A stretch of DNA of 64,000 nucleotides from Ophiocordyceps camponoti-saundersi (nom. inval.) (taxonomy: Eukaryota; Ascomycota; Sordariomycetes; Hypocreales; Ophiocordycipitaceae), in the NCBI GenBank assembly GCA_003339415.1, contig PDHQ01000022.1, positions 211,725 to 275,724 of the forward strand, in the 5' to 3' direction. Position numbers and translations under genes: made by a program. The first letter of the stretch is position 1, and the number at the start of each line of letters is the position of its first letter. Below, piece by piece: positions 1-64,000 of the stretch. Under the pieces are notes generated by a model. It was not told the DNA's origin, did not search any database, and worked only from the letters and a program-made list of their open reading frames with translations.

Positions 1-1241
1 ATCGTCTTTTGCTTTGGTGAGCCATGGCCCAGCGTCTCGGACGAGTCGGTCGAAGTTTTGGCTCTCTTCTGCTCGGCTCTGGGCCTGGCGTCGATGGATG
101 GAGATTCCGAGTCTGACACGGAGCTTGAGGAGGCAGACGACGAAGCGCTGTCAGACTCGGGCAGCGGCATCTCAGCGGCCATCTGAGCTTCGGCATCGCC
201 GTCGGATTCCGAAGACTCGTCAGAGTCAGAGTCAGAGTCCGACGAGGAAGTGGACGACGAATCGGACGAAGAGAGGTCTTCAGAGTCGGGCAGCGGTAAC
301 TTGGCAGCCACGGCAAGCTCGGCTTCACTGTCAGATTCGGACTCGGAGTCAGAGTCGGATGACGGATCGGACGACGAGTCGGACGAAGAAGCGTCGGCCA
401 AGACCTGTATTTCCATCTTCATCTCAGAATCGGATGCGGAGCTGGATGTGCTTGAGTCCACATGGTCACTCACAGTAGAGACGCCGGCTTTGCTCGACAC
501 TTTCTGCTTCTTTGTAGGCGGCAAGTCGCGTGAGTCAGAGGACGAGCCAGAGCTGACGATGGAGGAGCTGGAGCCGACGGATGCCTTTTTGCGCTTCAGG
601 GCGGAGGAGGCCGGCTTCGGAAGCAGTTGGCGGGCTTGATCGTTGTTACCGCTGTCACTTTCACTTTCACTTTCACTCTCGCTGTCGCTGCTGCTGTCGC
701 TGCTGGTGGTGCTCTCACCCTCGCTGTCGCTGTCGCTTCCGCTTTCACTCGAACTCTCACCCTCGCTGTCGCCGCCGCCGCTGCTGCTACTCTCGCTTTC
801 ACTGTCGTCATGTTTGGAGGATCTGTTAGTCAACATATCGACGTCCATCTCGGCAGCGACAAGTTCGTCTTTGGCCTGGCAGCGCGCCGCCTCCCAGAAT
901 ATGTAGAGACCTTCGAGAGATTGACCGTCACTTTCCCTGGGGACAAGGTCTTTGTTCGGCTGCTTTCGCACACGCTGCTTTCTGAATACTCGAAGAGTTT
1001 CATCATAGGAGTGGGCGGCGAGAAATCGGTCGATCATATCCAGCAGATTCTCGGTAGGCTTTTCTTTGTCGTGACCATCATCACCGCCTCTTTTCGGCTT
1101 CTTTCCCTTGGACCTGTTCCCCTTGACCATTTTCGCGTCGACGGCACTCTCGTTTGTATCTGCCTTACGTCTGTTATCCTGGTTATTGGAGAAGAGCCAG
1201 GCTGGGGGAGGACGAGAGGATGAGGCGGCGGCGGCGGGCAT
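1..1241 (-). CDS. Nopp140/Srp40-like nucleolar phosphoprotein, 3'-truncated by window edge
   Basis: Minus-strand reading frame opens at ATG 1241-1239 and stays open to base 1, about 413 codons, so the C terminus is outside the window. Seen: a basic start (residues ~1-60), then a LisH-like helix pair around residues 62-95 (LLDMIDRFLAAHSYDETLRV), then long runs of Ser/Asp/Glu (SDSDSES-type, casein kinase 2 style) broken by short Lys/Ala/Pro patches. LisH plus alternating acidic-serine and basic blocks is the architecture of Nopp140/Srp40, a nucleolar chaperone of snoRNPs and Pol I transcription. The diagnostic C-terminal SRP40 domain would lie beyond position 1 and cannot be checked. The serine repeats produce misleading acidic open frames on the plus strand. 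Confidence 0.8.
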   Translation of the reverse strand, partial: MPAAAASSSRPPPAWLFSNNQDNRRKADTNESAVDAKMVKGNRSKGKKPKRGGDDGHDKEKPTENLLDMIDRFLAAHSYDETLRVFRKQRVRKQPNKDLVPRESDGQSLEGLYIFWEAARCQAKDELVAAEMDVDMLTNRSSKHDDSESESSSSGGGDSEGESSSESGSDSDSEGESTTSSDSSSDSESESESESDSGNNDQARQLLPKPASSALKRKKASVGSSSSIVSSGSSSDSRDLPPTKKQKVSSKAGVSTVSDHVDSSTSSSASDSEMKMEIQVLADASSSDSSSDPSSDSDSESESDSEAELAVAAKLPLPDSEDLSSSDSSSTSSSDSDSDSDESSESDGDAEAQMAAEMPLPESDSASSSASSSSVSDSESPSIDARPRAEQKRAKTSTDSSETLGHGSPKQKT

Positions 1242-1703
1242 GTGACGAGATTTTAAACGTTGTCTTCCTTGCTTGTGAGTCAGATTTTTCGGCGACAAAA
1301 CTCTTGACAGAGACTTTTGATACAGAGAAGACAACAGACCAATGGTTTTTTCCCCTCTTCGTCCTCTGCCAGGACCGTCGTAGGTGAGGCTCTTGCTTGC
1401 TTGACTTGGCTGGTGAGAAGGAAGACCCTGAGTCTCTCTGACTGATGGAGGGGAAAAAATAAATTGGGAAAGAAAGAAGCAAAGCTTTATCTTTATCTAG
1501 GATTAAATATTCGCCGATCTCCGAATCAGCCCCCTTCACTTCCCCATCCCCTTCCCTCAACACCATCACTCCTCGACCTCACTGCCTGGTATTTACCTCT
1601 ACAAACCGAGTAGCGACCATCATCATCGCGTCAAACAAACAAGGATGTGCACCTTCGCGTGAATTTCCCTTTTTCATCTCAGCCTTGCTTATCACAGCAA
1701 ACC
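1242..1703. promoter_or_regulatory. Divergent promoter, Nopp140-like / Rsm1-like genes
   Basis: 462 bp between two start codons facing away from each other. The half nearest the right-hand gene is CT-rich on the plus strand (about 1510-1640), as is usual upstream of fungal transcription starts. No tRNA, repeat or conserved reading frame seen. Confidence 0.5.
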
Positions 1704-3131
1704 ATGAACGCAACCAAGCGCAAGTTCAACGCTCTACTTCAAGGCCTCAGCAATCCTTCCGAAAGACCGACGATGGCGACCGAACACAATGGCGACGCAG
1801 CCCTCCTACTCAAGCGACGCCGACTCGGTCTCTCGGAACCGAACACGCCCAACAAGAACAGCATCAACCCTACTAATAACATCAAGTTGCGCAACACAGT
1901 CACCAGCCCTTCCCCCCTTTCATCCCTCAAGAAGATAAGGCAGCCGCCTGAAGCACTCGTCAAATACTGCCCCGCCGATCGCAATGAGCTCCTCAGGAGG
2001 CTTTCCACCTTTCAGGAGCTCACGGAATGGACGCCTAAGCCAGACGAGGTCAATGAGGTCCAGTGGGCGAAGCGCGGATGGGTCTGTTGCGGGAAGGAAA
2101 AGGTCCGATGCCTTCTTTGCTCCAAGGAGCTGCTGGTTTCGCTCCAACCGACAGAGGCCGAAACGGATACCGGTCCGTTATTTCCTAAATTACTCACACC
2201 TTGCATAGCCGCTCTTGCTTGCGCCAGGCTGACCCAGAACCATACACAAGATTCTATCGTGGCCAAAGTCTGCGAACTCATCGTTACCGCACACCAGCAA
2301 GACTGTCTCTGGCGGCAAAGATGCTGCGATGGTGAGCGTCCCTTCATTACTCGGGCGACACACTCATTCTGACTTCTATCCTTTCTAGATTCTCTGCTGC
2401 GTCTATCCTTCTCCAACGACAGAGCCGTTATAGCCAGCCTCCGACAGCGATACGACGAGCTCTGCTCCCGAGCCGCGTTCCTCCCCTACGAATTCAACCT
2501 ACGGCTCCCCTCCGACATAGACATAGACCGTATACTCTCCCTCCTCCCACCCGACTTCTTCAAAGACTCGTCGTCTCCCGACGTCAATAGGCCAGCCCTG
2601 GCCTTGGCCCTCATGGGCTGGCAGGGCCTCTCCCATCCGCGTCTCGGCGCCGTCCCCAACTCGGCTTCGTGTCACACGTGTCTCCGGAGGCTGGGTCTGT
2701 GGATGTTCAAGAGCAAAGAGGTAGCCGAAGACGGCACCGTTCTCGTCCCCGCTCCCATGGAGCACCTCGATCCCCTCCGCGAGCATCGCTTCTTCTGTCC
2801 CTGGAAGAGCGCCGAGGTCCAGAGTAGAGGTGCCAAATCCGCGTGGAGCATGCTGTTGCAGACCTTGGTCAATGACGCCAGCCTGCGCAGTCTGTACGAG
2901 GGTCGGTCCGCAACGGCCAGTACGCCAACTGCCGTCGCGTTCAACGTCGCCGGCGGGAACGAGGCGGACGAGGCGGACGAAAAAGCTCGCGATGCCAAGG
3001 ACAAGGAGCGCTGGGCCAGACTAAGGAAAGTCAAGAGTCTTTTCGATACCAAGGGTGCCAAGATGCTGAGGCGCTCTGTTTCCATCAACCGACCTGATGC
3101 AGGACAGTCTGAGATTCCTAGCGGTGCGTAG
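1704..3131 (+). CDS. C3HC zinc-finger protein, NIPA/Rsm1 family
   Basis: Two exons, 1704-2331 and 2389-3131, with a 57-nt intron (GTGAGC...TTTCTAG); 456 aa. Seen: a C3HC finger around residues 126-140 (GWVCCGKEKVRCLLC) preceded by CPADRNELLRRLSTF, and a second Rsm1-type half with the WQGLSHPRLG...CHTCLRRLGLW motif and a HRFFCPW Cys/His motif. Both halves match the NIPA/Rsm1 family. Family knowledge: S. pombe Rsm1 acts in mRNA export and animal NIPA is an F-box adaptor; which role applies here is not visible. An in-frame ATG lies upstream at 1647, but 1704 has the better context (AACCATGAA) and removes a non-conserved leader. Confidence 0.88.
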
Positions 3132-3975
3132 GTGTTGGAGTAGGTGGGTGGGCATGCAGGCGGGAGAAGGCTCGCGGCTTATGACGCGGGATGGTGTTTT
3201 GGTGCTTCTTTTTTTTTCTATTTCCTTTTGCTGCCTTAGTTTAATGTCACATATTCTATCCGTCCTGTGCATTAGAGCAACGGTGCTTGCGTTGGTAAAA
3301 AATAGGAAACAAAAGCGTTGCTCAACACCAAAAAAAACGTCGCACCGCCATGCATCGTGACAACAAATTTCCCACCGATTCTTCATCTCCCAACAATCCT
3401 CTCTCAGGGCCTCACTCTGGTGCATGCACTCATGGGATATCTCCAGTACAGAAGAGAAAGAAGATGAAAAAAATAGATCGCAAGCCTATGCACATCACAT
3501 GAGTATAAAAACATCAAAAAGAATCAAAAAAATGATCATCCTGTCCCCGACCTGGGACTCCAGGCGGCACTGCACTTCAGGCCACTGGCCCTACTATCAT
3601 CGTCAAGATATGGCATCACACGGGGGGGTGGAGGAGGAGAGGGGTATGGGAAGGGGGGGGCGGCCCAGAAATCAACCGTAACGCCTATGCCTATCCCAAT
3701 ACAAAGGAAAACTTGTACCAGAACGCCGATTCGAACCCAGACCTTGGCGATGACCGGTTAAGGATGATCGGTGCCACAGCCAGTTGAGTTAAACCCCCCT
3801 GACTGGGCTGTCGACATGAGCTTTGAAGAAGTTGTATATAAGGCGTGACCGTGCTCAAGGTTAGGTGGCGCGGCAGTGGCTGGAGCAAACGCGGCCGCGG
3901 CGGCGGCGGCGGCGGCGGCGGTGAACACGGCTGGTGAGGGAGCTGTTATGTCCTTGCAAGCAGTGGCGGAAAGGG
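3132..3975. other. Convergent intergenic region
   Basis: 844 bp between the stop codons of the Rsm1-like and EngB-like genes. It holds homopolymer A/T runs (probable 3' UTR), a G-rich stretch near 3620-3665, a tRNA-like segment near 3716-3798 and a (GGC)n run at about 3895-3925. No convincing reading frame. Confidence 0.5.
3716..3798 (-). tRNA. tRNA-like sequence, probably degenerate
   Basis: On the minus strand a near A-box (TTAACTCAACTGG) is followed about 55 nt later by a B-box (GGTTCGAATCG), the spacing of Pol III tRNA genes. However the T-arm stem does not pair (GG before the loop against GG after it), the D-stem is poor and I cannot form a seven-base acceptor stem, so no anticodon can be assigned. 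A tRNA pseudogene or a tRNA-derived SINE head are the likely explanations. Confidence 0.3.
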
Positions 3976-5049
3976 TCAAGGACAAGCCAGCTGGATCTCA
4001 TCAAAGGGAACGACGCGGCCACCGTATGAACCTTTATCACGCATGAGTTCGAAGCCGTCTCTGCGAAGCTGCAAGCCGGCTGTTTCCAAGACAGCAACGC
4101 GGACGCCGCCCATGCCGCCAGTATTGCCGATGTTGCCTGGGGCGGCGATGGCGGCCGAGATGACAAAGACGGGCACGTCCCGGGACCGCAGCATCACGGA
4201 CACGGCTTTTGCCATGTCGGCGCAGCGGCTGGGCCATGAGTGACGATATTTATCGGCCTTTGTCAGGGCGACGACGACCTTGACCTCCCGCTCGGCCAGC
4301 ATCTCCAGCATCCACTGGTCATCGGCCGTAGGCTGTTGCTTGTCCGACGACAGAAGCAACAAGGCACCGCGGAATGCCGTCCGCTTCTCCATGTACTTGA
4401 GAATACTCTGGCCCCAGCTTTCGCGGCTCATGTGGCCGTAGCCGGGCGTGTCGATTACCCTCAGGCTGTACCTGGGCGGAGCTTGCCCCTTGCGAATGAG
4501 GCTGGGAGGGATGGACGGCTGCGGGCCGACGCCAAAGGCGTGCATGAGTGTCGTCTTACCGGGAAGCCGGCTCACTCTACAGGCATCGCGCCTGCAGAGA
4601 AGAGCATTGATGAAAGTCGACTTGCCGACGTTAGAGGCGCCCATGACCAGTATCTCAGGAATGTGCTCATTAATCGGATGCTGTCTGAGATTCTCGGCCG
4701 AGTACAGATAGCTGCAGCCTTTTCCTTGGAAAAAGTCTCTGGCTTTGAAAAGCGTGTGTGCTTGAGACTTGGTAACCCTGGTGGAGAGCTCGCCCCCGGG
4801 CATCTGTTGGATGACATTACAATCTCTGAGAGACCGGTGATTCGGTCCAAGGCCGTCTGTTACAGGTGTATCGATCGCCCTCCGACGCCCGTAGTTAAGT
4901 CCGGACAGCTTACTTGTGGGCGGCGCTGTGCAGTCGGCATCAATGACATGATGTCCACGATGGCCAGAGGCGGAGACGGAGAAAGACGCAGAGACGAGAA
5001 CGGTATGACGAGAAGCCTTCCGTAGTATAGGCCGCCAGGAAGTCAGCAT
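3976..5049 (-). CDS. EngB/YihA-type GTPase, mitochondrial
   Basis: Single exon, 357 aa. Seen: a P-loop GASNVGKS at residues 137-144, G2 threonine in PGKTT, G3 DTPGYGH, G4 TKADK and a G5-like SAA. The circularly ordered TRAFAC motifs and the compact C-terminal domain fit the EngB family, GTPases needed for large ribosomal subunit assembly in bacteria and organelles. The N-terminal ~100 residues are Arg/Ser-rich with few acids and look like a mitochondrial targeting extension, absent from the ~200-aa bacterial proteins. It is divergent from the ALKBH1-like gene across 333 bp. Role in mitochondrial ribosome assembly is inferred from family membership. Confidence 0.88.
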   Translation of the reverse strand: MLTSWRPILRKASRHTVLVSASFSVSASGHRGHHVIDADCTAPPTSKLSGLNYGRRRAIDTPVTDGLGPNHRSLRDCNVIQQMPGGELSTRVTKSQAHTLFKARDFFQGKGCSYLYSAENLRQHPINEHIPEILVMGASNVGKSTFINALLCRRDACRVSRLPGKTTLMHAFGVGPQPSIPPSLIRKGQAPPRYSLRVIDTPGYGHMSRESWGQSILKYMEKRTAFRGALLLLSSDKQQPTADDQWMLEMLAEREVKVVVALTKADKYRHSWPSRCADMAKAVSVMLRSRDVPVFVISAAIAAPGNIGNTGGMGGVRVAVLETAGLQLRRDGFELMRDKGSYGGRVVPFDEIQLACP

Positions 5050-5382
5050 CCTGGCTGTCGGCGGGAAGTCTCAAACGATCATCTTGTCATAACGGGGAGG
5101 AGGTTTTGCTTTGAGGGGAGAATTTTGCAGCGCAGGTTGTTTGTGTGTCTGCCGAGGCTTGTCGTTGAAAGTGGAGGCAGTGTCTTAATCATGTATTAAT
5201 AACACTGAACGTCAGTGAATCACTGTTAAACATGACGGAGGGGGAAGGAGAGAAGGGGTGGAGGCTGACATAGCACGTGTTATTGTTAGCGCCATCACAA
5301 TACGGAGTAACAAGGTTAACAATAAGCTCTCGTACTCGAGTGCTATTCGCACTTAGCCATCATTACTCGTACGGTCGTACCC
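5050..5382. promoter_or_regulatory. Divergent promoter, EngB / ALKBH1 genes
   Basis: 333 bp between the two start codons. Contains a CACGTG palindrome near 5274. Nothing else recognisable. Confidence 0.4.
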
Positions 5383-6574
5383 ATGTCAGCTTTCGCCGGC
5401 ACATCATTCGCACCTATCGTGAACTTCCTCGGCAAGCGGTCCTTCATCAACGCAATGGCTTCCAGCGTCAACAGAGATAGCAACCTACTCTCCGACCTCG
5501 ACGCTCATGAGCAGCCACCCGCCTCCCTCCGCGCTACGTGGAAGCAACTGACGCGCCTCGAGCCGGAGGCAAGCCGCATCGACGACCCCCGGTCCGAAGA
5601 GTCGGGCTTCGTCCGCGTCGGAGCCATCAGCCGCGAGAGCCAAGCCCATGCCTTTTCACACCTACGGCGGGGCCTTGATAGCGATGCCTGCGATATGACG
5701 CCAATCTTTCATCACCCCCTGCTGCCAGGTCCGTTATCCCAGTCCCATCGTTTCTGCATCGTTCGGCTGAGGCGCCACTTCATCTTGATGTACTGACCCA
5801 TATGTGTCCGCAGGCCTCCTCGTCGTGCCCTCACTACTCCCTCCAACCGTACAGGCTGTCTTGTTGGATAGAATGCTGCATCGCGACCTCGGCGATCGAA
5901 AGCATCGCACCAACATGCACCTCCACTACGACGTACCCTACCCCGGCGCGACTCCAACCGCCGACGCCGACGACGGCTCCCGCTCTCTCTTCTCCCTAAC
6001 CCCCGACACTCCCGAACTATTCCGGCCCAAGGACCCGACCGTGCACAAGCCCCTCTCCGCCAGGCAGGTCCTGCAACGTCGCCTGCACTGGCTCACCCTC
6101 GGCGGCCAGTACGACTGGACAAACCGCGTCTACCCCCCGGAACCGCCGCCCGCCTTCCCGGCCGACCTCGCCCGTTTCCTCGAGGCCCTCTTCCCAGATA
6201 CGCTGGCTCAGGCCGCTATTGTGAACCTGTACAGTCCCGGCGACACCATGATGGTCCACCGCGATGTCAGCGAGCACGTCGATCGCGGACTTGTCAGCCT
6301 CAGCCTCGGCTGCGATGCCCTCTTCCTCATCGCCCCTGATGAACCCGACGTCCGCGACAAATGCTATCTGCTCCTGCGCCTACGCTCTGGTGACGCCATC
6401 TACATGACAAACGAAGCTCGACGCGCATGGCACGGCGTGCCGAAAGTCATCCGTGGCACCTGCCCCAGCCACCTCGAGGCCTGGCCTGCCCGTCACGATG
6501 GCCTCTTCAGGCAGTGGGAAGGCTGGATGAAGAATAAGAGGGTTAACCTCAACGTCAGGCAGATGAGCGACTGA
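5383..6574 (+). CDS. AlkB-like 2-oxoglutarate/Fe(II) dioxygenase (ALKBH1 type)
   Basis: Exons 5383-5728 and 5814-6574, intron 85 nt; 368 aa. Seen: HRD (His264, Asp266) followed by GLVSLSLG, distal iron ligand His322 in AWHGVPK, and the 2-oxoglutarate-binding arginines in RVNLNVRQ (Arg358, Arg364). All catalytic residues are intact, and the spacing fits ALKBH1, which in animals demethylates tRNA m1A and oxidises mitochondrial tRNA m5C. The first ~25 residues resemble a mitochondrial presequence; an alternative in-frame ATG at 5455 would remove it. Nucleic-acid substrate not determinable here. Confidence 0.88.
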
Positions 6575-6755
6575 CTGCGAGTAAATCCATCGCTTCACAT
6601 TTATACATGCTGGCTGGCTAAAGAAGTACCGCCCAACGCTCCTATCTCTATATCTTCGCTCTCGGGCGTCTCCATGCATGAAAGATGACGAAAAAGTAAT
6701 GCGGATGGTCCCAAGGTGAATTTTACTCACCCTCTCTCCCCAGCCTCTGGTCGCT

Positions 6756-9700
6756 TCATGCTAAGCCGAAGCCCTGGGCATTCTCGAGCGCCATAGTAAG
6801 CCTGTCCCTGAGCACCTCCTTATCCTTATACTCGGGTAAGAGCAGGATACCATAGCACGTGTACGCCGAGGGCAGGTGCCCACGTGGGTCTTGCTCCCCG
6901 TTCCGCTGCACCACGAAATTGAGGTTCCGCATGCCTCCGACGGGCACTCGTTCCGAGGCCGTGACGAACTTGAGCAGCTTGCGCTTCATCCTGTCATCAA
7001 AACGCTTGACCACTGACCAAAAGTCCTTGACGGTACGATGAGAGGCGTTCCACCCCTCCAACCGCGTATATCGTCGCAACTCCGAGACGTCGATCTCCTG
7101 GACGCCCTCAATCATGCATTGGAGGACGGAAGGCGACAAGAGCGTGAGCGACTTGGCATCCAAACAGGCCCGAAAACCACGCTCGAAGGCCGAGAACTGC
7201 GGCCGCACCGAAATGTCCGTCAGGTAGCGGACATAGTCGCTCACGTATTCGTTACGATTGGCCTTCGTCACCAACGGCGCCTCGTTCGCAGCCGCGGCCG
7301 GCGACCTTGGCGAGGGCCCGATCGGGAGCGCCTGCGGCCATGACGAATCGTCGCTGGTCATCAGTCGCGTTACGTCGCTCCCAAACGCCGCAACGGAAAA
7401 CTCGTAGGTCCTCGCAAAAACATCCTCGATCAGCCCATTGCGTTCGTCCCAGTCCAGTAGCGCGGAGAGCCCACTCGAGAGCTCTGGCCAGGCGTCGGCG
7501 ATGTGGTGCAAGTCATCGACCGGCTGACCAAGCAGCTTCCTGTATAGGGCCTTGGGAAAGGTCACCGGTAGCGTCAAGCCGTTGTATACAGCGAGCGATA
7601 CCAGCAGCCCCATCATCTCAAACTTCCAATCTTCGACTGTAGAGCCCGGTACGAACCAGGCTGCCCGAGTTCTCTCGTCGATGGCAAAGGCACCGAAATC
7701 GGGATTCAGGCACTCGGCTATGGCCATCCGAAAGAACTCTAGCTGTACGCCGCCCGAGTCGACACCTTGCTCGCCCCCGTCTTCCCCGAGGTGTATCTTT
7801 AACGGCCGCAAAAGCTCTCTCTCCTGTCGTCTCCAGAGCTGATCAAATGCATCCCGCAAAATGTTTTTTCGACTAATGTCGAGCACCAGGTACTTGGAGG
7901 ACGCCGTCTTCAGCATTTCTTGCAATACCCTTTTGTGGTGAGGATTCGTCACCAGACTGCCAGGATCGATGATGGCAGACATTCTCGTCCTGAGGGAGTT
8001 CGACTCTTCGAAACTCTTGCTCATCCTGGATAAGTTCAAAGCGCGAAAATAGCTAACGAGCGTCTCAGGATTGAAGAGATACGGGTAGTCCAGGAGGTGC
8101 CGCCTCCGCCTCGTTGAGGTGAACGCCGCCCAATTCACCGACACCATGACGTCCAGCCGCTCAGACAGGTAATCCACACGAAATTGTAAATCGCCCAAGA
8201 CAAGCGAAGTCCTGTGTTCATCTGTAGATTTTTAGCCTAAGTAATCAATCACCCCAGCGCTCCGACATGTCAACTCACACAATATTGCCATCAGAGATAA
8301 AGCTCCAAAGAATGGGCCATCACATGGGAACTCGGCCTCGCCGTCCCATTCCTGCAGCAAGATCGTCTTCGACCAATCCAAGAGAAGCGTAGGCACACGC
8401 GTTTCGTGAAGGCGACGCTCGGCAGGAGTGAAGTCCAATATACGGATGGAGTCTGAGCTCGCGCGTTCGAGCTGACTCAGTAACGGGCCAAGCACATCCA
8501 GGTCGCCCCTGGGGCGCTCCAATATGCTAGATTCAGAAAGGGCGATTTCAGAAAAGCGTTTGCGAGCGTTGATGACGCAGAAGAGGCGCCGCGCCAGCCT
8601 GAGGGCGAGTTCGTCGGAAAAGACGTCATCGAACGCAAGGCACACGGGGGGCGGCTGTTGAGCTCCGATGCCATCAGCGGCCAAGACCAGGCCGTTGGAG
8701 CGAATGCGCGATATGTCGCACAGAGTTTTCGAGTCCGAAACGCAGGGAACTACTGCTACCAGGGTGTGCAGGCACACGGATAAGACGCAGCCAGTCTCGA
8801 AGTCAGACAAGGATTCGACGCGACCGTCAAAAATGCTTTTGAACTGCGAGTGGACATGCTTGAGCGAGTCCGGCGGCGCGAAGAGACTGCCGGCAGCCAG
8901 CCACAGGCTATGGAGCACCAAAGTCGGCGCTGCGCGGGTCAGTCGCAACATGCAATACCAGAGCGTGTGCGAGTCATAGAGCTTGCCGTCTCTCGTGAAT
9001 GACTGCACAAGAGACCGAGGGTTGCTCAAAACATCGAAGATTGTTTGCTCGTTGAAAGCTTTCCATTGCGTCTTGGGGACAGCCGATCCCGGCCGTTTCC
9101 GTCGGCGCAGCCGGCAAGGCTTATTCTGGGGAATTGGGTAGGCCTCGACAACATTGTCGGGTCTCATAGGCGACATTTCCGACGTACGATCCTCCTCAAG
9201 GGTGTCACAGATGAAGTCGATAAGCTCGACGTCAAGTCGGCGAAGAGACTGCGGCAGAGGACAATCGATCTCAAGTGTATCCGCTACCGACACCGTGTCC
9301 CGCACGTCGGCGTCGGTCAATTCGTCCAGCCTATCCTCAACGATGCCAGTGACGGGATCAATCGCTTTGTCTTCACTGACGTGTCCTTGTTCTGCGGATC
9401 CCAGATCCTCTTGTTTGACGTCTCGAACGGGAAGAGAGGTAGGACATGGCACATTGTCGAAGAATGCCGGCTGCTTCAACTGCAATTCAGGCACCCCCCG
9501 GGCGATGACGCCAGGAACGATCTTAGCGCGCTTATCGAGTAAACCATTCCCAGTGGCACTCCTACTTGACGGCTTCGCCGCATCCGCGACGTTGGGTTCC
9601 GGTAGCGGCTCAAATGACGCTGTCCTGTTTGACATAGGGGATGAAGGGTTGTGACAGGAGCTTCTGGAACCAACAAGATTGGTCGAAGAGTTCCTCGAAG

Positions 9701-10653
9701 ACGGTGCGGCATCTATCTGGGAAACGGTCGAAGATGACTCCTCAGACAGCTCCCCGATCGAGGGGGGTTCATGTTGGGCAACTAGCGAAGACTGGCCTTG
9801 GTTGGATGAAACCGGACAGTCTGCCTCGTGCAACTTCTTGAACATGTACTCAACGCCTAGAGGTGTCAGCCACTCGAGCATTTTGAACGCTACAGTCCCA
9901 AAAGCGGCGGCAGCGAAAGATCGATAGTCTATTTGAACAGGGAGCTCGTGCATGCCCAACTTTTGGGAGGAGGGCGAGCCATCATCAGCCGGCCGACGGT
10001 TGAGTTCGTCCTGGCGTTGGCGAGGGGAGCGAGAAACGATGCGAACGGGCCTGGGGTAGCTTTTCTGTCCCTTGGCATATGAGGGCTTGGAAGCTGTAGG
10101 CGGCGCCGAGGCGAAGCGGACGGAGAAGTCAAGGTTATTGACGGCAGAGGGCGGTTCCCTGGATCGGTGCAAGTAAGGGCAGAGGCCATTCTCAGGAGAA
10201 TCCTGGCTTGCGAGGTAGACGGCCAGGGTGCGCGCGCTTGTAGTACTGTATCGCTGGACGACGGCTTGCCCGGCCACCCGCCTGCGAGATGTGAAGCAGC
10301 TCGACGTATTACATTGATGGTTACAACAGCCTGTGCGAAGTTGGACGACGTAGCTACAAGGGTTGAGAGTCAGCGCCAGCATCACACAGGAGAAGGACGG
10401 CGAGGCCGACTGACCGGTCGACGAGTAGCTGAAAGTCGTGACGGCGGCTAGCCTTGTGAATGGCGTATACGCGACGTGGGTTGTCGATGTCCTGAACGAG
10501 ATGTCGCATCTCAGGGGGAGCGTCGTCAGGCAGAAGAGGAAAGGGGGCCTCCTGCCAGAGTCCTGCAGTCAGGTCTCTGAGCAGATTTGTGTGGCTATTG
10601 GAATGAGCATCGTGGCGGGAGTCGGCGGCGACGGTATGCGTCAGGGGGTTCAT
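6756..10653 (-). CDS. HECT-type E3 ubiquitin ligase with N-terminal AZUL-like zinc finger
   Basis: Three exons, 10653-10415, 10353-8279 and 8221-6756, introns 61 and 57 nt; 1259 aa. Seen: an N-terminal Cys-rich module (CCNHQCNTSSCF ... NGLCPY) like the AZUL zinc finger of UBE3A, a long low-complexity Ser/Pro-rich middle, then a HECT domain over the last ~380 residues with the LPSAYTCYGILLLPEY active-site signature; catalytic Cys about residue 1227. The enzyme would accept ubiquitin from an E2 on that Cys and pass it to substrates. The AZUL-HECT pairing is common in filamentous fungi and differs from Rsp5/HulA, which has C2 and WW domains. Start chosen for AACCATGAA context and exact frame closure. 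Confidence 0.9.
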
Positions 10654-11406
10654 GGTTCCGGTGTATGGACGGGAGGACTACTCAAGCGGAAGGCGCAGCA
10701 CGGCGCATGGTGCGGTAGTGAGGCCGTCTGGGAGAGGCGAAATGATATCTATGAACAAACGTAGGCGACGAGAGAGAAAAGGAGAGTCTGTGATGGACAG
10801 GAAAAAGCAGAATGACATGCATGGGGTGAAGAGATGAGGTGTGACTGGAAGAAGAGTGACGGAGAACTTGGGGTGGTTAGAGTACCGGGTAGGTCCACGC
10901 GCAGGCATGGTGGCTCTGGTGGATCACGGTCAAGAAAAGGAGCGGCTCGCAGGCGGGCGATTCCGGATTGACAAGTAGACGAGTGATTCTTTTTTTTTTT
11001 TTGAAATTATTTCTTCTTGTTTCTCTTTGCCTGTTGTGTCGTCCTAATTCCTTCTCGGTCAGGGATGGTCTGGCTGCTCCCGAGGTGTACTCGTTAACAT
11101 ATGTACAAGATGCGGTTCTTGCTTACACCATCCACCTACTATATTCCGACTCGGCGTACCGAGTAGAGCGTGCTTTCTGCAGTGCCAGTGCGATAGTGCC
11201 TACCAACAGGTACCTACAGGTCGGTAAAGGTAAGGTCCCGCATTGTCCGCATGGACCAATCACTCCAAAACCCACCTCGCCTCGCCACACACACACACAC
11301 ACATCGTCTCTCTCTTCCACCCATCATCAACGGCTAAAATACCTACCTACCTATTTACATACATGCATACATTTCGTCTCCTCTCGCCAGAATAAAACAC
11401 AGCGCC
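10654..11406. promoter_or_regulatory. Divergent promoter, HECT ligase / REI1
   Basis: 753 bp with a poly-T run near 10990, an (AC)n tract near 11285-11303 and CTACCTACC-type repeats near 11340. An open frame crosses this region into REI1 but has no ATG and no family resemblance. Confidence 0.45.
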
Positions 11407-13072
11407 ATGGCGAGCGCCGATGGCTCACATCCTTACACGTGCAACACGTGCCAGGTCGCCTACCGCAACATCGATCTGCAAAAGGGTCACATGAAGAGCG
11501 ACTGGCAGTACGGCTCCCCGCCGCCCCTATATCCCTACCAGGCAGTCATGTATATTTACGATTTGCTGACGACGACACCCTAGTCGCTACAACCTCAAAC
11601 GCCGCGTCGCGTCGCTGCCGCCCATCGCCTCTGGCGTCTTCACCGACAAGGTTCTACAGGCCCGTGCCGCCACCACAGCCGAGGCCGACAAGGCCCTCTT
11701 CGAGCGCACCTGCGACGCTTGCGCCAAGACCTACTACAGCGAGAATGCGTATCGCAACCATCTTCTGAGCCACAAGCACAAGCAGAGCTTAGCCGCCCGC
11801 CGACTGACGGATGAGGAGACCGCTTCCGCCGCTAGCTCGACCTTTTCCCTCGGGGAGCCTACCGCCGTATTCCGGGCGGATCATGTTGGTAGCGACGCTG
11901 AGGACGAGTTCAACCAGGTCATCGAGAGTCTCCAGAGAACCAATGTGTCCCAGCAGCGGTCCTCTCCCGTTAAGCGACCATCAAATCCGCAGTGCTTCGC
12001 CGCTGAGAAAGAAGAAGAAGACAATGGCACCTCGCCCGACGGCACTGCTACGGTGTCCGAGCCGTCGTGGACGCTCAAGTCGTGTCTCTTCTGCAACTAC
12101 TCGTCGCCAACGGTGGCCCTCAATATCAGCCACATGGAACGCTTTCACGGCATGTTCATCCCGGAGAAGACGTACCTCGTCGACCTCGATGGCCTCATCC
12201 AGCACCTCCAGCACCAAGTCGGCCGCGACCACGAATGTTTGACGTGCGGCAAAATCAAGTCCACAGTCTTCGCCGTACAGACTCACATGCGCGACAAGGG
12301 CCACTGCACCATACCCTTTTCTTCTGAGGAGGAGCAGCTCCGGATAGGAGTTTTTTACGATTTCCGCAGCACTTATTCGGACGGCGATGCCTCCGACGGC
12401 GAGCCTGGCGGGGCGAAGCTGGGTTGCAAGCGCAGCACACAGGTTATCATCGGCTCTGACGGCCAAGAAATCGAAGACGATCACGGCGACGGCTGGGAGA
12501 CGGATAGCTCCGTCTCTTCACTCGACTCGGCCGACCTGACGGGCGTGCCGGCCGAGGGTCACTACCACCAGTTCGAGCGTCTCAGCAAGCACGCTCACCA
12601 CTCTCACCACGACGCGAGCAGTCGGCACCAGGTTGATGGCTGGCACTCGCGAGCCCACCGTCACACTCACGCCGTTTTCCACGATGATTATGAGCTTCAT
12701 CTGCCGTCGGGCCGGTCAGTGGGCCACCGGTCGCTCAACCGCTATTATCGGCAGAACGTCGACCGCTATCCCTGGCCCGAGGACGAGCCGCAGCCAGGGA
12801 GACCCACCAACGATGGCGATGCCGGCCCGGACGATCGGCCAGATAATGAAAGGCAGACCGCGGTGCGTGCCACCTTTGATCGCCGGCTGCTGCTCCCCCG
12901 CGGGGCCGTCGGCATGGCCGGCGTTTCTGACGACAAGAGGAGGTTTGTGCGCAAGGAAGAGCGGCGCGGACGGGACGCGCAGAAGCAGCGCGACAGGAAC
13001 AACCAGTGGGCGTACAACAAGCGAGCCAACAACCAGAAGACTTACTACTACCGTTATGACGGTGGTGGATAG
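11407..13072 (+). CDS. REI1: Rei1/ZNF622-like cytoplasmic pre-60S maturation factor
   Basis: Exons 11407-11507 and 11584-13072, intron 76 nt; 529 aa. Seen: four C2H2-type fingers beginning CNTCQVAYRNIDLQKGHMKSDWH (split by the intron at DW|H), CDACAKTYYSENAYRNH, CLFCNYSSPTVALNISHMERFH and CLTCGKIKSTVFAVQTHMRDKGH, then an acidic linker, a histidine-rich segment at about residues 360-400 and a basic C terminus. The DWHRYNLKRRVA block after finger 1 is the Rei1 signature. Yeast Rei1 recycles Arx1/Alb1 and probes the 60S exit tunnel with its C terminus. Housekeeping ribosome-assembly gene; the histidine-rich insert is not part of the core family. Confidence 0.93.
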
Positions 13073-13329
13073 GTCTTTGCTAGCCAGCCTACCTACCTAG
13101 GTACTCACCTACCTACCTAGGTACTCACCTACCTACCTAGGTACTCACCTACCTACCTAGGTAGGTAGGTAGGGAGGTAGTTCTACATCAGGCAATATAC
13201 ATGTCTTTCAGGTGCACATGGGTTTGCTCCCTTTGTCCGCGGATCATCTTGGTAGATTACTGGGTAGATTTCTCCATTAGGCTCACGAGTGGCTATGGAG
13301 ATGAGAGGCTACTGCGACGACGACGCACA
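13073..13329. repeat. Tandem repeat tract, 20-bp unit rich in CCTAGG
   Basis: From about 13,089 to 13,160 a 20-bp unit, CTACCTACCTAGGTACTCAC, repeats 3.6 times without change, then runs into GTAGGTAGGTAGG. Each unit contains the palindrome TACCTAGGTA. It lies between the convergent ends of REI1 and the Ayr1-like gene, so is probably 3' UTR or spacer. Confidence 0.85.
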
Positions 13330-14458
13330 TTACACCTCCTTACCTCTGGCCTGTCGAATCTGAGTTTCTACTTTGTCATTGAGAAAATAGAAGTTGCGCG
13401 CTTTTCGTCGAATAAAACTGGGTATCACGCTCAGCTGGTAGACCCAAACTGTGAACGTCAAGTGACCCTCCCAGAGGCAATCCGGCGTGCCGCCCAGTAG
13501 ACCGCCCAGCCACGGCTGGCCCCTAAGAGCGACGCTGGCGATGGTATTCGCAAAGTCCTGGGCGGGTTGTTGTAAGTATCCTCGGTACGCTTTCATGTAC
13601 TCGTCAAGGGCAGAACAGGCTGTGCTGTATAGCGATCCGGAAGGCACGATGAAGGTTGAGTGATCGACAAGCCCAGTCCGCACGCCCCCGGTTGCAATGA
13701 GCATGACGCGGACGTCGAAGGGCTTCAACTCGTCACGCAGCGTGTCCGTGTATGCGTTCAAGGCCGTCTTGGAAGATGAGTATGCACTTAAGAGGATTGG
13801 CTTCGTGAAAGACATGACGGAGGACACGTTGGCGATGAGGCCGCGGGCGGGGATGAGCAGGTCCGCGAAGGCCTTGCACATGCGCATAACGCCGAACAAG
13901 TTGGTATCGTATTGGGCCTTGGCAGAGTCGATGTCCTCATCCAAGGCCATGACGAAACTTATGAAGCCACTGGTTTGGCCTTCACTATTAGCTGGGCTAA
14001 CAAGGCCGGTGGTGTTGGCGAGGAAGAGATGAAACATGGGTTTGCCTCACGCGTTGTTGATCAGAACGTCAAGCTTGCCCTCGACAAGGGAACCGGCCTC
14101 CTCTCGGCACCGGGCGACGCTCTCCGAGTCCGTCACGTCCAGCTGTAGGGTGCTGAGGCCCATGTCTTTCAGCTCGGTGAGAACTTGGGGCCGGCGAGCG
14201 GTGGCGATGACATGACAGCCTGTTTTTTGTTCTCCGTCGTCAGAGGAAAGGGGGGGACAAGGAGAAGGATATTGAGGAGATGGACAAGGAGAAAGAGAAA
14301 GAAACGCACCGCGTCTATGAAATTCAATGGCCAGCGCGTGGCCGATGCCTCCGGGAGAGCATCTGTTCCGGGTGAGGTCAGCTTCTCAACAACACCGACT
14401 TCATACATGATCGGCTATTCCACTACCCTGTGATGAGAACAGTCTTTCTGCGCGCCAT
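13330..14458 (-). CDS. Short-chain dehydrogenase, Ayr1-like (1-acyl-DHAP reductase family)
   Basis: Four exons: 14458-14427, 14362-14310, 14219-14051, 13984-13330; introns 64, 90 and 66 nt; 302 aa. Seen: Rossmann start VLITGCSPGGIGHALA split over the first intron, LDVTD, the NNA motif (NNAEG here rather than NNAG), catalytic Ser in NVSSVMS and YSSSK (YxxxK). TGCSPGGIG is typical of the Ayr1 branch, NADPH-dependent reduction of 1-acyl-dihydroxyacetone phosphate in lipid droplets/ER for ether-lipid and phosphatidate synthesis; filamentous fungi have many paralogues with other substrates. The C-terminal hydrophobic WVYQLSVIPSFIRR could be a membrane tether. Exact substrate uncertain. Confidence 0.85.
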
Positions 14459-15555
14459 TTTTTTCCCCTTGCAAGTCTTGTTCTTCTTCTGCCAGAGAGG
14501 GAAACAGATGAGAGTCGAAGAAAGGGATATCCGTGCTGTGACTTTATATGCCTGGCCGTCATCACCCGTGTAGTAATCACATCTGAAGAGATCGTGATCT
14601 ATTAGTCGTGCATCGTCTAGACGCTGCAGCCACTTGACAGTGATGAAAGAGTGGTGTGTTGATGCAGGTTTCAGTTTCCCGCCGAACATACGTCCTCTCA
14701 GGCTCTCTCTGTCCACGTTCTGAATCGAGATTGGCATTCAGTATCTTTTCATTTACTACCTACTACGTGGGGAAGTAGGAAGTAGGTATATAAAAGAGAG
14801 AGAGAGAGACTGGTATCAAAGCCCTCATCATGATCGTCACAGCCTGCCTACCTACATACATGTTAAACCCATACGCGGTAGGCATACACACATGATGATA
14901 TATCTGTACCTTACGGATACACTCACTTGCACTCACTTACACCGACCGCCACCTACCATTCCCGCATACTACCTACCTGCCTACATCTCCAGTGCCTCAC
15001 TGTCTGCTACGCACCTTCATATCACAATGTCACCTCGGTGTGGTCTCTTGCAGGAGCCGATACGAATACATAAAATGAGATGACGAGAGCCAGTCTGTGC
15101 AGCCGCCACCCTGCAGCTTCACCTCAGCCAAAGCGTCCGCAGTCATACGCATCTCGTCAGACCGGCTTTGTGCAAACCCGCCTACTCTCAGTCTCCTCCG
15201 ATTCGCCTGACCGAAGAGCCGACATCTGTTGCCTAGATGGTGGCACAACAGTATCTTATTTCTACATACATACAAACTTCGTGATTTGTGCCGGTACGTA
15301 AGGGATTGGGTAGAGAGACTCATCAAGACAGTACCTATCTACCGGTGTGGTCACCGCCACGGCTTTGAATCAGTACATAGGTAGGTAGGTGGGAATTTTC
15401 ATCTTCACCGATCCAGTCTCCGGTCTCTGCTTTCCTTGCCCAGTGTAGAATGCCCCTCAGGAAGCCCATTGTGCAGACATGGAGAGGAACGCCCTCAGCT
15501 GCTTGCCACTTCGTAAACTCGAATCTCTCCCCTCCCCGCCGTCTCCAAAGCCCGT
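14459..15555. promoter_or_regulatory. Intergenic region with simple repeats (Ayr1-like promoter, eIF3c 3' side)
   Basis: 1097 bp. Contains a short (GA)n run at about 14795, several CCTACC/GGTAGG runs (14,750-14,790, 14,965-14,990, about 15,378) and ACATACAT repeats. No frame longer than ~110 codons resembles a protein. Confidence 0.45.
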
Positions 15556-18284
15556 TCAGCCCCTAACAGCCGCTCCGAGGGCCCCGCCCGTGAATTGAGT
15601 GCCGCCGGCCTGTCTCTGCGGATTGCCCCCGGCTCGAGCTCCTCCGCGGCCGGGACGCTGGCCCGCCCGCGGCCCGCCACGTCCGCGGCCGCCCGGGCGG
15701 TCGAAGGCGTTCGATGTCCCTTGCGTCCGCTGTTCCAGCGTGCGTTCGTTGGTCTCGATGAGAGCGCTGGCCTTGTCCGAGAGGGTCAGGGCCAGAGATT
15801 GCAGTCGACTGAGCTCGACACCCTTGCGGAAAATGACCGTCGACGTCACCTGATCCAACGAAGCCGCCAGCTCCTCGTGGCTAATCATCTTGCTGACCAC
15901 GGCCGAAACCTTGGTAGGCTCCAGCTCAAACATCCCGCCCAAGGTGTCGAGGGCCAGAGTGTCGTAAAAGGGTGCGTAGGTGAAGAGGTATGTGCGCAGA
16001 CCCTCTTCCTGAATCTGCTTCGACAGCATCGTCTTGATCTCCTCACAGTTGGGCATTAGATCCCAGATCTTGATGCTGTGAATGAAGTTAATCGACTTCT
16101 TCCATTCGCCCGCCGCCAGCGCCTTGGACGCCTGCATCACGTGGTCGCGCGTGTTCTCGGGTGGCCCGGTGAAGATTTGTCTCTCGTGGTACTCAAGCAT
16201 GCGACGGTACGTCTTGCTTATAATGCGCTTCTTGACGTCGGGGGATGACCCCGTTTGTGCCAACAGGGGAATCTCCAGGAGCATGCTGCACGTCAGGTAA
16301 ACGCACTCGAGCAGCTCCAAGTTGATGTGCATGTGGAAGGGCAACTGCCGTTGCTTCTCCAACCGCTCCTGTTCGGGAGACACTTGGTTGTATCGCTGCA
16401 TCATGACGCCCTGAGCTAAAAGCTCTTTTTGTCGACCGCTGCCACAGATCTCCTGGAGCGTGTTTTGTGCGTCGTAAACGAGCCCTTTCCGGAAAGCGCA
16501 GAGTCCGACCTGCACAAGCGTTCGGTTGTACAGAATCTGACTCTGGACGTCAAAGTTAGGAATGGTCTCCTGAAGATGCGACATGAGCATCATGTCACGG
16601 GCTTTGTAGTATTCCCCGTGTAGAGCAAGGAAATACACCTGGCTCATCATCGCACGGGCACGGATGATGCCGTCGCTGTTGCCGAAGAGGTAATTGCACA
16701 GCACAATAACCAAACTACCGGGCTCACGGGCCTGGGCTCGTGGCGTAATGACGGACTCGACCTTGTCACCAGCCGCCTTCCAGCAGTTCTCCTCGAACGT
16801 CATAACCACTTGCGCCGGCTGTGCGTGAGACAAAGATTAGCACACCAGAACACTTACAACCACTGGTCTTTGGGCTACTCACCTTGAAATAGACATGCTC
16901 AAGTCGTCGCATGACGATTCGGTTAACGCTATCCTGCGGAACCTGCAGCGAGTTATCTTTGCGGAGATACTCATAGTACAACAGACCACGGAAAATGACG
17001 TTGTAGAGCGAACCCTCATCCTGCAGGCGCTCGATATATTCGGATGTGTGAGGATCGATGCTCTGCAGGGAGCGGACAAGCTCATCGTCTAGTCTCTCGA
17101 CGTAGGAGACAACGCTGCCAGCGACCTTGATGTACTTTTCGCCGGGCTGCAGAGTTGGGGGCTTTTCATCGTCATCCCATTCCTCAGCATTTTCTACCAC
17201 CACGTAATCGTGATTCGTGTCGAGAATGTCAAGCAGCAACGACAGCTCCCTCTCGGCAGCTTTCCAGTGCTCCAGAGGCATGGTGTTGGATGTGCCAGAG
17301 CCAAGATCAAACCGGGCAGAGACCAGTGTGAGCAGAACTCGGATCTGCTGGTAGGGCGTGTTGGCGATCTCGTTCAACTTCTCCATGATCTTGATCTGCT
17401 CTAGGCGGTCGGTGTTCTTCTTTCCACGAGACTCCATGATGGTCCGCAGGTGTTTGAAAATGCTTTCGGGTGTGTATTGCAGAGTCCGGCCACCCTTGCC
17501 GACGGTAGCGAAACCTTCGTCGTCCAATTCCTCCTCAGCGGCCTCGGCATCAAACTTGGGCGTCTTCTTGGCTTTGATGGCCGTAGCCGCAAGTTCCTCG
17601 TCCTCATCTTCCGACTCCATAAAGCCTTCTTTGTCCTCTCTGTAGGCGTCAATCTGAGATTGGTACTCTTTGTTGGTCTTCTTGATCTTTTGCTTCACGG
17701 CGTTAAGCGCCCTCGCTTGGGTGGCGTTCATCTTCTTTGGCGTCACCTTTTGCTTCGCGATGGCCTCGTTCATGAAGTCCTCCAGCTCTGCAATGATACG
17801 AATATATGGCTTGGGTGTCTTGCCGCCGGTTTGAAATTTGGCAACTTGTCGATTAAGCTTGTCGAATTCTGTAGCAGGCCGTTAGCCAAAATCAAGCAAC
17901 GCCGTCAACGCCTCGTCCTCTCGACATACCAGCAGACATGAGCGTCCAATCGCCATTCTTCTGGCCATTCTCAATCTGCTTCACAGACGCTTCGAGCTCG
18001 TCCAAACGCTTGTCCTTTGCGCTCTTCACCTTGGCTCGAACCTCGACATCACTGTCCTCGCTCTCGGAGTCAAAGTCCTTCAAGAACTTGCTGGCACCTT
18101 GGCGACCACCGGCATCGTCATCGCTGGAGGAGTCGCTGTCGTTGTCCGAAGCGTCCTCGTCAGAATCGGAGTCAGAGTCGCCCTTTTCGGCCGCCTGGTC
18201 CTCCTCCTCCTCACCGGAGTAGAGCTCCTCCTCATCGCTGAGGGAGTCGCTAGAGCTGTCATCGCCGTGGAAGAATTTAGACAT
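15556..18284 (-). CDS. NIP1: Eukaryotic translation initiation factor 3 subunit C
   Basis: Three exons, 18284-17930, 17868-16883, 16818-15556; introns 61 and 64 nt; 867 aa, the usual size. Seen: MSKFF start with an Asp/Glu/Ser-rich N terminus (eIF1/eIF5 contact region), conserved KFFEKLNR-like block [10 protein letters not shown], helical repeats, the [22 protein letters not shown] segment, a PCI domain near residues 620-790 and an RGG/GR-rich C terminus. eIF3c is a scaffold of the 43S preinitiation complex in the cytosol. Start assigned at ATG 18284 because the upstream in-frame ATG would add an unconserved leader. Confidence 0.95.
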
Positions 18285-18686
18285 CTCGTAGGTATTGTTT
18301 TGTTCCCTTTTGGAGGCGTTGAGATGGATCCTGAAAGGCCAAGGTGACAGGCAACGGTGGTTACCAAGCTTGTGAGAAGTCCCAGAAATCAAATTTTTGG
18401 TGCGCGGAGGGGCATGCGACCTCGTATGAGCTAAGCAGCTGCTTCGCACTGTGCTCAGACCCCCTCATTCCTCGGAAGCAGCGGTCCTGCGGCTAACCTG
18501 CCCAATCTTCCATCACTGTGTCAATAGTGAATTTACACAGATATGACTTATATACCACATACATACTTCCACCGCGAAGCTTACCAACGAAGCTTACCAA
18601 GCAGTGTCTACGGATAGTGCTCAATAATTTGTACGAATTCGCGAATCATTCGCCGCTCGACATTTGCTGCTACATCTTCAACCGCC
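18285..18686. promoter_or_regulatory. Divergent promoter, eIF3c / ISA2
   Basis: 402 bp between start codons; no recognisable element beyond mixed AT-rich stretches near 18520-18560 and a duplicated CGAAGCTTACCAA at about 18575-18602. Confidence 0.4.
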
Positions 18687-19469
18687 ATGACGCCTTTACA
18701 CTGCTTGCAAAGGACGACTATCGCCCGATCATTTGTTCAACTCGCTGCCCGCAGCCACCTAGTCGCCGCAGCCTCGTCAACCGCAGCCAGGTCATCCTGG
18801 TCCCTCGACTTCCTCGTTCCATGCGACGCCGTCCGTGCCCGTGGCCTGCAGACAACTTCTCGTCCGAGACCGAGGATATTGCCGTTAGGATCATCGTCCA
18901 CCGACATCGCATCTCCTCGTGCGCAGAATAGGGGCTTCGCTTCTTCTACTTCTCGCAACGCCACGAAATGTGTCTTACATCCCAGGAAAGACGACGACGG
19001 CAATGACATGATGCTGGAGATTACCCCTCGAGCCGCTACAGTATGGCATTCCTACTTATAACTTCCCCGAGTCCACGCTGACAGCTGTTGCTTCGTTCAG
19101 CGACTATCTCAGATCAAGAAAAAGGACGACAATCCGAATTTGGCTCTTCGTATACAGGTCGAGAGCGGTGGATGTCACGGCTTCCAATATCTGATTAGCC
19201 TTGTCAATGTCCCGGGGAGGGATGCCCAGGACTGGTCATCTACTGTGCCAAAAGATGATTCCATCTTCCAATACTACCCGGAGGCAGCTGATGCCATGGC
19301 AGGGCAAGACCAACCTATCGTGATACTCGATGAGCCATCGCTCGAGCTTCTCAAGGGCAGCAAGGTGGATTTCACCATGGAGTTGATCGGGTCACAGTTC
19401 AAAATTGTGGACAACCCCTTTGCAACCAGTAGCTGCGGTTGCGGTACAAGTTTCGACATTAAATTATAG
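18687..19469 (+). CDS. ISA2: Mitochondrial iron-sulfur assembly protein Isa2 (A-type carrier)
   Basis: Exons 18687-19040 and 19101-19469, intron 60 nt; 240 aa. Seen: an Arg/Ser/Ala-rich N-terminal region of ~90 residues without acids at the start (mitochondrial presequence), then the A-type core with the three conserved cysteines: one in SGGCHGFQY and two in SSCGCGTSF near the C terminus. A-type proteins Isa1/Isa2 with Iba57 build [4Fe-4S] clusters for aconitase, lipoate synthase and respiratory enzymes in the matrix. The spacing and GFQY/CGCG wording favour Isa2 over Isa1. Confidence 0.92.
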
Positions 19470-19746
19470 CGCGGCGATTAACTCGTACTGGATTTATCTA
19501 CAGTAGCAGGCTGAGGCTTGTGCATGGTGTGCGGACTGGTCACAACAGTCTCCTGTCCAATATCTAGATCATGGGAATCCGGGGCAGTCCCTGTCAAGCA
19601 AAGTACCTGATAGATCAGGATTCTCGTGTAACTCGTTTTCTCTTTAAGGGACTCTGGTGTTGTGCAACTGCGTCTCAATTTCACCTTTTCTACCGTGATA
19701 CCAACGCCAAGCAACCGTGCCACGAGATATATTCATCAATAGTTGC

Positions 19747-21222
19747 CTAGTTCATTTGGCGAATCAGACGATTGATGGCCTCCTCGCGATTACCCAGGTC
19801 GCCGCCCTCGATGAAGTGCTTGAACTTGCGGGTGCGGAAGCCGCCTGTGGGATTGCTCAGCTTGAAGGGCCACAAGAAGTTGGAGACCTGCTTGAAGTTG
19901 GGTCCAACGGTATAGATCTCGTGAATCACATCCTCCATGCAAATGATGCCATGCTTGCCCAGGTTCTCCTCAATGATGGCGTTGTCAGTCAGGGCAATAC
20001 GCTGCTTATTCACCTTCCCGTAGCCACGCTTGTAAATGAGCTCTTTGATCGACTTGAGGTTAGGGTAACCATAGGCAACCCAGGGTTCGACGATCTTCAG
20101 CATCTCAGTCGTCGCCTTGGTCACTCTGATGAAGACGCCGTTATTGATCTGCAGAAGCCGAAGCAGTTGCAAGGTCTTGCGGGGCTTTGGCGGCATCTTG
20201 TTGATACTGAGTGGAAGTCAGTCGCGGCTGTGACGGAGAGTTTGCCAGGCCAATTGCTTCTTACCCCTTGATACGGACGACGAAGATCAGCTTGGCCTCA
20301 GCGGGGATGTAGGCAGAGTCATCCTTCTTGGCAGCGCGGGTGAGGCGGATCTTCTCGCGCTCCGCGTCGCGATATTCCTTCACGTATTTCTCGGCGCGCT
20401 TGAAAATAACACCGCGCTTCTCCTTGTTGGCCTGACGATAAGGTTAGTGAGCCGTCATCAGAAGACAGTGCATCAAAACCAAGGTTGTCAAGCAAAATTC
20501 AGACCCGAAAGAAGGTATAAAGAATCAACAGCATTGACAGTCAAGTCTAGTCGAATTATGATGTGCATCATTGTGCCGGAGGGAATGAATACGGAGGGAC
20601 ACTACTCACGGCCTTTCTCTTCTTGATAGCGTCGGTACGCTCAGCGCGGGCTTTCTCCTGGCTCTTCCGCTTCTTGAGCAGAGTCTCGGGAACCAGAATC
20701 TGGTCGTTGGTCGGGACGGTTCTGCTCGGCAAGCGTGATCAGTACGGGTCCGACATACCGTAGTATGTCACAGAGCGCCGGTGCGAGAACTGCTGCTATA
20801 ACGCGACATTCTCCGCATTGGCTGTCTCGAGATGGATTTCGTCAGTGAGCAAGCGCCCCGTGATCTAGGATATTATCCGTAGTCAAGCAATGCTTCTTCG
20901 CTCATCTAACAACAACCCCGGACTAATGTCCAGGAGGGTTTTAGTTGAGAGACGGTGCATCGCGACATATTTCAGTCGCAGCGCCGCTGCGTCAACAATG
21001 AATTTGAGGGAGTCGAGTCAACTCGACATCCCCAACGCCCCAACCGTCGTCTCTCAGCCGCCTGGGAAACTAATCTGGGCGACAGAGGGACGCGTTCAGG
21101 AGAAATCGAGCAGGCAGAACGACTCGAAGAGTCAACTGCCCCAAGAGAGGACCACGACCGTATCTGCAGCTTCTTCGATACCAGTAGCACTTTCAGGAGG
21201 GGAAAACATACGTGGCACCCAT
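19747..21222 (-). CDS. RPL7: 60S ribosomal protein L7 (uL30)
   Basis: Four exons: 21222-21212, 20721-20610, 20431-20265, 20206-19747; introns 490, 178 and 58 nt; 249 aa. Seen: a short basic N-terminal arm, [15 protein letters not shown], the [32 protein letters not shown] core of uL30, and the conserved end [15 protein letters not shown]. The first coding exon is only 11 nt (MGA plus two bases), followed by the longest intron in the window. Intron 2 carries a likely box C/D snoRNA, entered separately; snoRNAs in RPL7 introns are also known from yeast. It is divergent from RPS14. Confidence 0.96.
20492..20578 (-). ncRNA. Candidate box C/D snoRNA inside RPL7 intron 2
   Basis: Reading the minus strand: box C-like ATGATGC (20571-20565), box C'-like TGTTGAT (20530-20524), and box D CTGA (20502-20499), about 73 nt from C to D. 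The 15 nt ending at the first base of box D (20516-20502), ACCTTCTTTCGGGTC, match the exact antisense of the universally conserved 25S/28S rRNA stretch GACCCGAAAGATGGT at 14 of 15 positions. By the box D+5 rule the predicted 2'-O-methylated base is the G of GACCCG. The terminal stem is weak (4 of 5 pairs) and box C departs from RTGATGA at the last base, so this is a strong but unproven call. The rRNA sequence is recalled, not in this window. Confidence 0.65.
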
Positions 21223-21519
21223 GGTCGAGACGTCTGCTGTTGTTGGCGCGGGTTAGTGAAGGTTGTCGGGTTGACGAGTGTGGTGAAGCTGGATTTTTTT
21301 GGACAATCTTTTGCATACAGCTCCACTTGTCTTGCGGCGTATCTGATTTGGCCGAGGGGTGGTAGGGTAGGGTTCGCGCCCACAGCCCGCCTGCCTCGTG
21401 ATAAGCCCATCTGCCGCCGCACACCGCTTAGACCCACCCACCTCGGTTTATGACTGCAAGCCACGATAATTTTCTCCGTCCACCAGCTCGCTCAGACACG
21501 CAAAGACGAAGAAAAGAAA
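21223..21519. promoter_or_regulatory. Divergent RPL7-RPS14 promoter with telobox-like motif
   Basis: 297 bp shared by two ribosomal protein genes. TAGGGTAGGGTT at 21,363-21,374 (minus strand AACCCTACCCTA) resembles the telobox bound by Tbf1/Teb-type Myb proteins at ribosomal protein promoters in several fungi. A CT-rich stretch precedes the RPS14 ATG. Regulation by this motif is inference. Confidence 0.5.
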
Positions 21520-22166
<647 letters not shown>

Positions 22167-22429
22167 GCAGTTGGCCGTGGTGTGGCTTGGGCTCAGAGGA
22201 GCTACAGTCTAGTTTAATTGTGGTGTGTTGAACAACGAGGGGAACGGCTGCAACGCCTGGTCCCCATTCCATGATCTCCGTGGTGATTCTGGTCGATGAT
22301 CCGTGATCTGACAATTCCGGTGACACGTTGACAAAACCTCGGCAGTGTTCGAGGACTTGTTTTCTCATGAAATCTAGAGCGTAGCAAAATGACCACGACG
22401 TGAATTCTTCAGCAAACTATCCTCTCTCC

Positions 22430-25400
22430 CTATGCCTTTGACTTCAATGTCCATATTCCCCTGCCGGAGCCGCCAATCTTTTGAAGCACCGCTACACGAT
22501 CCAACGCCGTTTTGAATTGGTCACTCTGCTTCTTTCCAGGACAATACGGATTGAAGTGATCCACCAACATCTTACTGGGCACCCGTCCGCCGTGCCGCTC
22601 AATGAAGGTCTTGATCATAGCGGCAAAGTCCTTCGACTTTAGTTTTTTATCAACCGAGGGCGTTCCGGAGCGGGAGCTGCTGCCGCTGCCTGCGTCCAGA
22701 CCTTGACGCTCGGCCAAGTTACTCATGATGGCGGCCGAGCCGGGGCCGCCCCGCCGGCGATTCACACCGCCACGTCCGCCCGAGCCGACCTCTCCAGTCC
22801 AGGTCACTGTGCCGATGGGCATGCGGCGGGCGTCCTCTGCCGATCTTCGAAGATGGGCTGCCGCCTGGCGGGCCACCTCGTTGGCCTCTTGCCGAAGAAC
22901 GCCTTCGTCTGCCTTTGCCTTCTGCGGGCCGTTGACGATCTGTTCGTGGTCGTATGCGCTATTGACCGATCGCGCGAATATGCCCTCCAGCATCCGCTTC
23001 TCGTCGTGTACAGACCTATCTTCTCGATAGTCCTCCATTGTGGCGACCGTTTTCATGTGTCGGAGCTCTCGCTGCTCAGCGTCTGCCTGCAATTTGGTAA
23101 GTTCACCGGCCGCGTTAGCTAGTTTCACTTCGGCGCCTTTAAAGACATCGCTTCGCTCAAGAGCAGCGTCTTTTCCGGGGTTGTAGCTGAATAGGTCATA
23201 CAAGTCGGATAAGTCGTATGAACTTCGTTGCTTAGGGTCCTTCAAAACCTTATTCGTCATGAACTGCTTGAAGATCTGCCGATGATAAATCTTCTCTTCA
23301 ATCGTTCCCTCGGTCATCAGACGATAGATCTTGACAGGCTTTTTCTGACCCAGCCTCCAGGCCCGCTCTCGAGCTTGCAGATCAGTAGAGGGATTCCAGT
23401 CTGGATCAAATATGATGATGCGATCGGCGCCCGTGAGGTTAGTTCCCAGTCCTCCCGTACGCGTTGTCATCAGGAAGACGTGTATAAGAGGATCTGTGTT
23501 GAACTTGTCAATCATCGATTGTCTTTGGTCCACCGGTGTCTCTCCATCCATGCGTAAGTAGGTAATGCTGCACTGCCTGATGCATTTCTCGATGATGTTG
23601 AGCATCTGCTTCCCTTGCGAAAAAAGCAACATCTTGTGGCCGTTCGGAATCATGACTTTCTGCAGCAGGTCTTTCGTAAGCTGCAGCTTGGCAGAAAGCT
23701 TCGGACTTCCAAAGTCGTAACCAGCCTTGTCCGATAGACTCTTGTCCAGAAGGTCTGGATGGTTACATATCTTGCGCAGAATGTCGATGCCATAAAGGGA
23801 CTGACGCCTTTTGCTTAGGATGGCAGAGACTTCGTCGGACTTCAGAAACGTCTCGTACGCATCTCGTTGACCTTCCGTCAGCTTACAGAACAACACTTGC
23901 TCTGTCTTTTCGGGCAAATCTGCAGCCACGTCAATCTTGAGCCTCTGCAGTAGATACTCGCTAATAGTCTCCTTCAACGCCTCGGCGCACTTCTCAGCCG
24001 TCATGACTTGCAGGTTGGATGCGTTGGCGTAGCCTCCCTGCCGGATCGGTATCTCGAACTGGGACCGAAAGTTGACGAGCGTTCCCAGGCGCATGGGGTA
24101 GGTGAAGTCGAAGAGAGACCACAGCTCCGTCAAATTATTTTGCACTGGCGTCCCGGACAAGATAACACGATTCGGGGTGTTGAGCTCTTTGCAAGTGACC
24201 GTAATCTCAGCATTCGGGTTTCGAATCTTGTGACCCTCGTCCAGCACTGCGTATTCCCACTGCACGGGTAGCAACTCGTCCGCGTATGTCTGCAGGCCGG
24301 TGTAAGTGGTGACGAGGACGTGTCCCTTGTCGACAACTCCCTTGACGATTCGTCTGGCAGCGCCCAGAGATCTTCTCCCAACGGGACGACGATACTCAAA
24401 GTCGTAGTCGTCCTCCATTTTCGGGTTCAACATGCCACTACCTGAAGCGTGCAGAATCGCAACCCTCAAGGGTGGCCACCAACGATGAAATTCGCTCACC
24501 CACTGCCGAAGCAAGGTAGCCGGCGCAACAACGATAACGGGGCGCTTGAGTTTTTTGCTGCAGTGTAGGGCAGCAATGAATGCAATCAGCTGCACAGTCT
24601 TGCCGAGCCCCATTTCATCGCCAATGATGCCACCAACGCTTTGCTTATAGAGCTCAGCCAGCCATTGAACACCAGTCTTCTGATAGCCGAACAGAGAAGG
24701 ATGTATGTCGCCGGGTAGCTTCAAGTCGTCGCTGAAGTGGTAGTCGGGGTGGTCAGGTGAAGGCTTGTACCACTCCGCTTCCTCCGATTCACTGTTTTCA
24801 TCAGGACCGTCTGGGTTTTTGGCACGTCGACGACCTTGTCTGGCCCGGCTCCTACGGGCAACCCAGTCGGCCAGTCTCTTTTGGTAGTATGCTTCGTTCC
24901 CATCGTCAATCTTGCTCAAGTCGACTTCCTCCTGCTCTCCGACCTCAGCTCTGGCCTTTCTTTTTCGACGCTCTTCGCGTATTAAGTCGACTTCCGTTCC
25001 TTGTTGCCAGATGGCGGACTTTCCAAGGTATTCAGAGCCGGACGATTCTTCGGCATCAGGCTTTGCCGACGGTCTGCTCTCGTTTTGGAGTCGCCGTCTT
25101 TTGCGCGAGCGAAGGGAGAACTCGGATTCCACATCCAGCGTCGGGGTATCGCTAGCATGCGCTTCACACTCGTGGTCAAAGCCGGGGCGCCGAAGCGATT
25201 GGTGAGACGTCGGCCCCTCAGCTTCCGCATCAAGTCCATCGGCTGCACGTTCTTCTTCGGCATCAAGTATTGTGTCGGCCAGCTGCCCCTGTAGATCATG
25301 AGGGCGAGGGCCTCCGACTTTGGTAAATGGAGTAATTCTCCCTATGCGTATGAGATATTCTCGGTGGCCTTCACCAGGAAGCCGTTTTGACTTGGTCAAG

Positions 25401-25879
25401 TTGGCAGTCTCCAAGGGGTCCTCTCGATGTCGTTTGTCGATGCGGGCCTCGAAGTCGGATATGTCGTTGTTGAGTCGACGAATTTCGTCATCAAGCTTCG
25501 ATATTTCTGCTTGCAGCTTTCGTGACTGATATGGGTTTCCGGACACTTGCAGTAGTTTCCTCTTTTCTTCGTCCAGCTGGAGCTGAAGACGCTGTTTCGT
25601 AGTCTCTAGTTTCTCGATTCGCTTCTTATCTTTATTGTCTTCCGCTTCCATTAGCACTGCATTCGCCTTCATCGTGATGTCTCGTTCCAGGTCGTCCTGG
25701 TCTCTGACAGCGCCCGTCAGTTTCTTCAGTGCATCCTCTTCACTCATTCCGATCGTTGGCGATTTTGGAGCTTCCATCGCAGAGGAGGATGCGCCATGAG
25801 CAGCCGCAACGACCCTGTTGAGAAGGTTCTCACGGCTCTCGACAGAGTCGCTGCTGACTTCATTTTGACCGGAGGCCAT
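22430..25879 (-). CDS. RAD26: Rad26/CSB (ERCC6) SWI2/SNF2 repair ATPase
   Basis: Single long exon, 1149 aa. Seen: an N-terminal coiled coil (about 60-150), an acidic/basic linker, then the Snf2 motor: Walker A DEMGLGKT at 421-428, DEGH at 547-550, SGTPVQNN, and the C-lobe with MTTRTGGLGTNLTGADRIIIFDPDWNPSTD and arginine finger ERAWRLGQ. Followed by KQFMTNKVLKDPKQRR-type Rad26/CSB signature and a C-terminal winged-helix-like end. CSB/Rad26 binds stalled RNA polymerase II and starts transcription-coupled nucleotide excision repair. Lack of introns in a 3.4-kb gene contrasts with its neighbours. Confidence 0.94.
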   Translation of the reverse strand: MASGQNEVSSDSVESRENLLNRVVAAAHGASSSAMEAPKSPTIGMSEEDALKKLTGAVRDQDDLERDITMKANAVLMEAEDNKDKKRIEKLETTKQRLQLQLDEEKRKLLQVSGNPYQSRKLQAEISKLDDEIRRLNNDISDFEARIDKRHREDPLETANLTKSKRLPGEGHREYLIRIGRITPFTKVGGPRPHDLQGQLADTILDAEEERAADGLDAEAEGPTSHQSLRRPGFDHECEAHASDTPTLDVESEFSLRSRKRRRLQNESRPSAKPDAEESSGSEYLGKSAIWQQGTEVDLIREERRKRKARAEVGEQEEVDLSKIDDGNEAYYQKRLADWVARRSRARQGRRRAKNPDGPDENSESEEAEWYKPSPDHPDYHFSDDLKLPGDIHPSLFGYQKTGVQWLAELYKQSVGGIIGDEMGLGKTVQLIAFIAALHCSKKLKRPVIVVAPATLLRQWVSEFHRWWPPLRVAILHASGSGMLNPKMEDDYDFEYRRPVGRRSLGAARRIVKGVVDKGHVLVTTYTGLQTYADELLPVQWEYAVLDEGHKIRNPNAEITVTCKELNTPNRVILSGTPVQNNLTELWSLFDFTYPMRLGTLVNFRSQFEIPIRQGGYANASNLQVMTAEKCAEALKETISEYLLQRLKIDVAADLPEKTEQVLFCKLTEGQRDAYETFLKSDEVSAILSKRRQSLYGIDILRKICNHPDLLDKSLSDKAGYDFGSPKLSAKLQLTKDLLQKVMIPNGHKMLLFSQGKQMLNIIEKCIRQCSITYLRMDGETPVDQRQSMIDKFNTDPLIHVFLMTTRTGGLGTNLTGADRIIIFDPDWNPSTDLQARERAWRLGQKKPVKIYRLMTEGTIEEKIYHRQIFKQFMTNKVLKDPKQRSSYDLSDLYDLFSYNPGKDAALERSDVFKGAEVKLANAAGELTKLQADAEQRELRHMKTVATMEDYREDRSVHDEKRMLEGIFARSVNSAYDHEQIVNGPQKAKADEGVLRQEANEVARQAAAHLRRSAEDARRMPIGTVTWTGEVGSGGRGGVNRRRGGPGSAAIMSNLAERQGLDAGSGSSSRSGTPSVDKKLKSKDFAAMIKTFIERHGGRVPSKMLVDHFNPYCPGKKQSDQFKTALDRVAVLQKIGGSGRGIWTLKSKA

Positions 25880-26420
25880 CGTGGGAGAAAAGGCGCTCTG
25901 AATGCGCGGGAGGCAGAACTAGAAGCTTTGAACCCAGTGATGGATTATCTTGAGGCAGATTGGGGACCTCCAGCTGTCAGGTTTCATAGGTAATTTGGCA
26001 TCTTCGCAGAAGAGGAACGTGACGTCTCGTGGGCTGACGTCAAGGAGTCGTTCGTGAGTCACAAGAGTGAGAGGTTGGTTTAGGAGGGGCTGGAGGGTCG
26101 TTGTGTGGTCAAACTCTGGTGATTTTTTCCCCCTCTCGACTCGGAAAGGAGTCTAGATTTGGTTGGAGTCGCAAAGAGAGTCGGAATACCCAGGAAAGCA
26201 TCTCTCGCACATGATTTGCACAGACGATTCTCGAGTCTTGTCCCTGAGCAGGTTGCCGATCATCGATGATTAACTAATTACCGGATAGAGATGATAGAAT
26301 AGAGAAGGCGGTGAGATCGCGCCTTGCGTTTTGCCGCTTTTCATGCATCGCCCCACTATGACCTCACGTCAAATCTATGTACCTACGTACCTAGGCTAGC
26401 AACATTGACATCAACGCTCC
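25880..26420. promoter_or_regulatory. Divergent promoter, RAD26 / interrupted SET gene
   Basis: 541 bp of normal base composition between RAD26 and the orphaned start codon of the SET-domain gene. Contains the dispersed GTACCTACGTACCTAGG motif near 26,380-26,396. Plus-strand frames here show no homology I recognise. Confidence 0.45.
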
Positions 26421-26439
26421 ATGGGCCATGCGAAGCCCA
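26421..26439 (+). pseudogene. 5' fragment of the interrupted SET-domain gene (start codon side)
   Basis: ATGGGCCATGCGAAGCCCA: codons 1-6 plus one base (M G H A K P). Its last eight bases GAAGCCCA recur as GAGGCCCA at 36,104-36,111 on the far side of the transposon block. Joining on a single copy of that duplication puts this ATG in frame with the SET reading frame (total 603 nt, divisible by three). This is the basis for treating it as the displaced start. Confidence 0.6.
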
Positions 26440-26441
26440 GC

Positions 26442-26483
26442 CATCCCTTTGAGTGCGTTAACGCCGCATTCTTTATACCGAGA
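26442..26483 (+). repeat. Left terminal inverted repeat of outer transposon
   Basis: 42 bp beginning CATCCCTTTGAGTGCG and ending TATACCGAGA. GC content is far higher than in the element interior, so the ends escaped much of the mutation. Confidence 0.85.
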
Positions 26484-27723
26484 TAGGGATAATAGCTAAT
26501 AAAACGCTAGGAAATAAAAAATATATCTATTTATTAGCAAATCTTACTATAATAAAAGTATTAATAGCTAGGCGCTATATATATCGCGACCTTATATATA
26601 CTATAGCCTTTCTTAGTCTTTTTTAGTATTTTCTAATTAAGGGTATTATTATTAGTATCGCCTAAAAGCTTTTTTTAACTATAAGAGTAAGGCTAGCTAG
26701 CTTTAAAGCTTTAGTAAGGTATATAAAATAAGCTTTTTAAGTAATTAACGTATTAATATTATAAAATAAGGGAAAATACGTTACTAATACGAAAATATTA
26801 CCTTAAAATACCTTTTTTTACGTAAGTATTATAAACTTCCTTTATAATTTATTACCGCTAATCTTACTAATTTATTATATACTATTATTAAAGCTACTTA
26901 CGAAGCTATAGAAGATAGCTATTTATAAGCGCTATTTTAAGAAAAAAGCTTTACGTAATTATATATTAATTTCCTCTTTAAACGCGGTATTCTAGCCTTT
27001 CTAAGGCCTTAAGTTAATTACTAATATCGATAGCGCTTATCTAATTATTATATTTAGCTATAATAGATAATATAGAAACTCTTTTTATTAGCTTATTATT
27101 AAAAAAATATAAGATTAAGCGTATTTAAGGTTATATAATTATCGGCTATCGATAAATACGCTTTTTAAATTCGGACCTTATAAAGATTATAAAAAATAGA
27201 AAAATAAAAGCGTTATCTTTCTAAGTAATTTAATTTACCTCTCTATTAAGCGTAAGCTTTATATTAATTTAGCCTTAAGGTTAATATTTACTTTTTATAT
27301 TATCTTTTTTAGCTTTAATAAAGCTTTTAAAAATATTATAGTTAAGGCGGTAAGTGCTTATTATACTATAGCTAAAGTAGCGTAAAGCGTAGAAAAGCGC
27401 TAGTAATAAGAAAAAGTTATCTAAAAAGATATAATATATCTAAGCTAATAGTAGATTTATTAAGGAGATAATAACGCTTTATATTAGGTTTAAATAAATC
27501 GGTTCTTTTTAACTTATTACCTTTTTCTTTTTCCTTTTTATTATTAGCTCTAAGGTATTATTTAGCGTATACTAAAGCTATTATAAGAAGAAGCTATCTT
27601 AAGCTATAATTTAAACCTTAAAGCTTATAAATATAAATTTCGTAAAAATCGTAATTATCTTACGGGATTTTTCTATAAAGCTAATAATATATTTATTAAT
27701 AGCTAGAAATATATTAAAACTAT

Positions 27724-28023
27724 TATTAAGGGACTAGTTAAAGAGGTGCTTATTTATTAAGCTATATATAATAATAATTATATATAACGAGCTTCTAAGG
27801 AAGCCGCACTCTAGCGTGCTAAATAGCTATATATACCGCTCTTTCCTTTAGAGCCTATTTACCTCCCTATTTAACTATCTTTTCCGTTCTATTCCTTCTA
27901 ATCTTTCCGCTACGGGCCTCTAGGCTAGATAGCGGCAGCCTTATCGTTTAATTATAAGGCTAATCCGTAAGTTTAACGTTTAAGTTAATAACCCGAATAT
28001 AATATAAGAGCTAGACCTTAATA
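27724..28023 (-). repeat. Left LTR (3' LTR in element orientation)
   Basis: 300 bp. Shares long blocks with the right LTR, e.g. around CTACGGGCCTCTAGG and ATAACGAGCTTCTAAGGAAG; the differences I checked are mostly C/T or G/A transitions. Confidence 0.9.
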
Positions 28024-31000
28024 TAAGGTCCCTCCCCTTACTTATAAGCGCGGGATCTATTATATAATATATAGTAAGGTTAAGTAAAAAATTTTCCGCT
28101 AAGTTACTTAGTCCGCCTTACTTTTTTATAGCTTTTATAGTACTTACTTATTAAATCCTTTATTCCTTCCCTTCTTCCTTCTATAGCCTTATCGTTATTA
28201 TTATTAATATTACTATTATTACTATTATTAGTAAAGGAATCCGCTACCTATTTTATAAGTTTAACTATACTAATATTTTCTTACTTATAGGGATATTTTA
28301 GCCTAGCGAATATAATAGTTATCTTTAAAACCTCGCCGCCGCCGCCTCCTCTATTATTAATTCTACTACTACCGCTACTACTAATATTACTACTAATAAC
28401 GATAACGATAATAGCGATAATAATAGCGATAACGATAATAATAATAATATCGTAGGTAATAATAAAGGCCTTAGTTTAAAGGAGGATTTCCTAGCTTTTA
28501 ATATTTAGTTCGAAAAGCGTTATAGCTATAAGCTAACTTAGGGGGGTTATCGTTACTTTAAGCCTCCTCCTCCTCCTCCTTTTTTTTCTTTTACTTCTCC
28601 TCCTCTTTTATTTTTTAATATAAGTTTTTTCCTCTTTTTACTTAGCGGCTTACTATATAGGATTTATCGATCCCGTATCTAAAAGGGCGATTTACTTATC
28701 GTAGAGAAACGCGCTACTAACGTTATCGGGTATTTCTTAAGTTACTATACGGAGAAGCTCTTAGCTTAGAGCCCCTTACTAGCTCTCCCCTTCTCCTTCT
28801 CCTCCTCTTATTATAGTAAATCCTTATCCTATATCTAGGAGGGCGATTTATCTATAATAGGCGTTCGCTAATATTAGGTTTTTCGTAGCTTACCTTACGG
28901 AAGAAGTCTCGGGCTAAGATTCCCGCCCCTACTCTTACCCCCGCTCCCTCTCCTCCTCCTACCCTTACCGCTAACCTTATTAACGAAGAAGATAATAATA
29001 AGGATAAGGATAAAAATAAGGATAGTTATAATAAGGGGGCCTTTCGGGAGCCTTTATATCTTTATTATATAAAATAAAGTTATAAGTATTATAATTAAGC
29101 TATAACGCTAAGGCGTATAAGGAAGTAAAAACCTTATATATCTTATATAAAATATATACCTTTATACTAAACTTATATACTTACCTCTTAGCTTTTAGTT
29201 TTAGCTTATATAGCGTAGTATATTACCGCTAAAACTAAGCTACTACCTAAAATAATAATAAGGGCGGATAATATTTTTTAAGCGTTAATTACTATTACTT
29301 AAGCCTTAACGATATTAGCTAAGCTTAAGCTTATATATAGCGATATTTCCTTTATTATATAGTTAGTTTCCTTAATCTTATAATACTAAACGCGGAAAGC
29401 TAATTTCCTTTTTTAGGGAGTATATTAACGCTATCCTCGATATCGCCCCTTTTTATAAGCTTTCGGGCTTTAAAAAGTTAGCTAATATTTTAATATTAGA
29501 GGAAAAGGTTACTATTTTAAAGCGTAACGCTATTATTACCGCCGCCGCCGCACTTATTACCGCCGCTACTAAACTAATAACCTTAACGCTATTACGCCGC
29601 CGCTATTACTTAGCTAGGGAGTTATTATTTATAAAGAAGTAGCGCTATTAAATATTATAAGGGGGGGGGGGGGTATATTTTCCGCGCCCGTTAATACGCT
29701 TTTTAATATAATCCCGCTACCGGCTATTTTACCGTACGTTTCTTAATAACCTGCCTATTATTATATATAGCCGGTTCGTATAAAGCTTTAAAGTAATTAA
29801 AAGCGGCGGTGCCCTTAAGTTTTACTAAAAGTTCCTATATTAAGTTTTAATAACCCTTTTATTTAATAAAAACCTCCTATCTCCTACCTTTACTTACCTT
29901 TTTCTATTTAGCTAAGATAATTTTTTTAACTTCCTATTCTTCCTCCCTATTAATTAGTATCGTAAGAGGCTATAAATTAGTAATTTCTTATCTAAGTAAG
30001 GGGTCTAAAGCTACCCTTTTAAGTAAATTTATATTAAAGCAATTATAAGCTTTTATTAATAATCCTATAAATTTAATAAGGGAAGGGTTAATAACCCGCG
30101 CTATTATAAACTTAGCGTTCTTCTAATCGAGCTTCTTTTTAGGCCTTACGCTAGGAAAATTACGTAAATTAAGCTAAACTTTATCGCTAATTTTAAAGCG
30201 CTCGGCCGCTTATCGATTCTTATTAGCTTAAAACTCCTAAGTTTATAAGAATAAAATATTAGTAGCTTAATATAAGTTTATTACTTATTATAATTATCTT
30301 ATAAATTCCTTAGCCTAGCTTTTAGGATTCCTTATTAATAATTACGGAGTATTTAAGTTTAATAATATTATCGTTAAAGCTTAGAACTTATAAGTTACGA
30401 AGAATAGCGTTATTCCTATAGCTAAGTAAACTCTATTATTTAGTATAAGCTAAGCTACGGGAAGCTATTTATCTTAATTATCCTAATTATAAGAAATTAC
30501 CGCTTAGAGGTAAGCTTATATATTTTAATTAACCCTCTTATATCCTCTATTAATTTATAAATAATAAGCTATATTAAATATTTAATTAATCCTATAAAAT
30601 TAGTAAAGATAGCTTTAGAATTCGCTTATTTAGTTAGTTTCTTTATTACTTATAATAATACTTAGCTATTAGTAAAATTATATAAAATATTAGAGAAACC
30701 GCTCTATATAAAGCGGAGCGTTTATTAAGGGTATCGGCTTAAGTAGGATTTCTTTACTAAGGCGGTCTTTAATTACCTATAAGTGCTTATTTCCGCGTTT
30801 TATAAGCGGGAAGTCTATTATAAAATCTATTTATATATATTAGTAAAACTAATCTAAAGTAAGTAATAACTTAAGAAGGGTAGCCTAATATTATTTCTAA
30901 GCTTTAGTCTTACCGTAAGTATTATAATTCCTAAGGAATTAATAAACGTATTATTATTAAAGTAGCTAGAAAAAGTCGCGGGTTATAAGGGCTACTATAC

Positions 31001-34000
31001 TTTCCCTCCTAAAATAACTAACTAAGGCTAAGTTATAAATTATTTAGATAAGATAATTCCGTAATATATTAAGTAAAGAGGCTAGTACCTTCTTAAAATC
31101 TTTTATTATAATAATTAAAGCTCCTAAAACTTAAAGCTTATTACGGAAACGTAGTTTTCTTTTAGCGTTAATATAGTAATCTATAATTTAAACTTTAAGT
31201 TATAGCTTTAAAAGTAATAAGCGGTCTCCTCTTACTATAGCTTAGTATATTTCCTAGAAAACCGAGTCTTATAATATTATCTTATTCTAAAGTTCCTAAA
31301 GCTTATTATTAGAGAAAACTTAAGTTTTTAGTAAATTATAATTTTATAAATTTATAGCGTTTTCTATAGCTATATTTACGTTTTATTATCTATCTTCGCC
31401 TTCCTCCTTTTCTAAGATATTAGTAAGGTCCTTAGAAATATTAATTATTATCGCTTATAGGTAGAATTATAAAGCTTTTTCGGGAATTATTTATATAAAG
31501 TAAGCGTCCTCCTCCTCCGTAATTAAAAGTTTATCTTAATCTTTACGGGAAAGGGCGTCTAGGACCGCGGCTTATTTACTAAGTTAATAATAAATCTTAA
31601 AGTTAAATCGTAATAAGTACTTAGCCTAATAAGCTTATCGTTCTAAGAGGTACCGGCGAGTTATAAAATATTTTAAGTTTTTATAATTAATAATAATATC
31701 GAAGCTATTATAATTACGTAGTTTAGCGTATTATTATTTTAAGTATCTAATAATTACTAATATCTTTTTATTATATATTAGATAGTTATATTCGGCTACG
31801 TTTATTTTTACGGAAAAGAACGCTATTAGTTATTTCTATCTTTCTCGTTCCTAGTAAAGATAACCTCCTATAATATAGGCGCTAATATTTACTTTTAAAA
31901 ATATAAGGTCCTTAAAGTTTTATTCTATTAATAAAGGGGCTTTTATAAATAGATTCTTAATTTCCTAGAAGGCTTATTCTTAATCCGGTCCTTAGACGAA
32001 TTTTACCCTTTTTTTCGTTAGATTTATTAATAATTCTACTACTTTAGTAAAATCTATAATAAAGAGTTAGTAGAAATTAGTAAAACTTAGGAATCCGTAA
32101 AAGCCTTTAAAGGAAATTAGCGTAGCTTAGTCGATAATTATCTTAATCTTTTCCGGGTTTACTTAAAGCTTAACCCTTATTAATATTATAAATTCTAAAT
32201 ATTTTACCTTTTTAACTACGAATTCGCACTTATCTAAGTTTAAATAAAGCTTATATTTTTAAAGCTTACGGAGAACTAAGTATACTTTACGGAAATAGTT
32301 TTTTTAATACTATTAAAGTAAATAATAATATTATTAATATAAGCTAAGTAAAACTTATTAAGATATAGCTAAAAGATATTATTAATATATTTCTAAAAGG
32401 TAATAGGAGCTCTTATAAGTTTAAATAAAATAACTATTTATTTAAAAAAGCTATATTAGGTTTAAAATGCTATTTTCTATTCCTCTCCTTTAGTAATCTA
32501 TACCTTATAGAAAGCTTATATAATATCTAGCTTTATAAGCTATTAAGACTTAGCTAATAATTAAAAGGTATTACTAAGTAAAAGGAGTAGGTATCTATCT
32601 AAGACTATAATTACGTTTAGTATATAGAAATCTATATAAAATTATAATCCTCCCTTAAGTTTCCTTACGAAGAGGATTAAGGTACTTATAAGCGAGCTAT
32701 TAAGTTAAATAAAGCTTTTCTAAAAAAGGTCTTATAATATCTTTTTAAGGATAAGTAATTTCTCCCTTAATATACTATAAAAGGGGCTAAATAAGATTTA
32801 GAGTTTTTTACTATTTATTTTTTTTTTAAGCGGTATATAATAATTTATACCTTTTTTATATAAGTTTAACTTATCCGCTTCCTATTTACGGAAAAGGGGA
32901 AATATATCGTAGAATTCTATTAAGATTTATTCTCGTAATTAGTTATCTATTAAGGGAATCTTATCTTATAACGCTTTCTCTATATTTTTAACTCTTACCG
33001 CTTAGATTTTTAGGTATTTAATAGGGTTTTTTTTCTAATAGCGTAATTCCTTTTACCTCTTTTTTACTTCTCCGATAAAAGTTAAGCTATAAAGGTATAC
33101 CGTATTTAAGATCTCCTTTATTAGTTAAAAGTAAGTACTAGTAACCTATACTTATTATTATAAATCTCCGTATTATACTCGTTCTTCGTAAGGGATTAAG
33201 TAAAATTTTATATATTATAGCTAAAGCTTACTAAAAATAATTAGGAAATTAAAATCTAATATTATATATATTATAATTAATTAACTAAAGCTATTTATCT
33301 TAAGTAAAAGCTAAGCGATACTTAATATTTTTAGTCTACTTATTATTACCTTTTTTACTTATTAAGCTAGGATTCTTTCTATTAGTATTTATAAGTTTTA
33401 TATTAGCTATAAATATATTATAGAATAGCTTTTATAGCTTTTACTAACTAATATATTTATTAGTTCTAAGTTATTTAAAATTATAGGAATTTTAGTAAAT
33501 AGGGCTTATAGTTTAGAATAGAGGATATTTTTCTTTTCCTTTATTTATATTACCTTATCCTCTAAGATACTACGATATCCCGGAGCTATTTTTTCCCTTA
33601 GTTATTATCGGAATTATATTCCTTAATCTAAGGTAAGATTTTTATATAGTTAATATAGGTTTCTCTTAAAGCTTTTTATTATAGCTTTTATAAAAGTTAG
33701 AAATTATAGTTATATATAAGGTATATATTCGTTCTATACCTAATATAAAAACCTAATATTTTACGTTATTCTAATACTAATCTCTTTACTTACTTAGCTT
33801 AAGGGGTATTTCGTAATACCTAAGTAAAAGTCTTATTATAACTACTTTCTTTTCCTTTTAGCTTTTTCTTCTTCTTATCTCTTATCGTATTTATCGGAAT
33901 ATCCCTATTTATATTCTTTCTTATATTTAAGTTTATAAGAATACCCTTAGCGCCTCCTAAGTATTTATTCGGGTTAAGTTAGTATTTTTTAGCCGCCCTA

Positions 34001-35046
34001 AAAAAGCGTAAAGTTTATTTAAAAGACTAAGTAAAACTTTATAGGTAATTAATAAACGGAGAGTATTCGTAAGGTATATTAATAATAACTAGAAAATCTC
34101 GAAATATCGGGGAAAAGGCCCTATATAGCTAAGTTAATTTTACGGAATTATCCTAACCTATAAATCTAATAGTAGTTACTAGGATCTCTTCGAACTTAGG
34201 AATAAAGTTACTAAATATTTATCTATTATAGTAAACTAAAATCCGGAGCCTATTTTAAGCCCTCTTTCGTTTCTAAATATTACTAAAAGTTCGATAAAGG
34301 TAGTTAAAGAAGTCCTTTAAATACCTCTTTTTACTAAAGCTACTAGATTACTAAAAGGCTAATATTTTCTATATTTTATCTTTAGGAAAATAATTTAGGA
34401 TCTATACCTAAATATAATCCGTATTACTAGCTTTATTTTAAAGCTTATTAATATTATATTAGTAAATTAGCTAGCTTATAAAAAAATAAAAGAAATTTAG
34501 CGATTTATTTTACTTAAGCTAAGGTTCTTTTTATCTTATAAGGGCTATATTAATCTAAGCTTAGTTAGGCGTAGCTTTAGTAAAAGTTAATTTAATAGGG
34601 TTTATTTATAATATTTCCTTAAAAGCGTCCGCACGCGCGGCTATAAGTTACTCTATATATTCCGCTTCTTTTATTACGAGAAAGGTTATAGCTTATTACT
34701 AAATAGTAAACTATACTTCTTATAATATAGCTTTTTACTCCGCTTCCTTATTTATAAGAAAGGTATTAGCTTATTTCTTAAAATACTATTTTATATATTT
34801 TAAGATCTATTAATAACGTTCCTCCCTATCCTTTATTATATATTATATTACTTATATTTATTATTTTAATTACTAAACTTATAGCTTTTATTATAAGGGT
34901 TATTAATATCCGCTAAAGCTAGCTTAAGATTACTAAAGCTTTTCTATTTAGTCTTATAAGTTAGCTATTCCGATCTAATTTAATCTAATTAATCTATTAA
35001 TATTAAAAATAAGGGTAAAAGTTTATAAGAAAAAGATACGTAATTC
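28024..35046. other. RIP-mutated interior of the LTR element
   Basis: About 7.0 kb of AT-rich DNA with short GC islands such as CCTCCTCCTCCTCC near 28,560. Apart from the RT fossil and the polypurine tract I can place no gag, protease or integrase domain with confidence. Absence of any open frame of useful length over 7 kb is itself the evidence for inactivation. Confidence 0.8.
32200..32560 (-). pseudogene. Fossil Ty3/Gypsy reverse transcriptase segment
   Basis: Minus-strand translation, ignoring stops, gives the ordered RT landmarks KLDI..AF.KV.I, GEE.K.AF.T.Y, F.KYINNIF, and LNKF.LAYINNIIIY. The catalytic YIDDI box reads YINNI, exactly what G-to-A changes do to GAY codons. Several Trp/Gln positions are TAG/TAA. 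This identifies family and orientation; the sequence is dead. Confidence 0.85.
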
Positions 35047-35346
35047 TATTAAGGGATTAGTTAAAAAGGTACTTATTTACTAAGCTATATATAATAATAA
35101 TTATATATAACGAGCTTCTAAGGAAGCTATATTTTAGTATGCTAAATAGCTATATATACCGCTTTTTTCTTTAAAGCTTATTTACCTCCCTATTTAACTA
35201 TCTTTTCCGTTCTATTCCTTCTAATCCTTCCGCTACGGGCCTCTAGGCCAGATAGCGGCAGCCTTATTATTTAATCGTAAGGCTAATCTATAAGTCTAAC
35301 GTTTAGGTTAATAACCTGAATATAATATAAGGGCTAGACCTTAATA
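35047..35346 (-). repeat. Right LTR (5' LTR in element orientation)
   Basis: 300 bp, the same length as the left copy, immediately followed by the ACTAT target duplication. No clear tRNA primer-binding site is readable next to it, probably erased by mutation. Confidence 0.9.
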
Positions 35347-36060
35347 ACTATATAGCGAAGAAAAAGTATTTTATATATAATTTAATTATTTATTAAGCTA
35401 GCTATAAGGTATATAATAAGTTTAAAAGGGATTAAAAAGTTAAATTTATCGTTAAAGCTAAAAAAACTTATTAAAAAATATAAATTATATAATCGGATAA
35501 ATTAAGAAAAGGCTACTAGCTATTAAAATTTTCTAATAGTCCTAAATTTAAGTTTCCTTATAAATTCCTATATAAATTAAAATTATAATTTAAATATAAA
35601 TTTCTAATATATTTATTTCTTACTATTTTAAATACTATAATCTTTTTATAATAAAACCTTATAGCTTAGGTTAGGGGCCTTAATTTATATAGCTTACCTA
35701 TTTTTTAACTAAGAAAAGTAATAGGAAAGCTTAGAATAGTAATAAAAGCGTAAGCGGTAATAAATAAATATAAAGCTTATAATAATTTAATTAAAAAAGT
35801 AAAAAAGAGGCGCTAAAAAAAAGCTTAGGGGCTAGATTAAGCTAGTATATACTATTTATAGCTTACTTACGCTAATAGTTATCTAGCCTAATAAAAAAAG
35901 CCTTATTAATACTATTAATAGAAAGTATAGATAGCTAGCTTTCTATTACTATTACGTTTAATTGTTTATAAGGCAAAATAGGCGTATAGGTTTTATAGAA
36001 GCTTTTTACGAGAGTAACTATATTATATTTCGTACCTGCAGGCTTAATAAGCTAAGTGGG

Positions 36061-36102
36061 TCTCGGTATAAAGAATGCGGCGTTAACGCACTTAAAGGGA
36101 TG
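36061..36102 (-). repeat. Right terminal inverted repeat of outer transposon
   Basis: Reverse complement matches the left repeat at 41 of 42 positions (CATCCCTTTAAGTGCG ... TATACCGAGA). Confidence 0.85.
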
Positions 36103-36111
36103 CGAGGCCCA

Positions 36112-36695
36112 AGAACTGGCCGGATGGGCTGCCGTATCTCTAGTCGCCATTATTATGCAAAAGTCTAACTCTTGCACAGCTTGAGGCTCTCCGCGTGAGA
36201 CCGGCCTCACTGCCACTCGTTTCGGCCTCCGAAACCGTGACCCCCTCGCCGCGAGTGAAAATCCAACAGATTCGCGATGCTCAGCATCCAGCCAACGGCC
36301 AGATGGGCCTGTTTGCGGCACAGAACCTCAAGCCTGGCACATTTGTCTTGGCATACCTCGGCCGGGTTCATATTGGCGCCCCTTCAAGCTCACATGCGGA
36401 CAGTGACTACGACCTGTGGCTGGATAAGGAGGCCGATGTAGCCGTCGATGCCGCGGTTGAGGGTAACGAGGGCCGCTTCGTCAATGATTATCGAGGTATC
36501 AATGAGAGACCCAACGCCGAGTTCGCCCCTGCCTGGTGTCAGCGCTGGGAGCAAGTATGCATAGGCATCTGGGTTGCAGGAGGGAAGGGCAGCAAAGGCA
36601 TCAGGAGAGGCGAGGAGATTTTGGTAAACTATGGGAAGGGCTTTTGGCAAGAGAGAAGGATCCCTGAGCCCGAGCCGGCGGGTGAAGGAATATGA
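36112..36695 (+). pseudogene. SET-domain protein gene, 5' end displaced by transposon and with in-frame stop
   Basis: The frame reads KNWPDGLPYL, then TAG at 36141-36143, then SPLLCKSLTLAQLEALRVRP and a SET domain: GQMGLFAAQNLKPGTFVLAYLG, FVNDYRGI, and GEEILVNYGKGFW. NWP..LPYL and QLEALRVRP resemble the N terminus of small fungal SET proteins, so the segment before the TAG is genuine coding. A CAG-to-TAG change is the CpA-to-TpA change RIP prefers. No ATG exists between the transposon and the SET domain in this frame; the start lies at 26421. The SET core itself is intact, so expression from a new promoter or start cannot be excluded. Confidence 0.7.
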
Positions 36696-37886
36696 TTGAG
36701 GCAGGGGCATGCTTCTCATGCAGGTAATGCCCTACCTTATAAACCGACCTCTTGCCCTCGCCTAGTCTTTTCACCTCTCCCGTCTTCCCCCCAGCCTCCA
36801 CGTGGGATCGAATCATCAGATGAAACAGGAGACTAGACGAAAGTCTTGCCAGGGTAGCTGCGAGAGGAGAAATTCCAGAGAACGTGACCGATGAGGAAGT
36901 TTTCGGCAGGCAACGAAAAAGCGATAGATGAATCCGCCGAAGCAAAGGAGAATACAAGGCATAACAGTTTGCGTAGCAGAACTTCACTTTTTTCAATTTT
37001 CCTACATTGCGGAAGGTATAGGACACGCAGCTGACGAACAGAGGTCACGAGCTTCAACGACACAAACGTCTTAATGATCCTCTCCTCCCGACAGTAATAT
37101 CTATCTCAACACGGACTCTTCTCGGGCTCTCTCTGCACTTCTGTGTCTCTTTAACATCTTCCACCCTCTATATATCTTCCTCTCTCCGACCTCGTCTTCC
37201 CTTCTTCCCTTCTTTCTCTCTCCAACTTCCTCTTCCCTTCTTCCTCTCTCCAACTTCCTCTTCCCTTCTTCCTCTCTCTTCCTCGCCTTGCACGTCTTCC
37301 TCGCTCTGCAAATTTTCTCCTCTCTACAACTCTCCTTATCTTTCTCGCACCTCTCCCCTCTCTCTTGAATCTGCCTTGTAGATCTGCGCATAGCATCTTC
37401 ATTCAAGCACCTTCTTGCGCCCACAAAAACGGCGTTTTCACTTCACTTCACTTGTCTCCCGATATCTTCCTCTTCTACTCCGATCTCCCTTCACCTCTTC
37501 TCTGATCTCTCAGCTCTTCTTCTTCGACTTCTTTCATCTGTTCATGCAGCCTCGCCGTCAGCTTCAGCAGTCCTATGCTTAGTCTCAGTCAGAGCTTCAT
37601 ATAGCGCCGCAGGCACAGACGTACAACAGTTTCTCGTCTACTCATTTCTCGATATTTCGCCTCGTTCGCCCACGGTTCATTAAACTTCTCCAAGGTATAT
37701 ACTCTTCATGTTCGTCTCTTCTCATACGTTTATCCATTTCCTTTTTCCCTTTGGTTTTGCTTCTCTTTCTTTCTCCGCACCGTCACACTCGTCATCGCTC
37801 ATCCTTTTCAGTTACCTATTCTGTGGTGGTACTTTTTTCGACTGACTGCCCGTTAGAAAAACTGAGAGTCAAAACAGCGCTTCATC
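36696..37886. promoter_or_regulatory. Intergenic region with long polypyrimidine tract and probable 5' UTR intron
   Basis: 1191 bp. From about 37,130 to 37,345 the plus strand is almost entirely C/T, with an internal imperfect repeat of ~30 nt (CTCTCCAACTTCCTCTTCCC). A GTATAT...TTTTCAG pair at 37,695-37,811 would be a 117-nt 5' UTR intron of the downstream gene. No coding frame accepted. Confidence 0.5.
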
Positions 37887-39952
37887 ATGGATGACTCCCT
37901 CTTCGGGCACTCGCACCCCAACGCCAGCGCAGAGGTATTAGATGACACTGAATGTGATCAAGGCGACAGCGACAACTCTACAGAAGATGAGGAGGACCGA
38001 GCAAGTATACCAGATCTCGAGGGGTTGCTTCAAGACAACCCAGAACTCACTAAACCATGGAATGCCATGCTCGAGGCCATCCAAAAGCTCGAGGACAAAC
38101 TACAAACCGCTCGAGAGGGCAAGCGAAACCAAAAGCTGGAACTTCAAAGGAAAACTAATGAGATTCGGAAGTTGAAGCGTGAAAAATCTGCTCTTCAACA
38201 AGCCAAACTTTATCGCTGTCACACGAAAGTGGTAGGGACTTCCAAGTCTTTTTTTTCTCCTTTTGACGGTGAGAGCGTCATTCTAATGAAAAGAAGGTCT
38301 GGCCGCGGATCCTGGAAATGTGGAAAGGACAGGAAAGACCTTTGATTTCTCAAATGTACGCGCATCTCAACATCAGGTCGTACGAAGACATCTACATGCT
38401 TTCTATCAAAGAAGGCAACATGAGTGCGGAAAAGACTCATGCAGATCTTGACCTTCCCGAATCCTGGCCATTCAACGAGGTTGAAGAGCATCAAGATAAA
38501 CCTCTGACTGGTCGTTGGAGCCCTCCATTCGGGGTTCAGGCGACAATCCTTTTCCACTGCCTTTCGTTCTGCAAAACGGTGCATGCAGTATCACGCCTCC
38601 CGATTTCTGAACCGGCACAGACTGATATTCCACGAAATAAAAAGGGCGATTTCACTTTCTTCAGGCGCTTTCATTTTAGCTCGGAGAAGGTCTGTCATCG
38701 ACCCGATAAGCTGTTGGCTCCCCTCCTGGTCAATAAGAATTGGCATTTCTGGGGATGTCACTTCTTCTATGGAAAGAACACTTTTGCTTTCAGCTCGCTC
38801 GGCGAATTCGGGAGGTTTGCGAAGGGAATTGGTGGTAGTAAGTTAATGCTGGTTACATCGATCGACCTGATTTGGACTGGCTCTCAATTTCTCACAAACC
38901 CACTTTCTGAGAGGCGGAAGTTCACTTCTCGGAGAACGGATCCATTGATGTGGTTGTCCGATTGTAGAAGACTCGAGTCGTTGACTTTGTGGGTTCAAGA
39001 GTCCGATAGAGGGTATCAACGACGCCGGCACGAGACCAGAGAAGTCATCAGATTTATGAACCAGCTCACTATAGCGCAGCCGAACAAGCGGGCCAGACGA
39101 TCATTGCGTTACCTGCAGGGCATTGATTACGTCTACTGTCTTCGAGGGCTGAAGGATATCCGGATCCTCGACTACGACAAGAGTCCGATGAAGGTAGCCA
39201 TAGCTGACGAGAGTTTCCTAGAAGACCTGGAAAATAGTGTCTTGCGAAAGAAAGAGGCCGACCAACACGTTCAGTCTAAATTGAAGAATCTGACGCCGTT
39301 ATTTCAGGGCTGGAATCCAGACACAGAGGTGTGGCAATGGCTAGAAGAGTTGTTAGGCCGAAGACGTCAGACAAGAATCAGACGGACAAGTTTCGACATG
39401 GATTCATCGAGTTCCGACGATGGCGAATCGAATTCTGACGGCGAATCGGATTCAGACGATGATTCGGATCCTGACGGCGAATCGGATCCCGACGGCGAAT
39501 CATCAGATTCGGGGGACGAGACGAAAAGATCCAGGGATGAAGCCACAGATTCCGGCGACGAGACATCATCAGACTCGGACGACGATGGGGGCCAAGCAAC
39601 GCCGACGAATAGTGTCGTCGACTTGACCATGGACGATGCTGAGGAAGAGCAAGAATCGACTCCTGGTCCTGCACGAGACCAGCCCTCGAATGGTTCGTCG
39701 CCTCCTTTGTTCGTCCAAGGCAGCGACGATTCCCCGTCCGTAGGAAGCCCGCCCATCAAAGAGGAAAGAAGCCCCGGCGGGAGCGCAGATGACTCGAGCG
39801 AAAGCAGCCTATTTGTTCGCCAGAGCCCTGATGAAGTTATCGACCTTACAGGGGAAAGCGACGCCGAGGATGACCAACCGGTGGTGAGAAAACGATCGAG
39901 CGATGATGAGGCTGGCAGCGAGACGCCTAAGCGCCAGCGCCAAGATGGATGA
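37887..39952 (+). CDS. Unrecognised protein: coiled coil, novel central region, acidic tail with two SUMO-interaction-like motifs
   Basis: Two exons, 37887-38231 and 38297-39952, intron 65 nt (an alternative acceptor 3 nt earlier is also in frame); 666 aa. I do not recognise the family. Seen: acidic N terminus, a charged coiled coil at about 55-105, a central ~300-residue part rich in Trp/Phe/Arg (LIWTGSQFL, LMWLSDCRRLESLTLWVQ) reminiscent only in general style of fungal F-box-associated or heterokaryon-type proteins, and a Ser/Asp/Glu tail with DGESD repeats. Two hydrophobic-acidic motifs, SVVDLTMDD (~555) and EVIDLTGES (~628), match SUMO-interaction motifs, and KRQRQ at the end is a possible nuclear signal. 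It adjoins the transposon block. Nuclear SUMO-linked function is inference. Confidence 0.7.
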
Positions 39953-40964
39953 GGTTTCTTCCTTTGCATTTTCGTTTTATAGGCCTGGTAGGCCTGATCA
40001 AAAGGAGAGACGGGAGGGGAGCGGGCACGTGGCGGAGGAAAAGGTGAAGCTTTCTATACTAGCGCTGCAAACTTGTAGCGTCGTGATGCCATCGTGCTAT
40101 CAGATTGGGGGGATGTTTTCATCTTACTTGGTCGCTACACATCTAAAAATCAATGCCCTTTGCCTCCCGTCACAATACTCTCTCATGCATCATACATCTT
40201 ACCCACCGTCCTCTCGCTCCGTGAGTGAGCTCCTCCGACATACATAGGTAGGATAGTACGGATAACACGCAAGAGATCGCCGCCCAATGCCTCCTGAGAG
40301 GTCGCACGAATGGGCACGCGTGGCTTTATTCGGACTGTCCCAAGCCCCTTCCGGACTAATTACCGGGACATAGGCTATTGACCTAGGTATAAAGGAGCGT
40401 AGGTGGAAGTGAGGCACGAACCTAGTCGGCCCTGCGCCCTGCCCAGGTCAACGAGTAGAGGATCCATATTGTATGTACATACATGCTTGCGCTCGTCAGA
40501 AAGAACTTGGCTGTTTCATCCAACCAAGACTCACGCAACATACATACATGTGTAGCACCGGCAGCAGCAGATAGCCTGTGTCTCATACCCGCAGTTTTGG
40601 CGAGCGAGCAAGGCTGATTCGTCCCGGTGACCCGGACGACGCTTACGTAGCCAGGCAGGCAGTGAGTGGATGCTCCGCCCACCCCAATCGTCTTGCGGCG
40701 CTTTTGCGTCGTCGCTAAACTAAACTTCGCACTTGTCTACGTAATCGTCGCCCGCCTCTCCAAGACTCTCTCTCTGCATGGCCTCTCTCCCGCCCTATTG
40801 ACCTGGCATCTTCCTACACTTCACCCAGAGGCAGCTCTACCGCCTGAAAGCAACCGAACAAGGCGTCAGCGTCGCCGCACACCTCGGGCCAGCTTGGTCG
40901 TCCTGCCGCCGCGCCACCGCCTCGTTCCGCCCTTCCGGCCCTCCAACCTTCGTCGTCGTCCACC
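39953..40964. promoter_or_regulatory. Intergenic region upstream of epsin gene
   Basis: 1012 bp. ACATACAT(G) simple repeats at about 40,470-40,550 and CT-rich sequence just before the epsin ATG. No gene-like frame seen on either strand. Confidence 0.45.
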
Positions 40965-42812
40965 ATGTCGAAGGTTATGCGCAGCGTCAAAAATGTGACC
41001 AAGGGCTATTCCAGCACTCAGGTCAAGGTCAGGGAGGGTGTGTGCAGCCACGACATGTCATGTCGCTTCTGCTTACCGCCGCCACAGCCACCAGTAATGA
41101 CCCATGGGGTCCCACGGGAACGCAGATGAGCGAAATAGCCCAGATGACCTTCAATACGTATGTATTATCTATCTCCTTCCTTACCTGCGGATGAAGCTGA
41201 TTGGCGTCTCAGGTCGACCGAATTCTACGATATTATGGACATGGTCGACAAGCGATTGAATGACAAGGGTAAGAACTGGCGGCACGTCCTCAAGGCGCTC
41301 AAAGTCCTCGATTACTGTCTACACGAGGGCTCCGAGCTGGTTGTTACCTGGGCTCGACAAAACGTATACATCATCAAGACGCTGCGCGAGTTTCAATACA
41401 TCGACGAGGACGGTCGTGATGTCGGTCAAAACGGTAATGCTATTATTCACTCCGAACATGACTTTCGTCTTTGCTGACTCCGCTCAGTCCGAGTGGCTGC
41501 CAAGGAGCTCACGTCCTTGATTCTCGACGAGAACCGACTTCGCGCTGAACGCAGCGATCGTAGAACATGGAAGTCTCGCGTCAGCGGCCTCGAGGATCAC
41601 CCGCCGCCGCCGCAGCAGCAGGGCGTTGAGGCCTCCACCTCGGATCCGCGACGACCAGCAAGGCGACCGATGGGTGATGAGGACGATACGGAGTACCGGC
41701 TGGCCATCGAGGCTAGCAAGCAACAAGAAGAGGAGGATAGAAGGAGAAGAGAGGGCCAGAACAACGACGACGATCTGGCCAAGGCCATCAAACTCAGCAA
41801 AGAGGAAGAGGAGAGGAGGCGTCGGGCAATGGAAGATGGCAACGCCTCTTTGTTCGACGATGATCTTTTGCAGCTGAACCAACCGCAGTATACCGGCTTC
41901 AACCAAGGATATCAGCAAGGAAACCAGGTCGACTTCTTCGCCAACCCCATCGATCAGAGCCAAATGCAGTCACAGGCCACCGGATACCCCTATGCAGGCT
42001 TTCAGCAATCTCAGCCTACCGGCTTTCAACAGCACCAGCCTACCGGCTTTCAACAATCCCAGCCTACAGGTTTCCAGCAGCACCAGCCGACCGGCTTCCA
42101 GCAGGGCTTCGGTTTCGATCCGTATGGCCAGCAGGGGATGCAGGGCTTTCAGCCACAACCGACGGGCTTCAACCCCTACGCCCAGCAGCAGCTGTCGATG
42201 CAGACGGGGCCTCCGGCCGAGTCTGCCCTCCAGCCAGGGAGCAATAATCCCTGGGCCACCAACAAGGCCCAGCAGCAGCAGGCTCTGAAGCCGGCGGCCA
42301 CCGGCTCCAACAATCCGTTCGCCCAGTTCGGCCGCCCCTCCACGGCGAAGCCCGCCGTGTCCTCGCTGGGATCGCTGGGCTCGCTGCCGGAGCAAGAGCC
42401 GTTGGCGACGTTCACTCAGCCCAAGCCGCGACCCCAGCCCCAACCCCAGCCCCAGCAGCAAGTACAATCCTTCAACCAGCCGCAAAAGAACATGACGGAC
42501 TACGAATCGAAGCTCAACTCACTTCTTGCCACCGGCGATGGGATGGACACGTTCGGAAACACCGGCGACCTCCGAATCCCCGCTCAGCATACCGCGCCTG
42601 GAACCTTTGCAAATAGCGCCGGGTCGGGAGTTCAACGGTTGAACGCGGAGCCGACCGGCAGCAACCCTTTCATGAGGCAGCAGTTCACCGGCATGCCGAG
42701 CATCAGCTACGGCGCCCAAGCCCCTACTGCTACCGGAGCAGGCGCCGCTAATCCGTTTGGATCACAGCGGCCGCAGCAGCAAGCACCCAATCAGGACCTC
42801 ATCCAATTCTGA
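40965..42812 (+). CDS. ENT1: Epsin (ENTH-domain endocytic adaptor)
   Basis: Four exons: 40965-41037, 41088-41157, 41213-41433, 41488-42812; introns 50, 55 and 54 nt; 562 aa. Seen: ENTH domain (residues ~1-145; NDPWGPTG, MTFNTSTEFYDIMDMVDKRL, WRHVLKALKVLDYCLHEGS), two ubiquitin-interacting motifs around YRLAIEASKQ and DLAKAIKLSKEEEE, a Gln-rich region with five-fold QPTGFQQ repeats, three NPF motifs (NNPFAQ, SNPFMR, ANPFGS) that bind EH domains, and a terminal clathrin box DLIQF. This is the complete Ent1/Ent2 layout: PI(4,5)P2 binding, cargo ubiquitin, Pan1/Ede1 and clathrin at the plasma membrane. Confidence 0.95.
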
Positions 42813-44316
42813 AACCTACAGACGAGGAAAGAAGAGAGAAAAAAACTGCCACAGACGGAAGACTTCATACCCTTTGATCTCGTCTCCCTCTAGGTACCTG
42901 CTCCGGCTTATTACGGTATTGCAAAGTAAAACGAGATGTGGAAAGCCTTACTCGCTCGTTGTCTAAGCGCCTTTTTTTTCTGTTCCTACTCTCCGTGCTT
43001 TTTTTTTTTTGTTTCTTCTCTTTCGCAAACACTGCATCGACACATCGGGCTGGGCTTCCTGAATCCCATGTCCAGGACCAAGGCACCCCTGCCACCAGTA
43101 ATCTTCTATTTCCCCTTCCGCATCTGGCGTGCCATTTGCGAGGGCCAGCTTTGAGAAATATGGTCAGAGGAACTCTCCGACCGCGTATGAGGCAAAGTAT
43201 AGATATAAGAGGAAGAGGCCAGAGGGGGAGAGATCCCCGATAAAAGCTTCAGGCTCTCTATCTCTGCCGTTTTCTTCTCTCTATTGTCGATGTATTACGT
43301 TTCTATCATCCTGCAGCTCCATTACCAGGGCATTACGTGTTCATATTCTTTCTATGTATATACTGCCGAATTTATGGGACGAACGAGGCGGGAGGAGGCC
43401 ATAAGAAGATTTGATTTTACAATATAAATGAGCCGCGAGACTCTGAATTGACGAGGCACGTTGCATTGATTCAGAATTTGAAGCCCAGGAAGGATGCAGA
43501 CGGCGACCATAACGAAGGAGAGATGAAGCAGAGCATCCACTCCAAGTTCCACGATGCTCACGGCAAACTCCTTACTTGGTAGGCAGACCAGACTGGCAGC
43601 CCAGACCTTCGCAACTAACGTACACAAGAGACCGGTTGCCTTAACCATATCGAGGATATAGGGGCGGTCTTTACGGATTACGTCAAGCTGCTATCAATTT
43701 CGTAGCTCGCATGCTCCAACATCCCTTTCGTAGCAAAGATGATGGCGGTTGTGGTGAGAGAGATCGTGAAACGCCGTGATGAGAGCAAGTGAATCTGAAG
43801 ACCTTACATAGATTCATTGACATAGAGGAAGTAGCCTTCAGATCAGCAAGATTTTTCTAGAGTGAGATAATGGCTCTACGGATAATCCATAGCGCAACTG
43901 CTTCTGCAACGAGACGTTGCCTATTTGACGCAGTGCATATTATCTCGCAGATAAACCAGTCGAAGTGGTGACTGCACTGGGCTGTCGGGCCTTGCAATCG
44001 CCCTGGTCAATCCAATTAGGAGCGCTCTGCCTTCCATGCTCCCCGGGCCTCCTCCAACCGTGTGTCAAGCTGCCCCCCATTCGGCTAGACCTCATTGGTC
44101 ATGATCATCAACAATCGCAGGCCGCGGGTAAAGCGAAATCAAGATGTGCTCTGGCGAATCAGGTGAGCCAGGTTTCTTGAAGCGAAGCTGTCGCGGAGGT
44201 GGGATCGGCGCAACTGCTGCGAGATGCGGTCTCCGGGGATGTGGAGGGGATTCGCGGTCTTCGGAGCGGCCCGCGGGTGTTGGCGGGTTTCAAAAGGGGA
44301 AAAGCTGGCCACTTCG
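42813..44316. other. Convergent intergenic region, no supported gene
   Basis: 1504 bp between epsin and centrin stop codons. T-rich runs near 42,970-43,020 fit an epsin 3' UTR. A 98-codon hydrophobic minus-strand frame at 43352-43648 looks membrane-like, but I found no splice partners or family resemblance. Nothing else seen. Confidence 0.45.
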
Positions 44317-45011
44317 CTACCCTGCCTCCTCCATCATCTGAATAAACTCCTCAAGATTCACGCCGCCCTTGCCGTCATGATCGAGATATTCTATCATGCT
44401 CTGAATCTCCTCATCGGTCATGACCCGATCTTCCTTGATGTCTTGCGCGAGTCGGCGCATGTCTTCAAAGGATATTATACCGTCTTGGTCGTAGTCGAAC
44501 ATGTTGAATACCTTGGTCGCCTCTTCTCGAGGATCGCGGTTGCTTATAAGCTTGGCGGCGCATAGCCGGAATTGGTCGAGGTACATGTAGAGGCGATTAA
44601 CAGGGCAGCTGTGCGGGTCGCGCCAATCGGGCGGCACCGAGCCATGCGATTCGAGCTCTTGAAAGTATAGAGGTTTGGGCAGGTCGAAGCCGAGGGCAGC
44701 CAGGGCGTGCTTGAACTCGTAGCTATTGAGCCAACCTTTCTTCTTCATGTCCATCAGGTCAAACTGGATGAAAGGGCGCGGGTGAGCCAAAAGAGAAGCA
44801 AGCATGTGCGAGGACAAGGCGGAGGACGTACAACTTCATCTATATGTTCGCGGTCCTCGTCCGCGATGGCGCTGTAGTCCTCGTTGGACGAAACCTGCGG
44901 TGGAGGCGGCGCCTGCGCCTGCGCTGACCTCTGCTGAGCTTGTTGTTGTTGGCTTGAGCCGCCAGCGGCTGAGCGCAAGGCAAATGGACGCGACGCCGAG
45001 TGCGAGTTCAT
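44317..45011 (-). CDS. CDC31: Centrin (Cdc31-type EF-hand protein)
   Basis: Exons 45011-44832 and 44763-44317, intron 68 nt; 208 aa. Seen: a Gln/Ala/Pro-rich N-terminal extension (~60 aa), then four EF-hand positions. Hand 1 (DMKKKGWLNSYEF) has lost most calcium ligands, hand 2 is an altered linker, hand 3 (DYDQDGIISFED) is canonical and hand 4 (DHDGKGGVNLEEF) near-canonical. Centrins act in spindle pole body duplication, and also in TREX-2 mRNA export and with Rad4 in repair. The altered N-terminal lobe with a PLYFQELESHG...PPDW insert is more divergent than yeast Cdc31. Confidence 0.88.
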
Positions 45012-45934
45012 TGCGGCGTGAAGCCGAGTCTGATGATTGATGATTGTCGAATTTTGTGCGTGTGTGTGCGCGCGCGCGTGCGTGAGAATTGATGATAGCT
45101 CGATTCAAGTTGAGACGGTGGTCGCTGGCGCGCTGTGAAATACTCGAGACAGCTTCTATTGTGCACGGCACACAATAGTCTGCAGGCGGTAATAGGAGCA
45201 AAGCAAATGCGACGACGCGGTCAGGTCACGGAGACGCGACTCTGCTAAAAGGGCCTCTCGCTCTCAATGGCGGGTACGTACCGATTATCGACTGGCTGAT
45301 GAGTCAGACTCGCGTCGCTGCCTGGAGCGTCTGCCCAATGGCCTGATGGGCTAGATAGCATGTGGGTCACGGAGACTCGAGCTGCTTACATGAGCAGCAG
45401 GCAGCAAATCACCCGCGGGGAAAGAAAGGAAAAAGCTGCTGTCCAACTCGACAGCTTCACCCACTCACGACCTCCATCCACCCACCACCTGCTCAACCCG
45501 GAAAAAAAAACCATCCCATCGCAGCGACGTGATCGAGGGCGCCTCCCGCGCTGCCTCAGCACGTCTATTTCTCTCCTTCTCTTTCAGCATCCTGATTTCG
45601 TATCTCGTCGCGTTTGTTTTTCGAGCTTTCCCGATCATCGGCTCGTGCACGAGCGTCGCCGAGACCGACCAGCCTTCTGTTTTTTTTATTCCACTTCCGC
45701 GTCGAGTTTCTACGACCAGCTCTCGCCTTTGTTCCCTCCCCTTCCTCCATCCGACAAATAAAGCTTGCGCTGGGACGCTATCGCCTCGCACATATCCTTT
45801 TCTAGCTCGCCGTTGTTCTTTCTTCGTCAAGCTTCTGATTTAGCGACTTTCCATCACGCGACGAGAGACGCTTCGTTCAGGCAAAAGACTCGCCTCGAAT
45901 CTCGAGGGCCGCAGCCCCCCCAATCCCCCGCACC
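45012..45934. promoter_or_regulatory. Divergent promoter, centrin / NUP145
   Basis: 923 bp. Holds a strict 30-nt pyrimidine-purine alternation (45055-45084, GTGTGCGCGC type) just above the centrin start, and a CT-rich stretch leading to NUP145. No gene seen. Confidence 0.5.
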
Positions 45935-48900
45935 ATGTCTTTCGGTAGCAGTGGTTTCGGGGGCTTTGGCTCAAATAACAACCAGGCGTCCAGCGCCTTC
46001 GGCGGCGGCGGCTTTGGCGCGAACAACAACTCAGGTACGGTCGAAAACCCACACTTTCTTCTCACTGTATTAACTTGTGCTGCCAAAGGTTTCGGCTCAA
46101 CCAATACTGGCGGCGGTTTTGGCCAGAATGCAAACACTGGAAGCGGCGTCTTTGGTGGAAATTCCAACACCTCCGGTTTTGGCTCCCCATCAGGTATGAT
46201 TTCTCCCGCATCCCTTCAATCCACCTGGTGATTTGTTTCGTTACATGTGGCTGATCAGGGTTTGTAGGAGGCTTTGGGTCGAACACCGGCGGTGGTTTTG
46301 GAAGCAAACCTGCCTTTGGCACCAGCAACACCACCGGCGGCGGCCTCTTTGGAGCTTCCAACACCAATAATGCCAGCAACACATCTGGCTTCGGCGGGTT
46401 CGGAACTGCGAATAATGCCAACTCTTCTCCCTTCGGAGGTGGAAACGCAACTGGCGGAGGGCTCTTTGGGAACAATGCCAACAAGACAGGCTTTGGTGCT
46501 ACTGGCAGCACCGGCACGTCGCTCTTCGGCGCTGCCAATGCAGCCTCCGGCAGTGGTTTTGGTGGTAGCGGCTTCGGTGCCACGAACAACACTGGCGCAG
46601 CGGTCGGCGATCCTCCTGGCACCGCTGCGACACCCTTCTCAGCGTTCACTGAGAAGGAGCCCAACAGTACCAACCAGTCAAATTCGTTCCAGAATATCCT
46701 GTTTCAGGATCCATACCGGAAATGGTCGGCGGAAGAACTACGACTGGCAGACTATGTTCAAGGTCGCCGTCACGGCAACGCAAGCGGAGCCGGCGCCTTC
46801 GGCGTGAACTCCGGCTTCGGGGGTGGTTTTGGCTCCAACAACCAGACCACGGGTGCCTTTGGCGCCACCTCAAATACCGGCGGCGGCCTCTTTGGGGCCA
46901 GCAACTCGAACAACGCATCCAGTGGTTTCGGTCAGGCGGCGACTGGAGCCTTTGGAGCCAACAATGCCAACACTTCAGGCGGCCTCTTTGGTAATAATAA
47001 TAACAAGCCCAGCGGCGGCCTCTTTGGAAACACTGCAAATCAGCAAAGCGGTGGCCTGTTTGGCTCAGGAACCGGCGGTGGAGGGTTCGGCGCCAACAAT
47101 GCCAACAGTGCCTTCGGCGGCAACAACAGCAACACGGGTGGTGGTGGCCTCTTCGGCTCCAATAACCAGGCGAACAAGCCTCAAGGAACGGGTTTCAGTT
47201 TTGGGAACACCAATGCCAACACCACCACCTCTGCGTTCGGATCAAACACCGGAGGTGCATTCGGCTCGTCAAACACACCAAACTCTGGTCTCTTCGGTGG
47301 CTCGAACAATCAGCAATCCGGCGGCGGCCTCTTTGGCAACAATCTGCAGCAGCAGCCGAATACCAATGCTCCTTTCGGGTCTGCTTTTGGCGCGCAGAAT
47401 CAAAACCAGACCCAGCAGAGCGGCGGTCTCTTTGGCAACAACCAGCAGAAGCCAGCAACGGGCGGCCTTTTCGGTTCGACCGCTACCAACAATACGCCGT
47501 CTGGTGGGCTCTTTGGAAATGCAAACAACCAGCAACAAGGTACCGGCGCCTTCGGCACAAACACCAACACTTCGACGACGGGTGGCCTCTTTGGCGCACC
47601 CAAGCCTACCACCACAACCAGCCTCTTCGGCGCGACCAATACAAACCAGGCAAATACCACCGGTACCGGCCTTTTCGGGGGATTGGGATCCAACACTCAG
47701 ACTCAAGGGGCCACCGGCTCTTCTTTGTTCGGGTCGACGAACAACGCTCAACAGAAGCCCGGCGGCCTCTTCGGCGCTACCAACTCAATCTCAAACGCGG
47801 GCCTTTTCGGAGGCGGAAACAGCCAGAACCAGGTTGGCTCGCTCTTTGGCAGCAGTGCAAACCAGCAGCAGACCCAGGGATCTGGCTTCGGCGGCTCCTT
47901 GCTGGGTAGCACTCAACAAAATGGCAATGCGCCTCAGGGACTTACCGCAAACCTCAACGACGTGTCGGCATATGGCAGTCCGTCTCTATTTGCTGGCCTG
48001 AGCGGCGGCGAGGTCTCCAACCCTGGTCCTCTTGCTACGCCTCTAAACGGTAGCTCGAAACCGCGGAGAAGCTCCATCCTTCCCCTATATAAGCTCGCTC
48101 CTTCAGCCGCGTCGCGACTTGTCACTCCCCAGAAGCGGGGCTTCGGCTTTTCCTACAGCTCTTTCGGGACGCCGGGAGCCAGCCCCGCCGGGAGCATTTC
48201 CAGTACGCCTGGCGCTCTTGGCCGCAGCCTGTTCGGTCACGGCTCGAGCGGCACGCTCAGTAAGAGCATGTCCACGAACAACCTTCGTCGCAGCTTCAAC
48301 ACCGAGGACAGCATACTCGCTCCGGGAGCTTTCTCGTCCAGCTCTAATAGCCGTTGGTATGGAAGTTCGGGCGCGAAAAAGCTGGTCATCAACCGGGACA
48401 TCCGCAGTGACCTATTTTCTACTCCTCAGAGAGATAAGCAACTTATCGACGGCAGTGCCAGCGCCCGCAAGCTTTCAAAGCGTGTCAGCTTCGACACCAG
48501 CAACGTTGAAGCCGAGGACGGAACACCGCTGCGTAATGCGCTTCCGGCTCCGGAGGTTACGCCCAATTCCCAGACAGACGATTCTACCCCTCGTCAAAAC
48601 CGGGTTCCGGCCACCGCCAACGGCACGAAAACGCCAGAAATGGAGCAGATCAAGGGCAACGAGCTGGCAGTCGTTCACGAGGAAGATCATACTGCCACCC
48701 CCGAGTCACCGAACACGCCTGGCCGCGATCAAGCCCCTGGAAAGTACTGGACGACGCCAAACAAGGACGAGCTGCTCAACATGAACAGAATGCAGCGGCA
48801 GAGAATTCCAAACTTTACTGTTGGTCGTGAATACGTCGGCAGTATCACGTTCAAGGTTCCCGTGGACATAAGCGGTATAGATGTCGACGACTTCTGCGGC

Positions 48901-51900
48901 ACTATCGTAGTCCTCGAGCCTCGGTCCGCTACAGTATACCCCAATCAAGCCAAGAAGCCACCAGTTGGCCGTGGACTCAATGTGCCCGCCACTATCATGC
49001 TTGAGCAGTCTTGGCCGCGTGGAGGCCGCGAGAAGCGCGGGCCGAACGACGCCAAACGAATCAACAGGCATATCGAGCGACTTCGGCAGATTCCCGACAC
49101 CACTTTCGAGAGTTATGACGAGGAGACTGGCACATGGGTTTTTACTGTGGAACATTTCACGACCTACGGCCTGAATGATTCGGACTATGATTCAGATGAG
49201 GACGACGATGATCTGCAGGTGATGGAAACTGTGCACGCGGCAGGTTCCCAGGCGGTGTCTCAGGAGCTATCATTCAATCAACTCCGAGGTGGTGGATCTT
49301 TCGACTCCACCGGTAGCATGGGTGTACCGGGTGCTTTCGACAGCCAACAGGAACTGCAGCCCGAGGCTGCTACCGGCGAGCAGCATTTTTTAGGGGATAG
49401 CTCCGCGGATCCAGCGTCCAATACTGTGCAGTTGTCTGTTGATGAGTGCGACAGCAACATGGACGACGGATATGACGTGTCCGAGGATGAAGACACGACG
49501 AGGTCTTCAATCGGGCAGCATCGAGCCGCGGAGCAGGACGAATCCTCGTCAGAGATTGATCAAGAGCCCAAGCGAGGTACGCCTGGCGGCATTCTCAGGG
49601 CCAGAATGCGAGCGATGAAGGAGTCGATCGGGCCGGTGCGGCTCGAGGTAGCTGACGGCGATGACTGGATGAGCATGCTCATCAAGACTGTAAGCCCCGT
49701 CAAGCGTAATCGCCAACAGCTCCTGGAGCAGAACGAGTCGCCATCCAAGCGTCAGCGAACGGGTGATCTCATCAACCTCGATGGCGATGCTGGTCTTGCT
49801 GCCACATCTTCCATCTTTGGCCGGAGCCCGAGCAAGGGAGACAGGGCGCTGATTGCAGGCAACCGGGGCTTTTCTACAAGCATTGACTTGATGAACTCTC
49901 TTTTTCAGAAACCAAGATACTCTAATACAGCCGTCGCCCCATTGTCGACAAAAGGACTTCCAGAGGTATGTACAGGCTTGCAAGGGCCTTGACGCAAGCG
50001 CATGGAATACTAACGTCTACTAGTGGCCTTACGAACGTCAGGGCGAGAGCTTGACTGTTGGCGAAGCTGAGCAAGTTTACCACAACGCGTCACGCCCAAC
50101 GTGGGGACCCGGGGAAACACTGGTGGTGACGCGTTCGCTGTACACTGCGCAAACGTTCAAGAGGCATCGGGGCATTATGTCCTTCCAGCGATCAGGCATC
50201 CAGACGACGCAGCAGGATGTTAGGCTCGCCAAATTTTCCACGGCGGTATGGCGCCCTCCTGTCAGTGTTCTAGCAGGAACACAAGTTCTGACGCTGTCGC
50301 AGCCTTCGCAGAAGTTTCTACAAGCCCAGAGCGACATGACCAAGATCAGCGTCGTCGACGGCGTTCCCATGGCTTCCCTGCACGTCAAAAACCTGCGGGA
50401 CCTCTTTCACCAGCAAGATATGCAGGACCCCGCTAATGTACATGAGGGTCAAGTTTGGGAGCTGGCGAGTATTCTCTTTAACCAACTTAGTTCCCGCGAC
50501 TCGGCAAATGGGGATGACTTGGCGAGAAAATCGAAGTTGTCTCAATTCTGGACCAACATGGTCGAGGCGGCGTCGACAACGAACATTGGCCTGGCGAGCT
50601 GCAGCGAAGAAAGGGTCGTGGCGTGCGTGGCGGGACATCGAATCCAGGAGGCCTGCAAGTACTTACTGGAGGGCAAAAACTTCCGTCTGGGAACCTTGGT
50701 GCCTCTGATGGGCACGAGCGACGAGGCCAAGAAGGAGATGAGGGAGCAGCTCGAGGCCTGGCACGACTCAAAAATGCTGTCCGAGTTTTCGGACGCGACG
50801 CGCACCATTTACGAGCTCCTGAGCGGCAACGCCTGTGTCTGCGAAGGGATGAAAGGAGTTCCCGTCGAGGATCGCATGGACTCATTCGTCATTGCCAAAA
50901 AATTCGGACTGGACTGGCGGCAGTCGTTTGGCCTACGATTGTGGTACGCTATCAACGCAGGAGATGGTGCGGCGGCGGCAGTCAGGATGTTCCAGGAAGA
51001 CCTAGGTCAAGACAGGGAAGATCCGCCACGCCCGTGGTTCATTGAGCAAGGCCTCCTACCGCTATGGGACGACCCGGACGCAGAGAAGCGGCAGGATCTG
51101 CTCTGGGGGCTGTTGCGGCTGTACGCAGATGAGGACGTCGATCTCGAAGCTGTCCTTCGGCCCGAGAACTCGCAGCTGTCTCCGATGGATATGCGGCTCA
51201 CTTGGCAACTTGGAGTGGCTTTGATCTCGACGGGCAAGGTTTCCTTTGGTGAAGGCGGCGCAGAGAAGGCGGACGCATCCACGCTGTCCTACGCGATGCA
51301 GCTGACGGCGGCGGGCGAGTGGCTTGAGGCCGTCTACGTTCTTTTGCACATGCACGACGATAAGGTGCGAGCCAGGGCGATACAGGAGCACCTCTGTCGA
51401 CATGGAGGCCTGATCGGGCCCGAGTCGGAGACCACCTTTTCGACGCTGGTCGATAAGTTCAGTATCCCCGCGAAATGGGTTTGGGAGGCCCGGGCTCTGT
51501 ACATGCGCAGTGTGGAACGCGACGCCTCGGCCGAGGTGCACTGCCTGCTACAGGCCGGGTCGTTCGCAGAGGCACACCGGGTGCTGGTTCAGCAGGTGGC
51601 GCCGCGAGCGATCGTCGAGCGCGACTATGACACTCTGTCGGCTTTAGTGAGCACAATGGAACTAGAGAGAGACTCGATTCCTGGGTGGACGATGGGCGGC
51701 CAAGTTTACAGCAGCTTCCTGGCCATGTTAGAGCACCGAGAGCGAGGCAACATCGTTGCGACGGCGATACTGGACAAGCTACTCGGCAGCCTTAGAGCCA
51801 TGAGCGCCACGGTGGGCGACGACGATGTTGTGGGGTTTGCGGCCATTTCAGACATGGCGGACGAAACGGCGCGGGAGCTTGTGAGAAGGAACAAGGGGTC

Positions 51901-52075
51901 AAAGGTAAAGTACCCTGGCACATACGGCGTGCTCTGCGGCAGCGGGCTGACACAGGGAGAGCAGGACGTGGAAGCTCGGTCACGGATAATGGGGCTACCC
52001 CTGACGCAGGATCGACTGTTGGCCTACTCGGTGGAGTTGGGCATAAATTGCTATCGTGAGGTGATGTCGCATTGA
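45935..52075 (+). CDS. NUP145: Nup98-Nup96 polyprotein (Nup145/Nup189), nuclear pore complex
   Basis: Four exons: 45935-46034, 46089-46193, 46259-49965, 50024-52075; introns 54, 65 and 58 nt; about 1987 aa (1984 with the alternative acceptor at 46267). Seen: dense FG/GLFG repeats over the first ~480 residues, a Gle2-binding (GLEBS) segment near 214-240 (ILFQDPYRKWSAEELRLADY), then the autoproteolytic domain ending WVFTVEHFTTYGL, with the HF|T cleavage site at about 1035/1036. The remainder is the helical Nup96/Nup145C part that joins the Y complex. Self-cleavage would release a mobile FG nucleoporin and a scaffold protein. Key cleavage residues are intact. Confidence 0.95.
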
Positions 52076-52502
52076 GGACAAGGATGGATTTGGGAAACGA
52101 AGCGAAAGGACGGGACTTGAGAGAGAGATTGCGTCGAGGATGGAAAGGGCTCTCTCTGTATGTAGGATGTCGCACACGAGGTTCAGCGAGATTTCGCTGT
52201 GGACATATGATAAAAGTAGCACTTTCCATGACCTGAGTGTGATGTCGTCGGGGATGTTGTTGGAGTGCTCCCATGATGGTAGTCTAGACTCTAGACTGTC
52301 TAGTACTACCTAGGTAGGTAGATAAGCCTCTACACCGCGTACTTACATATTCGTACCTGCATGTATGCATCTAAGCCAACAATACCGATTGCACGTGAAT
52401 AAGCTCCCTCTCGACCTCAGCTCCTACACATGTAACCGCAATCGCCTTCGACCTCTTACTCCAACCCTCGCCTGCCACGATCAAAGGGCACCTACATCCA
52501 CC
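52076..52502. promoter_or_regulatory. Intergenic region between NUP145 and the carrier gene
   Basis: 427 bp in tandem orientation. Contains TCTAGACTCTAGACTGTCTAG and TACCTAGGTAGGTAG repeats at about 52,283-52,321. Nothing else recognisable. Confidence 0.4.
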
Positions 52503-53816
52503 ATGTCGCAGGAGAAGCCGCTGCCGTTTAGATACCAGTTCGCCGCAGGTTCGTGTCCGCTCCAACGAGGTTTACGACGAGGAAGTGAGAGATAGAGGGC
52601 GCTGACGGGGCTGTGCAGGCGCCGTTGCTGGCGTCTCCGAGGTGCGGCCTCTTGTTTCCTTGTCTATGAGAGTAATGAGGAGCGAGACAACTGACTGAAT
52701 GGCTCGAGAGAGGACTCTTAGATCTTGGTCATGTAAGGACATGTCATGGCCTTCTTGTTGATCTTTGAGGCTGACGGGGCCGATAACAGGTATCCTCTCG
52801 ATGTCGTCAAGACGCGCGTGTACGATGGGCTATACCCCCCCTTCCCTCTACATTTAATTGGCTAAGGCGATGAACTTTGGGTGGAAAACAAATGCAGACA
52901 GTTGCAAACCGGCAAGGGGAGTGGTGCCGAGGCATACAATGGTATGCTGGATTGCTTCCGCAAGATCATCCGACAAGAAGGGTGCGTTTCTCCTTATAGC
53001 GTTGAAAAGAGTCCAACGAGCTAGAAGTCACATTGACTTTGGCAGCTTCTCTCGACTCTACCGCGGAATCTCAGCCCCCATCCTGATGGAAGCGCCCAAA
53101 CGAGCAACCAAATTCGCCGCCAACGACGAATGGGGCAAGGCATATCGACGCCTGTTCGGCATGCAATCCATGACGCAGTCTCTCTCTGTTCTGACGGGGG
53201 CCTCGGCCGGAGCGACGGAATCCTTCGTCGTCGTCCCATTCGAACTGGTCAAGATTCGCCTGCAGGATAAGGCATCGGCGGGAAGGTATAACGGCATGAT
53301 CGATTGCGTCGTCAAGACGGTTCGGAATGAGGGCCCGCTTGCCCTCTACCAGGGTCTAGAGAGCACCATGTGGCGTCATGTTCTTTGGAACGCCGGTTAC
53401 TTTGGCTGCATCTTTCAGGTGCGGCAAATGATGCCCGCTGCTGAGTCGAAGCAGGGTCGGCTGTTCAACGATCTCGTCTCCGGCTCCGTCGGTGGCACCG
53501 TCGGCACCATGCTCAATACCCCGATGGACGTCGTCAAGAGTCGGATCCAGAATACCCCCCGCATCGCCGGCACGTCGCCCAAGTATAACTGGGCTTGGCC
53601 TTCTGTCTTGACCGTTCTAAGAGAAGAGGGCCCAGCTGCTCTATACAAGGGCTTTCTACCAAAGGTTTGCTGCCCTGCTTCCTTTGACCCCCCAAGTCGC
53701 CTCTAAGCCCCTTGTTCTCACCACATTCGCAGGTGCTTCGTCTCGGTCCCGGAGGCGGCATCCTCCTCGTCGTCTACACCACCGTCATGGACACGTTCCG
53801 CAAATGGCATTCGTAG
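52503..53816 (+). CDS. ODC1: Mitochondrial 2-oxodicarboxylate carrier (SLC25 family)
   Basis: Seven exons: 52503-52548, 52619-52641, 52722-52732, 52790-52819, 52898-52981, 53046-53664, 53733-53816; 298 aa. Seen: three SLC25 repeats with signatures PLDVVKTRVQLQ, PFELVKIRLQDKAS and PMDVVKSRIQN, each followed by the EG....YRG/YQG/YKG element. The sequence matches the Odc1/Odc2 branch, which swaps 2-oxoglutarate/2-oxoadipate across the inner membrane for lysine and glutamate metabolism. Exon 3 is only 11 nt (ATCTTGGTCAT) and exon 2 is 23 nt; frame closes exactly when both are kept. The short 5' exons make this gene easy to mis-predict. Confidence 0.9.
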
Positions 53817-54306
53817 AATCGGAGGAAAGAGAAAAGGGGTGAAGAGAGACGTTCTAGCCTGTGTTCATTTTCCTCTTTCCATCCATGAAGCCTTCGTTTG
53901 GTTGGTACGCGGTTGGCTAGCATAAGAGCAAGTCTTGGTTTCCCATACAATCATCTACTGTTTTGCTTTCTTCATGGCTTCATTGCACTCTAGACAATAT
54001 CTTTTCTTGCACTAGACTCCGTCGCCTCCTCTGCCCTCCCGGAAAGAGGAGGGATAATTAAAGACAAAGGGGGTAAAGCAATGAAGGCCGCGGCCTGATT
54101 TAAAGCGTGGCCCCCGGATGCTCAGATCGCTGTTGGCGATACAGTCGTTCAAGTCAAGTCCCCTCTGGTGAGCTTTACAGAGACACTGCCCAGCACGGCG
54201 GAGTAGGGTAGACGGCATCCGTCTATCCCTGAGATGCCGTCTATTGCCCTGAGCTTACGACGAATGAACAACGGGAAAAAAGGGTGACGAAAGATTCCAG
54301 GTCCGC
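53817..54306. other. Convergent intergenic region
   Basis: 490 bp between the carrier and acetyltransferase stop codons. A weakly tRNA-like stretch (54,080-54,190) was examined and not accepted. No other structure seen. Confidence 0.4.
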
Positions 54307-57300
54307 TCAGCCTTCTATGTGCGCGTCCTCAACCCGTTCTTCTCCGACGCGGCCGTCATTCACATGCGCGACCTTGCCGTTGGACGGAGGCCTGGCAACG
54401 ACGACCTGAACCTCGTCCTGCGCGGGGCGGTCATTTAAGGTCTGGTCGGTGTCAGCTCTCCGGCCTTCAGCCTCGGCCTTCATCCTCGCCTGCTTCTCCT
54501 TCCAGCCTGGGGGCAGGCCGGGACCGCTGTCGGCGTTGCCATAGTCCGATTTCTTGGTTCCCTTTGGCCAACGTCCCGGGCCGCGCCCTGTGCCGCCGGT
54601 TTTGCGCCGGGATGTACTGCTTCGCCGGCTCGACGTCGCGTGCCGCCGGCCGCTGCTGCTGCTCCCGCCCGCCCGTCGCGGGCGCGACGACCCGCTGCCG
54701 GTGCGGCCCATGACAGATCGACCGACGCCTTGCCTTGCGCGATCTCCCCGCCGTCCTCCGCCGACGGGAGGGAACACCTCGAATCGGGTTGGCGGTATGT
54801 CTCTGTACATCGCTTGCCAGTCTCCATACTCGGACACGTCGTCGTTTTCGTTGTTGATTTTTTGCTCTTCGCCGTCGCCGCTGCCCTTGTCCTTATCCTT
54901 ATCCTGAGGCTCCGCGTTTTCCTTGTCCTCTGGCGCTACTGTCTCAATTGACTTGACGGGCTCCGGGCCGTCCTGCCCCGGTGAAACCGCGGCCTCGCCG
55001 TTGGCCGGCTGCGACTCGGTGCCGGAGCCTTCCATCACCTTGGCCTCATCGTCCTCGCGCGGCGCTATGGTGCTGATGGGCGGGCCAAACTCAAAGTTGA
55101 CGGCGTTGCTGCGGCCCATGACGTACGGCGTCCATGCAAGTGCTTCTGGCTTCAGCCTGACATAGCCCTTGGACTCCCACTTGGCCACGTACTGCCGGCA
55201 ATAGTCCAAGTCCACGCGGAATGCGTACAGCTGCGTCTGCGGATCCCGCACCAGAGCCCGCAATCCTTCCAGGGCGGAGACAACATCGTCAGGTGTCATG
55301 CCCGTCTCGTCCGAGATGCCGCGGACGCTGAGGCCGTCTCGCTTGTGTGCCTCGCCATGCGTCAGATTCATCAAGTATCGGCACAGCTCCAGCCGCCAGT
55401 AGTTGCGATACGAGACGAGACCCATGTCCGACAGCGGCTTCTCGGGCGAGCCCGTCTTCTGCTCCGTTCTAGTCAGGAGGTAGGAAAAGTCGATGAGCAG
55501 GTTGCCATAGCCTTTCCGCTGGTGAATCGGCAACGTCAAGATGCATGACACGTTGTTCTGGCTGCTGGCCCGTTTCTCCTTGGAAAAGTAGCCGACAAAG
55601 TGGTATCCTCGCTCGTCATACTCACAGAGGATGTAGAACAAAAACGGCTCGACGTCGTAGTAGAGCGTCTTGGAGCCGAGAAACAGCTTCGCCAGGAGGC
55701 ACAGGTTCTGACAGTACACCGGATGCTTCCGACCGTCCACCTCGAAGATGGACACGGACTCGTGTCGGTAGATTTCGTCTCCTGGCGGATGTTTCGCAGC
55801 GCATTTGAGCTTGTGCCGCCACGCGACGTAATCGGAGTTCATATACTTGAGGCAGAACTCGCAGATGTAGAGCACGCGATTCCGGCTATACTCGGCCGGA
55901 TAGGGGGCTGCGTACCAAGTATCAATCTCCCATCCGCCAAACTCAACGCACTCGATGTGGCTGGCGTTGTCGTTTGCCTTTTTGGCTTTCCGCACCGGCA
56001 CCTCAGCTTCAGCCTGCATCGCCAGGACGCGAGCCCTCCACTCGTCCTCGGCCTTTTGCTTGGCCTGGTCGAATCTCTTTCGATCCTCGGGCGTGGGTAG
56101 CGTCTTGGACGTATCTGCCTCTGCTTCGGTAAGGATGCCACCGTATGGCTTGCCCTTGGCGTCGTCGGTCTCCTTGTCGAAGAGAGAATAGAACGGCTGC
56201 GAGTAAAGGTCCGAAGTGAAGGGCGTGGGGAGCGCTGGAGTCGGGACGGTGGCCGGCCGCAGGGGTGTCGCTCGTGGGGGCGGAGGAGCGGGTCGCGGGG
56301 CAGTACCAGGCCGTCTTCGGTCGCGTTTTTTGCGTGACAATATCTCCTTGAGATTGACGGGGCGTATCGATATTCGCAAGACTAGTGACGAGCGCGTCTT
56401 CTTCTCGACCACCACGAGCGATGGCCGCTGTGTCTTGAGCCGCAACACCCGTGGCGTCTTGTTCGACTCGCCGGACTGGATCGCACCCACGTCGTCATGA
56501 CCAGCCGTCTCGCTTGATTGGTTTCTCCGTCGCTTTCTTGACGGGGCCTCCGCTTCCTCGGGCTCCGCTGACGACGTCTTCCTTTTGCGCAGCGCGCGGC
56601 CCCCGACGCCTGCGTCGCTCTCGTCGGCTGCCGCGCTGGATCCGGGGGGCTCCTCTGATTTGCTTGGCTCTTGCGCCGGCTCAGTCGCACTTGACTGTTG
56701 CGACAGAGATGGTGCGTTTTCATCGACGCTGGCGTCCTCGTTCATGTTGACGTCACCGCCGTCCGCATCAGTGTCGTCGGCGCAGCACTCTGGGCATTTC
56801 CAAGCTTTGGAATCTGGGCGCTTGTCAGCGCATATCGGGATAAGCCCGGAGACCTGCGGGCACATACGGTTCTTCTCCGTCATGGCAGCAGCATCGCGGG
56901 CACATTGCTGATGCGCTGGTAGTGGTCAGTGATTCTGTCTGTCTGACGAGCCATTTCAGATCGGAGCGTTATACCGTTTTCGCCACACGAAATACAGTCG
57001 AGAAAAGCCTCGAAGTCTTCACTGGGATCATTCTCCTCATCCTGCTTGCAAAACATGCAGGTATTCGGCGACGCCGCTTCGGAGTCGTCGTCTTCGTCTG
57101 CGGCGTCTTCGTCTTCCCAAGCGGCCTCATCATCGGACTCGGCGCTTGGAAGATCAGATACGTCGCTCTCAGCGTCGTCGTCATTGACAGATTCGCCGGG
57201 TTTGATTTTCACAGCTCCAACGGCTTCATCCAGATCTTCTGCATCTCCGTCCTCGTCCTCTTGTATGCCACCATGGCCGACGATAATTTGTGTGTCATTC

Positions 57301-57542
57301 TCCTCTTCGACATAGGCATCGTCGTCAATCTCCTCGCCCGAAGCGTCTCGATCACTGAATTGGTCGTCTCCATCTTCTTGGTCACTTTCAGCACTTTGAT
57401 GAAGGGCGGAGTCCGCAACAACCGGCGCGGCAGTAGATTCCGTGGCGTTATCAGCAAAGCTATCGGCCGTCTCGTATTCCGCGTCTTCAGAAAGCAAGAC
57501 ACTCTGTTGCAGCTCCTCTTCCATCGCTTGCGCACTCGCCAT
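54307..57542 (-). CDS. SAS3: MYST-family histone acetyltransferase with PHD finger (Sas3/KAT6 type)
   Basis: Two exons, 57542-56975 and 56915-54307, intron 59 nt; 1058 aa. Seen: acidic N terminus, a PHD finger at 162-233 (C162, C165, C183, C186, H191, C194, C230, C233) split by the intron, basic/proline linker, then the MYST domain at ~510-790: C2HC finger CEFC (541-544), catalytic Cys647 in NNVSCILTLP, acetyl-CoA loop QRKGYG (655-660) and DMGLVSYRNYW. The C terminus is Gly/Ser/Arg-rich. PHD plus MYST without a chromodomain points to Sas3/Mst2 (NuA3 complex, H3K14/K23 acetylation) rather than Esa1. Confidence 0.9.
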
Positions 57543-58097
57543 TGTTACCCCTGCTTCCCAAGGCCAAAACGATAGACCGTCGGATCAGAGTCGCGCATGT
57601 CGAGTTCGGTTAAGGGTAACGATCAGCACGTGCGGACCCGAAGCCGCTCGGCCTGTGCTGTTGTTAGCTGTTGCCTAGGGCGAAGTGGAACGCGACCAGA
57701 TCGTGAGCAGCACCTCGTGAAAAAGGAACGTCTCTAGGTAGCGGCCTGAAGACGAGGAGCGAAAGCTGTCGAGTCGCGTTATGGGTTTTTTTTTGGAGGG
57801 GGGTGTTGGCGACGCACGAGAGCACGTCGCTACAGTGCGCCGTACTGTTCGAGGCTTGGCGGTCGCGTGGTAGAAGTGGCAAGTACAGTGATTGAAGTAT
57901 TTCGGATTAACTGTTCAACCGCGTGGGAAAGTACCGTGAATTTGGCGCCTGAGGCATCCATTCATTGGCGAGGGAACTACCTACCGCTCCAGACGCCGTC
58001 TAGTGGTATCCTCCAACCAAGCTACACCCACCATCGAAGCTGTGTCGAAGACTACTTCTACGCTCCCAGGTTAGCCGGCTGGGCAACAACCGCAGCC
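57543..58097. promoter_or_regulatory. Divergent promoter, SAS3 / NDUFA1
   Basis: 555 bp between start codons. An ATG-initiated frame runs in from 57,867 but its N-terminal part shows no conservation; the real NDUFA1 start is MPVPFEALLPY. A T8 run lies at about 57,786. Confidence 0.45.
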
Positions 58098-58571
58098 ATG
58101 CCGGTGCCATTTGAGGCCCTACTTCCCTATGCCATCATGGTTGCTGTATGAGCACCGCTGTCACGGCCTGGAACGAGCTCATTCGTCTGTTAGATGTTCG
58201 GAGTGACTGGGACCGGCCTGGCTTTTGTCAGAACGAAGCAGAACGAGGGCAAGCGTCCACGGTATTCACTGGATGCTTGGGATCGTGTTTGTTGCATACC
58301 TTTAGGCTCTTGAACCCCCATCAACTAACCTCGTCTACAGCAAAGTACGCCCACCTCTCGCTCGGCTCCCCGTGTCCGACTGACAGTGTTGCATCCAGTG
58401 ATGGAGCGTGATAGAAGACTCACCGGAACAAAACGCGGTCAGACGAGCGAACCCGAAGCACCGCCGGGATTTGAATTCACAAACGGATGGAAGGTAAGGC
58501 GCTTTGGTTTTTTGCCCGAGCACTTACAGTTAACTAATATTCGCTTGCAGACGGAAAAACGTATCACTTGA
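58098..58571 (+). CDS. NADH:ubiquinone oxidoreductase subunit NDUFA1 (MWFE)
   Basis: Four small exons: 58098-58145, 58194-58284, 58399-58493, 58551-58571; introns 48, 114 and 57 nt; 84 aa. Seen: MPVPFEALLPYAIMVA|MFGVTGTGLAFV, a single membrane helix at the N terminus, then a matrix/intermembrane tail with SLDAWDLMERDRRLTG, closely matching the HWSLMERDRRISG block of animal MWFE, and APPGFE near the end. NDUFA1 is an accessory membrane-arm subunit of complex I. The last exon encodes only six residues (TEKRIT). Its 3' end lies 57 bp from the stop codon of convergent NCS6. Confidence 0.88.
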
Positions 58572-58628
58572 TTCGAGGCTTTAAATCAGAGAGGAAGGAA
58601 AAGCGATTATTCTCTCAGGCTAGTCCAG

Positions 58629-59798
58629 TTATAAGACGATATCAGCCCTATTTTTGTTCAAGTTCGCCAAGAGCGTGCATGCTTGGCACATTTCCTGACT
58701 TGACATATAACCACACTTGACACACCGCCCGAGTGTCTGAAGTGGCACCGGTGCAGTGTCCCGTTCACCCTCTCGCTGCCGGCGGTGTCTTAGAGGGAGC
58801 TCAACTGTTCCGTCTGAAGCAATCTCCGTCTCTAGGCTGTTATGCGGATTCTCGTCTCGGCATCTCCCCTCTTCGGCCCCGGCCATAACACCTTCCGAGG
58901 TACTGACGTTTGTCGACGAGCATCCACCCATGCCTCCATTGTCGCCGCACTCGCAGCCACCTTGGCCTTTGTCTGGCGTTAGCCGCGCCATGTCCTCTCC
59001 GCTCCTAACAATGTCGAGAATTGCGCTCGGCCGAATCTTTTCCAGGCTCTTGATGAGACTTCTCGCTGTTCCCCGAAACGCCTCAGGGCTGTAGATACAC
59101 TCGGTGCTAAAGTAGTCGAGCTTCTTGTGATGGGCGTACAAGACAATTTCCTTCTCGTAAGCATACTTGAGAGGCTTGCTTCTTTTGACGTCACTAGCTG
59201 AGTTTCCGGTAACGATGCTAGTGCTCCGGGATAACCGTGGCAAATCGCCGCGCAAGAGGTTCATGAGTATGGTCTCCGCGACGTCGTCAGCGTTGTGCCC
59301 TGTGACAACATGTCTGATGTCAAGTAGCTTGGCGCCACGGTCGAGGGCTTGTCGACGGAAAACGCCGCAGTATGTGCAATTACCCTTCTTGCCTATTGTC
59401 TCAACGACCTGGTCCATGGTCCATCCGTAGAGCTCATCGTAGCCGACAATCTTGAGGGGCATATCGTACTGCGTTGCGTTGCGCTTCACTGTCTCGAGAG
59501 AGTCATCGCGGTATCCCCTGATGCCTTCATCGACGCTAAGAAGGACTAGGTCCAGCCCGTAGCCATGTCGCTCGTTGAGTGTTTTCAAGACCGATGCTAA
59601 AACGGTGGAGTCCTTGCCGCCTGATGCTCCTATTGCGACTCGTTCGCCAGGATAGAACAAATTGGAAGAGATGATGGTGTGATGAACTTCGTTTTCGAAG
59701 ACCGTGATAAAACAGTCTCTGCAGACCTTGTCATGATTCTTCGGTCTTTTGACCACGGCTCTCTTACCTCGACAAAGCACGCAAGGTGTAGGCGGCAT
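58629..59798 (-). CDS. NCS6: Cytoplasmic tRNA 2-thiolation protein 1 (Ncs6/Ctu1)
   Basis: Single exon, 389 aa. Seen: N-terminal zinc ribbon (C6, C9, C26, C29), PP-loop SGGKDST at 59-65, the CTYCG active-site pair near 145, GHNADD, and a C-terminal CVKCG...CQAC zinc site. With Ncs2/Ctu2 and the Urm1 sulfur relay, Ctu1 adenylates and thiolates U34 of tRNA Lys, Glu and Gln to mcm5s2U in the cytosol. A low-complexity Gly/Cys insert ([16 protein letters not shown]) precedes the C-terminal zinc site and is longer than in yeast. Confidence 0.95.
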
Positions 59799-60161
59799 TG
59801 CGAGACGGGAAAGGGATTTAGAACCTGACTATCTTTCTTTACTTCCGCAAAAAGAAAGACTACCTACCTACCTAGTTGCTCTTGTGTGATGTAGTTGAGT
59901 CTATCTAAATGATACTCGCCAACAAGTCAAGCGTAGTCACTGGTCGTCGTCACTTTACAGTTTACGCCAACTTCTTCGATGCTTCAATCACGTGAGTTGG
60001 GCCACCAGCCACATCACTGTGGCAAGTGGCGCACCGAAGCCCTAATCTCTTCTGCCCACTACAGCCTTGAAAATTCCACTTTTTGGCTTCAAATTCTTGG
60101 TGACCTCAACCCGACCACCAGCAACTGCCCGAGATTGAGCACCAACGCCCAGCGAACTAAG
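59799..60161. promoter_or_regulatory. Divergent promoter, NCS6 / RPL8
   Basis: 363 bp between start codons. Contains a TCACGTGA palindrome at about 59,988-59,995 and CCCTAA at 60,040-60,045, a half telobox comparable with the RPL7-RPS14 promoter. Functional role inferred only from motif similarity. Confidence 0.45.
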
Positions 60162-61299
60162 ATGGTAAGTTGAGTGCAAGTGGGAGTTCGACGGCTTCAG
60201 ACCGATGAAGTGAAACCTGCCGGCGTGCAGATTCTTTCCGCGGTGTCGCTTGCGACCTGTTGGAGATGCCGCCTGTTCGTCCCCCGTGGACCAGGTGAAG
60301 ACTAGGCTGGAGACGTGATGTTGGCATCGCGCTCTCTTTAGAGCTAGAGAAGACGCTTTCGACTGAGCAAGTCGCTGATGTCTTCTTTTCTCAATGACAG
60401 CCTCCCAAGACTGGCAAGAAGGTGGCTGCGGCCCCTTTCCCCCAGGGAAAGGCCGGATCAAAGAAGACGCCCAAGGTGCGCATCTACTCCTCTCTCCTAA
60501 CTTTCGTCTTCTAAGTACTTACACCGGACATACAGAACCCCTTGATCGAAAAGCGCCCCCGGAACTTTGGCATCGGTCAGGACATTCAGCCTAAGCGCAA
60601 TGTTGCCCGCATGGTCAAATGGCCCGAGTATGTCCGCCTTCAGCGCCAGAGAAAAATTCTTCAGATGCGTCTCAAGGTTCCTCCGGCACTTGCTCAGTTC
60701 CAGCACGTCCTTGACCGCAACACGGCCGCGCAGGCGTTCAAGCTGCTCAACAAGTACCGTCCTGAGACTAAGGCAGAGAAAAAGGAACGTCTTCTGAAAG
60801 AGGCTACTGCCATCAAAGATGGCAAGAAGAAGGAGGATGTGAGCAAAAAGCCCTACACGGTCAAGTATGGGCTCAACCACGTTGTCGGCCTCATCGAGAA
60901 TAAAAAGGCTGCGCTTGTCCTGATCCCGAACGATGTGGACCCTATCGAGCTGGTCGTCTTCCTGCCCTCGCTGTGCAAGAAAATGGGGGTGCCGTATGCT
61001 ATCGTCAAGGGCAAGGCCCGTCTAGGTACTGTCGTTCACAAAAAGGTAGGCCCTTACTACGAACTCAGCAACGGTGACAATTGCTGACCCAAACACAGAC
61101 TGCGGCGGTGTTGGCCGTGACTGAGGTGCGGTCAGAGGACAAGTCTGAGCTTTCGAAGCTCGTGTCTGCCATCAAGGACGGTTTCATGGACAAGCACGAC
61201 CAAGCGCGTCGGCAGTGGGGCGGTGGTATCATGGGAGCCAAGGCGCAGATGCGGATCTTGAAGAAGCAAAAGGCTTTGGAGGCGGCGACCAAGATCTGA
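60162..61299 (+). CDS. RPL8: 60S ribosomal protein L8 (eL8, L7a family)
   Basis: Four coding exons: 60162-60164, 60401-60475, 60536-61045, 61099-61299; introns 236, 60 and 53 nt; 262 aa. Seen: [10 protein letters not shown] start, [33 protein letters not shown], and the L7Ae-type RNA-binding core with [28 protein letters not shown] and GKARLG. The first coding exon is just the ATG, directly followed by GTAAGT, so the second codon (Pro) starts exon 2. This arrangement is the only way to supply a start codon in frame. It sits divergently from NCS6. Confidence 0.95.
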
Positions 61300-62184
61300 T
61301 TCCACGGTGCAATCGAATTCTGCGGGCTGTATGTACGGTGTTCTTATCCCGGTTCCGGGGGCGTGGAAATCAAAATCACATTTCGGCGACCGCATCAATT
61401 GCCGCGTAACCGACAGGTGCGATGTCAATGGCACGGCATTTTGGAGACTGCAGGTAGAAAGGCTTTGCCGACGGGTGATAAAGTCAAAGTAGGACGATAG
61501 GAAGAGCCTCTGCATGATGGAATGAGCGACGAATATGTGAGGGAGTCAGGATGAACCGGTTGGGGATGCGGGGTGACGCAGCAGACAGAGGCAAAGGGAA
61601 AGGGTGACGGTACCGAGGTGGGAGCGTAATCGATGAAAGGAAGGTTGTACAAGATGCATGTAAGAGAGTTAAGTCGAGCCTCATAGAGATGATGCCAAGA
61701 AGATTCTCGAAGTTTGACGTTTGATGGCGTTCTTGGCGTGGCTCTTGCTTTGTCCTTTCCTCCTGTCTGGACACCGAAGACTACCGACAGGATACCGAGG
61801 GGCGGGGCGGAAAAAAAAAAAAGCCTGCAGTGTAGTATGTATGTATCTTGTGTGCGGATACGTTCGTTCATGTCATGATGATGGAGTGAACGGTGACTGG
61901 TCAGTTGGAGGGTTGATCCGGAGATGCACCGGCTCCGACATCCGGCCCGAACCGCACCCGGGATATCGGGGGGAGGGTCCGGCTATCGGAGGTTCGCTCC
62001 AGGAGGGGCAAAAGAAAAGCCTCCTCGTCACTCTCACAGCTCAGATGTGACGACACGACGATTGCGGAACATGAACATGGCAGAGGTGGGGAAGAGGCGC
62101 GCATGCAACGTGACAGAGAAGCAGTCTTACGCGTATGTAAGTTTGCCGAAGCAGATGCCCTGCATAGAGAGAGGGCCCTGCAAA

Positions 62185-62640
62185 CATATATATGTACTCC
62201 GTACATATCCGTATATATACCTATATATGATTGTATGTATGTATGTATGTGCGAATTAGTACATGAGGATGATGGTGATGATATGTATGGCAAGAAGCCG
62301 GCTTCCGAGGATTTCCTTTCCTTCTACAGGGTTCTATACATGCACTGGTATACATATATACATATGTATGTATGTACAGACAGCCATGCACACATATATA
62401 CATACATACGTACGGATGGTGGTTACACTTATCTGGTGGAACCGACGGGGATAGGATCGTCTTTCTATCACTTTCTGCGTGGGGTAGGTGGTATGTTACA
62501 TGCACGTATGTGCACATAGGGGATGGATCGTACATATGTATACACGCATGTATGTATGTATGTATGTACATGCGTACGTTTGTTGTTCCAAAGATGTATG
62601 TATGTATTCGTGTGAAATGTAAGGATGTATGTACAGATGG
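62185..62640. repeat. Degenerate ATGT/ACAT tetranucleotide array
   Basis: Repeated TGTATGTATGTA blocks at about 62,232-62,250, 62,362-62,376, 62,546-62,568 and 62,594-62,606, separated by diverged ATACATATAT sequence. Confidence 0.8.
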
Positions 62641-62734
62641 TTGGCCGACCCCTTGGTATAACCGAACACAAGACGCCAAGGAAGAAGAAAAGAAGATGGT
62701 ATTTTTGTTTTGGTACATGGAGCGCGTAAGAAGG

Positions 62735-62765
62735 AGGAAAGAAAGGAGGGAGAGGGGAAGAGGAG

Positions 62766-62797
<32 letters not shown>

Positions 62798-62835
62798 GGA
62801 GGAGGGAGAAGGGGGGGAGGGGGGGAAGAGGAGGA
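62735..62835 (+). repeat. Purine (GGA)n tract
   Basis: Nearly pure A/G on the plus strand with tandem GAGGAGGAG units and G7-type runs; within the probable 3' UTR of the membrane-protein gene on the opposite strand. Confidence 0.8.
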
Positions 62836-62845
62836 GAGAGTGAGA

Positions 62846-63834
62846 TTATACACTAGACGGCTTATCGTGATACCTATCTTCGACGGCGTCATCGCCGACG
62901 TGAACCGTGTAAGTTATAGACTTGACGATAGAGTGATGGTTTGTCTTGTCCGTAGTTGTTCCTTCGCTGATGATGATGTCGTCCTCGCTTGCAGACTTGG
63001 ACTTGCTGGAGAGAGCAAAGGCCGTCTTGTCGTTGCTTACGTCGCTGAGCTTGAATCTTTCCGTGTTCTTGCGGCCGCGGCTTCGACTTAGACCGTGGGA
63101 GCTGCCTCCGCTGCCTCCTCCTGAGTACTTGGACCTGTAGTCCTTGGCCTTTTTCATACAAACGGGTGCGAGGAAGGGGAGTGACGAGACCATGTTCTGT
63201 GTCAAGAAAGAAAGGGGGTCAGTGTCAAAGAGACGTAGAGGGCGAGTTGACATGATGAAAAAATTTACACGTACGCCGACGTTGAACTCGATGGTGCCCC
63301 AGAGAACCAACATGGTGGAGTTTCCGTCTCCGTATTGAATGCGGTTGATCTGGGTGTAGCGCATGATGGAGCAGAGCGTGGTGAAGAGGCCAAGCATGAA
63401 GATGCCGATCAAGCCAATCTTCTTCTCGAGCCTGATATTGAGCTTCAAAAGGACAGGGATGGGCAATATGGCAACGACAATGTCAGAGACGATGGTGACG
63501 ATGGCGTAGCCGGTGAAAGAAGGGCCGGGAGGCAGACAAGAACCGGCCATCAGCGGTTTCCACGACTTGGCCACCGGGGTGCAGGCCAGGATGAGAGAAA
63601 GGGAGCAGCCCAGATGAGCGAAGAAGACGAGGAAAATGGTAAGCCAGACAAGCCTGCGATAGGTACGCTGGTCTGTGCCCTTGAGCAGACGGAGGTAGCT
63701 GATGAGAAGGGCGATCTTGAAGAAGGAGATGCCAAGCTGGTAGATGGGGCGGCCGGCGAAGTTGACCCGCGTATAAGGGATTAAATTAGGCTTGGGCCGC
63801 AGCTTGAGAGGCAGGCCGAGGCCGTACTTTGTTT
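62846..63834 (-). CDS. Rhodopsin/Pth11-like integral membrane protein, 5'-incomplete
   Basis: Two exons visible, 63834-63275 and 63196-62846, intron 78 nt (GTACGT...GACACAG); about 303 residues, beginning mid-codon after an acceptor (CATAG at 63835-63839). Seen: at least four membrane segments (ISFFKIALLISYLRLL, VWLTIFLVFFAHLGCSLSLIL, GYAIVTIVSDIVVAILPIPVLL, IGLIGIFMLGLFTTLCSIM), then WGTIEFNVG, followed by a Ser/Arg-rich cytosolic tail. The LPIPVLLKL, FMLG and WG.IE..VG pattern is that of the large fungal rhodopsin-domain/Pth11-like family, often of unknown ligand. The N-terminal helices lie upstream, behind a poly-G run or beyond the window. Confidence 0.8.
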
Positions 63835-63876
63835 CTATGACAGGAGAATAATCAGTTTTTTCTGCAGCCGATGAAA

Positions 63877-63897
63877 GGGGGGGGGGGGGGGGGGGGG
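63877..63897 (+). repeat. 21-nt guanine homopolymer
   Basis: Uninterrupted G21 within the putative upstream intron of the membrane-protein gene. Homopolymers of this length are often mis-sized in assemblies. Confidence 0.85.
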
Positions 63898-64000
63898 CGA
63901 AAAAAGCTTAGGGGCAATGGAGGGCCCGGGATAACCCGGGGCAAAAACCAGGGAAGGGGGAGCCATCAGAGAATCACCGGCCAAACCGCGGCCGGCAGCT

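What the first reader, a model, noticed from the sequence alone, without database searches (positions are those of the whole stretch)
26421..36695. A 9.7-kb nested transposon block splits a SET-domain gene after codon 6
ATG GGC CAT GCG AAG CCC A lies at 26,421-26,439. The eight bases GAAGCCCA at its end recur as GAGGCCCA at 36,104-36,111. Joining across one copy gives a 603-nt frame that runs into an intact SET domain, whose N-terminal NWP..LPYL and QLEALRVRP look like fungal SET proteins. Insertion at a start codon region has therefore separated the promoter and ATG from the catalytic domain in this strain.
Basis: partly seen in the sequence, partly recalled or inferred. Interest (0 to 1): 0.75.

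Follow-up and report, generated by a model that had tools for sequence, protein, structure and literature searches.

The report
Transposon nest splits fungal SET gene
In this fungus (closest match: the insect parasite Ophiocordyceps), a nest of jumping genes scarred by the fungus's own genome defence sits inside the start of a single-copy SET-domain gene, which also carries an early stop; this is a clean but ordinary kind of gene disruption.

Summary
Codons left of the block (MGHAKP) match the start of the nearest uninterrupted relative (MGHARPKNWPDGLPYL, Ophiocordyceps camponoti-leonardi), and the gene resumes on the right. The block is a 9,655-bp DNA transposon with 42-nt inverted ends, holding a 7,623-bp Ty3/gypsy-like LTR element. 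Inside, 23 CA/TG dinucleotides remain where the flank rate predicts about 1,223, as repeat-induced point mutation (RIP) leaves.

Correction 1: the rejoined 603-nt frame is not open; TAG at 36141-36143.

Correction 2: GAAGCCCA/GAGGCCCA is probably not the target duplication.

The SET domain shows no clear decay (1 departure in 52 near-invariant columns, shared with three closest relatives): the loss is recent, or the 130-aa SET-only frame from 36303 is still used. Mechanistically ordinary; moderate interest.

The parts
26421..26444 (+). Stranded 5' end of the SET gene: ATG GGC CAT GCG AAG CCC AGC CAT (MGHAKPSH); the last AT is the target dinucleotide under the AT model
   Evidence: matches MGHARPK of P0001 apart from an extra 15-nt unit
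26427..26441 (+). First copy of the 15-bp in-frame repeat (CAT GCG AAG CCC AGC; in another register GCCATGCGAAGCCCA, 26425-26439)
   Evidence: sequence; 14 of 15 match to the second copy, which the element splits; chance estimate
26443..36101 (.). Outer TIR DNA transposon with its flanking AT pair; 9,655 bp between the two ATs, 2,027 bp without the inner LTR element and one ACTAT
26443..26483 (+). Left terminal inverted repeat
36061..36101 (-). Right terminal inverted repeat
27724..35346 (-). LTR retrotransposon, Ty3/gypsy-like, inserted into the DNA transposon; RNase H domains read on the minus strand; over 200 stops in each of the six frames of its internal part
   Evidence: empty site in a sibling copy of the DNA transposon on contig C249
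27724..28023 (-). LTR (300 bp)
   Evidence: 27 differences to the other LTR, all transitions
35047..35346 (-). LTR (300 bp)
27719..27723 (.). 5-bp target duplication ACTAT, left
35347..35351 (.). 5-bp target duplication ACTAT, right
36102..36695 (+). Rest of the SET gene: GCG AGG CCC AAG AAC TGG ... to the stop
36141..36143 (+). In-frame TAG, a second lesion, 40 nt right of the element
36303..36695 (+). Frame from the first ATG after the TAG: 130 aa, starting where the Pfam SET match starts; the database entry P0004 has this extent
22430..25879 (-). Divergent neighbour, SNF2-family helicase (1,149 aa); the stretch 25880-26420 stays with it and with the stranded ATG

Best explanation
A single-copy, conserved SET-domain gene of about 200 codons was disrupted by a TIR DNA transposon that inserted at a CATG in the eighth codon of a frame already carrying, or acquiring at the same time, a 15-nt in-frame repeat. 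The insertion duplicated or bracketed only the dinucleotide AT. A Ty3/gypsy-like LTR element then inserted into the DNA transposon, and RIP removed almost every CA/TG inside the block while leaving its outermost ends and the flanks nearly untouched. A nonsense codon 40 nt right of the element is a second lesion. As assembled, no continuous full-length SET frame exists (shown from sequence). If anything is made, it is most likely the 130-aa SET-only frame from 36303 (inferred).
For: Left codons and right frame together match the uninterrupted P0001 (81% identity over 97% of the right-hand piece). In 98 of the 120 listed homologues a simple motif search finds the same W-P...Y-L stretch, in 91 of these within the first 21 residues. 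The SET piece has one match in the own genome (3 candidates scored). Pfam SET 29.4 bits against a cut-off of 22.4. 42-nt TIRs. The outer 22 nt of the TIR have 52 pattern matches in the own genome, against 0 for the reversed control pattern. In 15 of 15 short sibling elements the base outside ATCCC is a pyrimidine and the base outside GGGAT is a purine; none has a direct repeat of 3 bp or more abutting ATCCC...GGGAT. LTRs of 300 bp with ACTAT on both sides and an empty site in the C249 sibling. RNase H domains at 1.4e-12 and 1.8e-9. CA+TG: 23 in 9,577 bp inside against 2,553 in 20,000 bp of flank. (CA+TG)/(AC+GT) is 0.028-0.122 inside against 1.20-1.28 outside. TAG at 36141-36143.
Against: No empty site of this gene at DNA level was available: the uninterrupted state is known from proteins of other species only. 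The 15-bp repeat is absent from P0001 and a two-unit motif was found in 0 of 120 homologues, so it is a further event to be assumed, and an aberrant longer duplication at insertion cannot be excluded. The window's left flank does not have the Y-R-Y context at -2 and -3 that most siblings show (AGCC in the window). A SET gene with 1 departure in 52 near-invariant columns sits uneasily with an old loss. No transposase was recognised in the outer element. The stop rests on one assembly.
Confidence: 0.85

Rival explanations
1. One reading: the element made an 8-bp target duplication GARGCCCA and the gene was split after codon 6.
For: 7 of 8 bases match across the block and the rejoined frame is in phase. 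It needs no extra 15-nt repeat, which no listed homologue has.
Against: 0 of 15 sibling elements show an 8-bp duplication at any end shift from -3 to +4. With these borders the two ends are not symmetric (GCCATCCC left, GCATCCC right). A 7-of-8 match is found in 8.0% of random flank pairs, while the match extends to 14 of 15 in the register of a tandem repeat.
Confidence: 0.1
2. The SET gene is not dead: a shorter protein is made from the 130-aa frame at 36303, driven from the element's edge or a cryptic promoter, and is still under selection.
For: The window's piece departs in 1 of 52 near-invariant columns, and that departure is shared by P0001-P0003; 118 fuller homologues depart 0 to 4 times. 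The frame after the TAG has no other stop. A 130-aa entry P0004 is in the database.
Against: A recent disruption predicts the same lack of decay. By mean frequency of its residues the piece ranks 90 of 120, below the middle of the family. P0004 shows only that a gene caller found an ORF. The native start and the 53 codons between the TAG and 36303 are lost.
Confidence: 0.25
3. The composite was already RIP-mutated when it moved here, carried by its intact ends with a transposase supplied in trans.
For: The CA/TG-poor sequence stops inside the element on both sides; the TIRs keep 3 and 2 CA/TG sites in 41 nt, and the flanks have 17 and 12 in the adjacent 100 nt.
Against: RIP acts on the duplicated stretch and can stop at its edge, which gives the same picture (general knowledge). 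In the C249 sibling the CA/TG depletion also fades near the end of the element. The TAG near the edge would fit leakage after insertion.
Confidence: 0.1

Closest known systems
SET-domain proteins of Hypocreales such as CP532_4520 of Ophiocordyceps camponoti-leonardi (P0001)
   Same: 81% identity over 97% of the right-hand piece; same N-terminus MGHA(R/K)P; 201 aa
   Different: Here split by 9.7 kb, with an in-frame stop and an extra 15-nt unit
ATon elements of Aedes aegypti (PMC3422177; passages seen)
   Same: Non-autonomous TIR elements that insert at the dinucleotide AT, with T inside the A at the 5' end and A inside the T at the 3' end; autonomous partner unknown
   Different: Different organism; no sequence comparison was made; here the flanks are Y and R
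ISL2EU group of PHIS transposons (PMC4482050; passages seen)
   Same: AT target duplication, TIRs
   Different: ISL2EU targets A|AT|T and TIRs usually begin GG; here Y|AT|R and CCCTTT; no DDE_Tnp_4 match in the own genome
Ty3/gypsy LTR retrotransposons
   Same: 300-bp LTRs, 5-bp duplication, RT-type RNase H domains, many LTR copies in the genome
   Different: CA/TG-depleted throughout; RT and integrase domains not recognised, so their order is not established
RIP-mutated transposon islands of filamentous ascomycetes (general knowledge)
   Same: CA/TG depletion, high TpA/ApT, sharp AT-rich block
   Different: Nothing fundamental; the depletion is very complete (about 2% of the flank rate)

Membership tests
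SET-domain protein family (Pfam PF00856) | Match over the curated cut-off across the domain | tested here: met
   29.4 bits against 22.4, profile 2-105 of 105
SET-domain protein family (Pfam PF00856) | Intact coding sequence from ATG to stop | tested here: not met
   Insertion and in-frame TAG
Ty3/gypsy LTR retrotransposon (inner element) | LTR pair with short target duplication | tested here: met
   300 bp each, ACTAT/ACTAT
Ty3/gypsy LTR retrotransposon (inner element) | Pol domains in the order RT, RNase H, integrase | tested here: inconclusive
   Of the pol domains only RNase H was recognised in the CA/TG-depleted frames
hAT-type DNA transposon (outer element, implied by an 8-bp duplication) | 8-bp target duplication | tested here: not met
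   0 of 15 siblings
Tc1/mariner (outer element) | TA target duplication | tested here: not met
   If the ends are placed one base further in, TA stands on both sides in at most 6 of 15 siblings, as a Y-AT-R context gives by itself; the window has CA left and TG right
ISL2EU (outer element) | AT duplication | tested here: inconclusive
   A matching pair AT/AT in 12 of 15 siblings, but AT can equally be the last bases of the TIR
ISL2EU (outer element) | A|AT|T target context | tested here: not met
   Y|AT|R in 15 of 15; the expected context is from passages of PMC4482050
ISL2EU (outer element) | DDE_Tnp_4-type transposase in the genome (family choice recalled) | tested here: inconclusive
   0 matches to PF13359 in the own genome; the control panel rang in 1 of 14, so sensitivity is not shown for fungi
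RIP-mutated sequence | Loss of CA/TG, TpA/ApT raised, (CA+TG)/(AC+GT) low | tested here: met
   TpA/ApT 1.54-1.62 inside against 0.60-0.61 outside; ratio 0.028-0.122 against 1.20-1.28
RIP-mutated sequence | Differences between repeat copies are C/T and G/A transitions | tested here: met
   27 of 27 LTR differences are transitions

The most novel reading that the evidence does not exclude
The insertion and RIP cut off the promoter side of a SET enzyme but left a 130-aa catalytic-domain-only gene that is still under selection: the transposon nest has re-made the gene into a truncated form rather than killed it.
Probability: 0.12. Interest if true: 0.55.

Novelty: new member of a known kind. Interest (0 to 1): 0.32.

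Why it matters
It shows how a fungus with RIP-type mutation can lose a conserved single-copy gene: insertion, nested insertion, CA/TG depletion and a nonsense change can all be read in one locus. It also shows that the target rule of an unclassified family of TIR elements (AT in a Y-AT-R context) can be read from siblings in one assembly, and that a plausible 8-bp 'target duplication' can be part of a tandem repeat. If this species lacks the SET enzyme, it is a natural loss-of-function case for a protein family with 613 database hits; I know of no tested role for that family (recalled; I made no literature search on it).

Tried and rejected
8-bp target duplication: rejected on 15 sibling elements. 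These are the distinct TIR pairs 100-700 bp apart in the loci held; one search listed 52 places and cut loci for 30, so not every copy in the genome was examined. Another copy of the SET gene that could replace it: none found in the own genome. Recognisable transposase in the outer element: six frames of the left arm and six of the C249 sibling (which covers the right arm) gave no Pfam match at 0.1; the window's own right arm was not scanned separately. DDE_Tnp_4 in the own genome: 0. RNA families in the window: 0 at gathering cut-offs. One weak Pfam match in the LTR element's minus strand (YxzE, 17.1 bits against a cut-off of 40) was taken as chance. Species: the closest protein is from O. 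camponoti-leonardi; the genome (45.7 Mb, 733 contigs) is unnamed and I did not settle the species. Paper searches were seen as listings with abstract starts; passages only were seen of PMC3422177, PMC4482050, PMC12730594 and PMC4625970. In what I saw none described this locus or this element family; no search was made for the SET family. The LTR coordinates in my notebook entry and in the script are off by about 12; one search has the right ones.

Full report
WHAT WAS CHECKED. The bases and coordinates in the finding are right. The block between the two gene parts is AT-rich (GC 0.22-0.28 in its three parts against 0.53-0.54 in the 10-kb flanks). It is bounded by 42-nt inverted repeats at 26442-26483 and 36061-36102, 98% complementary.

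THE GENE. The right-hand piece (36147-36692, 182 codons) has a full-length Pfam SET match (29.4 bits, cut-off 22.4) and resembles EHMT2 SET domains in solved structures (best E 1.1e-5). Of 613 database proteins with E <= 0.001 (120 listed), the best is a 201-aa protein of Ophiocordyceps camponoti-leonardi (P0001, 81% identity over 97%), followed by O. unilateralis, an unnamed protein and the window's own 130-aa entry. P0001 begins MGHARPKNWPDGLPYL. The codons left of the block read MGHAKP and those right of it (A)RPKNWPDGLPYL. A simple motif search finds the W-P...Y-L stretch in 98 of the 120 listed proteins, in 91 of them close to the N-terminus; only P0001 begins MGHA. The gene is single copy in the own genome as far as that search shows (1 match). 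In the window the Nup98-Nup96 gene lies about 10 kb to the right. By my count of the listing, 6 of the 120 homologues carry the name of that nucleoporin, which hints at a conserved neighbourhood; I did not test it in other genomes.

THE FRAME IS NOT OPEN. The rejoined 603-nt sequence has a TAG at codon 17. Under the AT model the joined sequence is 618 nt with stops at codons 22 and 206; the early one is 36141-36143. The first ATG after it in frame is 36303, giving 130 aa that begin where the Pfam SET match begins (residue 53 of the searched piece). The database holds this 130-aa protein (P0004).

THE TARGET SITE. A pattern for the outer 22 nt of the TIR had 52 matches in the own genome; the reversed control had 0. 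Loci were cut for 30 of these. Paired ends in the loci held give 15 distinct short elements, 237 to 566 bp, 10 of them 241 bp. One further 373-bp pairing on contig C171 seen shares its left end with a 241-bp element and was not counted. In 15 of 15 the base outside ATCCC is a pyrimidine and the base outside GGGAT is a purine. No element shows a direct repeat of 3 bp or more abutting ATCCC...GGGAT. Over all end shifts from -3 to +4, no element shows one of 7 bp or more; one 6-bp match and a few 4-bp matches occur. If the ends are drawn two bases further in, AT/AT matches in 12 of 15; one base further in, 6 of 15 match, which a TA rule would require of all. So the family inserts at AT in a Y-AT-R context, either duplicating it or carrying it as its own ends (all). 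The same reading in the window gives left ...AGCC-AT-CCCTTT and right AAAGGG-AT-GCGAGG. Most siblings also have purine at -2 and pyrimidine at -3; the window's left flank does not. The right side with its AT and a C gives CAT GCG AGG CCC AAG, i.e. HARPK, residues 3-7 of P0001. The left side then carries one extra unit of 15 nt, and GAAGCCCA/GAGGCCCA is part of a 15-bp repeat, GCCATGCGARGCCCA (14 of 15 match). No listed homologue shows two units (0 of 120), so the AT model must assume one more event. Whether the 15-nt repeat preceded the insertion or arose with it cannot be told without an empty allele.

THE BLOCK. Inside the outer element lies an LTR element, 27724-35346: LTRs of 300 bp, ends TATTAAGG...CCTTAATA, target duplication ACTAT on both sides. 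Its empty site is seen in a sibling copy of the outer element on contig C249. RNase H domains of reverse transcriptase are recognised on the minus strand (1.4e-12, 1.8e-9), which suggests Ty3/gypsy; other pol domains were not recognised and the pol order could not be established. The LTR had 40 scored matches of 176 candidates in the own genome, the two in the window included. The two LTRs differ at 27 of 300 places, all transitions. CA+TG dinucleotides number 23 in 9,577 bp inside, against 2,553 in 20,000 bp of flank, a rate that would give about 1,223. RIP is the established cause of such a pattern in filamentous ascomycetes (general knowledge; abstracts on RIP in Ophiocordyceps appear in the listing). 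The TIRs and the flanks are not depleted in the same way: 3 and 2 sites in the 41-nt TIRs, 17 and 12 in the 100 nt next to the element. Without the LTR element and one ACTAT the outer element is 2,027 bp. It has one long but diverged left-arm relative (C705, 68%) and one right-arm relative (C249, 81%), besides short matches. No transposase was recognised.

ORDER OF EVENTS (inferred). Outer element into the gene; LTR element into the outer element; RIP over the repeated parts. The nonsense change cannot be placed in this order. RIP before arrival is not excluded.

STATE OF THE SET DOMAIN. Against 119 homologues (P0004, the window's own, left out) the window's piece departs in 1 of 52 near-invariant columns, and that departure is shared by P0001, P0002 and P0003. 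The 118 fuller homologues depart 0 times (80), once (27), twice (10) or four times (1). By mean frequency of its residues it ranks 90 of 120, below the middle but within the family's range (all). So the domain shows no clear decay. Recent loss and continued use of a truncated frame both predict this; the test cannot separate them.

COMPARISON. The outer family resembles in its ends the AT-inserting TIR elements called ATon in Aedes aegypti (passages of PMC3422177), and shares AT with ISL2EU. It fails ISL2EU's A|AT|T context and usual GG ends as described in PMC4482050 (passages), and no matching transposase family was found. It is left unclassified. The inner element looks like an ordinary RIP-mutated LTR element.

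VERDICT. Interest 0.32.

Noticed in passing
G000 contigs C199, C255, C171, C332, C465, C722 and others (L009, L010, L035, L045, L058, L062): A family of short (mostly 241-bp) non-autonomous TIR elements that insert at Y-AT-R; unclassified, no transposase recognised
   Followed up: partly
G000 contigs C88, C90, C111, C162, C199, C233, C465, C497, C529 (places): A second subfamily with ends close to ATCCCTTTGGGTGTGGTAACGCC and a spacing of about 260 bp
   Followed up: no
window 46804-52075: Nup98-Nup96 gene about 10 kb right of the SET gene; 6 of the 120 listed homologues of the SET protein are named as that nucleoporin, perhaps a naming error from this neighbourhood
   Followed up: partly
window 29661-29673: A run of 13 G inside the CA/TG-depleted LTR element, where the assembly may be uncertain
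   Followed up: no
window 37160-37300: Pyrimidine-rich, tandem-like stretch (CTTCCTCTTCCCTTCTTCC...) right of the SET gene
   Followed up: no
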